Shown: piece after piece, positions 1 through 64,000 of the stretch | Layout: each line of letters opens with the position of its first letter | How positions within the stretch are numbered: the first letter of the stretch is position 1 | Assembly: GCA_039583875.1 (NCBI GenBank) | Contig: CM077162.1 | Coordinates: forward strand, 109,463,808 to 109,527,807 | Source: Platanthera guangdongensis | Taxonomy: Eukaryota > Streptophyta > Magnoliopsida > Asparagales > Orchidaceae | Reading direction: 5' to 3' | Length of the DNA stretch: 64,000 nucleotides | Notes under the pieces: model-generated | What the model was told of the DNA's origin: nothing | What the model saw: only the letters and a program-made list of their open reading frames with translations | Databases searched by the model: none | Program-made: the position numbers and the translations under genes

Positions 1-10
1 CAGACCTATT

Positions 11-898
11 CTAATCTATAAAAGTACCTATCTTCTTTGGGTCCATAAAAATTCCGTCCTTATAAACCAAATGACCCAAGAAGGAAAACTGAGGCAAACA
101 AAACTCACACTTGCTCAGCTTAGCAAACAACTTATGCTCCCTCAAAGCAGACAAAACTAACTGCAAGTGTTGCGCATGCTCCACAGCACTATGGGAGTAC
201 ATTAGAACATCATCTATAAACACGACCACGAAACAATCTAGAAAATCCTTGAACACTCTGTTCATAATATCCATAAAGATAGAGGGTGAATTAGTCAAAC
301 CAAAGGACATCACCAAGAACTCAAAATGTCCATGCCGGGAATGAAAGGCAGTCCATGGGATATCCGTCTCATGAATCCTCAACTGTTGGTAGCCTAAACA
401 AAGGTAAATCTTCGAAAATATAGAACTACCACAGAACTGGTCAAACAAATCATCAAATCTCAGCAGGGGATACTTGTTCTTAATGTTCACCCTATTCAGC
501 TCTCTATAATCAATACGCAGCCTCATTGATCCATCCTTTTTCTTCACAAATAAAACGGGTGCAACCCACGGTGAAGAACTCGGTGTAATGAATACATTCT
601 GAAGCAACCCATCCAACTGGGTACGTAACTCCTCCAGCTCACACAGAGCTATACAGTACGATTCCTTAGCAATAGGATGGGTACCCGGCTCAAGATCTAT
701 GACGAACTCCACATCTATCTCAGGTGAAAGGCCAGGAAGATTAGCTGGAAAAACATCCGGAAACTCACGCACCACCAAAATCTCCTCTAATCGTGGCAAG
801 CTAACAACGGTTTCCAAAACAGAAACCAAACAAGCAAAACATCCGAAATCTAAAACCTCCCAGCACATACCGCAGAAATAAACGGATAAACCTGGCAT
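11..898 (-). pseudogene. Gypsy A reverse transcriptase (N-terminal two thirds)
   Basis: Open frame of 295 codons with the Ty3/gypsy reverse transcriptase, which copies element RNA into DNA in cytoplasmic particles. Visible blocks are the pre-RT 'LEPGTHPI' region, '[20 protein letters not shown]', 'IDYRELN', the '[12 protein letters not shown]' block and the catalytic '[10 protein letters not shown]' (F-I-D-D, the usual gypsy version of YxDD), then 'KCEFC...FLGHLV'. The catalytic Asp pair is intact. The frame closes near position 11, so the thumb, RNase H and integrase are outside the window or out of frame. The first Met is only the frame opening; the natural protein would be part of a Gag-Pol polyprotein. 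Family assignment is safe; activity is very unlikely given the decay upstream. Confidence 0.9.
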
Positions 899-1475
899 GG
901 GTTACCATAAACACTCCTCGGTTGACCGTTGTCCCTATTGAAGTCCAAGTGCTTAACCTTGCACTGGATAACAACATCATATCTGGACAACCAGTCCATG
1001 CCCAAGATCACATCAAAATTATTCAGGTCTAACACCTTCAAATCTGCAGCTGCTAGAAAATCACCTAAGAGAATCAGAAAACTCTGACTACATTGGTCCA
1101 ATACCACAGAATCACCAAAAGGAAACTTGACACTAAACGCGTCACCAACCCGATCGAGAGTCAAGAGATGACACTCTAATAAAACTAGGGAAGGATCTAA
1201 CCTGATATCACTTGAGTAGATGTATGAGCTTCCTCCAACGAAACCACATTCAGCTTGCCCTTTCCCTTGTCCAACTTTTACGGCGGTGGCAAAGCCTGAA
1301 GTGGAACTGGTTGCAACAGTGGCTGAGTCTGCAGGCACTGTAACTTGAAATGTCCTTCTTGTCTGCACTGAAAGCAGCCTATTTTCTTTACCCAACAATG
1401 GGTAGCATCGTGCCCCTTCTGCTTATACCCAAAACAAACTAAATCCCCTTTAGGAACACTTTGTATCACGTGCAC
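850..1475 (-). pseudogene. Gypsy A zinc knuckles and aspartic protease region
   Basis: Two overlapping frames read, in order, two Gag zinc knuckles and a retropepsin-like domain. The first knuckle 'CFGYKQKGHDATHC' has Tyr in place of the second Cys; the second, 'CFQCRQEGHFKLQC', is a complete CX2CX4HX4C site for binding element RNA. Then comes the protease region with the C-terminal signature '[14 protein letters not shown]', which is typical of plant gypsy proteases. The catalytic DTG at its start is not evident in frame, and a stop and a frame change separate the knuckles from the protease. This region joins Gag to the reverse transcriptase at 898. Identification rests on these motifs; the exact domain edges are inferred. 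Confidence 0.8.
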
Positions 1476-2430
1476 CTGCTCTTGCTTCTAAGCCCCTATC
1501 CTCTTAAAGCACTTCTCGAACCGATGGCCCGGTCGACCATAGAAACTGCATGCTTCGTTGCTTTTCTTCCTTGAAGCAAAACTCTATTCCCGAATACTCT
1601 TGCCCTCGTCAGACTTTCTCTTATCTTTTATTATTTGCTGACCTCTATTCTTGGCGTTATCAATCGCCTCGACCTTCAACGCGGACTCTACCACTTCAGC
1701 ATAACCTTTTAATCTGTATGCACTAGCTAGCTGCATCATGTCACTCCTTATACCACCCAAAAAATGTTTAACCCTACTGGCTTCAGAAATAACTAAATCC
1801 GAAGCGAACCGGCTCAGCTTACTAAACTCCACTTCATACTCACTCACAGTGAGTTGTCTTTGCATTTAGTGTAGAAATTCATCCATCAGACCGTCCCGCT
1901 CGACCGATGGCAGAAACTTCTTTAACAACAGCTCATTGAAAGATTCTCAAGTACAACCATCCTTTAGATTTTCCTTTTCTCTCGGCCACCAATTCTTTTC
2001 CAAGCCCTTCAGCTGATATGCAACAATCAATACTAACTGATCGTCAGAAACTCCTGAGTATGAGAACATCTCCTCGAATGTTATAAGCTAATCATCCAAA
2101 ACCATGAAATCCGCTCGACCATCGTATGAAGGTGGTCCTAATTGCTGGAAATGCTAGATAAAAGTCATCTTTGGTGGCAACAAGACCAGAGGCACCAGAG
2201 GAGAAGGGGGAGCAAGAACAGTTAGACCCATAATAGGGTCCTGCACTCTCCACAGCTGTCCTAACACAACAGATAATAACACTTGGATCTGCATCTGCAT
2301 CTCCACCAATTGTCCAGACAAAGTCTCATTACTCTACCGCAGACTTTCGATCACTACATTACTCTGCGCACCCGAAGACTCGCCCTCTGACTGGGCAGTC
2401 AACCTAGTCGCTACGTGCTTAGGTGCCATC
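1476..2430 (-). pseudogene. Gypsy A gag relic
   Basis: Capsid-type Gag, the structural protein that packages element RNA. An open stretch at 1584-1865 reads 'LTVSEYEVEFSKLSRFASDL', the C-terminal motif of the plant retrotransposon gag domain. Upstream on the minus strand the similarity continues in pieces interrupted by stops and shifts up to a likely ATG at about 2430, which opens 'MAPKHVATRLTAQ'. The region between 1476 and 1584 links to the zinc knuckles. It is too broken to be translated as one protein. Start choice is by position only, just inside the leader and near the primer site. Confidence 0.7.
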
Positions 2431-3102
2431 CTACAAGATCAACAAACAACTAATCAAAACCTAGACGAACCGCTAGAACTAAACAACACAGTCCAAAAAA
2501 TACATGGTTAAGTACTTGATAAAGCTGCTAACTTGCTCTAGGATTTTCAATAATGATGTCATGCTTAACTTAGGATGATATTCCATCAACCTATTGACTC
2601 GTGTACATAAACCTTGAATGCATGAATTTTCATTCCTTTTACTTCAAAACCATGTGTGTGCATATGTCATCATGCATACCTTTAGCTTGACACGTGTGTT
2701 AATGCTATGTTATGCTATGCATGTTGTTCTATGCATTCTAATAAAGACCTTAATGCATGTTATGAGCAGCGTATACATGAAATGTTATGCATCCAATACT
2801 ACATAACATCTCATGCAACGAATGAGAAAACACGCTAATGAGCATCCATGTGGTGATGGTTAAACATCCCATACTACATAACCGTCACATGTTGCCACCT
2901 ATGGTGGATCCATATACAAACACATATTATGTATCCCATACTTCATAATATGCCCCCGTATACTTCTTATCATGCTTATGAGTGTAGTGTTCATGCCTCA
3001 GCCAAGACATAATGATGATACATCGGTGTGTGTATGAAATGATGCTAGAAGACTTAAAAAAACCTGAGATAGCTATTCGACGAAATTGTCAAACAACCTA
3101 TC
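2431..3102 (-). other. Gypsy A untranslated leader with short repeats
   Basis: No coding signal. On the plus strand the block holds AT-rich sequence, repeated ATGCAT/TGTTATGC words (2600-2770) and three spaced copies of a 'CATCCCATACTACATAA'-like phrase near 2788, 2866 and 2932. It lies between the primer site and gag of gypsy A, so it is the leader that would normally carry the packaging signal. Confidence 0.6.
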
Positions 3103-3114
3103 CCTCTGATACCA
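3103..3114 (-). other. Gypsy A primer-binding site (tRNA-iMet type)
   Basis: On the minus strand this reads TGGTATCAGAGG, the usual plant retrotransposon site for the 3' end of initiator tRNA-Met. It starts two bases inside the LTR end at 3117, which fixes the orientation of gypsy A as minus. Confidence 0.9.
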
Positions 3115-3116
3115 AC

Positions 3117-4778
3117 TGTGACAACCCGCATTTTCTCAGCATTTAAACTTATATTAGAGTAAGAGAAAATATGTGTCATGATGCCACGCCATGCAAGGGA
3201 TAACTGCAGACGCTCAGACAAACCCCAAAACTCTACCATTTACAAGAAATTCACAAGTTGTTAAGAGAAAACCAGTTTAAGTTAGATGGTCGTATCCCTT
3301 GGCACAGTGGATCAACTAGTCCACGAGTAAAAGTATTGTTACATGCTGCGAAGATACTTTGATTATGTGATTTAACATCGTACATGAGTACAAACATCCC
3401 CGAAGAACAACTCATGGTATGCAAGACTCAAGATTTATAATAGTAGTGAAAATAGTTTTTACGACTGTTTAAATATAGTGGTTTAGTTTTTCAAATATGG
3501 AATGCATGAAGTAAGAATAATAGATTTTATACTTTAAAATACCTAACAGTTCAACCTAGCATAAAACCATCCCAGAGAGCAAGTAAAAAACCACCGCAAA
3601 ATAGGCAAAATAACAGCTTAGCAAAATACTTTGCACCTCAATTGAAAACCACCAGCGCGCGTCAACAACCTGACACAAACCCACTGGAAAGTCTGTATGT
3701 TTGCACTAATAAGAAAATAACAAAACTACCTCACTACAGTGAGGAAAACCTCTACAACATAACAGTCCACTAGCAAGCTCCCAACCTAGCCGCTCAACAG
3801 GCTACTGCCCTGAACCTGAGGCATTCAAAAGAAGAACACCTCAGCAAGAAAATACAAGTGGAAAAGAAGCATTAAGATATAATCAAGTGAATAATAAAAA
3901 GGGGTTACCAAACCCAACTAAAAGAAATGTTGACAACCTCAGCTGATATAATTAACAAAAGAGACAAGTAAGAAAGTACTCATCAACAAAACGAGAAAAG
4001 TTGCACAAAGTGTGAGAAGTCACCAAGCTTTGCTTAAACCTGTAGAAGAAAATGAAAAACAGGTGCCAAAATAATAGAAGGAAAGGAACTAAATAGTCCT
4101 AAACATGTGAATCATTAATGCAAGTTGAACCACGTATCTGTGTAGGTGACCAAAACGTCCAAAACCAAACCACCTTACCCAAATATCTCAAAGGCACAAC
4201 GGTGGCAGCCACTAGGTCCAACACACCAAAACAGCCTGTAAACAGAGACCCTAATGTTTCAAAGGCAACACGGTTGCAGCCACTAGGTCTAACACACCTA
4301 TAACAACCTGTAAATAGAGACCCAAATCAAAACTACCACGTGCAATGATTCACTATACGACGTCCAATTGGCGGTCCTTTATCCACTACCAATCTAGCCG
4401 TAAAACACAACCTAGAGACCCAACAAAACCCATATACGTAAGTATAACCACTTTCCACAACTTACGGGATAAAAATACTCAAAATATACCCTAAGTACCA
4501 AACTCGACGAACCGGACCAAAAACGATGAAAAACTCCAAGTCTTGGAAAATTCGACGAGTGTACCCAACGACATACATGGATACTCGACGAATTCCAAGG
4601 CTATACTCGGTAAATCCTTCTATGTTCGATAGAAATAACTAGCGACGACCGGCTATACTCGATGAATAGCTAATGATACTCTACAAACTAGCTAGCGATA
4701 CTCGCCGAAAAAGACTCAATGGAATCAGGCGGTGCCTGCCGAGTCCTAACTAAAACTCACTAAATTCAACCTAGGCTA
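3117..4778 (-). repeat. Gypsy A 5' LTR, first part (interrupted by gypsy B)
   Basis: Begins TGTGACAACC next to the primer site. It contains degenerate CTCGACGAA/CTCGGTAAA words between 4502 and 4735. Matching words (CTCGGTGAA, TTCGGCGAAC) occur at 13910-13975, which supports the view that 13820-14311 is the rest of the same LTR. The two parts are rejoined by removing gypsy B with one copy of its GGCTA duplication. The other LTR of A is outside the window, so identity cannot be measured. Confidence 0.75.
4774..4778. repeat. Target-site duplication of gypsy B, left copy (GGCTA)
   Basis: GGCTA directly precedes the LTR start TGTAACACC at 4779. The same GGCTA follows the right LTR end at 13820-13824. 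Confidence 0.93.
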
Positions 4779-6857
4779 TGTAACACCGCCTATCCGTCGT
4801 ATAGCATATAACACTATGCCCGGCAGGGGCCCGACGCCATATACCACAGATAGAACAGAAAGTTACTTACCATCCAACTAAGAATCAATGTCCTACACAG
4901 AGTGCATTCTGGTGGAAGCAATTTAAAAGTTGCAATAAAATAGAACCCAGCCAAAAGCATGAATGTCCACTAAACAAAACCAGAAGGAATGAACGTACAA
5001 TACACCAGTACTTGGCCTTATGGCCTTACAATAGTTTACTCAAATTAAATTGTTTTCCAAACCTCGGCACGAAGGCCGGTCATACATGAATAATATAAGT
5101 AAACATTTATTTTTAGGCCTTCGAGGGCTGGATCAGCAACATGGGCTTCTGCCCGCTATTTACCACTTGGCTCCGCAGCAGCTGAAAGCAACAATCCATC
5201 ACAACGGTGGAAAATAAAAGCAACAAACAACTATGTTGACCAAATTATAATGACCCTGCCGCCAAACTTGTGGCGGCGATGCTACTTCCCTGCACTTTAT
5301 TAGCATAACCAAGCAGTATAGTGTAAAAACACTTCATCACAGGCGTAGGCATGCACGTCCATAGACCACGTGCTCTCAGGGCACATTCTCGGTGAACAAG
5401 ATAAAAGTCCGCTGACTCACCACCGCCCCTAGGACGGCAAATTCTCGTGAGCATTATGGTCTTTCCGGTCAATGCCTAAGACCCTCCATCTATGTCAACG
5501 TCAAGTGCCACGCACCTTTAGGTCTCTTTAACCGAAAGACATAGAGTGGGTACGGTTCCGCCTAACGCATTGATCACACCACCCTATCACCTTAAGAAAT
5601 GGGCGCGGGTCAAACTTCCCCGAGTCCCAATCCGAATCACACACTTCAAATAACCCAGTTATATGCAAGTTGGATCCCAGGCCACAAAGTTGGCAGAATC
5701 ACGCATTTGCCCAGTTTTTCGGGTGCACCTTGGAGTTAGTCCCCTAGGCTCCCTGTTGCAATCTACCAGTAGAAAACCCGAAAAACAAACATCCACACGG
5801 AGTCTTCTCTAGCCATTCATGCAATGCAACATCACCGATCCTGACCAACCTGTCCGGGTAGGCTTCACACATCATGCCTATGTTCGTTTCTCGATTACGG
5901 ACTCTACATACTAAACAACGGGGACTATTCATGTCTACCTGAAGGAACGCCTCACACTCACCAGAAAATCGCGAGAGCAGGCTTCCAATGCAAAGGAAAA
6001 GAGGACTTCACATGTCCTAGGATAAGAATCGTTACCCTAGCATTCCTCTTTGGCGCCATGGAAATCTATGCGGATGAAAAACACCACAATGACCTCGCCT
6101 CCGTAGATCCGAAGTTGGCTCACGATTTGGAGCTCTGAAGCTCCGTCGGCGGCTGGATCTATCTCCCTTCTTCTTCCTTGCTCTCCCCTCTCTCTAGAAC
6201 TTTAGATAGAGAATAAACCAAAGAGATTGAGGGTTTCCAACCCTATTCCTGGGTATAACACAGTAGGAACAGCCCTGAACCGTTGGATCCCGAAAAGAAT
6301 GGAATGGACGGCCACGATTTGGGCTTGAAATCCAAAACCTGGGACAAACACGGCTTGTGACACGCCCGTGTCCAAGGTCGTGTGCCCCATTTGACGTCGA
6401 AACCGTCACGTCCCAAAAAGTACACAGGCTCTCGACACGCCTGTGTCCGACTTCACACGCCCATGTCATCTAGTACATGGCCGTGTAGTGGGACGTGTTC
6501 CTACATCGACACAGGACCAACACCAACCCGTGAAGAACACGGGTATTGGACACGCCCGTGTCCCAAATGACACGCCTGTGTTATACCCGAAAACGCCTGT
6601 GCTCCAGGCCATGTTTCACCCCTACCACAACTCGGCTAACCACCCGAGTAGGACAGGGCCTGGGACACGCCCGTGTCTCAGGCCGTGTTCGCTGCTCGAC
6701 GATCGTCGACTGAAATTCGTCGACTACACGGCCATCATCAAACCCGAGCACGACATGTCCCCGGGACACGCCCGTGTCCCAGGTCGTGTGACCCTTACAA
6801 GTTCCAAACTTGTCTAAAAACACCACCCGTCGCTCTTTTGAGTTTTGGGGCATTACA
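4779..6857 (-). repeat. Gypsy B 3' LTR (left copy)
   Basis: Starts TGTAACACC and ends GGGGCATTACA on the plus strand. It aligns along its full length with 11734-13819. A dyad block lies at its right end (the U3 side in element sense). Other parts are unique LTR sequence without genes; small open frames here are not conserved between the two copies. Confidence 0.93.
6340..6800 (-). repeat. Dyad array in gypsy B left LTR (ACACGGGCGTGT words)
   Basis: Repeated GACACGCCCGTGTCC units (plus strand) near 6361, 6551, 6665 and 6767, with variants near 6436 and 6566, mixed with CAGGCCGTGT half-units and one TCGTCGACTG patch near 6706. In element sense the block starts about 70 bp into the LTR. The same block is at 13320-13760 in the other LTR. 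Confidence 0.9.
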
Positions 6858-6872
6858 ACTCTCTGCCTCTTA
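6858..6872 (-). other. Gypsy B polypurine tract
   Basis: On the minus strand this reads AAGAGGCAGAGAGT directly before the 3' LTR, the expected second-strand priming site. It is purine-rich with one pyrimidine. Confidence 0.75.
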
Positions 6873-6917
6873 AAATAATTTCGTCCTGAAATTTCATAAA
6901 GAAAGATAAAAACAAAC

Positions 6918-7337
6918 TTAAACGGTACATGAGTGGAATAACTCCGAGTACTCCTCAAGCATGGTCTTCTCTCGCTCCCACGAGAGCTCCTCCGAACCGC
7001 AGTTGTCCCGACAGACCTTGACCATCATAATCTCTTTGTTACGCAACCACTTGACTTCTGAGTCCTCAATGCGAACGGGCTTGACCTTCGTTGTCAACTC
7101 ATTATCAACTGGCACTTGATCGACAGCAATCACTTGCGAAGGCTCTTGCACCACCTTCCGTAGCACCGATATGTGGAATACGTCGTATAGAACACTTAGC
7201 TCCACTGATATCCTCAATCGATAAGATGCTTCACCAATCTGCTCCATAACCTCAAACGGTCCAAGGTACCTCGGGCTTAGCTTCTTCAAGCGCCACACAC
7301 GCGAGACACACTTGAAAGGCTTGATCTTCAGGTACAC
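6918..7337 (-). pseudogene. Gypsy B integrase C-terminus with chromodomain-like tail
   Basis: Continues the pol frame. It shows 'KLSPRYLGPFEV' and 'YDVFHISVLRK', the conserved GPF/Y-type integrase C-terminal module that binds DNA, followed by 'VRIEDSEVKWLRNKEIMMVK' and 'SEELSWERE', the short chromodomain-like tail of plant chromoviruses, which is thought to guide insertion into heterochromatin. It ends at a natural stop 60 bp before the 3' LTR. A TAG at 7338-7340 replaces the Trp codon seen at the same place in gypsy E (GDWVYLKIK there). The frame is the same as the integrase core, so only stops, not indels, break it. Confidence 0.88.
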
Positions 7338-8312
7338 CTAGTCGCCGACAGCAAACTCCACGTTCCTATGCTTGCCGTTATAGTACTTAGCTAGGCAGTC
7401 CTGAGCGATTAGCAATCTCTCTCGAATCGTTCGAACCAATGACATTGCATCTTCCACCTCTTGGCACTTGTACAAATTTGACTCACCCGTTTCCAACCAA
7501 GACAACGGCATGCGACATCTTCTACCATAAAGGGTCTCGAAGGGCGCCATTTGTATGCTCGCCTGGTAGCTATTGTTGTAAGCGAATTCCACCAAGTATA
7601 GGTGATCTTCCCACTGCTTCCCGAAATACAGAACGCACATGCGAAGCATGTCTTCCATCATCCTATTGAACCTCTCAGTTTGACCATCCGTCTGCGGATG
7701 AAAGGCTTTGCTGAAACTCAGCTTTGTTCCCAACATCTACTGCACTAACCTCCAATCATTGGACGTAAACTGTCCATCACGATCACTCACGATGCTGTGG
7801 GGCACACCGTCAAGCCATACAATTTTATCCACATATAACTTTGCCAATTTCTCCACAGACTCATCCTTCCTATGCGGAATGAAGTGCGACACTTTCGTCA
7901 AACGATCCACTACCACCTAGATGGCGTCGTTGCCCTTTTGCAACCTTGGCAAACCATGGACAAAGTCCATAGTAATGTCGTCGAATTTCCACTCCGGAAT
8001 AGGTAAGAACTTCAAGAAACGTCCAGGCTTTTGGCATTCTGCCTTCACCAAGGCGCATGTTTGACACTTCGCCGCATAGAGTGCCACATCCTTCTTAAGT
8101 CCTAGCCACCAGAACAGTTTCTTCATATCGCGGTACATCTTCGTGCTCCCTGGGTGAATCGAGTACTTGGTGTGATGCGCCTCGTACATCAATTCCACCT
8201 GCAGTTTTCCCACACTTGGGATGCATAGATGACCGTCCTTCCATAGCAATCCATCCACAACCTCAAATTGGGAATTTGACCCATCCAAAGCCTCAACCAT
8301 GATTTGCTTCAT
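7338..8312 (-). pseudogene. Gypsy B integrase (zinc-binding H2C2 and DDE core)
   Basis: The H2C2 zinc domain is at the right: '[17 protein letters not shown]' then '[11 protein letters not shown]'. The catalytic core starts at 'WKFDDITMDFVHGLP' and continues through 'HPQTDGQTERFNR', which carries the third acidic residue, and 'VEFAYNNSYQASIQMAPFE'. The enzyme inserts the DNA copy into the host chromosome in the nucleus. The domain is in one frame with neighbours on both sides. Stops at 7917-7919 and 7737-7739 (both TAG) interrupt it, the first where a Trp is expected, the second consistent with a former Gln. Orders and motifs match gypsy E (60133-61400) closely. Confidence 0.88.
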
Positions 8313-8933
8313 TCAGCCATCCAAATCCAAAGCCTATCGAATCCGATCAGGCAGGTCACACTGAACTTCTGTCCAATTCAATAACGCTTCAGCACTTGTC
8401 TGCTTGTCTATGCAAGAGATCTCCAATGCCTCCAACTCCCGAACCAGCCGCTCGTCATGGACCGACAGCCAATTGGCTTGAGCTGGGGCCCTGCGACTCA
8501 ACGCATCCCCAACTGCATTGCCTTTCCCAGGCACATAATGGACCTTGAATGTGTAGTCCCCTTGGAACTCCATCCATCTCCACTATCGCATGTTCAAATC
8601 CTTCTGATCCAACAAGTATTTCAGGCTCTTGTGGTCGGTATAGATATCGACCTTCACCCCATACAAGTAGTGCCTCCACAGCTTCAAGGCAAAAATCACG
8701 GCCGCTAACTCCAAGTCATGGACCGGATAATTCCTCTCAAGCACTTTCAGATGTCGCGAGCCATATGCTATCACACTTCCATGCTGCAGTAGGACAAAAC
8801 CCAATCCACTGCCCGAAGCATCGCTATAGATCTCAAAACCTTCGGTCCCACTCGGCAAACTCAGCACAGGCATCGTGGTCAATCGACTCTTCAGCACCTC
8901 AAAATCTTTTGCGTATTCCAACTTCCAAACAGA
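8313..8933 (-). pseudogene. Gypsy B RNase H
   Basis: RNase H degrades the RNA strand during reverse transcription. Visible: '[20 protein letters not shown]' (first catalytic Asp), '[19 protein letters not shown]' (Glu), '[20 protein letters not shown]' (Asp), then after stops 'YTFKVHYVPGKGNAVGDALS' (last Asp). All catalytic acids appear present. Near 8580 the usual Gln-Arg pair reads stop-Trp, which two C-to-T changes would explain. It lies in the same frame as RT and integrase. Confidence 0.88.
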
Positions 8934-9982
8934 CTACTGTTCTTTCCTCGTCAGAGTCGTGAGGGGTAACGCTATCCACGAGAATTTCTCCACGAAGCAC
9001 CTGTAATAGCTGACAAGTCCCAGAAAACTCCGGACTTCCGCTACCGTAGACAGCACAGGCCACTCTCGTATCACAACAATCTTCGTCGGATCCATCCCAA
9101 TTCCCTCTCCACTGACTATGTGACCAAGGAACGCTACTGAGGACAACCAAAACTCGCATTTGGAGAACTTGGCGTACAATTGATTCCTCCTCATCGTCTC
9201 CAACACCAAATGTAGATGCTTAAACTGATCCGCCTCACTCTGCGAGTACACTAATATGTCGTCGATGAAGACGATCACAAAGTGGTCTAGGTACTCCCTG
9301 AAATTCATGTTCATCAGATCCATGAACACTGACGGCGCATTCGTCAGCCCAAACGGCATGACCATAACTCGTAATGCCCGTATCTCGTACTAAAAGTTGT
9401 CTTGGGGATATCACTCTCCCTTATCCTCAGCTGATAATAACCGGACTTGAGATCCAATTTCAAGTACACTGATGACCCGACTAACTGATCGAACAGATCA
9501 TCAATCCTCGGGATCAGGTACTTGTTCTTCTTCGTTAGCTAGTTCAGTTCTTGGTAATCAATAAAAAGTCTCAAGCTTTCGTCCTTCTTCTTAACAAAAA
9601 GGACCGGTGTGCTCCAAGGCGATGAGCTTGGACGCACATCCCCCCGCACCAACAACTCTTGAAGTTGAACCTTCAGCTCTGCCATTTCGGTAGGCGCTAG
9701 CCGATATGGAGAGCATGATACAGTTTTCGCACCTAACACTAGCTCGATGGTGAATTCAATCTCCCGTTGAGGTGGGGCTCCAGGAAGATTGCCAAGGAAC
9801 ATATCAGGGTACTCAGATACCACTAAAATACTGTCCAACATAGGCTTAGGCTTTGCAACCTCCACTAGCATGAAGAACAATTCTTCTCCAAACCAAACCA
9901 CCTTCACCACCTGAAGAGCAGACATCAAAGTCTTGCTCACCCCTTTCAAGCCCGTAAAAGTTGTCTCACGACCTGTTCCCAA
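8934..9982 (-). pseudogene. Gypsy B reverse transcriptase
   Basis: The N-terminal part at 9539-9982 reads 'LPGAPPQREIEFTIELVLGA', '[20 protein letters not shown]' and 'IDYQELN'. The C-terminal part at 8934-9365 reads '[18 protein letters not shown]', the catalytic '[13 protein letters not shown]', '[20 protein letters not shown]' and '[19 protein letters not shown]'. Between 9366 and 9538 the fingers/palm link is shifted by an indel just upstream of 9365. The catalytic Asp pair is intact. From 9365 leftwards the whole of pol is in one frame to 6918. The Gly-Ala-Pro-Pro leader and order are those of Tekay-like elements. Confidence 0.9.
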
Positions 9983-10020
9983 CTTGACCTCCTTGGGACT
10001 GCAATCAATATAATCTTACT

Positions 10021-10333
10021 GCTCCGAGAGCCAGTCCATGCCAAATATCACATCGAACTACACCAGTGGTAGTAACGACGCTTACAAATCGAACTCTTGA
10101 CTCCTAATATGAATCTTAATGCCACAGATTCTATCTGCGCGCATCGAACACCAATTCGACAACAACATATCCAGTTTGTCCTTTGCCATCGAAGAAAGTA
10201 CTCTGATGCGTGATATGAATCCTTCAGACAAAAAGGAGTGTGAAGCTCCCGTATCAAAGAGTGCTCTCGCCGAATTATCACAAATCAAAACAAAGCCTAT
10301 ACAAGTAGTGGTAAGGTAACACGCGCATAACAA
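10021..10333 (-). pseudogene. Gypsy B aspartic protease
   Basis: Shows the catalytic 'ALFDTGASHSFLSEGFI' (DTG followed by Ala-Ser) near 10230-10260, as in plant gypsy retropepsins that cut the polyprotein. Its C-terminal 'FDVIFGMDWL'-type signature can be read around 10020-10060 in another frame, so an indel lies within the domain. It sits between gag and the reverse transcriptase as expected. Confidence 0.82.
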
Positions 10334-10374
10334 GTATTTAAAAATTAACTTGCTATAAATTTAAAACATACATG

Positions 10375-11511
10375 TCACCACATCCGCTTGCTTGATGGCC
10401 TCCTGCTGGCCAAGATTGTAGACTCTAGGTTTATATTATGGGATGCGGTTGACTCCACCGCCTTGCCCTTTTCCCCATATGTTGGTCCCGGCTTCCTCTC
10501 GGACTTTGGACGTCTGCTCCAGTAGTCCCGGGCAAAGTGTCCCGGCTTTCCACAAGTAAAGCATGCGCCCGGGGTCCGACCCGTAGTCTCCCCAGAAGCA
10601 CTGGAAGAAGGGGCTGAACCCGAAGTCCTAGCCTTCTTAGACCAACTATGGAACGCAGGCTTTGAGTTAGTCGTCACCTTGAACTCAGTTTTCTCACCAC
10701 CAGAGTTTTTCTTCGCTTGCACATTCTTCAAATCCTTTTCCAGCGACCGAGCCGTATTGACCAGGGTCAAGAAGCCCTGTGTCATAGGCCCCGAGAGCAG
10801 TAGCCTTAAGTGATCTCTCAAACCTTCATAGAATCGATTTGTCTTACGCTCCTCATCCGCGAACGTAGAGCTAGCGTACCGACCCAACCGAGTAAATTAG
10901 TGGAGATACTCATCCACACTACTCTGTCCTTGTGTCAGCTTCTGGAACTCATTCTCCAATTCTATCCTCAGAGCCGAGGGAAGGTACCTTGCCAAGAACA
11001 GTCTCAAAAACTCCTCCATCGAGATATCCGTAAGTTGCCTTCCCCTGAAGTGATGTAGCTCCAAACCTTCCCACAACAGCCTAGCATCTCCGTTCAACAA
11101 GAATGTAGCTATAGTGGTCATCTACCACTCTTCTGATTCAGTAGCTATCAAGACTCTCTTCACTCGGGAGAGTCAATCCTCTACTTGGGATTGGGTTCCC
11201 GTCCCCAAGAACACCAGAGGATTGAAGCCCATAACATGTTTGAGCTGCCTTTCAGTTGCTCTCCTAGGCACTAAAGTCTCCACTACCACCTGCTCCACCG
11301 TTCTCGGTTCATCCATTTGAAGCGGTACCTGCTCTATCGTAGGAGCGGGTTGCTGCATTTGCCTTACAGGTTGCGCGTTGATCATAGCAAACACCGCTTC
11401 GACCACCAATCGTATGGTTTCTGCTGAGGGAGGTGTTGCAGGAGCATCATTTGGTGCACTACTAGCCTCAGAAACAGGGCATTGTGACGGCCCTGCACCA
11501 CTTCTGGTCAC
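10375..11511 (-). pseudogene. Gypsy B gag
   Basis: Gag forms the particle and binds RNA. Three open pieces (11173-11511, 10897-11121, 10375-10887) are all in one frame and are separated only by stops. Visible: an N-terminal Pro/Ala-rich stretch, the capsid core 'GDARLLWEGLELHHFRGRQL' and 'FLRLFLARYLPSALR', the closing 'FTRLGRYASSTFADEE', then a knuckle 'CFTCGKPGHFARDY' in which the last Cys is Tyr, so zinc binding is probably lost. The start is uncertain: no good ATG begins the frame, and the 'MTRSGAG' opening uses GTG right after an AG, so a spliced leader exon or a lost ATG is possible. Confidence 0.87.
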
Positions 11512-11718
11512 CTATAGTTGTACAAAACACTATTAAGCGACCAAACAAAATTGCAAAAAATATTTTTAGGAACACGCAGGTTCCTCAAACATGTGTATTT
11601 TCATTCCTAAGTGGACATTTATGGGATCTTTTATGTTATAACGATGACGCACACACATGTGCTCACGACCACTTAAAATAATTTATCCATATATTCATTT
11701 AAGTTGACCGAAACCAGA
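11512..11718 (-). other. Gypsy B leader
   Basis: Short AT-rich stretch between gag and the primer site, with no coding signal. On the minus strand it ends with a pyrimidine-poor ...CAACTATAG just before the gag frame. Confidence 0.5.
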
Positions 11719-11733
11719 AGTATGATACCAAAT
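11719..11733 (-). other. Gypsy B primer-binding site
   Basis: On the minus strand ATTTGGTATCATACT follows the 5' LTR end directly; TGGTATCA matches the tRNA-iMet primer site, with the distal bases diverged. Confidence 0.82.
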
Positions 11734-13819
11734 TGTAACACACCCTATCTGTCGCATAGCATGTAGCAGTACGTCCGGCCGGGGCCCAATTTCATATACC
11801 ACAGACAGACCGGAAGGTTACTAAATGGAAATCATCCAACTAAGAATCAACATACTACACATAGTGCATTCTAGCGGAAGCAATTTAAAAGTTGTAATAA
11901 CATAGAACCCAGCCAAAAGCATGAATGTCCACTAAACAAACCCAGAATAAATGAACGTACAGTACATCAGTACTTGGCCTTATGGTCGTACTATAGTTTA
12001 CTCAAATTAAAGTGTTTTCCAAACCTCGGCATGCAGGCCAATCACACATGAATAATACAAGTAAACATTTATTTTTATGCCTTCGAGGACCGGCTCAGCA
12101 ACATGAGCTTCTGCCCGCTATTTACCACTTGGCTCTGCAGCACCTGCAAGCAACAATCCACCGCAACGGTGGCAAACAAAAGCAACTGTCATCTATGCTT
12201 ACCAAATTATAACGACCCTGCCACCAAACATGGGCGGCGATGCTCCTTCCCTGCACTTTGTTAGCATAAGCAAGCAGAATAGTGTAAAAACACTTCATAA
12301 CAGGCGTAGGCACGCTTGACCACACACCCCGTGCTCTCAGGGCACATTTTCGGTGAACACGGTCAAAGTCTGCTGACTCACCACCACACCTACGACGACA
12401 AATTCTCGTGAGCATTATGGTATTTCCGGCCAATGCCTAAGACCCTCCATCTATGCCAACGGCAAGTACCACGTACCTTTCGGTCTCTTTAATTAAATGA
12501 CATAGAGCGGGTATGGTTCCGCCTAACCCGTTGCTCACACCACCATGTCACCTTAAGACATTGGCACTGGTCAAACTTCCCTGAGTCCCAATCTGAATCA
12601 CACACTTCACATAACCCAGTTATGTGCAAGTTGCTCCCAGGCCACCAAGTTGGCAGAATCACGCATCTGCCTAGTTTTTCGGGTGCACCTTAGAGTTAGT
12701 CCCCAAGACTCCCTGTTGCAATCTACCCCATAGAAAACCCGAAAAACAAACATCCGCACGGAGCCTTCTCCGGCCATTCATGCAATGCAACATCACCAAT
12801 CCAGACCAACTTATCCGGGTAGGCTTCACACATCATGCCTATGTCCGTTTCTCGATTACGGACTCTACATGCTAAACAACGGGGATAATTCATGTCTACC
12901 CGAAGGAGTGTCTCACACTCACTGCAAACTCGCGAGAGAGGGCTTCCTATGCAAAGGAAAAGAGGACTTCACATGTCCTATGATGAGAATCGTCACCCTA
13001 GCATTCCTCTTTGGCACCATGGAAATCTAAGCAGATGAAAAGCACCGTAATGTCCTTGCTTACGTAGATCCAAAGTCGGCTCACGATTTGGGGCTCCGAA
13101 GCTCCGTCGGCGGCCGGATCTATCTCCCTTCTTCTCCTTGCTCTCACCTCTCTCTAGAACTTTAGAAAGACAATAACCAAAAGAGAATGAGGGTTTCCAA
13201 CCCTATTCCTGGGTATAACACAGCAGGAACAGCCCTGAATCGTTGGATCTCGAAAAAAAAGGAAATGGACGGTCACGATTCGGGCTTCAAATCCAAAACC
13301 CGGACCGAACATGGCTTGTGACACACCCGTGTCCAAGGCCGTGTGCCCCATTCAATGCTGAAATCGTCGCGTCCCGAAAATCACACGGGCTCTCGACACG
13401 CCCGTATCTGACTTGACACGCCCATGTCATCCAGTACACGGCCTTGTAGCGGGCCGTGTTCCAACATCGACACGGGACCAACACCAACCCATGAAGAACA
13501 CGGGTATTGGACACGCCCATTTCCCAAATGACACGTCGGTGTCATACCCAAACACGCCTGGGCTCCAGGCCGTGTTTCTCCCCCGACACAACTCAGCTAA
13601 CCACCCGAGTAGGATACGGCCTGGGGCACGCCCGTGTCTCTGGCCGTGTTCGCTGCTCGACAATCGTCGACTGAAATTCGTCAACCACACGGCCATTGTC
13701 GAACCCGAGCATGACACGTCCCTGGGAAACACCCATGTCCTAGGCTGTGTGACCCCTACCAAGTTCCAAACTTGGCTCAAAATGCCACCCGTCGCTCTTT
13801 TGAGTTTCGGGGTGTTACA
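11734..13819 (-). repeat. Gypsy B 5' LTR (right copy)
   Basis: Starts TGTAACACACC and ends GGGGTGTTACA on the plus strand; homologous end to end with 4779-6857. In element sense it begins at 13819 and would drive transcription leftwards. It contains the dyad array at 13320-13760. Small open frames inside are chance products of the repeats. Confidence 0.93.
13320..13760 (-). repeat. Dyad array in gypsy B right LTR
   Basis: Second copy of the block at 6340-6800: GACACACCCGTGTCC, GACACGCCCGTATC, GGCACGCCCGTGTCTC and GGAAACACCCATGTCC variants with GGCCGTGT half-units. Several differences from the left copy are transitions at CpG sites. Confidence 0.88.
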
Positions 13820-14311
13820 GGCTAAGCTATGATATTCAATGAATCTAACCCCAATACTCCCTGAATTGTACTTAATGTCCTTATGACAAATTCTTACCTG
13901 GTTAACCTACCATATTCGGCGAACCCTACTGCTGATAATCGAAGAACTGACTCACCTAAACTCGGTGAATATTACTTGTCCGCTAAACCTAGTTTACATG
14001 GTTTTTGCGAAAACGAGCCCTAAGTTAGTTGTTCTTTTCCTGATTCACCTACACTGCTCCTGATCTCTAAGGAATGAGTAAAAAGGGAAGAAAATGAACA
14101 ACAAAATGGACAAGCAAGAGGGGAAAAATCCACTTGCCTCGTAACTCCATAGAAACGCCGCCCGTTCGCACTGCTTTATGGATCGGCCATAGAAAGGCCC
14201 TAACAACTTTTCTTGAAACTTTGGGAGGGAAAAGGAGTCAAAAACGTTAACCCTAACGTATAAAAATAGAGGAATTGGGGAAAGCTTACCACGAATGCAT
14301 AGCCCATCACA
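13820..14311 (-). repeat. Gypsy A 5' LTR, second part
   Basis: Begins with the right GGCTA copy. It carries the same TCGGCGAA/CTCGGTGAA words as 4502-4735. The outer end is placed at ...CATCACA (14311), the mirror of the TGTGACAAC start at 3117. That gives TGTGA...TCACA ends, but the matching duplication cannot be tested because the other end is outside the window. No genes. Confidence 0.65.
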
Positions 14312-15434
14312 AGAAGGACCACTACAGGACTGAGAAGAAACACCCCAAGGGGGACAGGTATAAATCTAAACCTAGTAAACTTGTTTATTCTAAAATAGTT
14401 TGCTACTGCTACCGCAATCCTGGGAATGTAATAGCTGATAGCCCAGTCAAGAGAAATGAGAATGGTGAGATGATGCACCACCATCTCAAGGGAAAGAAGG
14501 AAAAGCCCTTAATTGCCAAGAATGAGAGAAGCTGGAGTGAGAGTGACTCTGCTTCATCAGATTCTGAAGAAGAAGAAGAGGAGGCCTACATTAGGTTGTT
14601 TGTAGCTGAAAATGCTGAAGATTATCATGCTGATATGATAGGAATCAGGGCCCCTATGTCACATTCAGACAGTGGCTCAGAGGTCGATGAAGAGGATGAT
14701 GATGCCAACAGTTGTTATGTACTGATGTCCATGTCTCATGAAGAATCCTGACAGGATCAGCCTGGTCCAGTCAAGGTACACTCCTTATCTAGTTCATCAT
14801 CTAATTCAGAATATGAGACAAGTCCCAATTCTAGTGCATTTTCATCCAGTGGTGAAGAGTGCTCAAAATATGAGCAAGATGTCAATATATTTATTGTCAA
14901 GTATGGTGAAATTCTAGATGCTCCGAAAAGAAGCAAGAAGCTGGCCAAAAAGCAGTCTGAGGAGATTACCTCACTTTAGCTTGTTGCATCCCTGCAGTCT
15001 GAGTCAGTTTTATTGCTGGATCTGAAAGTGAGGGAAGTAAGCCAACTAAAAACCACTACAATCATTCAGATTGGCACCATCAAATACATGAACAGTCTCA
15101 TTGGAGATCTTGAAGAGAAACTCGAGAGGGAGAAAAAATAGTGGCTAGTTACTCTAAGCCTAAGTCAGTGCTGCCTTTGATTGACTCATTTACCTCTCAA
15201 AGGGATAAGAGAGGTTTAGGATTCAAAGGGAACACTAGATTTGCCCACCCTAAAGGGAAAGGCAAAGTTCAAATTCAGCCCCTGTCATCAAAGACTCCTA
15301 TCCATTTTAAGAAGGTAATACTACCTTCTAATTGGTATGACTAGGACAGCATGTATGGTCACTGGAAGAATGAGAATTATTCCTATAAGAATGCAAAGGT
15401 ACCTTCCAATGGAAGGGGAAAAGGAATAGGATTG
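14312..15434 (+). pseudogene. Sirevirus S0 gag 3' fragment
   Basis: Collinear with the C-terminal half of Sirevirus S2 and S3 Gag. It shows the basic 'KKHPKGDRYKSKPSKL' stretch, a ruined zinc knuckle 'CYCYRNPGNVIADSP' (Cys, His and last Cys replaced), the Lys-rich 'KGKKEKPLIAKNERSW', an acidic Ser/Glu run, and at 15141-15344 'SKPKSVLPLIDSF', which matches 'SKPKSILPLIDDF' in S2. The N-terminal capsid part is missing: gypsy A lies there instead, which suggests A inserted into this Sirevirus. The right end stops abruptly at the LTR-like block at 15435. Stops and a frame change separate 14751 from 15141. Confidence 0.85.
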
Positions 15435-16212
15435 TGTTGAAGCGAAAAACTGGCCTCAACGAGAGTTCGGACCTTGGGGGGTAGCTAACACCTATTTCTC
15501 CCAAACCCAGACCTCTAACTGGTAATAAAGAACTAGAAACCGACCCTGAGCCTTAGCTGGGAGGCCCCTCCACTAACCCGAAAGATCTCTGAGCGGTTTC
15601 CCTCCAAAGCCAATCGCTGTGCTAGGAGTACCTCAGAAAGCACTAGAAGATTTGAGAAATGGTGAAAAGCTGGCTTTCTGAGGAACTTTGCGTGTCTATT
15701 TATAGATTTCCAACATCCAGTCTACAAAAAACATGATTGCGCTACTATACAATTACTGAAATTCCATGGGATGGTCTGCTAACATCCAAAATCCACTATT
15801 CTGAGGAGTTCAATGCAGACCAAGGGGCATCCAGGTAATTTCACCTCTAGACCTTACCTGGTGGAAGCCCTTCCGCTGAACTCTACGGGCCTCCCACTTG
15901 TCTTGAGCGCGAGCCTTGTTGCCTACCCTGGGCGGGAGCAATAATACCGAAGGGGGCGTTGAGTGGTGAATCATCACTAAACTCCAAGAGCCAAAAGGCT
16001 CCCGCCTACCGAAGGCACAACACCTTTTGCCTAGCCTGGGCGGGAACCTTCTCTCCAACTTACTTATCTGATCCATTTTCAGCCCAAAGCTAGCCAAAGA
16101 ATTTCCTAATTCGGGTCCCAGGAGCATCTTTGTCCCACTCAGTGAATATGGAGTTGTACACAATCCCCGCTCTTTGCGAGCTAGCCTTGCGCCCGGAAAG
16201 GCATGTCCAACA
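15435..16212 (-). repeat. Orphan LTR-like block, probably a solo LTR
   Basis: Bounded by TGTTGAAGC and ...TCCAACA (5-bp terminal inverted repeat TGTTG/CAACA). On the minus strand a TATAAATAG box lies near 15697-15706, about 265 bp from the proposed 3' end. The flanking 5-mers (GATTG and CTAGA) do not match, there is no purine tract or primer site, and no second copy exists in the window. It could equally be the edge of a rearranged element. Confidence 0.45.
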
Positions 16213-16763
16213 CTAGATATTCGCTAAATGCTTGCTGACCTGGAAGGGAATCTTGTTTCGGCAACCCCCGGTCCTGTATAAATATGTCGTCGGGCCATTT
16301 CTCAGGCCCCTGTTATTGCCGTCACCTTCCGTTTCAGCTCTCGCAAGGCAGTCAATATGTATGTCAAGCATAGCGAGAATCCACTCTCGAAGGACTCAAA
16401 GCGCAACTCACCTCAACTCAGGCGAGAGCCCATGCCAACTACGTCGGGGTTGCCCCCTGGCTCATGCACGAGAAGCCGACCAGCGAGCCTTCCCGACCGA
16501 AGAAGAAGAGGAAAGCATAGATGGTTAGGTGGGACCACTCAAGGATGGATCTGGACTCACCCTCCCCGACTCCCGATCGTGCTGAGAAACCTTCTTCCTG
16601 CCGGAGGTACTCCACTCACATCACTTTTTGGTGTAATCCTGCTTTATTGCGTCTAACACATTCCCCTTCTCTCTGATAGGTCCCGGAAACTACTGCCGAG
16701 AACCCTCCGGCAGATACTGAGTCGATTCACCCCCCCCCCCCCCGGGCGAGAACCTGCTGTTGG
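16213..16763. other. Unassigned segment left of the LARD
   Basis: No match to the other elements in the window. It holds a plus-strand TATAAATATG near 16277, a GC-rich stretch that is open on the plus strand, and a possible GT...AG intron: GTACTCC at about 16604 to CTCTGATAG at about 16680. After that the frame reads Pro-rich sequence ending in a C homopolymer at 16731-16743. Its continuation after the LARD is 34363-35116. It may be a fragment of an unknown element or of a host gene; I cannot decide. Confidence 0.4.
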
Positions 16764-18119
16764 TGATACAGGCTCATGGTTTCTATTGATTAAACTACGC
16801 ATTCTTATGTACGACAATTTAATTAAATATCTAACGCGCGGTTTCTCTACTTAGCACTATCGAATACTCAAGCATCAAAAGGCACAAATTCCACAACATT
16901 CAACGCAAAGGGACGCTACCCCTTATTTTAGACTGAACATGGGCTATATGCTAATATTCGCTCAAGCGAAATGGACCCACCCGATCCGGACAATTAGCAA
17001 TTCAAATTAAATTATGCGTAAACGTTCATACATCTAATAAGAGAATATCCAGACTAAATAAGTGATTTAAAATCAAGTCCTAATCGATCCTAAAATTAAT
17101 TAATAGAGGGTTTACCAAATCACTTGAACTAAAGGGGAAATCAAGGGTGATGAACCCAATTTCTTCTAGTGTTCACGAGATCCACCCGTTCCAATTAATA
17201 TGAAAAATATTTGGGAAATAAACGCTTTGAAAATTAGATTTTAACAAGCACAATATTAAATATAAATCAGAACAAATTACCAACCTTCTATTCCACCAAT
17301 TCTCACAAGATGTATAGAAGAAGCACTTAACGAGGTTAGTTTAGAAAAGCGTTACCCAAATCCCATTATGTATCCACAAGATGAATGGTGGAGGAGCACA
17401 CGATGGTGGTATATTCTGTATTTCCACGCAGAAATTCTTGGATCCTCACCGGACGATGAAGATGCTCACCGTTTTCTCCTTTTGACAAACCCTTGGAGAG
17501 GGAGGAGGAGGAGGAAGGGAGGGGGAAGGTGGCCGAGCCACTAAGCGTGGGAGAGATAGAAGGCCGGTGGCCAAGAGGAGGAGGGGGAGGGAGGTGGTCG
17601 AATTTTGCCAAGGGGGAAGGACGATCTCAAAAGATCTTTAGGGGGATTATTTTCTTATTCTTCTTCTCTCTAAAATATGACAAATATCATGGCCTATATA
17701 TAGGCTTACACCACTCCATCTCCTCCAATTCAAAATTCAAAATTCAAAAGGATACTATGATGGTTATATGAACCCATCATGAAATAAAAAAATAATGCGA
17801 ATTTTAAATGCATGAAATTAAAATACTCTTGATGGTTGTAGGCACCCATCATTACATGAAATTAAAATAATAATGAAATTCTTGGAAATAAAGATGCTAA
17901 AATATAAATAATAAAATATATAATTATAATTATGTGATTTATAATTATATATTTCATTTATTGGCGGCGGCGGACGACGAGCAAAAACCTTTAGCGGCGG
18001 AGGCATTGGCGAAGAAACGTCGTGGTAGACTCGAATCCTCGAGCTTGCGGCAACGACCATCCTAAACCACGAACTCTCGATGTCGTAGATCCACGACCGC
18101 ATTAGCATCGTCGCCATCA
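16764..18119 (-). repeat. LARD 3' LTR (left copy)
   Basis: TGATACAGGC...CGTCGCCATCA, 1356 bp. It aligns with 20986-22290 and 34286-34362, including the purine-rich GAGGAGGAGG segment (17490-17600), the TATATATAGG near 17696 and the GCGGCGGCGGACGACGAGC stretch. No genes; frames in the purine-rich part are low-complexity. Confidence 0.92.
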
Positions 18120-18133
18120 ATCCTCCCCCGCTC
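18120..18133 (-). other. LARD polypurine tract
   Basis: On the minus strand GAGCGGGGGAGGAT immediately precedes the 3' LTR start. Confidence 0.88.
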
Positions 18134-18304
18134 AAAATCACTCATCACCGGTGAGTGGCCCGTGAGGGGGAACCGTCAAAAGCAGCAGCAACATGGGGAA
18201 AATCTAGCCCCGCAATCCATGTCGTCATAGCATGAACATCCCATAGCACTGAGAACCTGTCTTGCACACAAACAACAAGACTTTTGAGAAAACTCGAAAG
18301 GGTG

Positions 18305-19575
18305 TCAAGCAAAAAAATAAACAAGAATCTTACCAACCGGTTCAAGAACCAATGAGTCAACATGGAAAATAGACATGACAGTACTAACACTCCCCATCCC
18401 AAGAGAATATTTATTGGTAGGAAGAGACGATGGAGAAAGGCACTCAGGTGGAACATAGACGTATAGTAAAATGTCCAGAAACTTGAAATAATGTGAAACA
18501 CCCTGTGCTATATAAAAATCTAAAATAAAAGCATAAAATCTGACATTCTTCAAAATCATGGATGGGTCGGCGTTCCTACATATTAATTTATTAATGGAGC
18601 CAGAAGGCATCCGCTCGGGGACTGACCAGACTAAACCCAAATCACTATATCTAGCATCAGACAGTCTCAAAAAGGAGTAGAAGTACATGCGATAAAACTG
18701 AAAATGAATCACTAATGGCCTAGATACATGACGAGAGAATCCATGTGCTACATGACTTGACCCAAAAGCAGAGGATAAGGGGGATAAGTCAGGTGGTACG
18801 GGGGCCTTCTAATCAGAGATAATTTTTATGGGCTCCGACACCGTAGTGTTAATTTCAATTTTATTATTTTCACGCTTGGCATGAAGATATGCCAAGGTGA
18901 ATCGCACATTATAACCAATATAATTGGATGCCCCCGAATGTGCAAAGGTATGCGAGTGAAACAACTCAAGAGACCCAACTATAGTCGCTAAAGTGGGGAA
19001 ATTAGGGTCAACAAATGGCGGCTGATAAATGCGTGCGATCGGGTGTGGTATATAAGTATGTATAAGGGACACCACATCTAGGGGCACAATTGCCGAAGAA
19101 TCAGAATCAGTCATAGTAGAGGACAGAACCGTAGACGGGCACACAGAAAAATGAGCGGACAAAAGTGACTTGTAGTCATATCTATGAGGTGTGGTGAAAA
19201 GTCCAAATACTAGTGCGCTCAACATAGTAATATCTAAACATTGATACAATGCCAATGTAGGAGTTAATAAAATGGGCATGGCATAATAACTCAGACTAGG
19301 TCTACCGGCTCCATGTCCTAAAAAGTTATCTAAGATAGGCAAATAAATAGGAGGAAGGATCGGTAAAATCATACCCGGGATAACATCCAAATTAGTATAA
19401 TTTTCACACAACAGTGATATCATCAAAGAACTCTCATCCGGGTGTACAACCAATGAATTGTCCAAAAATACCCTTCCCTTAGATGGTAACTCATCCTCAA
19501 TAACACTTGGGACATCCTCACTCTCAAACTCCTCAGATAACTCAGATATAATCTTAGTGGGTGCGATCGTAGGAT
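18305..19575 (-). pseudogene. LARD ORF, C-terminal unknown domain X
   Basis: I do not recognise this domain. The pieces 18809-19465 and 18305-18712 are in the same frame and are joined through a single TAG at 18809-18811. Upstream the frame stays readable to about 19575, with acidic sequence ('SELSEEFESEDVPSVIEDEL'). The body is rich in Leu, Ile, Pro, Tyr and Ser, with hydrophobic runs such as 'GMILPILPPIYLPILDNFLG' and 'SNYIGYNVRFTLAYLHAKRE'. It has no DTG, YxDD or DDE motif, so it is not protease, RT or integrase. About 420 codons. It follows the Gag part after one frameshift near 19575, and the ancestral reading was probably one fused protein. A structural or packaging role is a guess. Confidence 0.6.
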
Positions 19576-20481
19576 CTACGCGATGGGGATCGTATCATGG
19601 AGAGGGCACTCAATACTAGGGTGAACAGACATAACGCTAGTAGGGAACGTAATAGGCAACATAATACTCTCATAGATCGGAACGTAATCATCTCATACAT
19701 CATCTTCTAAATCACTAGGGTATCCAATCTCAACTTTAGACTCATTAGAATCGTCGGTCACTAACGTACAAGATGGAATACACTCACCTTGTTGGTCATC
19801 CTCAAGATCAAGAGATACCATATCTACATCAGCATCCTCATGGGTATCAATCACTATATCAGGAGGCCCAGGCGTCGAGGATAAAGGAGTCAAAACTCTA
19901 GGAGTAACATCTTTTGAGTCCACGACATAATATCTATTAGGAATGGTTTCCCTAAAGGTGGTAGTAGGTACACTATGAGCAGGCCGACCTTTGGGGAAAA
20001 ATGATCTAGCGTTAGGTATATAATCATTCCTATAGGCAGGTATGGTACTAGCGCCATAACGATACTCACTCACAGGCTTGGTGTTAGTAGTGCAGAGATA
20101 GGCGGGATCAAATTGATCCGAGAGTAGGCTACGCATTGCCGGCCAAGCATGTTTATAACTACCAACACGACGCTCTTCATTTAGTTAAAACATGCGGGCT
20201 TGACCTACTAATCGATCTCGGGCTATGTTAACCTTTTGGTGGTCGTCCCATAAGTGACAATTAAAATAATTTTCTATTCCCTTAAGCTAGTCTTTAAAAT
20301 TTTGGCGATACCCCAAACCGTCATAAGTAGGTGCCTCAATTCTAGTGGGAGGATAAGCTTGGGGACGGTTGGTATTCCCATGGTATGCAGGTAAGGCTGA
20401 GGTATGTTTAGCCATGGGATTAACATACCAGTAATCTAAATGAGATGCATAAATGTCATAGGCCATAATAATGAGAACCAA
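19576..20481 (-). pseudogene. LARD ORF, N-terminal Gag-like domain
   Basis: The pieces 20287-20481 and 19693-20136 share one frame. The linking sequence reads 'LKGIENYFNCHLWDDHQKVN', 'ARDRLVGQARMF' and, after a stop, 'LNEERRVGSYKHAWPAMRSL', then 'LSDQFDPAYL'. This is the retrotransposon gag capsid pattern of a DDxxKV...A...L core with a W/F and ERR motif. Stops are TAG 20287-20289 (at a Trp position), TAA 20185-20187 and TGA 19693-19695, and frame is kept throughout. After the capsid comes an acidic linker. No zinc knuckle is visible. Similarity to gag is by pattern only, without a search. Confidence 0.65.
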
Positions 20482-20970
20482 AGAGAAAACTCACTCGGAA
20501 CTGGTGCACATGCAATGAATAATGAACCTGACCCTATATAAAATGCAATTGATGTATTTGTTCCCGCTTAATAACTAAGGCAATAAAATATTTTTTGGGA
20601 TTTTCTTACTGACAATAAATGAGAGAATATTAAAAAAAAATTTTGATATTTCTTTGCTGAAAAAAAAAATTTATAGGACGCTATTGACGGACCAAAATTA
20701 AAATTTTGTAATGATTTAATAAAAATAATGGATTAATAAAGATTAAATATTTTTTGATTTCCTACTAATAAAATGATGGAGAAATTCCATAATTTTATTA
20801 TTTGAATTTTGAGAAAAATTGAAAATTTTATGTCGCTATTTGTAGACCAAAAATTTAAAAATTGATTTATATGTGTGCAATGAAACTGGCAAGTGCGTGT
20901 CGGCATGTTGAAGAAATTTTTTTTATTTTTTTTTCCTAGGATTGTACTAATTAAGAATTAGCACAATCTG
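20482..20970 (-). other. LARD leader
   Basis: Very AT-rich region between the primer site and the Gag-X ORF, with A- and T-runs and no coding signal. Confidence 0.55.
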
Positions 20971-20982
20971 ACTCTGATACCA
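20971..20982 (-). other. LARD primer-binding site
   Basis: Minus strand TGGTATCAGAGT, three bases from the LTR end at 20986. A tRNA-iMet type site that confirms minus orientation. Confidence 0.9.
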
Positions 20983-20985
20983 AAT

Positions 20986-22290
20986 TGATGCAGGCCCATG
21001 GTTTCTACGGATTAAACTACGCATTCATATGTTCGACAATTTAATTAAATATCTAACGTGTGGTTTCTCTACTTAGCACTATCGAATACTCAAGCATTAA
21101 AAGGCACAAATTCCAAAACATTTAACGCAAATGGACACTACCCCTTATTTTAGAATGAACAAGTGCTATATGCCAATGTTCGCTAAAGCGAAATGGACCC
21201 ACCCGATCCAGAAAATTAGCAATTCAAATTAAATTATGCGCAAACATTCATACATCCAAGAAGAGAATATCCAGGCTAAATAAGTGATTTAAAATCAAGT
21301 CCTGATCGATCCCAACATTAATTAACAGAGCATTTACCAAATCACTTGAACTCAAGGGGAAATCAAGGGTGATGAAGCCGATTACTTTTAGTGTTCACGA
21401 GATCCACCCATTCCAATTAATACGAAAAAAATTCGAGAAATAAACGCTTTGAAAATTAGATTATATCAAGCACAAAATTCAATATAAATCAAAACAAATT
21501 AACAGCCTTCTATTCCACCAATTCTCACAAGATGTATAGAAGAAGCACTCAACGAGGTTAGTTTAGAAAAGCGTTACCCAAATCCAAATATGTATCCGTC
21601 CACAAGATGAATGGTGGAGGCGCACATGAGGGTGGTATATTCTCTATTTCCACGCAGAAATCCTCGGATCCGCACCGGACGATGAAGACGCTCACCGTTT
21701 TCTCCTTTTGACAAACACTTGGAGGGGGAGGAGGAGGAGGGGAGGGGGAAGGTGGTCGAGCCACTAAGAGGGGGAGAGATAGAAGGCCGGCGGCCAAGAG
21801 GAGGAGGGGGGGGGGGGGGAGGTGGCCGAATTTTGCCAAGGGGGAAGGAGGATCTCAAAGGATCTTTAGGGGGATTATTTTCTTATTCTTCTTCTCTCTA
21901 AAATATGACAAATATCATGCCCTATATATAGGCTTACACCACTCAATCTCCTCCTATTCAAAATTAAAAATTCAAATTTCAAAATTCAAAATTCAAAATG
22001 ATATTATGATGATTATATGCACCCATCATGAAATAAAAAACAATGTGAAATTTAAATGCATAAAATTAAAATACTCTTGATGGTTATAGGCACCCATCAT
22101 TACATGAAATTAAAATAATAATGAAATTCTTGAAAATATAAACGCTAAAATATAAATGATAAAATATATAATTATAATTATGTAATTTATAATAATATAA
22201 TTCATTTATTGGCGGCGGCGGACGACGAGCAAAAACATGTAGCGACGGCAGCGTTGGCAAAGAAACGTAGTGGTAGACTCGCATCCTCGA
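20986..22290 (-). repeat. LARD 5' LTR, first part
   Basis: TGATGCAGGC start; near-identical to 16764-18040. It is interrupted at 22290 by Sirevirus S1 and continues at 34286 after the second CTCGA copy, ending CATCA at 34362. Confidence 0.93.
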
Positions 22291-23828
22291 TGTTAGAACA
22301 CCCTATTACTGATTTGGGTCAGGATCACTATGTCTTTTAGGAAACCTGTTTTGACCTCATTGTATAGATCTAAAGGTCAATTAGAATTGAGTCTAAGGGT
22401 TAGTACTTAGGTTTGGAAGCTGCCCTCAAGACCAAGATTTTCAGTTTCAGAAGACTAAGTCATTTCGTCGAGCTCAGTACGACGAATCGTCGAACTCCAT
22501 TCGACGATCGTTGAGCTCACTTCGATGAATCGTCGAACTCCATTCGACGATCGTTGAGCTCACTTCGACGAATCGTCGAACTCCATTCGACGATCTCTGA
22601 GCTCAACTTCAACAAGTCGTTGAACTCCATTCGACGATCTTCGAGCTCAGATCGACGATCTTGACTCCAGTTTAATTCTATCTCTGAGCTCAGTTCAACG
22701 ATAGTGGAGCTCAGTTAGACGTTTTTCTGAAGAGTTCAACGATTTTCAAGATTCAAATACAGACAATTAAGGAATTATTGTCAGCATTTAATTCAGAAAT
22801 CTTGGAGCCGTTTTTCATTTAATCTGGAGCAAGTTTCAAGGAATTATCAAGGAATGTTTTATTGGACTTTCCTCCAGAAGACAAAAGTAATTAAGGAAGT
22901 AATTAATGACAGGCTAATGGCTATCTTGGACAGTGGATCATTTCTATTCAGACAAAAGGAATAAAAGATAAGATTTTTCATCCCTGAAAAAGGAGAACAA
23001 GAAGTTAGAAAAATATTCTCTGCAACAACAACTCTCACAACAACAATTACACAAGAGAAAGAGAAAGAGTTGTGGACATTCTCAGTCTCAAAGATTCACA
23101 CAAAAACACCATCACCAAAGGAGATCAAAAAACTGAAATATTCAGATCTCTTTTGATTCAAGTGTTCAAAGGCCATCATCATTCAAGACTCCAAACACCT
23201 CACATTTCAACTGTTGCTGAAATCATCATTTGTTGGAGATCAATTTTCTGAAGGCCTATCACCCTACTACAAAGCTTCAATTCCTGAACAACTACAGATC
23301 TCAGGGGGAGCTTTGACAACATCCATTATCTTCTCTCTGACTGTTGACAGAGAAGATCGTCTCTTTCCCTCTCTCTCTTTCACTCTGCTGTAAAGGGTTT
23401 TTCAAACTCCCTTCAAAAGTTTGTGTTTGGTTTTTGAGCACCTTATCAAAAGCTCATTGGTGGCAAGACACCTGATCAAAAATCTGGTTTGGTTTTTGAG
23501 CACCTTATCAAAAGCTCATTGGTGCCTAGGACATCTGATCAACTCATCCTGCAGTGGATTCCTACCTATGGTGGTATAAGAGTGGATGTACCCAGATAGA
23601 TTGAGGAAGCACTATAGCTCCTTGTGTCTTCTGGTTGCTTGTGTTTTTTTTTGTTTCTGGTTGTGGTTTGTGATTGCTTTGTGATTATTCTGTGGCTAGA
23701 TTTACTTTATATTATTTGTTTCCCTGTTCACATAAGAATACAACAACTGTTGTAAAAGTTTTTAGCAAGCATCATACTCTATTCACCCCCCCCCCTCTAG
23801 AGTATATCAGATCTAACTTGCACTTTCA
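22291..23828 (+). repeat. Sirevirus S1 5' LTR
   Basis: TGTTAGAACACC...CTTGCACTTTCA. It has a dyad array at 22455-22740 and a weak TATA-like AATAAAAGATA near 22970. A duplicated 'TTTTTGAGCACCTTATCAAA' phrase lies at 23432 and 23492, then the Sirevirus-wide GTACCCA...CACTATA motif (23588-23613) and ATTCACCCCCCCCCC near 23780. Confidence 0.95.
22455..22740 (+). repeat. Dyad array in S1 5' LTR (TCGTCGAACTCC / TTCGACGATCG)
   Basis: Tandem units of about 42 bp built from CGTCGAACTCCATTCGACGA (arms TCGTCGAA/TTCGACGA) alternating with GTTGAGCTCA words. Four to five units, decaying towards the right. The second copy is at 32918-33200. Confidence 0.92.
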
Positions 23829-23830
23829 AT

Positions 23831-23842
23831 TGGTATCAAAGC
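23831..23842 (+). other. S1 primer-binding site
   Basis: TGGTATCAAAGC two bases after the LTR end; differs from the usual tRNA-iMet site TGGTATCAGAGC by one G-to-A change. Confidence 0.9.
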
Positions 23843-23961
23843 GAGGTTGGTTAAAAATACCACATCTCAGTGGTTGCACAGGCTAACACCTGAACCCAAA
23901 GATTCCTATAGTTAGATCTGCTTATCTTGATTTGGTTATTAGGATTATTTCTTCACAAAAC

Positions 23962-25371
23962 ATGGCCAAAAACAAAGATTATGCTAGCACCAGACCTCCA
24001 GTGTGCAATCTATCCAAGTTTGTACTTTCGAAGGCAAGGATTAGACTCTACATGAATTCTATTGATGAGGACATCTTCAATTCTATTTTGACAGTGTGTC
24101 CAAGACCTCCAGAGAATACAAGCACAAGTGCTGTTCCACCTCCATCAGGAACAGATGCTGACATCAAGAAATGGAAAGTTGCAGATGCAAAAGCTATGAA
24201 CATTCTTGCTCAGACTATGTCTGATGAAATTTTCCAAAAGTTAGCTGAATGCAACTCAGCAAAGGAAATCTGGGACAAGCTATCTAAAATAGTCTCAGGA
24301 TCTGCTGATGAAAGAAAAGACAGAAGATCTCACCTCATAACCCAATATGAGAATTTCAAGAAAGGAGAAGCTGAGTCAGTAGCAGAAATGTATAATAGAC
24401 TCAGCCTGATAGTCAATGAACTGAAAACTTTGCATAAAGAGATCTCATTGACTGAGCTAAATGATAAAATCCTAATGTCCTTCCCAAGCACTTGGGACTC
24501 AAGGATCTGGCCAATCAAGGATGCCAAAAATCTCAATGAAATCACAACAGAAGCTCTCTTGGGCAAGCTCAAGTCTTATGAGCTGCTCATCAAAAATAGA
24601 GAAGAAGAGCAGAAGGCTGCCTCACCAGCCACAAGAAAGGAAAAGTCAATAGCTTTCAAAGCCACTGAAGATCAGCCTGAAGACAAGGTCACATGCAATG
24701 ATGAGCAACTTAGTCTACTGGCCAAAAGATTTTACAAAATGGCCAGAAAGGACTTCAGGAAGAGATCATACAAAGAGCATGACAAGTCAAGGTATGATAA
24801 ATCAAACAATAAAGAAATTGTTTGCTTTGGTTGCAGGAAACCAGGCCACATTGTTCCTGACTATCCAGAGAACAAAAACAAGGACAGAAAGGACAAGAGA
24901 GAAAGAAGAAAAGACAAGGACTTCAAGAAGAACAACAATGGCAAACCCTCCTCAAGCAAGAACAAACACACAAGGAAGGGATTTGTTGCTGAATCTTGGA
25001 GTGAGACTGAAGAGGAATCAGAAGCTTCATCCAGCTCAAGTGATGATGAGGATGATGCTGAAGAAAAAGAATTCTGCATGATGGCTATCAATGCCTCACA
25101 ACACAATTCTGATGCAGAAGATTCAGAGTCAGACTCAGAGACTCAACTTGAAGAGGATCAGGTGATAAGTACTTTTGATTTTAATTCTGAGGACTTTAAG
25201 TATGAATTTAAAGCACTATGTTTAGACTTATTAAAATCTGAGAAGGAAATCATTTCTCTCAGAAAACAATTGTCTGAACATAGTACCTTAAAATCAGAAA
25301 ACCTCAAACTCTCTGAGGAGTTGGAGTGCTGTAGGGAGCAGATAGCTTCACTGAAAAGTGAGCTATCATAG
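23962..25371 (+). pseudogene. S1 gag
   Basis: Open from ATG 23962 ('MAKNKDYASTRPP') to TAG 25369-25371. Copia-type capsid protein: 'AMNILAQTMSDEIFQKLAEC', 'AKEIWDKLSKI', 'ERKDRRSHLITQYENFKKGE', 'SVAEMYNRLSLIVNELKTLH' and 'LLGKLKSYELL' follow the UBN2-like gag pattern. Then a basic stretch and the knuckle 'CFGCRKPGHIVPDY', where the last Cys is Tyr. A very basic Lys/Arg/Asp run and an acidic Ser-rich run follow, then a coiled-coil-like segment (LKSEKEIISLRKQL...). The 5'-most Met is chosen because it follows the leader by 120 bp and starts the conserved region; the frame is also open a little upstream. The stop is a probable CAG-to-TAG change, since the same frame continues. Confidence 0.9.
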
Positions 25372-25976
25372 GCCAAAAAGCTTGAAGAATCCCTTAATGG
25401 GAGAAGCATCAAGCTAATGGACATCACAAGCACAGTGAACTCTAGATTCAACAGTACACTGGGCTTGGGTGCTTCATCCAGCCAACCTATATTACTAACA
25501 ACCCCAATTAAGTTTATTTCTGATAAAGGGAAGGGAGTTGTAGAGGTAGTTAGGAAGAATTCTGACTTACCCAAGAAATCAAGTGTTCAACAGAAATCGT
25601 CGAACGGAGCTAGACGATCGTCGAATGCAGATCGACGAACTCAGGCAAAATCGTCGAACTCAGGTCGATGATCTCTAAACCCTGAACTCTGCCACAGTCG
25701 ATCGTCGAACGGAGCTCGACGATCTGACCCAAGATCGTCGAACGCAGCTCAACGATCGTCGAGCAGAGATCAGAGATTTGAAAACTTCTTCAAGGGTAAA
25801 TCAAATTCCAATCCTAGGGGTCCTTCATCCAGATTTAACCCTTATACTGAATGGACAATACCTCCAAGGAGATATCATCCTGAAGGTTATAAGAGTCAAC
25901 CAGGGATGTCATTTATTTCTGAATTTAAAGGTTATCAACCTAGGCCCAAGGTAAACTGGGTCAAAAACAAGTAAAT
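25372..25976 (+). pseudogene. S1 gag-pol linker containing a dyad block
   Basis: Continues the gag frame after the TAG: Ser/Lys-rich linker, then 25590-25770 is filled with TCGTCGAACGGAGCTCGACGATCG-like dyads, the same words as in the LTR. These are read here as repeats of Ser-Ser-Asn-Gly-Ala-Arg-Arg. A TGA (25669-25671) interrupts. Afterwards 'RSSSRDQRFENFFKGKSNSN' and an aromatic/Pro stretch lead to the protease. The array therefore lies inside coding sequence. No other Gag in this window shows such a block. Confidence 0.75.
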
Positions 25977-26189
25977 TATTTTATGTGCAGGTGAAGACCT
26001 ATCCAACATCAAACCAACAATGGTATCTGGATAGTGGGTGCTCAAAGCACATGACAGGAAGCAAGGATAATCTCACATCCTTTAAAGCCAAGCTTGACCC
26101 AAAGTCATATTTGGTGATTCAAACTTTGGACTAACAAAGGATATGGTGCAGTCCAAATTGGGACAGTCACATTCAAGAAGGTAGCCTAT
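25977..26189 (+). pseudogene. S1 aspartic protease
   Basis: 'WYLDSGCSKHMTG' at 26021-26060 is the copia protease active-site motif (D-S-G with the following His-Met-Thr). The frame is shifted by one relative to gag and again before the integrase, near 26130-26150 in an A-rich run. The protease would process the polyprotein. It is short, as expected for copia elements. Confidence 0.88.
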
Positions 26190-27524
26190 GTGGAAGGACT
26201 GAAGCACAACTTGATCAGCATCAGTCAGCTATGTGATGAAGGCTATCAGGTGACTTTCAGCAAATCCTTATGCAGGATCAAATCAGAGGACAACACAAAT
26301 GTGTTGACAGGTAAAAGGAAAGGTAACATCTATTTAGTAGACTTTCTTTCAACTGAATTAGATATTTGCCTGTTTAACTCTGTTAGTAGACCTAATGTAT
26401 TATGGCATAAGATATTAGGGCATATAAACCTTAGAACCATTGTTAGGCTATCCAAGGACAACCTTGTCAGAGGACTACCTTCTGGCCCCTACAAGAAGGA
26501 AGGACTCTGCAGGGCTTGTCAATTAGGCAAGCAAACCAAAAATAGTTTCAAGTCACTTAATAAGAGTGATTCACCTAGGATTTTGTATCTGTTATACATG
26601 GATCTTTTTGGACCCATTACAGTACAACGCTTAGGAGGGAAATCTTACAATTTAGTGGTTGTAGATGACTTATCTAGATTCACATGGGTGTTCTTTCTGA
26701 GGAAGAAGTCTGATAACTTTAAGTGTTTGACAGAGTTTCTCAAATGCATACAGACTGAGTTCAATACTCACATTGCCCTGATCAGAAGTGATCATGGGAC
26801 AGAGTTTGATTCTCTTCTTATGCAAGAGTTCTGTCAGAGTGAAGGGATCAGACAAACTTTCTCAGCTCGTAGAACTCCTCAACAAAATGGGGTAGCTGGA
26901 AGGAAAAATAGAACCCTTATTGAATCTGCCACTACATTGTTGTCAGATGCTCACCTTCCTCTATCTTTTTGGGCAGAGGAAGTGAACACCTCCAACTATG
27001 TGTTGAATAGAAGTTTAATACATAAGCTGAAGGGCAAGACTCCCTATGAATTACTCAAAGGGAAGAAACCTAAATTGGATTATTTTAGAATTTTTGGTTG
27101 TATTTGTTATATTCATAATAATCACAAGAAATACTTAGCAAAATTTCAAGCTAAAGCTGATGAAGGAGTGTTTCTGGGATACTCCATGATCAGTAAGGCT
27201 TATAGGGTATATAATAAATCAACTCTTAAAATTGAAAAATCTGTGCATATATCTTTTGATGAATCTAACATGTCTTTCAAGGAGAAGAACACTTCTACCA
27301 CAGAACCTTTGCAGGTACATTCTCTTGCTGAAGTCTTGGACAGATTACAAATCATTCAAAAAGAGGAAAGCAGTGAAGATGAAGAAGACATTCAACATCC
27401 TAAAGAGAAACCTCTTGAAGAGCCAGTTGTTTTACCACAAGAGGAAACAACAACACAGGTTGGTGAACAATCAACACCTCCTGTTGATTTAGTAACATCA
27501 AGAGACATCCAATTTCCCAAGTAA
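26190..27524 (+). pseudogene. S1 integrase (open frame, catalytic Glu lost)
   Basis: 444 open codons. 'GLKHNLISISQLCDEGYQVT' starts the pre-integrase part; the zinc module is 'LWHKILGHINLRTI' with 'GLCRACQLGK' (HHCC). The core has 'YMDLFGPI' (first Asp), 'IRSDHGTEF' (second Asp), then 36 residues on, 'NGVAGRKNRTL', where the usual Glu of ERKNRT is Gly. The DDE triad is thus incomplete. The copia C-terminal part follows: 'FGCICYIHN', 'FLGYS...YRVYN'. The end is an acidic, Gln-rich linker up to a TAA before RT. Length and order are normal for a Sirevirus. Confidence 0.92.
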
Positions 27525-28401
27525 TTGGAGACATCTCAGCTGTTGTGCAAACCAGAAATCAGTTCAACCAAAACCTGATGCACACCTGCTTTCTTTCTCA
27601 AATTGAACCTCAATCCATTCAAGATGCAGAGCAGGATCCTCACTGGATCATTGCAATGCAAGAGGAGTTGCATCAATTTGAAAGGAACAAAGTTTGGGAA
27701 CTAGTACCAAGGCTAAAGATCACTCCATTGTTGGAACAAAGTGGGTGTTCAGAAACAAATTGGATGATCAAGGAGTAATTGTAAGGAACAAGGCAAGGCT
27801 AGTTGCTCAAGGGTACTCTCAAGAAGAAGGCATAGATTATGACCAGACTTTTGCACCAGTTGCAAGGTTGGAGGCCATAAGAATCTTCTTAGCATATGCA
27901 GCACACAAAGGCTTCAAAGTATACCAGATGGATGTAAAGAGCGCTTTTCTCAATGGAGACATCAACGAAGAAGTCTATGTTAGACAACCTTCAGGTTTTA
28001 TCTCTTCATCTCATCCTGATTATGTTTTTAAATTGCACAAAACATTATATGGTCTCAAGCAAGCTCCTACAGCATGGTATGAGACCCTAGCATGCTTCCT
28101 TCTGAAAAATGAATTTATAAGGGGTAGAGTAGACCAAACTCTTTTTATTAGAACTCATAAGTCTCATACCCTACTAGTACAAATCTATGTAGATGATATT
28201 ATTTTTGGTTCTACTGATTTAAATTTGTGCATAAGGTTCTCCAATCTAATGCATTCCAAATTTGAAATGAGTAGCATGGGTGAGCTATCCTTCTTTCTAG
28301 GATTGCAAATCAAACAACATGCTGAAAGCAATTTATTTCTCAAACCAAGTATGCAAAGGAATTGGTCAAGAAATTTGGTATGTCTGAAGCATCTTGTATG
28401 A
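27525..28401 (+). pseudogene. S1 reverse transcriptase
   Basis: Begins 'QDAEQDPHWIIAMQEELHQF' (27600-27680), shifts frame near 27715, then reads '[20 protein letters not shown]', '[20 protein letters not shown]', '[20 protein letters not shown]', '[15 protein letters not shown]' and the catalytic '[14 protein letters not shown]', which is typical of Sireviruses. After 'FFLGLQIKQ' the frame shifts again near 28345. Motifs A (D in MDVKSAF) and C (DD) are intact. It copies RNA into DNA in the particle. Confidence 0.92.
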
Positions 28402-29137
28402 AAACACCTATGCCTACTAATGTTGTATTAGATGCTGATGAACATGGGAAACCTGTTGATCAGACAACATATAGAGCAATGATTGGCTCTTTATTGTACC
28501 TTACAGCTAGTAGACCTGACATAATGTTTGCTACATGCATATGTGCTAGATTCCAAGTGAGCCCTAGAGGGTCACACCTAACATTAGTAAAAAGGATTCT
28601 CAGGTATGTAAAAAGTTGTCCAAATCTAGGTCTCTGGTATCCAAAAGACTCAGCATTTGACTTAACTGGATTTTCTGATGCTGATTATGCTGGATGCAGA
28701 ATTGACAGGAAAAGCACCAGTGGAACTTGTCAGTTTCTTGGTGACAGACTTGTCTCTTAGTTTTGCAAGAAACAAACATCTGTGTCAACTTCAACTGCTG
28801 AAGCTGAATATATGCTGCAGGTAGTTGTTGTTCACAAATCTTGTGGATTCAAAACCAACTCCTAGACTATGGCTACAACTTAGAGAAGTTTAAAATCTTT
28901 TGTGATAATACCAGTGCTATTTCTATAGCTCAAAATCCAGTCCTCCATAGTAGGACAAAACATATAGAAATTAGGCATCACTTCTTAAGGGATAATGTTG
29001 AGAAAAATAAAATTGAACTTCAATATATCCCAACTGATTTGCAAAGGGGAGATATTTTCACCAAACCCTTGGATGAAAAAAAACATACCCTCTTCCTAAA
29101 TCAGTTAGGAATGTTAGATGGAGGAAGTCTAAAATAA
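28362..29137 (+). pseudogene. S1 RT connection and RNase H
   Basis: 'YRAMIGSLLYLTASRPDIMF' and 'LGLWYPKDSAFDLTGFSDAD' lead into RNase H. 'YAGCRIDRKSTSGTCQFLGD' is followed by TAG at 28758 (a Trp position), then 'SVSTSTAEAEY' and a shift. The C-terminal open part at 28841-29137 has 'IFCDNTSAISIAQNPVLHSR', 'TKHIEIRHHFLRDNV' and the closing 'DIFTKPLDEKKHTLFLNQLG'. It ends at a TAA that closes pol. Catalytic acids (Asp in SDADYAG, Glu in AEAEY, Asp in CDN) are present. Confidence 0.92.
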
Positions 29138-29217
29138 TATCCAAGATTTTAAAACTCTAAAAATTGACCAAAACTAGGCAAACATCTTGATTTTTCTAGT
29201 GTATTGAGTGTTTCTGG

Positions 29218-29495
29218 TCTCTGAACTGCGCTCGACGATTTTCCCCCAGATCGTCGAACGGAGATCGACGCTTTCCGAAATCGTCGACCAGAGTTCAGCG
29301 CTTCTCAGATAGTGCTCAACTATCTCTCCAGGTCAGCGATCGTCGAACGAAGCTCGACGATTTTGTTCTCTGAACTATCGTCGAACGGAGCTCGACGCTC
29401 TCCAATATCGTCAAATGGAGATCGACGATGTTGATGACCTTTCAGTTTCCTTTAGAAGCCCCGATCGTCGAACTGAGTTCAACGATCTTTCCTTT
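29218..29495 (+). repeat. S1 third dyad block, between pol and the extra ORF
   Basis: Repeats of ATCGTCGAACGGAGATCGAC and relatives (29240, 29275, 29338, 29376, 29405, 29463), the same vocabulary as the LTR array. Directly downstream is a TATA-like site, as in a U3 region. Confidence 0.88.
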
Positions 29496-29511
29496 TCTGC
29501 GTCGAACCCTA

Positions 29512-29634
29512 ATATAAAATTCATTTTTTCGGCCGTCGTTCTCTCTTTGCGGCTTCATTCTCTCTGCAAATTTTCTCCTTCCCTCCAAATTTCTCTACAC
29601 TTGGTCATTTGGTTGTTGATTTTTGCAGGGATCA
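29512..29634 (+). promoter_or_regulatory. Possible internal promoter and 5' untranslated region of S1 extra ORF
   Basis: AACCCTAATATAAAATTC supplies a TATA-like ATATAAAA (29512-29519) next to an AACCCTA telo-box-like word. A pyrimidine-rich stretch (TTCTCTCTTTGCGGC...) follows, and TTGTTGATTTTTGCAG, a good splice acceptor, ends five bases before ATGGCC. Inference from sequence only. Confidence 0.45.
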
Positions 29635-32588
29635 ATGGCCGTCTCAGTTGCAGTCCTGGCCGGAATTTTAGCACCAGTGATCAAATCTTCCAAGATATTC
29701 TCGAACTTTTCAAGGAACAAAAGCTAGTTACAATAATGACTACCAGGATCAAGTTAGCTGCTGATGAAATAAAGGAATGGGTATATACTTCCCACAACTA
29801 GGATCAGAATACAGTTGTTGGATCAATATCAGGAACCCAGGTACCTCTGACACCTACTATCTTGACAGAGGTTTTTCAATTACATTCTGGAGAGGATTCT
29901 GCTGAGATGTCTGGAGAAGAATTTTCTACTATGCTTGAGATAATGGGACATTCAAATGCAAACCCTAGCAAACTGCTGAAGAAGAATTTATCTATAGACT
30001 ACAGATTTTTGGCTGATGTTGTAGGAAAGGTGTTATTGGCCAAACACTCAGCCCATGATACCATCTCTAGGTATCAGCTATGCTTGATGGGTGCTCTTAT
30101 AGATAAGAAACAATTGAACTGGGGAGACGTTTTCGTTGATCTGATTAAGAATAACATCAACAAGAATTTTGTGAATTATGGGAGGATATTAGGGCTATTT
30201 CTTCAGAATAGATGCCATGCTCTGCTAGTTTCCAGTGGGGTGCACATCAATGCCTCCAAGAGGCTCTCCTGTGCCCTGTTTGGAAAGTGGGACATGCAAA
30301 TAGTGAAGCCCAGCAGGCTCTCTGCAAGTGCAACTTCAGGCACAAGGACTGTTGCAGTCTCTTCCCCTCAAATCTCTGCCCCTGCAGAAGACTTGCCTGT
30401 TGCTTCTCCTCCTCCTCCACCTTTTATTTCATCTCCACCAGTCACATCCACCATTACAGTTTTCTCCACCATCATAATTTCAACCTCATCTCCAACTTCT
30501 ATCCATTCTCCAACTCTTCCACCAACTGAAGAACTCTTCCATCCTTTACATCACTAACCATAACAAGAAATTGATTCCTCATCTCAACTTCCATCTTTCA
30601 CACTTCTGGATGATTCCTTTATGGATGATTCCCCTTCATCCCCTCCTGATCTACCCTCTTCATCCACATCCTATCAGCAATTGCTTCAAGACATCATTGC
30701 ACAACCATCCTTCACCTCATCCATCTCCATTCCACTATCTTCCATTTCCATAATCCCCATATCTCAACCCTCATTTCCACCATCTCCAGCTGCTCCACCT
30801 TCAGTCCCTACCTCTGCTCAAGTCCCTCTTGAGCATGTAGATCTTCCAGCTTTAGCAGACAGACTCTATGAGCTGATAGCTCCCAGGCTATCACTCTTGT
30901 TGGAGACCTCCTTGGCTCCACTTCTCAAGTCAGTTGCAGACCTGTCTGCCAGGCTCTCCTCTCTTCTTCCCTCTCAGGCAATCCCTTCCTTTGGGTGCCC
31001 TGATCCAGCTTTCTCTACATCTAGGCAGGGGGAGATGCCTCATGAAGTGGATAGATTGCCTGCTGCTGCTGCTGTTGTATCTTCAGCCCAAGCTCAAGCC
31101 TCAACACCTCCTGTTGCAGTTTTCTCAATGGACCTCAGGACACTATTATCAGATTTTGATTCTATTTATTTCAGCTGTCTTCCAGAGCTCACTGCAGTCC
31201 AGCCATCAGAAGATCTCTCTAAGGCCATTGTGCCTATTTCAAGTTGTGACACCAGTATAATACTTTCTTTTTTAAAGTCCCTTTCTGCTGCTGCTCCTTC
31301 AGTTTCTGTTGAAAGTACTGATATCATTGATGTTGCTGTTAGTTCTGATGTTGATATATCTGAGGATATACATATGACAGAGGCACTTATTCTTGAGCCT
31401 GCTGTTATTGCTGCTGTTGCCCCTTCTAGTGATGATTTTCCAGCATCAACTGATATTACTGCTGATGTTATTCCTGTTACTGAAACTGTTATATCTAAAT
31501 CTGTTGCCCCAGCTACTTTTGTATCTACTGCTGCTGCTAAAACTTCTTCTGCCAGTTCTGCTTCTACTCCTCTTCCTGATATTATTGCTGCTACTGTTGC
31601 TGTCACTACTGTTTCTCCTGTTCAATCACAACAACAGAAAAACTATCTCAAAAGGATTGTTGCACTATATGATGATCTAAGCTCAGAAAGTGATCTGTTC
31701 AGGACTGATTCAGATGACTCCACTACAACTATTGCAAGGAAAAGGAAGGCCAGAAGCAAGGCTATGAAAAGGGTTCCTCCAGCAAAAGTCAAAGATAGCA
31801 ATGATATTCCTTATTACATACTGCATAACTGTCATATCATAGAACACTGGATGCAATACTCCAAGAATCAATTGAAGTCCATGAAGAAAAAGTGAAAGTA
31901 TGAGAAAGGTTCCTCTCAGTTCCATCATCCTCCTCCTCCTCCTCCTTCAGCTAATGCAGGTGCAGGTGGTAGCTTTGTTGTTCAACCCTCTGCCAGAAGC
32001 CAAACCCCTTATCAACCTCAAGGTAGATCCCAGTACAGGGGAAGTCAATCCAGAGGCTACCAATCAAGGAGAGGAAACTGTAGAGGAAACCAAAGAGAAT
32101 TTCAAGTATACTCCAAAGGCTATTCCAGGCAACACCCTTATTCAAGGGAAGGACAAGCTTCCTCTGATACTACTTCAGGACCCTTTCCCTACAAGCTTAA
32201 AGAGTTAGTCTCATCCAGAGCTCCTCCAGACAATCCCTCAAACAGATATGAGCCTCCAGTTCCTTTTGAGGATCTAGAGAACAATCCAACTTCATGGACA
32301 GCCAGGATGAAGGAATTAGCTACTTTGGATCAAATTAAGAAAGCCAGAGAACAAGGCAAAGACACTTCCAGTATTACTACTTTATCAGAACAAAGGAAAA
32401 AGGAACTTGAAAGATATGCTTCCAGCAAGTTATTTGATTCTGAAAGCTACATGAAGCTGCACCCTGAAGCTGTAGTGCCCAGGCCTAAGCAACAAACCTC
32501 TTTAGGTGCAGCTGATGACAGGAGATCTAAAAAGGAAGCTCTCATTCCAAATAGAGATATAATACATATAAAGAGCAAAGAAAAGTAG
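29635..32588 (+). pseudogene. S1 extra ORF after pol (plant transposon-protein-like domain, about 985 codons)
   Basis: Starts near ATG 29635, with one small frame slip soon after. From there one frame runs to TAG at 32586-32588 with stops at 29799, 30555, 30561 and 31893 but no further frameshift. Each of these stops could come from a Gln or Arg codon by C-to-T. The N-terminal part ('ILELFKEQK', 'LADVVGKVLLAKHSAHDTIS', 'RYQLCLMGALIDKKQLNWGD', 'ALFGKWDMQ') resembles the domain often labelled putative plant transposon protein. Next come Pro/Ser/Thr-rich and Ala/Val/Thr-rich stretches, an Arg-Gly/Gln-rich segment near 32020-32110 (SRGYQSRRGNCRGNQREF) and a charged C-terminus. It occupies the place of env-like ORFs in Sireviruses, but I see no signal peptide or convincing membrane segment, so 'envelope' is not supported. 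Confidence 0.75.
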
Positions 32589-32731
32589 TAATTCTATAAG
32601 GTGAAAGTTATTTTGATTTTTGATCTATCTGTGACAATATATGTGTGATTCTGCAATGTCTTGTTTGTTATATTGTTGCCTTGTATATGTTTTTAATTTT
32701 CCAATATTTGTAAATAGTAATCCTAACCCAA
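32589..32731 (+). other. S1 3' untranslated spacer
   Basis: AT-rich spacer between the extra ORF and the purine tract; no gene. Confidence 0.6.
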
Positions 32732-32743
32732 ATAGGGGGAGAT
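32732..32743 (+). other. S1 polypurine tract
   Basis: ATAGGGGGAGAT directly before TGTTAGAACACC of the 3' LTR. Confidence 0.92.
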
Positions 32744-34280
32744 TGTTAGAACACCCTATTACTGATTTGGGTCAAGATCACTATGTCTTTTAGGAAACCT
32801 ATTTTGACCTCATTGTATAGATCTAAAAGTCAATTAGAATTGAGTCTAAGGGTTAGTACTTAGGTTTGGAAGCTGCCATCAAGACCAAGATTTTCAGTTT
32901 CAGAACACTAAGTCATTTCGTCGAGCTCAGTACGACGAATCGTCGAACTCCATTCGACGATCGTTGAGCTCACTTCGACGAATCGTCGAACTCCATTCGA
33001 CGATCGTTGAGCTCACTTTGACGAATCGTCAAAATGCATTCGACGATCTCTGAGCTCAACTTCAACAAGTCGTCGAACTTCATTCGACGACCTTCGAGCT
33101 CAGATCGACGATCTTGACTCCTGTTTAATTCTATCTCTGAGCTCAGTTCAATGATAGTGGAGCTCAGTTCGACATTTTTCTGAAGAGTTCAACGATTTTC
33201 AAGATTCAAATTCAGACAGTTAAGGAATTATTGTCAGCATTTAATTCAGAAATTTTGGAGCCGTTTTTCATTTAATCTGGAGCAAGTTTCAAGGAATTAT
33301 CAAGTAATGTTTTATTGGACTTTCCTCCAGAAGACAAAAGCAATTAAGGAAGTAATTAATGACAGGCTAATGACTATCTTGGACAGTGGATCATTTCTAT
33401 TCAGACAAAAGGAATAAAAGATAAGATTTTTCATCCCTGAAAAAGGAGAACAAGAAGTTAGAAAAATATTCTCTACAACAACAGCTATCACAACAACAAT
33501 TACACAAGAGAAAGAGAAAGAGTTGCAGACATTCTCAGTCTCAAAGATTCATACAAGAACACCATCACCAAAGGAGATCAACAAACTGAAATCTTCAGAT
33601 CTCTTTTGATTCAAGTGTTCAAAGGCCATCATCATTCAAGACTCCAGACACCTCACATTTCAGCTGTTGCTGAAATCATCATTTGCTGGAGATCAATTTT
33701 CTGAAGGCCTATCACCCTACTGCAAAGCTTCACTTCCTGAACAACTACAGATCTCAGGGGGAGCTTTGACAACATCCACTATCTTCTCTTTGACTGTTGA
33801 CAGAGAAGATCATCTCTTTCCCTCTCTCTCTTTCACTCTACTGTAAAGGGATTTTCAAACTCCCTTCAAAAGTTTGTGTTTGGTTTTTGAGCACCTTATC
33901 AAAAGCTCATTGGTGGCAAGACACCTGATCAAAAATCTGGTTTGGTTTTTGAGCACCTTATCAAAAGCTCATTGGTACCCAGGACACCTGATCAACTCAT
34001 CCTGTAGTGGATTCCTACCTAGGGTGGTAGAAGAGTGGATGTACCCAGATTGATTGGGGAACCACTATAGCTCCTTGTGTCTTCTGGTTGCTTGTGTTTC
34101 TGTTTGTTTCTGGCTGTGGTTTGTGATTGCTTTGTGACTATTCTGTGGCTAGATTTACTTTATATTATTTTCTTCCCTGTTCACATAAGAATACAACAAC
34201 TATTGTAAAAGTTTTTAGCAAGCACCATACTTTATTCACCCCCCCTCTCTAGAGTATATCAGATCTAACTTGCACTTTCA
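32744..34280 (+). repeat. Sirevirus S1 3' LTR
   Basis: Full second copy of 22291-23828; most differences seen in the first 170 bp are transitions. The poly-C near its end is 7 long here against 10 in the 5' LTR. Confidence 0.95.
32918..33200 (+). repeat. Dyad array in S1 3' LTR
   Basis: Copy of the array at 22455-22740, with scattered substitutions, e.g. a changed GTCGAACTCC unit near 33028. Confidence 0.9.
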
Positions 34281-34285
34281 CTCGA

Positions 34286-34362
34286 GCTTGCGGTAACGAC
34301 CATCCAAATCCACGAACTCTCGATGTCGTAGATCCACGACCGCATCAGCATCGTCGCCATCA
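34286..34362 (-). repeat. LARD 5' LTR, second part
   Basis: GCTTGCGGTAACGACCATCC...CGTCGCCATCA matches 18041-18119. It follows the right CTCGA duplication of S1 (34281-34285). Confidence 0.93.
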
Positions 34363-34859
34363 GCTGGTCTTGGAGGCCATCCACCGACTACCCAAGCACA
34401 GCTTGTGATCCATCTCGGTAACCTCTCCCGGCATTCATCTTGTATGATCTTCTTTCCTCTTGCTGACTCGTTTTTTTCACAACCCCCGCTCTCGACAGCC
34501 AATTCTCACCCCCTAGAGCCCCCGAACTCCTGCTCCAAACGATACCGAGAACACAGTAGTCGTCCTCTTCCTTTCGCTCGGGAGGGTTGTTCCTATTCCA
34601 GACGCACCCGCACCAGGGTCTCGGTTGCCGATGGAATAAGAGACCGCCGCCCTCCAGTTGGCCGTAAGCAATACCCAGGATCACTCATGACACTGCCCGG
34701 GATGGGGAAAACCTATAAATCTGCTCTTTGGGAAACACGCCGAAGGGCAGCCAGGCCTTTCTTGCCAATATACAGCTGAGAGCCCACCCCCAACAATATA
34801 TAAGGGGTCCTTGCCCAATCTTTTCGCCCTTGTTTGATTTTGACTAGATTTTTTCAGTC
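34363..34859. other. Unassigned segment right of the LARD
   Basis: Continuation of 16213-16763 after removal of the LARD. Mixed GC content, two TATA-like sites (CTATAAATC near 34710, ATATATAAGG near 34795) and a pyrimidine-rich tract ending TTTTTTCAG at about 34858, like a splice acceptor. Plus-strand frames are open but with no domain I recognise. Confidence 0.35.
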
Positions 34860-35116
34860 AAATCTAACGACTGTGGAGGCAGAAGCGAATGAAGAAGAGG
34901 AGACAATCTCGCCCCTGCCTTACCCTAGTGACATAGAGGAATATTTAGATGCCGACGGGAGCAGCAGAACTCGGCGAAGGCGGATAACGGAAGTCATGAC
35001 TAAACTCGTCGCGATGCGCCAAGACGAATCGCTGGCGTTGACGAGACTTAAACAGTCGGTTGATCTGCGGATGTCGGTGATCGAGAGGGACTACACCCAC
35101 CTTCTCGTAGAACAAG
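34860..35116 (+). pseudogene. Possible coding exon of unknown origin, truncated by Sirevirus S2
   Basis: After TTTTTTCAG the plus frame is open for about 85 codons to the S2 insertion. It is rich in Glu and Arg ('EANEEEETISPLPYPSDIEE', 'RTRRRRITEVMTKLVAMRQD'), followed by an amphipathic Leu/Arg region like a coiled coil. Composition looks protein-coding. It could be the N-terminus of a retrotransposon Gag or a piece of a host gene. There is no ATG that I would trust; the reading begins at the presumed acceptor. It ends where TGTTGGGTAC of S2 begins. Confidence 0.35.
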
Positions 35117-36867
35117 TGTTGGGTACATTGGTAAATGTGTACCAGATTTGGAGAAGCCTCACCTAACTCAATGATATGCATCAAGTTGTATTTGATGTTC
35201 TGTTGAGTTATCATGTGCAGGTTAAGTAAATGGAAAGGAAAATTTTCTAAGTACAAGGGTCGACACTTGGGAATGGCTGTGTCTACACCAAGCGCCAGAT
35301 TGTGTCAACATCCAGAATTTGTGTCGACACACAAAAAATCTGTCGACAATGTTGTGTCGATACCAAGGACCAGATTGTGTCGACATCCAGAATTTGTGTC
35401 GACACACAGAAAATTTGTCGACAATGCTGTGTCGACACTAAGGGCTAGACTTGTGTCGACATTATCAGGAGCTGTGTCGACACACAGTGAAGCTGTCGAC
35501 ACATTCCAGAATTATGTCGACAATGACTGTGTCGATACACAGAACTTGTGTCGACACACACCAGAATTCTGTCGACACCAACTTTGTCAAGACAAGGAGT
35601 GTTTGCGTCGACACACGGGACTTGTGTCGACACATTCCACAGAAGCTGTGTCGACAATAATAAGACTTGTGTCGACACATGGACTATGTGTGTCGACATA
35701 TATGAAGTATTCAGTCGACATTCTCTGCTGCTAAGTCAAAGTCCAATGAAGGTTGAAGTAATATAATTGAAGACTTCACAGCTGTCATTACTGACATTGC
35801 TGTCACATCTGTCAGAGGTGTCAGAAGAGAATTTGAAACCAAAACAGCCGGTTACCATGGATGAAGTCTATAAATAGATATGCTCTCTCAACAATTGTGA
35901 TACATAACAACAACAAGAACAACAACAACAGATAACAGATAGCTGATCAATTATTATCTCTAAAGGATTGAGAATCCAATAGAAGAGAAGGAAACATTCA
36001 ACAAATTATAGAGAGAGAAAAATAAGGAGTGAAGTTCTCATCCAGTGAAGGCAGATTCTGAATAGTCTGCCTGAAGAATTCAGATCAGGCCTGAAGAAGA
36101 ATTCGGATTAATTTCTGAAGGAAGCTGATTGAAGATCAACTCTAACATCAAGAAGATCAACCCTACTGTGTTCAGATTCAAGAAGCTTTGAAGAAAGCTA
36201 AGTCAGGTTGATCCTTAAGAAATCAGTTCTATTAAGAACTGATCAAGAAGCCTTCAACAAATTCTCTCTCCATCTGGTTGAAGATATCAACAACTTTTCA
36301 TCAATAATTCTTGTAGGATCTGTAATAGATTTGAGTGTAGGAGATTTACATCTCTGAGTTATAAGCCTAAATTATAAAGGCTGAGGTAGGGCTGGTGCCT
36401 GAGGTAGGGGAATCTGTTCCCTGAGTTATAGGCCTGTGAAAGAGGCTGAGGTAGGGCTGTTGCCTGAGTTGTAGGAGTGAGGTGTCACTCTTAGTTATAG
36501 TCCTGTGGAAGAGGCTGAGGTAGGGCTTGTGCATGAGTTGTAGGAGTGTGGATTCACTCTGAGTTGTAGGAACTAGTCTTGGTTCTGAGCTGTATGATCT
36601 GCGGATCTGAGAATAAGGAAGGAAGTTAGGCCGAATCTAGTACATTAATAGATAGGCGAAGGGGGAAAGTGGATGTACCCATCATTTGGGGAACCACTAT
36701 AAAACTAGTGTGCAATATATGAATGTTGTGTATGTGAACGTTGTGTTATACTTTCTGTTGAATACAATGCTGAACTAGATAGAATTATCTACCTAAGTTA
36801 GAAAAAGAATTGAACCTATTCACCCCCCCCTCTAGCTGTTTAGAACATCTTGAAACCAATTCTTTCA
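35117..36867 (+). repeat. Sirevirus S2 5' LTR
   Basis: TGTTGGGTACATTGG...CCAATTCTTTCA, 1751 bp. TGTCGACA array at 35278-35715, TATAAATA at 35869-35876, tandem CTGAGTTGTAGG phrases at 36350-36600, GTACCCATC...GGGAACCACTATA at 36671-36703 and ATTCACCCCCCCCTCTAG near 36818. Ends and internal motifs are homologous to the S3 LTR. Confidence 0.92.
35278..35715 (+). repeat. Dyad array in S2 LTR (TGTGTCGACACA)
   Basis: About 20 copies of (T)GTGTCGACA(CA), each a SalI-type palindrome, spaced roughly 20-25 bp. Longer repeats such as CCAGAATTTGTGTCGACACA occur twice (35317 and 35389). Open frames through this array on both strands are repeat artefacts. Confidence 0.93.
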
Positions 36868-36869
36868 AG

Positions 36870-36882
36870 TGTATCAGAGGGA
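36870..36882 (+). other. S2 primer-binding site
   Basis: TGTATCAGAGGG two bases after the LTR end, a one-base variant of the tRNA-iMet site. Its proximity to TTTCA fixes the LTR border. Confidence 0.8.
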
Positions 36883-36946
36883 GTTTACTCAAAGAATAGA
36901 CCTAACAGTCTGAGTAGGTCTCCAAGGCAGAAATCTATTAGGCAAA

Positions 36947-38799
36947 ATGGGTTCCATTGAGAATCATAAGGAGTTTGGTTCTATGAAGTTACCTATATGC
37001 AGGAAAGAGATTTTTGGCATATGGAAAGAAAGAGTTAGATTATTTATGGAAGCTTCAGATCCAAGAATCTACATGACAGTCAAAGAAGGGCCATTCATTC
37101 CAATGAAAGTCTCAGTTCTTGATGCAAATCTTAGGACACCAAAGGAATATTCTGAAATGAAAAAGGATGAGATCATCTTGGCTACTATGGATAAGAGAGC
37201 ACAGAATATAATAGTCAGTGTCATATATGATTCAACATTCCAAAACTTGATCCACTGCAAGACCTCCAAAGAAATGTGGGACACCCTTATTGTCTACATG
37301 GAAGGTTCAGAAGAGGTGAGAGAAGACAGAAAGTCTATGCTGAATCAGGAGTATAAAAGTTTTAGACAATCTAAAACAGACAACATAACTGAATGTTACA
37401 AGAAATTCTTCAGAATAGTTAATAAACTGATGTCATATGGAAGAGTATTCAGCACATATGAGTTAAATGATAAGTTTCTGAGATCATTGACTAAAGACTG
37501 GGACACTAAGATATGTGTCATTAAGGAAGTGGCCAGACTAGCAGAAATTTCACCTCCAACATTATTTGGCAAAGTGCTTTCATATGAAATGCAGCTGATG
37601 GTCAAAAAAGAGGAGGGGAAAAGTAATAAAGTTGATAACAGAGATAAGTCAGTGACTTTCAAGACTGAAGCCATAAGAAAGGATAGGAGGATGTCTCCAT
37701 CACCTCCTAGGAAAGCTACAGAAGTTGTTTCAGAAAGTTCTGACAGTCACACATTAGATAGTCCAAATCCTGATGAAGACTTAGCAGCTTTCTCAAAACA
37801 ATTTCAAAGGTTTTTGAAGAAGAAACAGTGGTGATCCAAGCCATCATCCTCACAATCCAAGAATGATTACTATCAGAAAAAGAAATCCTCAAGGAAGGGC
37901 AGGTATAGCTCTAAACCTAGTAAATTATCTTCAACTAAGATTGTTTGTTATTGCTGCAACAAGACAGGACATATGGTAGCTGATTGTCCTGACAAAAGGA
38001 AAGAATATAATGACAAGAAGAAACTAAAAAACAAGGGAAAGAAGGAGAAATCATTTGTTGCAAAGAAGCAAAAAAGCTGGTCAGATTCTTCATCATCAGA
38101 TTCTGAGGCTGAAGCTGAAGCTGAAGCATATATAAAATTGTTGGCAACTGAAGAGGATGCAGAAGAGGCTGAGTTCTTGAAGTGGCTGGATTCAGTAAAT
38201 GAAATTGAAGAACCTTGTTGTAAAGGGCTGATGTCCTTGACAGAAGAAGATCGGTGTCAGGATCAGCCTGGACCTAGTAAGGTAAACAATTCTTCAATAG
38301 ATTCTGATTACTATACAGGTTCAGAATCAGATGTATCTGCATCAAGAGATGTAGATGAATCTAAATCAGAAGGAGATGTTCATCAACTCATTGATGAATA
38401 TGGTGACCTGCTGCAAGCACTTAAGAAAAGCAGAATCCTTAATAAAACACATGCCAAGGAAATTACCGATCTTAAGCTGGCTGCATTAGATTATGAAAAA
38501 TTGTTGGATCTAAAGATGAATGAAGTAGCCAAACTGAAAAACATAACTGTTATTTAGATAGGTACTATTACATTCAAGAATGATCAAATTAAAAGCTTGA
38601 AAGTCAAACTTCAGAAGAAAAAGGATCTGGTGGCTAAGTTCTCTAAGCCAAAATCTATTTTACCTTTAATTGATGACTTTATTCCTAAAAGGGTAAGACA
38701 TGATTGGGCTTTGAGGGAAATGCAAGGGCTACCAACTAATAGATATGATCATGATATCATACATGGTTATGGTAAACCTAAAATTCTAAATGACAAGAG
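36947..38799 (+). pseudogene. S2 gag
   Basis: ATG 36947 opens 'MGSIENHKEFGSMKLPICRK'. One frame runs to the gypsy C insertion, broken only by TGA 37832-37834 and TAG 38555-38557. Capsid part: 'IWKERVRLFMEASDPRIYMT', 'TSKEMWDTLIVYMEGSEEVR', 'DRKSMLNQEYKSFRQSK' and 'FFRIVNKLMSYGRVF'. After the TGA comes a basic stretch, an intact zinc knuckle 'CYCCNKTGHMVADCP' (CX2CX4HX4C), a Lys-rich run, an acidic Ser/Glu region, a coiled-coil-like Leu region and 'SKPKSILPLIDDFIPKR'. It binds and packages element RNA. It is the best preserved Sirevirus knuckle in the window. It ends abruptly at 38799. Confidence 0.9.
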
Positions 38800-39175
38800 T
38801 GTAGCTCTAAGACCCCCCTCCCCCTTACCAAGGTGGCTACCGGGTCTAATGCCAAGAACCGCTGTCATACGGTGCCACCAATACATGGGTTAGTCGACAC
38901 CGCAACACGCCGATTCTGCCGGCTAGTACGATCATAAACTTGTAGGCCAATAAGAGAAAAGAAGTATAGCGGTAAAAGAAAACCACAACAAGTCCATAGT
39001 CACATCACATATATATAATATATGAAAGGAAAATGTCAGTCCAAATGAGTACAGAAACAAAATGGAGAGTAATAAGGGCTTATGACCAGTATATCAAATT
39101 AAATCTCTCTCTCTCTCAACTCTAAACAGCGGAAGATATCTATCATCATCAAGTTATCCCACCTGAGGTAACTCT

Positions 39176-39201
39176 GCAGTAGTAGTAGTAGTAGTAGTAG
39201 T
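39176..39201. repeat. AGT/TAG trinucleotide microsatellite
   Basis: About eight uninterrupted AGT units within the gypsy C LTR. Confidence 0.95.
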
Positions 39202-39608
39202 CGGTGGTATCAGCTCCTCACGTCCTACCATCTCGTCTCGCTGGTCGTGCTGGTACTCCATCTCCTCGAGCTCCTAAAAATAGTTTGGTCACCAACCATT
39301 AGTCAAAAAGACTAAGTCATTTAATCCACACCTCGCCCCGCAACTCCTAGGCACCGTGCGGGAGGACGAAGCGGAGGACAACAAGGGGTATCAAGTATAA
39401 ACAGGTGGCAGTGGCACTACGCTAACAAGTAAATGAGGAGTAATAGTGATTCTACTCTAGCAGTTCTATGTATGATGAACAAGTACAGTAAGTAAGGTAT
39501 AAAACTGAGTAAGTAGAACATGTGCAGTACGGTAAAGTAAGTAAAGGACAGAAATTAAGAGTAGGAAAGTAAAACTAAGCTACCACTACTCTATCATCAC
39601 AAATCGTA

Positions 39609-39704
39609 CCTTAACTTATAAAAATGCCCATACAAATTTATAAGTTAAGGTCTACAGGAAATGTAACCTATCATATAAAAGAGACCATACTAATTTATAT
39701 GATA
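39609..39704 (-). other. Paired hairpins in gypsy C LTR (14-nt loops)
   Basis: 39609-39650: perfect 14-bp arms around the 14-nt loop AATGCCCATACAAA (element sense TTTGTATGGGCATT). 39669-39704: perfect 11-bp arms (TATCATATAAA/TTTATATGATA) around a 14-nt loop, element sense TTAGTATGGTCTCT. The same pair, in the same order in element sense, is at 56234-56334 in gypsy D. Confidence 0.9.
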
Positions 39705-40204
39705 AAAAACTATAAAGCGTATGACCTAATATGAATGAATTTTTATGATGCAAATTATGCACAGGCAAGTGCAACTCACACACAACGACTCTGTGATCAC
39801 ATACCTTTAGTTTCCACTTTTTGAGAGCTAGTTTCACTCTCGGGTACCACTGCTGTGGCTACGGCAGCAGCGGAGCGAGCATCTCCACTTCTAGGCCGGT
39901 ATGCACACTACCAAACCTTAGACCCCTCTCATACGCCTCTGTACACGTCCAAGGTGCACTCTAGAGTCTATGCGTACATATTTTGCTAACAACCCGTCAG
40001 TCTTGTTGGGTCGGATGTGCGTTATCGTGGATCGTCCTCCAGACCGCAGTGTAAAACAACCTACTGGCCCCTCTAACCCTCACACCCGCCTGGTGCACCG
40101 TACTGCCATCGGTGTGATGAACGGCCAGTACCGTATGCCCCGCCACTAAATTAATGCACAAGCAAGTATTTCATCCCGAGCCTTCAGCTCGCAGTACCAA
40201 CCTG

Positions 40205-40340
40205 TCCTGAATCCCTCGAACCCTACACGGGTGAGCATTTATCACAATCCCTCCAACCCTGCACGGGTGAGAATGCACAATAGTTCCTTTATTCCAAATC
40301 CCTCAAACCCGTCACGGGCGAGAATGAATCACAATGTCCT
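40205..40340 (-). repeat. Tandem repeats in gypsy C LTR (CCCTCAAACCCTGCACGGGTGAGAAT type)
   Basis: Three degenerate units starting near 40210, 40250 and 40305, each with AATCCCTC.AACCC then CACGGGTGAG. Position relative to the hairpin pair is comparable with the repeats at 55632-55977 in gypsy D. Confidence 0.75.
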
Positions 40341-41927
40341 AACCTATTAGACTACTCTTGTATACGGATTATTATAGTTAGCGATTTAAGGTTAATCCAT
40401 GGACTGCCCAGGGTATACCCGGTGAAGGGCTCTCGGGGGCACTAGGAACTATGATGGGATTACGCCCAAAGCTCCCTTTATCAAGGATATTTACTTTAGT
40501 TGATGGCTACCCAATATTCACCCTCAGCTCTCGTTATTACTCTTGAGTGATCCTAATGACTTAAGATGTTCTCAAAAGGACGACGGTCTTCCGCCGGCCT
40601 CCACTCCAGATGCTATCCAAGGTTTGCACTTTACTCTTATCACTAAGACAACTATATCCACCAGGACCATATTCCAATTGAAGTCTCTAGCTCATTTATT
40701 GATCTATCCCCCGGTGGTCCATACAACATGACCTACTTCACTATGCGCAACTCATGACCTAATACCACCCCGAAATGGAACTTCCAATTCCTTGGGCCAC
40801 AAGCCCTTAATTATTTATCCTAGTACGGTATGGACTAATGAAGTGAGCATATTGATTTTCATAATTTTTCTAAGACATTAAGCCTCTAATTAAATTATTT
40901 AATTAATCCCCTAGGTCATTTAATACATGAAGTATGACAATTTATAATCCACTGATGAAAGGAATTTTTCTTGAGTTATATCTTGGTGAAATATTGTTGT
41001 CTATCAAAATTTATAATTTTCCTTTGAATATTTCTATTTATTCCTTAATTAATACAAAATTAATGCAATTGTCATTTTCCAAATGAAGTATAAGGAATAC
41101 ATTTCTAAAAATTCTAGGAAAATTTCAAAACATATGTATTAGGAATTTAAGGCTAATGGCAGAGTTGCATCAACATTTACAATGTAATGGCCTACAAATT
41201 TCAATTCTTAATAATTTACCAAAATGCCATTATAGGGTTTTAAAAATTACTGATTAATTCACAAATTCTGAGAAACTTATACAACGTTATTCATACTCAG
41301 ATAAATCATCAAGAATTTTTCCAAAATTTTCTACTAAGTAGTTTCACCAATTTGCTAATTAAGTAAGATGAGGGTAAAAAAGTAATTTCCACATAACTCC
41401 TATCAAAATTCTTCAAATAGAGACAAAACTTTTCAGGAGTTAAATCTAACATAATATTGACCTTGACAAAAATTGGGGGTTTTATCTCAAAGAAGACCTA
41501 TTTTTACATTTATTTTTCAAAAAGGATAATTATTCCAAAAATTCCAAATAATGAGAGTTTTGCTTCCAAAAATCCCATTATTACAATGTGGGGTATAATT
41601 CACCCTAAAGGTCCTCTGAAATCAATATCATGATTTTTGAATGTTCCAAATAGGTCTAATACACAATATATTAAAATTGGCTATTTGCACCCCAAGCCTA
41701 TATATAATCAACACATGCATGTGAGTTTACCCAACATGCTTTGGTCCAAATGTGCTGACATTTTTACCATGAACATGAATTGTCCCCATGGACGTGCCAC
41801 CAAAATTGTGGGCCATTTGGAGCCATAACACGCCAAATATTTCATTTATTTAAATTTGTGTATTATGAATAACACTATAGAAAACGTTTTCCCAAAAATT
41901 CCCAATTTTTGGCAGGGGCTAAATATG

Positions 41928-44441
41928 CCCTAAACATGCATGCACCCAAAATTTGGGGACATGTTGCTTACTGGTTTGGCTTGGGCATCAAATTGAAGTT
42001 CTGCCCTTGCCTAGGACCAGCCCTAGGAAAAATGACCTACATGGCAGTATACTGCACCAAATTACATGTTTAAGGTGGGAATGTAAAGTTAATACATTAA
42101 GCTACAATTTTCATGGAAGGTACATGACCGGGAAATGCCTCTAAGAGGCCTAAATTAACAATGCAATGTGACTGAGATAGTGTGATAGATATATATTTAT
42201 ACACTATAGTTTATACATTTGATTTGATTACTGTTGAGCACGAATCTTAAAGTAATATAAACAGAATCCGGTCATCGTTCCAAAATGGCCAACGGTCCAG
42301 ATTGAATCTGGCTGGCCACTTTTGCTGGCTGATTCCGGCCAGCTGAGCCACCACGACCGCGGCGAATGTCGCCACCACCTTCACTGAGGTGGCGGCTAGT
42401 GGTTTTCAGCGATGAGGCCGCCAGAATTGGCTCCTCCGGTGAACCCGAGCAAGAAATAAAACTTGGAATAATCTCATTTTACTCTCATGGTATCGGGCTC
42501 AATTGAGCCCGATGTCTCTCACTAAAGATCTAGACATCTAGCACGAGTAGAGGGGAGGCGAAACGGACCCGAATGGCGGCACGGCAGCGAGGTTGGCGGC
42601 GGTGGGCCATGGATGAGCTGCTCTGGCGAACTCCTGCTCAAATCCTCGATTCTCCACCAAAAGCTTCGCTCCAAGACTCGTTCTCCACTCGATTCTACCC
42701 TCTAAAGGTGATGGTGTGGTCAAATTGTGCTGAATGTGACTGTATAGGGTGATACCATCAAGGTGAGCTCGGTTTGGGGCTTTGGAGGCTTCACCCTTGA
42801 TTCCAAGTGGCCCCCATGCTGCCAAATTCCCTGGGAATTCTCTGAGGAGGCCAGCCAACACAATTTGGGCTGATGGAGCCAAGGCCAAGTGGCCTCTTCT
42901 TCTTAACTCCCCTTCTCTCTCCTAAAATTCCCACTTTACCCTCATGCATGTGTCCCTCTATTCAAAACCAGAGGGTAGGGGTGGTCATTGTCCATTTGGG
43001 GTGGCCATGGATCAGGTTTGGTGGGCTTGGCCCAAAGGGTGTGGGCTTAGCCCTCATTTTCTCCTTTAGGTTAATTAGGTTGACTTGGGTTGACTTGGTC
43101 AACCATGATGAGTGGGCTGACCCCACTTGGTGTTCATGGGTCTAATGGCACCACCCAACTTGGGTTGGGTCAATGTGGTGCCCTAAACATGCATGCACCC
43201 AAAATTTGGGGCCATGTTGATTACTGATTTGGCTTGGACATCAAATTGAATTTATGCCCTTGCCTAGCACCAGTCCTCGGAAAAATAACCTTCAGGGCAC
43301 TATACTGCACCAAATTACATGTTTAAGGTGGCAATGTAAAGTTAAGACATTAAGCTACAATTTTCATTTAAGATGCATTCCGTGTAAATGCCTCTAAGAG
43401 GCCTAAAATTGCCATGCAATATTGCTGAAATAGTGTAACGGATTTATATAATACTATAATTTATATTTGATTTAATATATATGATATGCACGAATCCTAA
43501 AGTATAACAGACGGGATCAGTTCATCGTCCCCAAGTGGCCAACGGTCCATATTGAATATGGCTGGTCACTTTTGTTGGCTGATTACAGCCAACTGAGCCA
43601 GCACCACCGCCGGCGAATGTCGCCACCACCTTCACTGAGGTGGCGGCAAGCGGTTTAAGGCGATGAGGCCGCCGGAATTGGCTCCTCCGGCAAACCCGAG
43701 CAAGAAATAAAACTCGGAAAAGTCTCATTTTCCTCTCATGGTATCGGGCTCAATTGAGCCCGATGTCTCTCCCTAAAGATCTAGACATCTAGCACGAGTA
43801 GAGTGGAGGCGAAACGGACCCGAATGGCAGCACGACGGAGAGGTTGGTGGCGGTTGGCCATGGATGAGCTGCTCTAGCGATCTCTTATTCAAATCCTTGA
43901 TTCTCCACCAAAAGCTTCGCTCTAGGACTCGTTCTCCACTCGATTCTACCCTCTAAAGGTGATGGTGTGGTTGAATTGGGCTGAAGGTGACTGTATACGG
44001 TGATACCATCAAGGTGAGCTCGGTTTGGGGCTTTGGAGGCTTCACCCTTGGTGCCAAATGGCCCCCATGCTGCCAAATTCCCTAGGAATTCTCTGAGGAG
44101 GCCAGCCAGCACAATTTGGGCTAATGGAGCCAAGGCCAAGTGGCCTCTTCTTCTTAACTCCCCTTCTCTCTCATAAAATTCCCACTTTACCCTCATGCAT
44201 GTGTCCCACTATTCAAAACCATAGGGTAGGAGTGGTCATTGTCCATTTGGGCTGGCCATGGATCAGGTTTGGTGGGCTTGGCCCATAGGGAGTGGGCTTA
44301 GCCCTCATTTTTTCCTTTAGGTTAAATAGGTTTACTTGGGTTGACTTGGGTTGACTTGGTTAACCATGATGAGTGGGCTGACCCCACTTGGTGGTCATGG
44401 GTCTAATGGCACCACCCAACTTGGGTTGGGTCAATGTGGTG
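41928..44441 (-). repeat. Tandem duplication within gypsy C LTR, two units of about 1.25 kb
   Basis: Unit 1 is 41928-43180 and unit 2 is 43181-44441; both begin CCCTAAACATGCATGCACCC and end ...GTCAATGTGGTG. They share the same order of segments with scattered substitutions, so the duplication is older than recent. Confidence 0.92.
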
Positions 44442-44879
44442 CCCTACTTGGGCTAATTGGGCCTATAGGTATAGGTTTGACCAAATGAGGGTCATGGTTG
44501 ACTTTGGTCAACTAGGGTCAAAGGGTTGACCTATTGGCATGCCCTAGGGTCCACTTAGATTGTTTTAGGGTTAGGGAAATGTGGTGGGGTCATGGTGTCG
44601 CTAGGGTTCCTTTTTAGGCTAGTTTGACCTAGTTTGACCTTGGCCCCTTAGTGGGCCCCACATGGCTACAATCCACTACCTAGGGTCAAACCTAGCTAAA
44701 TTCCCTATCACCCACGCCATGCCTAACCCAATCTAAGCGAAGGGGGCCTAGAAGTAACATGAGATGTTACAAATCACAATAAAAAAGAAAATAATTTCGT
44801 CCCCGAAATTTAAGTTCGGGTCTACGGGGTTCTACTTGCAAGAATTATAAGAAATTTTAAACATATAAACTAAAGTATA

Positions 44880-45280
44880 CCTGAAGTGAACAGCTCCGAG
44901 TGTCGCTCCAACATTAGATCCCTCGGCTCCCAGGTGTGCTCCTCCTATCCATGATTGGACCACAACACCTTCACGAGAGGGACCTTCTTTTTTCGCAACA
45001 CACACACATCTGTATCATCAATCCGGATCGGCTCCAATCTGATAGATCTTTCTGGCACTATCGGACCAGCTGTAGTAGTAAAATGCTGCTCCGGCCGTAG
45101 GAGAGCTCTTCTCAAGGAAGAGATATGGAAGACGTCGTGTATGGTACCCAACTCCGATGGCAGCTACATTCGGTAAGCTAAGGGGTCGATCCGCTCTAGG
45201 ATCAAGTATGGCCCCATGTATCGAGGACTGAGTTTCTTGTGCCTCCGCACCTGAGAGACACCATGTACCGGACGTATCTT
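44880..45280 (-). pseudogene. Gypsy C integrase C-terminus with chromodomain-like tail
   Basis: 'IHDVFHISSLRRAL' and 'IRIDDTDVCVLRKKKVPLVK' followed, after a stop, by a Trp-Glu-rich end near 44885-44945. This is the same GPF/chromodomain-like module as in gypsy B (6918-7337) and E. Further right (45152-45280) the 'LGPF' part is out of frame. It closes pol about 110 bp before the LTR. Confidence 0.82.
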
Positions 45281-46324
45281 CTAGAAAACTCTGTCTCCAA
45301 CCTGGAACTCCACCTTCCGGTGTCGAGCATCATAATACTTGGCCTGTCTGCTCTGGGCCTCTAGCAGCCGATCCCTGATCAAATGTACATGAGCCTCCGT
45401 ATCCTTCATATAATCAGAACCAAGAGCCTTGGTATCCATATCCTGAACCCATGACAGCGGTGTTCGGCATTTCCTCCCGTAAAGTGCCTCATAAGGAGCC
45501 ATCCTGATGCTAGTCTGGTGGAGGTTATTGTAGGAGAACTCGATCAGTGGTAGTAGCCTCTCCCAAGGCTTCCCTGTATCGAATATACACAGGCGGAGTA
45601 GATCCTCCATGGTCCGGGTGGTCCGCTCAGTCTGTCCGTCGGTCTGCAGGTGGAAGGCGGTACTAAAAGTAAGCCGAGAGCATAAGTAAGCATGCACATC
45701 CCTCCACTCGCTCGAAGTGAACCGACCATCACGGTCCAAAACAATCGTCTTGGGGATGCCACGGTATCTGACAAACTGCTCCACGAATAGTCTCACCAAA
45801 ACTATAACTGGAGAATCCTTCCTGACTGGAATAAAGCGCGCTAGCTTGGTCAGTCTGTCTACTATGACCCATTTAGAATCGTGCCCAGAGTGGGAGCGAG
45901 GTAGTCCGTGTATAAAGTCCATAGTAATGTCCTCGAACTTCCACTCTGGGACTGGCAATGGCTATAATAAACCTCCCGGGCTCTTGTATTCTGCCTTAAC
46001 ATGCTGGCACGTCTCACAATGTGTCACAAAGTGGGTGATCTCCCTCTTCATCCCAGGCTAATACATAGTCCTCCGCAAATCTGCCCACATCTTGGTGATG
46101 ACGGGATGTACTGAATATCTGGAGCAATGTGCATCTCTAAGTATATCATCCCGGATACCGCCCCCTGCTGGTATATACATGCATCCACGGAATCGAAGGA
46201 GATCATCCTGCAGCGTGTAGTCCTCAACCTTGCCCCTTTCCAGGGCACTGAAAATCGGCTCTAATGCAGCATCCAGCCTCTGATGTGCCATAATGCGCTC
46301 CCGAATGTCATCATCACTGATCAT
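45281..46324 (-). pseudogene. Gypsy C integrase
   Basis: H2C2 zinc domain near 46060-46150 ('AHCSRYSVHPVITKMW', then 'CETCQHVKAE' in the gap to 45958). The core opens at 'WKFEDITMDFIHGLPRSHSG' (first Asp) and continues 'IPKTIVLDRDGRFTSSEW' (second Asp) and 'HLQTDGQTERTTRTMEDLLR' (Glu). Then 'EFSYNNLHQTSIRMAPYEAL', 'YGRKCRTPLSW' and 'KVEFQVGDRVF'. The DDE triad is present. Pieces 45281-45958 and 46058-46324 are in one frame, separated by stops near 45962 and 46057. Confidence 0.88.
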
Positions 46325-46799
46325 AGAGCTCAGGTGCTCTCGCTATCCAACTGGTTTGGCCTCAGAAACCATAGTAATATGCAGGTCGTCCATCATCTGT
46401 ATCAGCTCCATAGCCATCATCAGAGGCTCCTGTCCAGAGCTGCCGGCCCTCCTGCTCAATGCATCTGCTACTGTGTTTGGCTTCCCCGGGTGGTAGTGAA
46501 TCTCGTAATCATAGTCGCAGAGGAACTCTAGCCATCGCCTCTGTCGCAGGTTTAGATCCTTCTGCGTATCGATGTATTTGAAATTCTTGTGATCTGAGAA
46601 AATGTCACAATGAATCCCATACAGATAATGTTGTCATATCTTTAGTGCAAATACAACAGCCCCGAGCTCTAAATCGTGTACCGGATAGTTATGCTCGTGC
46701 TTCTTCAACTGTCTCGAAGCATAAGCGATAACATATCCGTGCTGCATCAGTACAGCACCCATCCCTTTGTATGAGGTATCCGTATAAATCTGAAATCCC
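46325..46799 (-). pseudogene. Gypsy C RNase H
   Basis: Readable with stops: '[20 protein letters not shown]' near 46690-46740, 'DIFSDHKNFKYIDTQKDLNL' near 46560-46620, 'RQRRWLEFLCDYDYEIHYHP' and 'GKPNTVADALSRRAG' near 46440-46550. Domain order and motifs match gypsy E. A stop falls between the two central motifs. Confidence 0.82.
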
Positions 46800-47370
46800 T
46801 CACTCCCAGATTGGAGTGCAAGGATAGGGGATGAGGTAAGTCAGTCCTTCAACTCCTGAAATGTCGTCTCGTACTTCTCTGTCCATATAAACTCTGCATC
46901 CTTCCTCGTCAAGGTTATGAGGGGGGAGTGCTATCCTCGAGAACCCCTCCATGAACTTATGATAATAACCTGCTAGTCCTAAGAAACTGTGAATGTCAGA
47001 TGCTGTCTTCGGCCGTGGCCAATCCCTCACTATGTCTATTTTGGCTGGATCCACCGCCAATCCAGCTCCACTGATCATGTGCCCCAAGAAGGCCACCTCC
47101 TGTAGCCAGAACTTGCACTTTGAGAACTTTGCATACATCTGGGACTCCCTCAGCCTCTGCAAAACCTGTGCTGAATGCTTGGTATGTTCCTCCTTAGTCC
47201 GGGAATAGTTCAAAATGTCGTCGATGAATACGATCACGAAGCGGTCCAAGAAGGGCTCAAATACACGGTTCATTAGACTCATGAATGCGGAAGTGGCATT
47301 CGTGAGCCCAAAAGGCATCACCGTGAACTCGTATAACCCATAACGCGAGCTGAAAGCCGTCTTCGGGGGA
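46800..47370 (-). pseudogene. Gypsy C reverse transcriptase, C-terminal part
   Basis: '[20 protein letters not shown]', '[20 protein letters not shown]' (catalytic Asp pair kept), '[20 protein letters not shown]' and '[20 protein letters not shown]'. The N-terminal half (fingers and IDYRELN motif) is absent: sequence similarity stops at about 47370, where an unrelated spacer begins. The open frame that continues to 47417 runs into that spacer. Confidence 0.88.
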
Positions 47371-47795
47371 GATGAGATAATATAATAAGAGATGTGGGAC
47401 AAATATGAATCCCCCACTCCTATCCGTCTGACCGACTGCTAACCGCCTGTCTGCTAGCTAACTGCCGGACTTCTCTAGAAAACCGTCAGTTCACTTCCTA
47501 GCATCTAACAACCAATACTAGAAGCCTGACCACAGCTGCAGTTAATCATCTATACCACAGTTACGAGAAGCCCCCAGACAACAACTGCTAAGATAAGCCA
47601 TCAGACCACCAGACCGCTGGACTAACCGACAGACCACCTGAATATCTAGCTGCCCGACTAGAACATGAGACTGCATTTGCAGGAAGCCCTCAGACCCAAC
47701 TGCAAAGATAAACCATCCAATCACCAGACCTTTGGACTGTCCCCTAGACCGCCCGAATAGCTACCTGCCCGACTAGATTATCAAACTACTGATCT
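47371..47795. repeat. Junction spacer with two degenerate 110-bp repeats
   Basis: Neither gypsy C nor S2 pol. Two units starting GAAGCCCCCAGAC (47568) and GAAGCCCTCAGACC (about 47680) share CCACCAGACC...GGACT...GACCGCC...CTGCCCGACTAGA. A weaker relative precedes them (from about 47440: CTGACCGACTGC...). No gene. Confidence 0.75.
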
Positions 47796-48360
47796 CTAAC
47801 ACTCATTACGTCGCTGCAAAGCGGATTTTAATACACCTTAAGGGAATACCTAATCTTGTCTTATGATTCCCAAGAAGTAATGATGTCGAGCTAATTGGTT
47901 TTTCAGATGTTGATATTGCAGGAGTTGGGATGATAAGAAAAGCACTTCCGGGACGTGTCAATTCCTCAAAAGATGACTTATTTCATGGAGCAGTAAGAAG
48001 CAGAACTGTGTGGCAACTTCTACTACCGAGTCAGAGTATATCTCTGCGGGCACTTATTTTGCACAGCTTCTATGGATCAGGAATCAACTTGAAGACTACA
48101 ACCTAAGGTTTAAAGAGATTCCAATGTATTGTGACTCATCCAGCGCAATAGAGATCACGAATAATCATGTCTCTCACAGCCAAACAAAGCACATCGAAGT
48201 GCGATATCACTTCATCTGGGAGCATGTGGAGAACAAGGACATAGCTTTCAGTTATTTACCGACGGATAAGCAGGTCGCAGATATTTTCACAAAGCCACTG
48301 GACGAGGCCAAGTTTTCATTTTTCAAAACAGAACTAGGAATGTTGAACAAGGACTCGTGA
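47796..48360 (+). pseudogene. S2 RNase H and pol C-terminus
   Basis: Readable from the RT connection ('LIHLKGIPNLVLW') through 'ELIGFSDVDIAG' and 'KSTSGTCQFL', with a shift near 47930. It is then open from 48010: 'SKKQNCVATSTTESEYISAG', 'QLLWIRNQLEDYN', 'MYCDSSSAIEITNNHVSHSQ', 'TKHIEVRYHFIWEHVENKDI' and 'ADIFTKPLDEAKFSFFKTEL'. It ends at TGA 48358-48360. This is the same closing pattern as S1 (28841-29137). Acid residues are present apart from Asp-Val-Asp in place of SDADYAG. Confidence 0.9.
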
Positions 48361-48449
48361 AGATGGCCAAGAAGACATTGAACTCACTCGAAAAATACTA
48401 TAGAAAGGAAGAAATGTGTCCAAGGAAAATTCATCAAGTATCGTTCCGT

Positions 48450-48630
48450 CCAAGTTGCCGATTCGTCGGATATTCAACGGATACTCGCCGAATCTGACTC
48501 GACTTTCAGCGAAACTCGCTGAATTGGACTTAGGTCAAAATTCTCTTTTTATATTGGATCCTAAGAGCCGCCGTAAATCAGGTACGCCCGATTCCTATGT
48601 CAAATTTACAATTATATATATATATAAACA
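48450..48630 (+). promoter_or_regulatory. S2 dyad block and TATA-like stretch before the extra ORF
   Basis: Short TCGTCGGATATTCAACGGA / CTCGCCGAATC / CTCGCTGAATTG words at 48466-48528, then TTTTTATATTGG (48545) and a (TA)n AAAC stretch at 48613-48629. This layout matches the one before the S1 extra ORF. Promoter function is inferred. Confidence 0.4.
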
Positions 48631-48927
48631 ATCAAGAGTCATGGAAATCACAACACATTTTGTCGAAACAAAAATAATGATATTCGCTGACTTATCCTCC
48701 CGACCCTTCGGCTCTGGCGCAAGTGTTGTCATCGCCATCCCGTGGCCCTGCTCCCGTTCTCTTCCATTATGTCAAAGAAAGCAATTCATACAAGTCTTTA
48801 TGATTTCCAGAAGCATTTCCTCTAGAGTTTGGTTTCCTCTAGCGATTCTGACAGCTTGTTTTTGCCGTATCGATAGTATCAGAATTTTGCTTCAATCGAC
48901 AGTTCCTTCTAGATTACAGTTTTTTCC

Positions 48928-50112
48928 ATGGCTCCTAGATGCACCAGTGGTCTGCTAAGGGGAGGAGAAATAGTTCGAACTGGGTTTGCTTCTGCTTTAG
49001 ATGAATTCTGGAATGTGATCCAGATTCTTGAGACTACTGGTCTATCCTTCGTCCTATAACACCCTTGCAAGGTGTTGGACAAAGACATTCTCGAATTATT
49101 CCAGAATGCAATGCTCTGACATGAAGATTTTGTTATCAAGAGCAAAGTTCTTCGAACTTCCATTAAGATGAAGTCCTTTCACCTCAGTCGGCTCTTGAGG
49201 CTTCCAGCGTGTGGAGAAGCAGTTCACCTCAAAGAAGAGGATTTTAAAAGGGCTCTGTTGTTCTGTGTTCTATCAAGAGGTACAAATGCCATCAAAAGGA
49301 AAGGGATGAAAGAAGAAGGAAAGTTATTGTCATACATCATCCGAAAAGTTCTGCTATGCAAAACCAAATCACACGACTACCTTTCATCTGAAATGTTCAA
49401 AATTCTAGTGACGATCATCTGCCGGAAGAGAATGGACTATGGTGTTGTACTTTTTGAGAAAATCAAAGACAGTCTCCGCACTCCCAACTTTCGTAGGATT
49501 ATCAGCTTGTACCTGAATCAAATGGATAGTGACAAGTTCGATATGACCAAAGGTGCGCCTATCCATCACCTAAAGAAGATAGAAACAACCATCTTCTCAA
49601 GGTGGGATAGGACGATCTTTAGGCAAGGGGAGCCCCAAATTTGCCTGTGGAGGAGGTAGAGCGTGCTCCTAAGGTCAGGATGTGTTGTCCACCACCCGTG
49701 AGATTCCTGATAGCTTGAGTGCAGGAATGGAGGGGGAGCTAACTGATACACAAGTGGCCACTCGTAAAGTTCCCATGAGTGTTTCTTCAGAATTAGTGTT
49801 AGAAGTTCCAGACGTTGTTATTACAGTTCTAGTGTCAGTGCTAGTCCCAGCTGCTCCAGTTACAAAGGAAGAGTCAGTGGTTTTGGTCTCGAAGTTACTG
49901 TCATAGGTCTGGAAGCTGTCTCAGATCTTATATCTGCTACTTATATGGATGAGTATGATGATGATGAGGTTCTAGCTCCTTCTATGCATGAGAGTGCATA
50001 TGATATGTAAGATGTTGTTGTTGATGAGGCCTTCGTTTCTTCTATTGCTGTTGCTGTTGATGAGCACGTATCAGTAGAAAATCTGATACTCTGTTTCCCA
50101 GAGATTACTTTT
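48928..50112 (+). pseudogene. S2 extra ORF after pol, truncated by S3
   Basis: ATG 48928 opens 'MAPRCTSGLLRGGEIVR'. A stop at 49057 and a frame change follow, then 49168-49659 is open: 'FKRALLFCVLSRGTNAIKRK', 'LLSYIIRKVLLCKTKSHDYL', 'FKILVTIICRKRMDYGVVLF', 'EKIKDSLRTPNFRRIISLYL' and 'TTIFSRWDRTIF'. This parallels the S1 protein (domain end 'ALFGKWDMQ'), so both belong to the plant transposon-protein-like domain. Then come Val/Pro/Ser-rich pieces with several stops up to 50112, where the S3 LTR starts. The Pro/Ser tail and C-terminus are lost. Confidence 0.72.
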
Positions 50113-52101
50113 TGTTGGATCCATTGTGCCCAATGTCCCAGATTTGTAAGAAGTCAAACAAGTCAATGGTATACACATACTTATATTTGATGTGTGTATG
50201 CAAGTTCATGCATGCAGGTTGTTCTTTGTCATAATGATTGGACAGGTGGTTCAATTAACAATGTTAGGTGGACTCATAAAAGTATGGAAGAAAGACAAGA
50301 ATCTTTCTAAGTCCACATGTGTTGAGTGAGTAAAGCACACTCAATGCTAGATGACCAGGAAAAAGGCTAGAATGATAGAAATGTGGCTAAGTGCACAACC
50401 GTTGAGTGAAGCCATTTTACTCAATGCCATATAACAGAAAGGTTTGAAACAAGCTCATGTAGTCAGAGCCTAAGTAGAGGAAATAGAAAATCGACTTAGT
50501 CTAAAAGCATTGAGTGAAGCCAGTTCACTTAACTCTAAGATCAAAAGGCTTTGAGTCAAGCTAATGCAAAGAGCTTAAGTGGAAATAGAAAAATCCGCTA
50601 AGTCAAGAAGTATTGAGTGAAGCAAGTTCACTCAACGCACTCAACACCAGATTTCAGAGGCAAAGGCAGAAAGCATTGAGTGAGGCCAACTCACTCAAGG
50701 ACTTCAAACAGAAGGAACTTTGGCTAAGTACAAAAGCATTGACTGAAGCTAGTTCACTCAATGCTCTCAACGCCTAGTGTTGCAGATGGATGTAGAATGC
50801 TTGCTAAGTACAAAAGCGTTGTGTGAAGCTTACTAACTCAATGCTCTCAACGCATAGAAGTACAGAATATATGGCTAAGTCCAGAATCATTGAGTGAAGC
50901 CTGTTCACTCAACACACTCAATGCCTGGTCAGTTGTCTGAAATTTTTTAAGTCCAGAATGGCTGACGTCAGGAAAGTCAACAAAAGTCAACAAAATTCAA
51001 ATTCATTGCGGGAAAGCTGCAATTCATCACTAATGATGCTGTCAGTTTTCTATACTTCTAAATCTGAAAATTAGACGGTGTTAATCAGTAATTAAAGTGG
51101 GTCCCACCTGCTAATTGAACGGAAGGATTATAAAAAGGGGGTGACATCTAATATGAAACATGTTTTGAATGGATTAGCTCGTTTCAAAAAAGACGAGAGG
51201 CGGAACTTCATCTTCTCCCGCCATTATTGTAGAAACAAGAAGATCGTTTTGGAGAATTTGAATGTTCTGAAGATAGATGTTGCAATCAACATCTCCATCA
51301 GCAAGATCATAGTAAATCTCTGAGGTAGAAGGAATAACAAAGGCAAGCCCTACCTGTAGTTGCTTCACAATCCAAGCAAAGCCAATCCTGTAGATCAATT
51401 CCTAGATCTGTGAAGAAGACATCTAACTTGAAGAATTCTCAGGGCAGAAGTAGGCAGACAAGGAGATTTATTCTCTGGTGTCAATTTCATCATCGACATC
51501 TTCTTTCCAACTAGTAGGATCTTTTAAGATCTGTATTGTAAGCCTAGTTTATAAAGGTTAGGTGTAGGATCTTTCAGGATCGCTGTTGTAAGCCTAGTTT
51601 ATAAAGGCTTAGTATAGGATCTTGAGTAGATCTAAGTGGTAGGACTCAATCTTGAATCTGAGGTCGGGCTTCAGCCTGAGTTGTAGGATCCTGTCTTGGA
51701 TCTGATTGGTAGGGCTGTCCTTCTAGCCTGAGTTGTAGGGTCTTTGGGCCTGACGTAGGTAATTTATTGATTACTGAGAGATTGGGCTTTATGCATGTGT
51801 TGTAAGTCTTGAAGGACAATGAGTGGTCCCGCGGGATCATGTTGTAAGCTCTAAGGAGCCGAGTTCTTAAAGAAGTTCCTTGTCTAACACACTATTAGCA
51901 AGGTGGGAGGGACAGTGTGCGTACCCATACTCTAGGGAACCACTATAAACCATCTATGTGCTGTGTGTGATCTTCTTGAAAGCTTAACTGAATAATCACA
52001 ACATCCCCAAAAAACTGTTAAAGGCAAAAAGAAATAAAAAAGGCTTAATAACCCATTCACCCCTCTAGGTGATTAGCTACCTTAGAAAACAAAGTCTTTC
52101 A
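50113..52101 (+). repeat. Sirevirus S3 5' LTR
   Basis: TGTTGGATCCATTG...AAAGTCTTTCA, 1989 bp. Start and end align with the S2 LTR. TATAAAAAG at 51129-51137, repeated TAAGCCTAGTTTATAAAGG phrases at 51541 and 51591, GTACCCATAC...GGGAACCACTATA (51925-51949) and ATTCACCCCTCTAG (52054). Its dyad array differs from that of S2. Confidence 0.87.
50315..50935 (+). repeat. Dyad array in S3 LTR (TTGAGTGAA ... TTCACTCAA)
   Basis: About eight hairpin-like units, arms TTGAGTGAA/TTCACTCAA separated by GC-N-AG, near 50321, 50410, 50509, 50608, 50677, 50738, 50818 and 50888, interspersed with CTAAGTNCARAAGC. Spacing is about 60-100 bp. Confidence 0.9.
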
Positions 52102-52180
52102 AGTTGTAAGAGAGAGAGGTTGCTCAATAAAGTCTTAACAGTCTGAGTAGATCTCCAAAGGTAGCTGATAATAGATACTT

Positions 52181-53548
52181 ATGGGTTATGGAGAGAATCA
52201 TAAGGAACTAGGTTCCATGAAGCTTCCTCTCTGCAGGAAGGAAAATTTTGGAATCTAGAAAGAAATGATTAGATTGTTTATGGAGGATTCTGCCCTAGGA
52301 TCTATGTAACAGTTCAAGAAGGACCCTTCATCCCCATGAAGATATCTGTCCATGATGCCAATGTCTAAACCCCAAAGAGTTATGCTGAAATGACTAAGGA
52401 TGAAGTCATCTTGGGTACTATGGACAAGAGAGCACAAAATATTATTGTCAGTGCCATAGATGACTGTAGTTTTCAAAATCTGCTGCACTGCTAGACCACA
52501 AAGGAAATGTGGGATACTTTGGTGGTCTATATGGAGGGTACTAAAGAATTCAGAGATGATAGGAAGTCCATGCTCAATCAAGAGTATGAGGCTTTCAAGC
52601 AAGTCAAGGAGGAGAGCATAGCTAGTTGCTATGAAAGATTTTTTAGAATAGTCAATGAGCTAAGGACTATTGGCCGGGTCTTTACCAATTATGAGCAAAA
52701 TGATAAGTTCCTAAGGTCTCTTACTATATACTGGGAAATCAATATATGTGCCATCACGGAAGTGGCAAAGTTGGGTTATACTCCACCTCCAACTCTCTTT
52801 GGGAATTTGCTGCCTTATGAAATGCAGTTGACTGTCAGGAAGCAGGAAGAGAAATCCAACAAAGTCCTGACCAAAAAGACTGTGGCCTTCAAGGCTGATA
52901 GCACTAAGAGGGGCAAGGAGAAGATTCGTTCTCTCCTAAGAAGGCCGGATGTGTCAGAAAATTTAGATCAAGACATATCAGACTGCAATATGTCTGATGA
53001 GGAGTTTGCTGCCTTCTCTAAGTAGTTTATAAATCTGATGAAGAGGAAGGGTTGGAGGAGTAGATCTTCATCATCCTCTCATCCCAAGGAGGACTACTAC
53101 AAAACCAAGAAGAAACCCTCCAAGGAGGACAGGTATGACTCAAAACATAGAAAACAAATTTCTAATAAAGTTGTCTATTATTGCAGCAGCAAGTCAGGGC
53201 ATGTTGTACTTGGATGCCCAGTGAAGAGGATGGAGGCTGGTGAGAAAAAACACCGTCATAAGAAGGGCGAGAAGGAGAGGTCCTTCATTGCAAAGAAGGA
53301 GAAGAGTTGGACTGACTCTTCTTCATCAGATTCTGAAGATGAAGAATAAGAAGCCTATATAGGGCTAGTTGGTGTTGAGGCAGATAAAGATGAAATCTAT
53401 CCTACAGTAAGGATAGGAATTAGTGCCCCTCTATCATAATCAGACCGTGATTCAGAGGTGGATAAAGTATTAAAGGATGACATCAACTACTATGGGCTGC
53501 TGGATAGGTCTGATGAGGAATTCTACTAGGATCACCCAGGTCAATCTA
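52181..53548 (+). pseudogene. S3 gag
   Basis: ATG 52181 opens 'MGYGENHKELGSMKLPLCRK', collinear with S2 gag. A stop near 52256 and an indel follow, then open pieces 52507-53025 and 53038-53349 in one frame: 'MWDTLVVYMEGTKEFRDDRK', 'SMLNQEYEAFKQVKEES', 'FFRIVNELRTIGRVF', 'PPTLFGNLLPYEMQL', a basic region, the altered knuckle 'YYCSSKSGHVVLGCP' (first Cys now Tyr, second Cys now Ser), 'KKEKSWTDSSSSDSEDEE' and acidic sequence. It ends at the LTR of gypsy D. Same role as S2 Gag; non-functional. Confidence 0.87.
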
Positions 53549-53676
53549 TGTAACGTCCTGAATCGCTCTAGGCCCCTCGTGTGTGTTTTTGAGTCAGGAG
53601 GGTTGACTCGAGTCCTGAGAAGTGTAAGGAATTGGACTGCACTTGTGGAGGAGTGGAGAAATCAGTGCAGAGAAGG

Positions 53677-54275
53677 ACACGGGTAGTGACACGGGCGTGT
53701 CACTACCCGTGTGAATGGGACACGGGTAGAGACACGGGCGTGTCCCTACCCGTATGGCAATGTGTCGAGTTGAGCTCGACGAAGCGTGTCGAGATCGATG
53801 AAGTGTGTCGACATCATATGACACGGGTAGCGATACGGGCGTGTCGATACCCGTGTGTGTCGAGTTACACTCGACGAAGCGTGTTGAGATCGACGATCTG
53901 TGTCGAGATCGACGAAGTGTATGACACGGGTAGAGAGACGGGCGTGTCCCTACCCGTGTGTGTTGAGTTGGACTCGACGAGGCATGTCGAGATCGACGGA
54001 CTACGTGTCGAGATCGACGAATCATATGACAAGGGTAGAGACATGGGCGTGTCTCTACCCGTGTTCTGTGTGTGTCGAGTTGAGTTCGTCGAGATGTATC
54101 TAGAGAAGGACACATCCAAGGACACGGCCAGGAACACGGCTGTGTCATGTGGACATGGGTCGGGACACGGGCTTGTCCCTACCCGTATCAAGTGTTGAAC
54201 CGACACTAAAAACCGTCGTAATGCTTTGCTGGAGCAGGACACGGGTAAGGACACGGGCGTGTCCCTACCCGTGTC
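53677..54275 (+). repeat. Dyad array in gypsy D LTR, about 104-bp period with 36-bp palindromes
   Basis: Palindromes of the form ACACGGGTAGNGACACGGGCGTGTCNCTACCCGTGT begin at about 53677, 53720, 53821, 53922, 54029 and 54239. The first is perfect (17-bp arms, GG centre). Between them are GTGTCGAGTTGAGCTCGACGA and GTGTCGAGATCGACGAA words. Confidence 0.93.
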
Positions 54276-54281
54276 ACTTAT

Positions 54282-54290
54282 TATATATAT
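54282..54290 (+). promoter_or_regulatory. TATA box of gypsy D LTR
   Basis: TTATATATATGG directly after the last palindrome; a likely core promoter, and the only strong TATA near the array. Confidence 0.7.
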
Positions 54291-54780
54291 GGAGTGGGAA
54301 AAAACCCTAGCGGTTTCACTCTTCTTCCTAGCCGTATTTCTGAGATAAGTCCTATAGAGAAGGAGAACTGCAGGAGCAAGTTCTAGGGAGGGAAAATCTA
54401 CCATCACTGTGAAGGAGAAGATGCCGCCAAGGAGAATTACGAGATCTATGGCCGGAAATGGAGGAACCGCTGGAATCGATGTGAGTTTCCTACCCTCTCC
54501 CTTGGTGCTAGATCTGTAGATATCTAGGCGAGATGTCGACTCAAAAGAGTCTAAACATGTGAGAAGATGCTTTCTCTAGGGTGAGGCCAATCCCGGGGCT
54601 TGTGCTCTTGGTTAGTGGGGTCTTCAACCTCTCTGATCTTCTATGTGGAGATGGGGGATGGTTTCGTGAAGAGCAAAGGTCTCATGAGGGTGAATAAGGG
54701 TGGAGGAAATTCTGGAGGTGATCCGAGAGGATCGCCTTGAGGAGGAAGACGAACTGATGCCGTTCATTCCGCCTTAAGAT

Positions 54781-54806
54781 GCGTGCAGAATCTGTATTCT
54801 GCACGC
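54781..54806 (+). other. 11-bp hairpin in gypsy D LTR
   Basis: GCGTGCAGAAT-CTGT-ATTCTGCACGC, perfect arms. A related imperfect copy is at 54974-55000 (GCATGCAGAA...TTCTGTGCGC), and both are followed by AGC.AACTTC. Confidence 0.88.
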
Positions 54807-55631
54807 AGCAAACTTCGTGGACATTTTTGGGTGTGATATGTCCAGTTCTGGGCTTTCGGCTAAACCCGAAAGTTGAAGCCCTTGAAAATACCTTTCCAAT
54901 GAATGGTTGTCGGACTTCAGGCGAAGTCTGTAGCCACGGGAAAGTCTAAATGAACATGGTGTTCAATAAATCCTGCATGCAGAAATTGTGTTCTGTGCGC
55001 AGCGAACTTCAAGTCCGATTTAAAATAGGATAACGTCAAATCTGGTTGAGGTCTGAATACGAACGTTGTGGACCACGGAAAGACCTTTCCATCGTGGGGT
55101 TACACGTCTTCACCGGATTCCTGTAGCTTCAGGAATCTCCGGTCAAAGTTGCTGTTCAGATTCAATCTGCACCTAAATTCTGGGCTTTGTATAAGATGAA
55201 TTTGGATTCGGTGGAATTAATATTGCAAGTTACTTGGCTTGGATGAACTCTTATGATTAATCATTTTTTGCATGATAGACGAAGCTTACTAATCATATTT
55301 CATATAGTCAAATTGTGAAGCAATCTTATTTAAACAAATTGACCTGATAGGAATTGAAAGATTGTTATTTGTGCGCATCATGTTTATAATATGTCGATAA
55401 CATATGGAAAGTGTGATAGATCTTCATATGCGTAACATTTTTATATCATTTTGTCATCATCTGGGAGTCATATAGAATAATAAATCATGGTCATGAGTAT
55501 GTTTGACTAATGAAATGAGTTTAGTAGTCCAATACTTAGAGCGTCGTCTCCCTACGGGTAGTATTGTGAAGGGATGTAAGTGCGGTGTTGACCGTCACTT
55601 GTTTGGTTGTGATGTGATAGGGTATGGATGG

Positions 55632-55977
55632 ATAGTTGGGCTGTATCCTCATGCTTACATCTGAGGTCCCTTCCATGTTATGTTGATGTGGCATTTGCAT
55701 GAGGTGTGAGTCGACACACGGTGTCGTAATCCTGGGTTAAGGATAGTGTGGCAAGTCTACAGGCTCGCCAGTTGTCACACCGACGGGAGTCGACAGTTAG
55801 ACTTTGGGCGGTTGGGCTGTGTCCTCGGTGTTCACATCCCGGGGCCCCTTCCGTGTCAAGTGAACGATTGGGTTGTGTCCTCATGCTCACTTCCGAGGCC
55901 CCTTCCGGGTCACGCAAGGCCAGTTCGGGCTGTGTTCTTGGTGCACATATATCCAAGACCCCGCTGGGCCATAGTAC
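55632..55977 (+). repeat. Tandem 58-nt-like repeats in gypsy D LTR
   Basis: Four degenerate units: GGGCTGTATCCTCATGCTTACATC (55638), GGGCTGTGTCCTCGGTG (55814), GGGTTGTGTCCTCATGC (55870) and GGGCTGTGTTCTTGGTG (55928), each followed by a CCGAGGCCCCTTCCG-like segment. Confidence 0.82.
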
Positions 55978-56233
55978 GCATGGGCTCCGCTGTTGTGTTC
56001 TTATCGTTGAGGCATATGGAGGCCTAGGTGAAGTAGTGTGGATACCTGCCTAGTAGTAGAAGTGCCCGTTCTACTGTCACCGCCTGGCCACGGCGGCTGA
56101 TGCCTGAGAGGTTAGCTACCTGCTCGAAAAGTGGGAACTATAATCTGTGTCGACATAGCAATTGCATGTGTGTGATCATGGGTGAGTCATTGCATAGCAT
56201 ACATAGCATTTCGTAACATTGCACAACAAGACC

Positions 56234-56334
56234 CTCATCGTATAAGTTTGTATGGGCACTCTTATACGATGAGTTACCTTTATGTAACCCAATCCTTAAC
56301 TTATAAGTTTGTATGGGCATTCTTATAAGTTAAG
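56234..56334 (+). other. Paired hairpins in gypsy D LTR (13-bp arms, 14-nt loops)
   Basis: Hairpin 1: CTCATCGTATAAG / CTTATACGATGAG (56234-56246, 56261-56273), loop TTTGTATGGGCACT. Hairpin 2: CTTAACTTATAAG / CTTATAAGTTAAG (56295-56307, 56322-56334), loop TTTGTATGGGCATT. Arms are perfect in both. Confidence 0.95.
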
Positions 56335-56446
56335 TTACTTTTCTGTTGTTACATATACTTGTTAGTTTGTTGTAGCTCTTAAATATTTGCTAGATCATGT
56401 TATTGTTACTCTTACACTACTGCCACCTGCTTATACTTCATCACTT

Positions 56447-56470
56447 GTATATATATATATATATATATAT
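56447..56470. repeat. TA microsatellite
   Basis: Uninterrupted (TA)n of about 12 units in the gypsy D LTR. Confidence 0.95.
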
Positions 56471-56987
56471 TACCCTTGTTCCTTCTCTCCGCCAGGTGCC
56501 GAGGATTCGTCGGGGAGCGGATGTGAAACCACTTTGTCGTTTCGACTAACGGTTGTTACGTATTCCTTTTTAGGAGGTCACGCCGCAGGTAGAGCAGCCG
56601 CAGACTACGCAGCAGGACAACCAGGCCAGGACGATAGGGCCTGAAGTGACGGTGCCGTCGATACCGTCGGTTACTGATGTTAGTAGCTTGATACTCTGAA
56701 GTAGCCCGTTTGGGCAATGTTTAGCTGTACTCTGATATATTGTAGAAGCATGTTTAGCTTCTCCTTTATTAATGTATTTGGACATTATTACTTAGCGTGG
56801 ATTTTGACTTCTCTTGCTTATTATAATTGGTTGGGTTGGCATGTTCTATTGATATTTTCGTAGTCGGCGGAATAGGCGTCTTGTGGTACATGTTAGCCCG
56901 TGTGCTAATGCTACCGCAAGGCGGCTGTTCCGGGCATAAGATCCCCCTTCGTGCCGTGTTTTGAGATCTAGGAGGGGGTCTTACAAA

Positions 56988-57002
56988 TGGTATCAGTTTG
57001 CC
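56988..57002 (+). other. Gypsy D primer-binding site
   Basis: TGGTATCAGTTTGCC two bases after the LTR end; the first nine bases match the tRNA-iMet site. Confidence 0.85.
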
Positions 57003-57031
57003 ACGATCCTCAACTAAAGAAGTCATTCAAC

Positions 57032-58084
57032 AATGGTGCCACCCCCGTTTGATTACTCAGTTTGGGGACAAGCTGACTTAGCGGAAGTAGTGGTGTGCCC
57101 ATATGTAATTCACGCTAAGTATGTCCAACTTTGACCTTAAGATTAGCCAACCTGACCATACGTTTGTGTTTTATGTGTAGATTCCAGCGCTTGTTGAGCA
57201 GGTGGGAGGCACTCTTGCGCCCTCTTTACCCACTCCCACTCAGTTCCAACAATCTGAGTTGGGGCTGACGCTCACTGCCATCCTCGATGCTTTTAGGGTG
57301 CAGCAGCCCCCGGTGTAACAACAGGACCCGAGCTCCAACTGGCTGTGCACCTTCCGGGCTCTCTACCCTCCCGCCGACCTTGGGACGGAGTCAGCCGTAC
57401 GTACAGAGGAATGGCTAGACACGGTACAGGAGTTGTTGGCTGGTTTCCGTTGCCCGGCCAACATGGCAGTGACATTGGTGGTGTCCGTCTTGGACTCACA
57501 TGCTAAGAGGTGGTGGAAGTCCCTCATGGGCTCTACCTTCCAAGGCCGGGTATACACAGAGATAAGTTGAAGTGAATTCTCGGGTGTTTTCTTTGAGCAC
57601 TTTATCCCTACATCGGCCCGAAGATGAGCTTAAGCAGAGGTTTCTTCTAATAAAGCAGGGATCAAAGTCGGTTACGGAATACCAGCGGGAATTCCAGCAT
57701 CTCATAAGGTTTGCGGATTCTTATGAGTTGGATGACAGAGGTTATGTCAAGCGCTTCTACAAAGGGCTGCGGGATCCCCTAAGGCAGTCCCTTTTGTTTA
57801 TAGCGGATGGTAGCTTGGCGGAGATCATTGATATGGCGAAAAGATTGGAGGCGGACCAGTTGGGATGCAATAAGAGGCCTACGGAGGACGTGATGGAAGC
57901 CGGCCCATGGAATAGAAGGAGGCGAGACTTCAGAGGAGGAAGAGGATATCAAAGATGTGGAGGGTGTGTCCACCGAAAATATAGAGTGGAGCATCCGGTT
58001 CCGCAGCCGCCTGCGTTGCCTCCACCACCATAGCCTCAGCAATTTCAACAACCTGAAGGGCGTCGTGCTCTGGTGTGCTTCGAA
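57032..58084 (+). pseudogene. Gypsy D gag
   Basis: ATG 57032 opens 'MVPPPFDYSVWGQADLAEVV'. The frame then stops, but a GT...AG pair at 57092-57180 would join it to 'IPALVEQVGGTLAPSLPTPT'. The capsid part follows: 'EEWLDTVQELLAGFRCPANM' and 'SHAKRWWKSLMGSTFQGRV', a shift with a stop near 57570, then the open piece 57572-58033 with 'LIKQGSKSVTEYQREFQHLI', 'RFADSYELDD' and 'FYKGLRDPLRQSLLF'. After a Pro-rich linker the knuckle begins with CFEC and is cut by the LTR of gypsy E. It is a Ty3/gypsy capsid of the type common in chromoviruses. Confidence 0.87.
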
Positions 58085-59993
58085 TGCAACATATGGGTAC
58101 TCATCGTTTCCCCATTGGCATAAAGCCGCAAACAAAAGGGAAACACAAATCCCCCCAACGGTACACAAGCCGCCACATGGAACTCTTGTCAAGGCCCCAC
58201 CCGCTCAAGGTCTTAGACCCGGGATTGCCTGCAAGCTCGACGTCTCATATCAGGATTCCAACAAACACAACTGACCGATTCTAAGAAGCCTTGCTGGACA
58301 CCACCCGCTCATGGCCTCATTGCCCGGGCTTGCCCCCATGCTTGGCATTCTCGTCAGTCTCACCGAAGGGGACTAGTCTCGCCGGTACACTCTCCACACA
58401 TGACGTGTGCGTCACGGGATAGCCAGCCGACCACGGAGACACAACCACGCCTTGGCACAAGCACAAACCAAGACAATTCCACCCTAGTCTCTCATTTGTA
58501 CTGCAGCGTTCCCGCGCACCAAGGAAACCATCTACCACTCATGCGGAGCTAACCTTATCCATCAAGGAAACCACCTACAGCCATTGAGGAGCTAACCTTG
58601 TCTGGTTCCGACTACACGTACTTACTCGAGAAAATGGGGAAAACATCACCACATCACAAACGACATCTTGCCGCAATGGGATCTCTACGAATCCTTAAAG
58701 CTCGTATGCAACATCACCGAGTCGGACTAACGGCCGCGACTATGGCTTCACACACCATGTATAATCCACTAACGGAGCAGATCTCTAATGCAAAACATGC
58801 CGGGGACGGACTCAATCGACCCGGAGGTTTCTCTTGAACCTTGGCAACCCAAACCCCTCTCATTTGAGTGTTTGGTGCCCAAAAACTAGAAAAGAAGAGA
58901 TGCTAAAACATGCATCCTAAAACCGAGAGGAGAAGTGTCGTTACCTTCCGACTCCTCTTCCTAGCCATGGTAAAATAGCTGGATGAAAACCTTCGCAACG
59001 GTCTAGCCTCCACGGATCTGGACTCGGCTCGCAATTTGGAGCACCGAAGCCTCTCCAACAGCCGGATCTCTACTTCACCTTCTTCCTTGCTCTCCCTTCT
59101 CTCTAGAATTTTAGTATGAGAAAGCTTGGAGAAGAATGAGGGTTTCTAACCCTATTCTCGGACTTAACTCCCCAAGAGCAGTCCTGGACCGTCAGATCCC
59201 AAAATAAGGGAAAGAATGGCCATGATCCGCCTGAAAAATAAAACACCTGGGCCGAACACGGCCTGCGACAAGCTCGTGTCCAGGGTCGTGTCCCCCATTC
59301 GCCGTCACAAATTGACGCGCCTGGAACAGCACACGATCATCCGACACGCCCGTGTTTGACCTGACACGCCCGTGTTTGACCTGACACGCCCGTGTTCCAA
59401 CTGACACGGCCGTGTGGTCGGCTGTGTGCCTCCATCGACACAGCCCCGAAAACAACCCGAGAGTCACATGGGTACGGTACACGCCCGTGTCCTTGCCCGT
59501 GTCTAACTCAACACACCTGGGCTCTAGGCCGTGTTCACTGTCTCGACACTTCGTCGAGCGAAGTTCGTCGACTGGATGACACGGCCTTGGACACGCCCGT
59601 GTCCTAGGCCGTGTGCTTGTCTCGACACATCGTCAAGAAAAATTCGTTGACTCCCCGGGCCGATTGTCGACACGGGGTCGACACGCCCTGAGACACGCCC
59701 GTGTCTCAGGCCGCGTGCCCTATCTCGACACATTATCGAGCACAAATGTCGATACCCTGGGCCGGTTGTCGACACGGGCTCGACACACCCTGAGACACGA
59801 CCGTGTCTCAGGCCGTGTGCCCCGTCTCGACACTTCGTCGAGCGCAAAGTGTCGACTACGTGGCCAAGTCATCGAGTCCAGCCTGACACGCCCTGGGACA
59901 CGCCCGTGTCCCAGGCCGTGTGCCCCCTACCAGAAACAAAATTTCCCTCTCAACGAACCCGAAATTAAATGGTACAAATTTTGGGGCGTTACA
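58085..59993 (-). repeat. Gypsy E 3' LTR
   Basis: Right end ...GGGGCGTTACA is secure because of the purine tract. The left end is placed at TGCAACATATGG (58085), where gypsy D gag loses similarity. TGCAAC differs from the expected TGTAAC by one base, so the border could be off by tens of bases. It shares segment order with the gypsy B LTRs, including CACGGGATAGCC...ACACAACCACGCC-like sequence and 'TCTCTAGAATTTTAGTATGAG'. No genes. Confidence 0.75.
59260..59930 (-). repeat. Dyad array in gypsy E LTR
   Basis: GACACGCCCGTGTCC/GGCCGTGT words mixed with CTCGACACTTCGTCGAGCG and TCGTCGACT words. It includes a perfect tandem of a 20-bp unit, GACACGCCCGTGTTTGACCT, at about 59344-59383. Longer near-repeats of about 110 bp (CTCGACACATCGTCAAG..., CTCGACACATTATCGAG..., CTCGACACTTCGTCGAG...) cover 59610-59900. 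Confidence 0.93.
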
Positions 59994-60008
59994 ACTCTCT
60001 CCCCCTTA
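59994..60008 (-). other. Gypsy E polypurine tract
   Basis: Minus strand AAGGGGGAGAGAGT directly before the 3' LTR. Confidence 0.9.
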
Positions 60009-60055
60009 AAAGAATTTTGTCCCGAAATTACAAAGCAAAAGGGAACACAACTTAA

Positions 60056-60480
60056 ATGGTACCTGATTTGAAGAGCTCTGGATACTCTTCTAACATGGCT
60101 TGTTCTCGCTCCCAAGAGTGCTCCTCACGACCTCAGTTGTCCCACCGGACTTTCACGAGTTTAACCTCTTTATTCCGCAACTGCCGAGTCTCTGAATCCT
60201 CTATAGCAATTGGACGGACTCGCGTCCTCAAGTCTTCCTCTATCGGCACCGATGCCGGCTCGATCACCACACTAGCCTCCACCAAGGCTTTCCTCAAGAC
60301 GGAGACATGGAAGACGTCGTTCAATCCACTCAGTTCCGCGGACAACGCCAACCGATAGGCTGCTTCTCCCACTCGTTCAACAACTTCAAAAGGCCCCAAA
60401 AACCTTGGACTCAACTTCTTGAGTCGGCGAATCCGTGAGACGCGTTTGAACGACTTGATCTTCAAATAGACCCAATCACC
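60056..60480 (-). pseudogene. Gypsy E integrase C-terminus with chromodomain-like tail
   Basis: 'VYLKIKSFKRVSRIRRLKKL', 'SPRFLGPFEVVERVGEAAYR', 'LNDVFHVSVLRKALVE', 'IAIEDSETRQLRNKEVKLVK' then 'VRWDN'. A TGA at about 60133 interrupts, after which a readable end with 'SWEREQ' closes near 60060. This is the same module as gypsy B 6918-7337. It is continuous with the integrase core to the right, in one frame. Confidence 0.9.
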
Positions 60481-61400
60481 TACCGCAAACTCCAACTTCT
60501 TGTGACGAGCATTAAAGTATTTTGCTTGCCGGTCTTGCGCCACCTTCATACGCTCTTGAATGGTCCGTACCAACTCACAAGCGTCAACTACCACTTCCTT
60601 TCCCAAAATTTTGGTGTCTCCCGCCTCTGTCCAAGACATCGGTGTTCGACACCGTCTCCCATACAAAGCTTCGTATGGCGCCATTTTTGTACTTGCTTGA
60701 TAACTGTTATTGTATGCGAATTCCACCATGAAGAGGTGATCCTCACACTTCTTGCCAAAGTCAAGAATGCACATTCTCAGCATATCCTCCATAGTACGGT
60801 TCGTTCTTTCGGTTTGCCAATCAGTTTGAGGATGGAACGTCGTACTGAACTTTAGCTTCGTGCCCAAACTCTTCTGAACCAATCTCCAGTCCTTGGACGT
60901 AAACCGTCCATCTCAATCACTGACTATGCTCTTAGGAATCCCATGCAGTCGCACAATGTTGCGAACATACAACTCCACCAGCTTCTCCACATTGTCCTCC
61001 TTCCGATTTGGGATGAAGTGGGCCACCTTGGTTAAGAGATCCACGATCACCCAAATAGCATCATTACCCTGCTACGATCTAGGCAAATCATGTACAAAAT
61101 CCATGGAGATGTCATCAAATTTCCACTCAGGGATTGGAAGGCGCTTCAGGAACCCGCCCGGCTTCTGACATTCGGCCTTCACCAAGGCGCAAGTTTGGCA
61201 TCGATTCACATACAAAGCTACGTCCCGCTTCATCCCCGGCCACCAAAAGGATTTCTTCATATCCAAGTACATCTTTGTACTGCCCGGGTGAATGGAGTAC
61301 TTTGTGAAGTGAGCCTCAAACATCAACTCCTCACGGAGTTTGCCGAACTGCGGTATACAAACCCTTCCGTCCTTCCTTAGAATCCCATCAATCATCTCCC
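60481..61400 (-). pseudogene. Gypsy E integrase
   Basis: Zinc domain '[20 protein letters not shown]' with '[11 protein letters not shown]' (61160-61340). The core opens at '[17 protein letters not shown]'; between 61072 and 60882 the second Asp motif is readable with stops; then 'KFSTTFHPQTDWQTERTNRT' carries the Glu, followed by 'EFAYNNSYQASTKMAPYEAL', 'YGRRCRTPMSW'. The frame is kept from 62064 down to 60133, so damage is by stops at about 61070 and 60915. The DDE set appears complete apart from the stops. Confidence 0.9.
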
Positions 61401-62064
61401 AGGCGCTGCCCTCGCCCTTTTGAGCCTCCAACACATATGGTTGAAACTCCACATCCAACCGAGTCGCCTCCCGAATGCGATCGTACAAGTCGTTCTGCAC
61501 TTTAATCCAGTTCAACCGAGCCACGCTGGACTCACCTCTCGCCACACATTCCAAACCAAGGGACTCCCATTCCCGTACCAACCGCTCATCATGAGCTTCG
61601 ATCCAATTCCCTTGCCCCGAGTACTTCCTACTCAAGGCATCCGCCACCACATTGGCTTTACCAGGCGAATACTGAATCACCACCTCGTAGTCTCCATGAA
61701 ACTCAACCCACCTGCGTTGCCGCATGTTCAAGTCCTTTTGATCCAAGAGATACTTCAGGCTTTTATGATCCGTGAAGATCTCCACCTTTGCACCATACAC
61801 ATAATGTCGCCATATTTTCAACGCAAAAATTACTGCCGCCAACTCCAAGTCATGGACGGGGTAATTCCTCTCATGAGGCTTCAGCTGTCTAGACCCAAAA
61901 GCTATCACCTTGCCATGTTGCACCAAAACGCAACCCAAACCGCATCCCGATGCATCACTGAAGATCTGAAATCCCTCGGTCCCTTGCGATAGACTTAGGA
62001 TTGGAGCCATCATAAGTCTCTCCTTCAGTGCCTCAAATGCTTGACTGCACTCTTGAGTCCACAC
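61401..62064 (-). pseudogene. Gypsy E RNase H
   Basis: Open and intact looking: '[20 protein letters not shown]', '[20 protein letters not shown]', '[20 protein letters not shown]', '[20 protein letters not shown]' and '[15 protein letters not shown]'. All four acidic residues of the gypsy RNase H are visible. It runs straight into the integrase zinc domain in the same open frame (61072-62064, 330 codons), the longest gypsy pol reading frame in the window. This shows the native Gln-Arg-Arg that is mutated in gypsy B. Confidence 0.93.
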
Positions 62065-63107
62065 AAACTTATGATTTTTACGAGTGAGTGAGGTGAGGGT
62101 AGAGCTATCCGCGAAAAATTCTCCACGAATCTCCTATAATACCCGGCTAGTCTAAGAAAACTTCGGACTTCCGCCACGGTCCTCAAAACCGGCCAATCTC
62201 TGATGGCTTCCACTTTTGTTGGATCCACTGCCACCCCATCCCCACTAATCACGTGGCCCAAAAATGCCACCTTCGCTAACCAGAACTCGCACTTTGAGAA
62301 CTTTACATACAACTGATTCTCCCTCAACACTTACAAGACCACTCTCAAGTGGGTCTCATGCTACACTTCCGATTTGGAATACACCAAGATGTCATCGATG
62401 AAGACAACCACAAAAGAATCCAAGTATTCCTAAAATACCTGGTTCATAAGGTCCATGAACACAGATGGCGCGTTCGTCAGCCCGAACGGCATCACCGTAA
62501 ACTCAAAGTGTTTGTACCTCGTGCCAAAGGTAGTCTTGGGTATGTCCTCGTCCCGAATTCGCAACTGATAGTAGCCTGACTTCAAGTCCAATTTTGAGTA
62601 CACCACCGACCCCACCAACTGGTCGAACAAGTCGTCTATCCGAGGAATCAGATACTTATTCTTAACGGTCAGTTTATTCAGCTCTCGGTAGTCTATGCAC
62701 AGCCGCATACTACTGTATTTATTCTTTACAAACAACATCGGCACGCTCCACGGCGAAGAACAGGGTCTGATATACCCTTGCTCCAACAGTTCCTGTAACT
62801 GTACCTTGAGTTCCGCCAACTCCTTTGGTGCCATCCTAAACGGAGGACGTGACACCGGCCTAGCCTCCGGCACTAACTCGATCGAGAAGTCGATCTCCCG
62901 CCGAGGAGGCGCTCCAGGAAGTTCATCCGGAAACACCCACATCAATTTCATGGCCGAAATCAGGGAATAGGACACTCCATAAAGGCCCTCAAATTTGACT
63001 TCCGCCTGCCCTTTGCTCCTTAGGGTCACTACCTTAGATAGGCAATCAATACTGGCGCGCTTCTCTGCAAGCCAATCCATGCCCAAAATGACATCGAACT
63101 CAACCAA
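62025..63107 (-). pseudogene. Gypsy E reverse transcriptase
   Basis: 62430-63107 reads the end of protease ('[20 protein letters not shown]'), then '[20 protein letters not shown]', '[20 protein letters not shown]', '[20 protein letters not shown]', '[20 protein letters not shown]' and '[20 protein letters not shown]'. After a TAG at about 62430 come '[16 protein letters not shown]' (catalytic pair kept) and the piece 62025-62330 with '[20 protein letters not shown]', '[20 protein letters not shown]'. A frameshift near 62060-62110 separates RT from RNase H. Well preserved otherwise. Confidence 0.92.
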
Positions 63108-63358
63108 TGGTAAAATTGCTGCTACAAAACGAAGTCAACTCCGTCTAGCTCCCAACAGATGCTCCCTTTGGCCCCGGTGGTCATGGATGACCCATTGGGC
63201 ATGCGCACTTTCAGCTCCGCGTCCGCCGAGAAGGACTCAACTCCTATTCTCCGGATGAAGCTCTCCGCAAGAAAGGAGTGTGATGCTCCCGTATCGAACA
63301 ATACCCTAGCGGGGTACCCGGAAACTAATACGAAGCCTACAACATAGACATCACACAA
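63108..63358 (-). pseudogene. Gypsy E aspartic protease
   Basis: 'ARVLFDTGASHSFLAESFIR' gives the catalytic DTG. The domain runs through 'RMPNGSSMTTGAKG' and shifts frame near 63125 into the '[10 protein letters not shown]' end included in the RT entry. Position between gag and RT as usual. Confidence 0.9.
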
Positions 63359-63392
63359 AAAGGTCTAAAAGTATGAAGCACAAAATTCAAAC

Positions 63393-64000
63393 TTAAATTT
63401 TCTTCATACCTGTCACCACATCGTTTTGGCGGATCGCTTCCTGCTGTCCAAGGTTGTAGGCCCTTGGTTGCACCTGTTGGAACCGAGAAGCGCTTGACTC
63501 CGCCATCTTCCCTTTCTCTGCGGCACTGGGGCCGGAGCGCACAGTCTGCTCCTGTCTTGCCTCTTGCTCCGCTCCTCCCTTAGGACAAACATGAGCTATG
63601 TGCCCCACCTTACTGCAGTTGTAGCACGTCGGCGGTCCCCTAGAGTGAGAACCTCCAGGCGTCCACTTGCTCTTCTCACCAGACCTGGAAGTGTGAGGCT
63701 TTTTCCTCCACCTACTCCCTTCAGACTTTCCCTGGGATTGGGGAGGCTTCCCTTCCCCTTGCTTGGGAGTGAAACCATTACGATGTTGGGTTCGCTCCAG
63801 ATCACTCTCCAAAATCCTGGCAGCCTCAACTAGTTCGTTGAAACCAGCTCTCTTCATGGAAATGAGGGGTTGCCTCAGATTCTCCCTCAGCCCCTGGTAG
63901 AAGAGGTTATCCCTCTCTACATCATCTGCCATCGTCTTTCCCGCGTAACGACCCAAACGGGTGAACTCTTGCACATACTCGTCCAACGTCTTGTCTCGCT
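63393..64000 (-). pseudogene. Gypsy E gag, C-terminal part (continues beyond window)
   Basis: 197 open codons starting inside the gag domain: 'DEYVQEFTRLGRYAGKTMAD', 'DNLFYQGLRENLRQPLISMK', 'FNELVEAARILESDLERTQH', then a basic Gly/Ser/Lys-rich linker, an intact zinc knuckle 'CYNCSKVGHIAHVCP' and a Gln/Ala-rich end closing with 'NDVVTGMKKI'. This is the best preserved gypsy Gag end here. The frame is open to the right edge of the window, so the start is not visible. Whether it is still translated cannot be judged. Confidence 0.92.

Follow-up and report, generated by a model that had tools for sequence, protein, structure and literature searches.

Tandem hairpins with covarying stems and a conserved UAUGGG tip in three orchid retrotransposons, a possible packaging signal of plant Ty3/gypsy-type elements

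The window, i.e., the whole 64-kb stretch of Platanthera guangdongensis DNA that was analysed, contains a retrotransposon (element D) in which an earlier note had pointed out two adjacent hairpins. The following parts of element D were located:

53549..56985, plus strand: 5′ LTR of element D, with ends set by eye (TGTAACGTCC ... CTTACA), the single LTR copy of D in the window
56234..56273, plus strand: hairpin D1, 13-bp stem, loop TTTGTATGGGCACT, 55.0 bits in the seven-hairpin model (model member)
56295..56334, plus strand: hairpin D2, 13-bp stem, loop TTTGTATGGGCATT, 57.8 bits in the seven-hairpin model (model member)
56988..56996, plus strand: primer-binding-site-like TGGTATCAG, seen by eye after the LTR, which we take to be of the initiator tRNA-Met type
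57572..58033, plus strand: gag fragment of element D (PF03732), which by eye appears cut near 58.09 kb

Element G, on the minus strand, appears by eye to interrupt the gag of D at about 58090. The upstream part of the D LTR carries GC-rich inverted tandem units at 53670-54280 on the plus strand (ACACGGGTAG ... CTACCCGTGT), and TCGACGA-type repeats, also in an upstream LTR part, are found at 59460-59930. The lowest folding z-scores of the window belong to these GC-rich units and repeats.

The two hairpins of D were said to have perfect 13-bp arms and nearly identical loops, and both descriptions are accurate: the arms (56234-56246/56261-56273 and 56295-56307/56322-56334) are 100% complementary, they enclose loops of 14 nts and, when both copies are aligned, the loops differ at one base. 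The statement that the outer seven stem positions differ almost completely was overstated, as only 3 of the 13 pairs differ between D1 and D2, but it is correct that the changed positions still pair, since all three were altered two-sidedly (C-G to T-A, T-A to A-T and G-C to T-A). Together, D1 and D2 constitute a direct duplication of 53 bases, 83% identical and 61 bases from start to start, in which 9 of the 53 aligned positions differ (6 in the arms, 1 in the loop and 2 outside). When six random changes were introduced into the 26 arm bases, all 13 Watson-Crick pairs were kept in 16 of 400,000 trials. The fold of 56214-56354 has a z-score of -6.21, and none of 200 shuffles was equally good.

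A search with a 19-base pattern of D2, allowing at most three mismatches, led to a site at 39.62 kb on the minus strand and thereby to a second element, E:

38808..44771, minus strand: 3′ LTR of element E, with ends set by eye, diverged from the D LTR
39667..39706, minus strand: hairpin E1, 11 Watson-Crick and 2 G-U among 13 pairs, loop TTAGTATGGTCTCT, 49.6 bits (model member)
39608..39651, minus strand: hairpin E2, perfect 15-bp stem, loop TTTGTATGGGCATT, identical to that of D2, 55.0 bits (model member)

Of the LTRs of element E only the 3′ one is seen, with a reverse transcriptase and a weak integrase match upstream on the minus strand. The integrase match is under the Pfam cut-off; among the best 120 of 7925 matches to this stretch (7999 candidates scored), the top two proteins are from the orchids Platanthera and Dendrobium. 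In the stretch inspected, the hairpins of E follow the same order as those of D. No local match between the two LTRs is better than the hairpin block (103 columns, 78.6%, E = 8e-19). A global alignment of their 3′ parts gives identities of 0.64-0.72 per 50 columns in the hairpin windows, equalled by a few other windows. The hairpin block is among the best conserved parts of the D and E LTRs, not the only one. The second-best local block pairs 56033-56140 (plus strand) with 39808-39911 (minus strand), at 72% over 108 columns, about 100 bases upstream of the hairpins. The E LTR also contains a 1.26-kb tandem duplication (41926-44446, minus strand; 89.6% identical).

A third array was encountered in element F by scanning for hairpins with loops of 12-16 bases, which returned the two outer hairpins, F1 and F3; F2 was then recognised as a weaker hairpin in the middle:

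3103..3114, minus strand: primer-binding-site-like TGGTATCAGAGG of element F, upstream of the hairpins
2912..2963, minus strand: hairpin F1, long stem of 20 pairs including 5 G-U, plus one mismatch, in the register with a 12-nt loop; 14-nt loop in the common register GAAGTATGGGATAC, 46.6 bits (model member)
2851..2890, minus strand: hairpin F2, the weakest copy, 9 of 13 pairs Watson-Crick and 4 unpaired, loop GTAGTATGGGATGT, 45.2 bits (model member)
2773..2818, minus strand: hairpin F3, 12 Watson-Crick and 1 G-U among 13 pairs, loop GTAGTATTGGATGC, 48.8 bits (model member)
1200..2429, minus strand: gag region of element F, downstream of the hairpins, with a degenerate frame and a start codon at 2429 set by eye

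The order in element F is LTR end, primer-binding-site-like stretch (3114-3103), hairpins and gag start (2429). The primer-binding-site-like stretch is one of 9 matches with at most two mismatches, where 4.87 are expected by chance. The gag region has one CCHC knuckle pattern (1335-1376), and the element carries a reverse transcriptase and is Ty3-type by eye. When the whole F stretch is folded at minimum energy, F1 and F3 are present and the bases of F2 are engaged in other pairs. Element F appears interrupted, again by eye, by element A, whose LTR pair lies at 4779-6857 and 11734-13819.

Covariation was assessed on these seven hairpins from three elements (D, E and F), all within the one 64-kb window. 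Cut in the same register, the seven 46-nt stretches give a gap-free alignment in which the loop core falls at the same position in all. In shuffle tests, which take the seven hairpins as unrelated and leave their kinship uncorrected, standard pairs fill 94.5% of the 91 cells of the 13-pair stem (0 of 500 shuffles as high), 11 of the 13 pairs show two-sided changes (1 of 500), 26 cells are altered on both sides compared to 8.2 in shuffles (0 of 500) and the covariation score is 0.857 compared to 0.242 (0 of 500). Shifting the partner by one to three columns lowers pairing to 36-50%. For D and E alone, all 56 cells of 14 pairs are paired (0 of 500), with five pairs changed two-sidedly (17 of 500) and further pair types reached in 72 of 500 shuffles. 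For F alone, 88.1% of 42 cells are paired (0 of 500), a figure biased upward because F was found by a hairpin scan, and 7 of 14 pairs are changed two-sidedly (3 of 500). Since RNAalifold adds a covarying pair within the loop (columns 19-28, A-U in four hairpins and U-A in three), the tip is best described as a closed UAUGGG hexaloop: the loop core is GUAUGGG, and the hexaloop is closed by A-U or U-A, to which is added a G opposite C (D and E) or A (F). The earlier note had taken a conserved loop on a covarying stem as the mark of a selected RNA structure. Because two further elements carry the motif and covariation holds across them, a selected RNA structure in what is presumably the transcribed leader is now well supported.

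The specificity of the motif was examined within the window. With the seven-hairpin covariance model, the hairpins used to build it score E <= 1.2e-7, by construction, and antisense echoes aside (three D/E sites and one F site, E from 0.0018 to 0.14) no further site in the 64 kb has E < 1, the next one being 57693-57735 with E = 1.2. Up to E = 10, this model finds no copy in element A (4.8-13.8 kb), the leader of which is in the window, nor in the 3′ LTR of element G (58-60 kb). With a model of F only, the F sites themselves set aside, D2, E2, E1 and D1 are ranked first (E = 0.01 to 0.13), ahead of an unrelated site with E = 0.79. A model of D and E only leaves F unmatched up to E = 10, hence the homology of F with D and E rests on loop, register and position. 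The window has 50 GTATGG-like sites, six of which reach an enclosing-stem score of at least 9, namely D1, D2, E1, E2, F1 and F3; F2 scores 7.5, an unrelated site at 60.55 kb scores 8.5, and random sites reach 9 in 97 of 10,000 cases. Rfam gave no match in the window at its gathering threshold. In viral contigs, TTATAAGTTTGTATGGGCA had no match and ATGTAGTATGGGATGCAT had two, both with the same flanking sequence, while AARTTTGTATGGGCAYTYTT had a single match in genome contigs, in a contig labelled Deltaproteobacteria; the matches to the latter two were rejected, being by eye without a comparable stem. A piece of the reverse transcriptase of element G gave four pattern matches in viral contigs, none of which was confirmed.

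The hairpins of D and F lie upstream of gag in what is, by sequence, the presumed transcribed leader, and those of D and E lie inside the LTR. The distance of about 1.95 kb given for the D doublet from a TATA box agrees by eye with a TATA-like stretch at about 54.28 kb. Placing the doublet in the R/U5 part of the LTR, as the earlier note did, is plausible in the case of D. It does not define the feature, as the hairpins of F are outside the LTR, between the primer-binding site and gag.

As to function, the feature may be a cis-acting RNA element of plant Ty3/gypsy-type retrotransposons, a hairpin array serving the selection of full-length genomic RNA; this is the preferred reading, put forward tentatively as it stops just short of probable. 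Two or three hairpins in a row, in the presumed leader, would present the conserved UAUGGG tip on a paired but varying stem of about 13 bp, the stems possibly acting as a stand for the loop. Repeated hairpins that expose the same UAUGGG on changing stems suggest multivalent recognition of these G-rich loops by a protein, most simply the nucleocapsid part of Gag, whereby full-length genomic RNA could be chosen for packaging and perhaps dimerised. If the leader is spliced from the gag mRNA, as the sequence hints, the signal would be kept only by the unspliced genomic RNA, as in retroviruses. In Ty1, Ty3 and HIV-1, the genomic RNA is structured at its 5′ end and carries there the signals by which tRNA is annealed and the RNA is dimerised, cyclised and packaged; the sequences required for Ty3 packaging are described as imprecisely defined, with both UTRs and POL needed (PMC11381356). 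Purine-rich loops were proposed as Gag-binding sites (PMC8096270).

Two other roles for the loop were examined. The loops of D and E are on inspection neither palindromic nor mutually complementary but alike, and F1 alone has GTAT...ATAC, so that a simple kissing-loop dimer is not indicated. Pairing of the loop with the rest of the element was also considered: a stretch at 57095-57103 (plus strand), about 100 bases past the primer-binding site of D, complements nine bases of the D1 loop exactly and was treated as chance, and CCCATA is absent from the examined stretches of E and F.

It is unlikely, although conceivable, that the array serves instead as a docking site for the primer tRNA, in which case the UAUGGG loop would pair with the anticodon loop of initiator tRNA-Met and help to capture or place the primer. 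TATGGG, present in five of the seven loops, is exactly complementary to six of the seven bases of CCCAUAA, which we assume to be the anticodon-loop sequence of the plant initiator tRNA-Met, and the E1 and F3 loops have one more mismatch (two of seven match five bases). Sites resembling initiator tRNA-Met primer-binding sites follow the LTR in F (TGGTATCAGAGG) and in D (TGGTATCAG), and GGGCCCATAACCC, presumably a stretch of the initiator tRNA and one that occurs in three papers, was counted in favour of docking. A precedent exists in Ty1, in which boxes 0, 1 and 2.1 are complementary to the T or D hairpins of tRNAiMet (PMC5454406). However, this reading, though attractive, is post hoc and the match covers six bases, and simple arithmetic gives a given 6-mer a chance of about 2% of occurring somewhere in a 75-base tRNA. 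Furthermore, the F loop bases beyond the core add nothing to the match and F3 breaks it at the anticodon. An extended version appears quite doubtful, according to which the arrays would form an undescribed class in plant Ty3/gypsy elements, interchangeable hairpins whose UAUGGG loops hold the initiator tRNA by its anticodon loop; the primer would thereby itself mark the genomic RNA to be packaged and reverse-transcribed.

Control of splicing or translation is improbable in our estimation. The hairpins could regulate the removal of an intron-like leader, or the AUGs in their loops could open tiny upstream reading frames: AUG followed by G occurs in six of the seven loops, and in D1, D2, E1 and E2 it starts frames of 5-6 codons that stop within the 3′ arm. 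In line with an intron-like leader, D and E by eye have in common GACTAAC/GACTAAT and TTTTTAG|GAG downstream, and F has TTGTAG|G directly before the gag ATG. Both versions are weakened because F departs from the short-frame pattern, F3 being without AUG and the frames of F1 and F2 extending to 21 and 40 codons. A separate observation, made by eye in four LTRs, is an ATG followed by a short Arg/Lys-rich frame and GT (54421-54480, plus strand; 58945-58968, 12997-13020 and 42610 downward, minus strand), which would suit a first coding exon within the LTR and an intron that runs through the leader.

That the array has no RNA function seems very unlikely. In such a scenario, palindrome-correcting template switches during replication would keep the arms complementary, or the array would be duplicated foldback DNA. 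Template switches alter both sides at once, and all 13 pairs are perfect in D1, D2 and E2. The energy scan (both strands, in windows of 110 nt moved by 40 and compared with 40 shuffles, of which the 70 lowest-scoring windows were listed) also lends this scenario some weight, as the antisense strand likewise folds unusually well: among the 70 lowest windows, the site at 39.6 kb appears at -6.97 antisense and -5.67 sense, that at 56.25 kb by an antisense window only (-4.34) and that at 2.73 kb by a sense window (-4.28). The antisense windows at 39.6 kb and 56.25 kb count against the strand argument, and since many GC-rich repeats score below the hairpin sites, energy by itself fails to single out the hairpins. 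Nevertheless, a DNA-level origin leaves several observations unexplained. The conserved loop is non-palindromic and the motif has a single orientation in D, E and F, always on the coding strand of the element. On this strand, the imperfect cells (of 91) comprise 7 G-U, 1 A-C and 4 other mismatches, and the sense energy is lower than the antisense energy in each of the three arrays (-39.2/-35.0, -34.0/-28.0 and -65.8/-47.9). The G-U excess over A-C (7 to 1), the lower sense energies and a non-palindromic loop always read the same way speak against palindromes or template-switch correction in DNA.

Finally, dicing of the hairpins into small RNAs is highly improbable: the stems are long and perfect and lie in a presumed transposon RNA, but with 13 to about 20 pairs they fall below the duplex length that a 21-nt plant product, such as that of a plant miRNA precursor, usually requires, and in the seven-hairpin alignment conservation is higher in the loop than in the stem.

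The short, recognisable and covarying array would provide plant Ty3/gypsy elements with a tangible candidate signal for packaging or priming. A similar model allows any plant genome to be searched for it, and it is amenable to loop and stem swaps. No description of such hairpins in plant Ty3/gypsy elements was found in the titles, abstract openings and passages covered, subscription journals being mostly outside this scope. In barley, the LTR-retrotransposon BARE has separate pools of translated and packaged RNA, and dimerisation and packaging signals are mentioned (PMC3735527). BARE is, by contrast, a Ty1/copia element, and the passages of PMC3735527 give no hairpin sequence, the word "hairpin" being absent from the text.

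The closest known structures are the packaging and dimerisation hairpins of retroviruses and of Ty1 and Ty3 (Psi/DIS; SL1a/SL3a of Ty1; DS/PAL6 of Ty3), which are also hairpins of the 5′ genomic RNA, with the function placed in an apical loop. The arrays described here differ in that two or three copies of one hairpin bear the same UAUGGG tip, in that the D and E loops are neither palindromic nor mutually complementary and in that the arrays lie inside the LTR in two elements. Gammaretrovirus packaging signals contain double hairpins with identical tetraloops, and are similar in that adjoining hairpins expose the same G-containing loop. In contrast, the loop here is no tetraloop but has 14 nts and a UAUGGG core, the sequence is unrelated and the element is from a plant. 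The A-rich loop of HIV-1 contacts the anticodon of tRNA-Lys; together with boxes 0, 1 and 2.1 of Ty1, it exemplifies additional contacts in which a short element sequence is complementary to the priming tRNA. In the orchid arrays the putative match would be to the anticodon loop of the initiator tRNA, and it is repeated over several hairpins.
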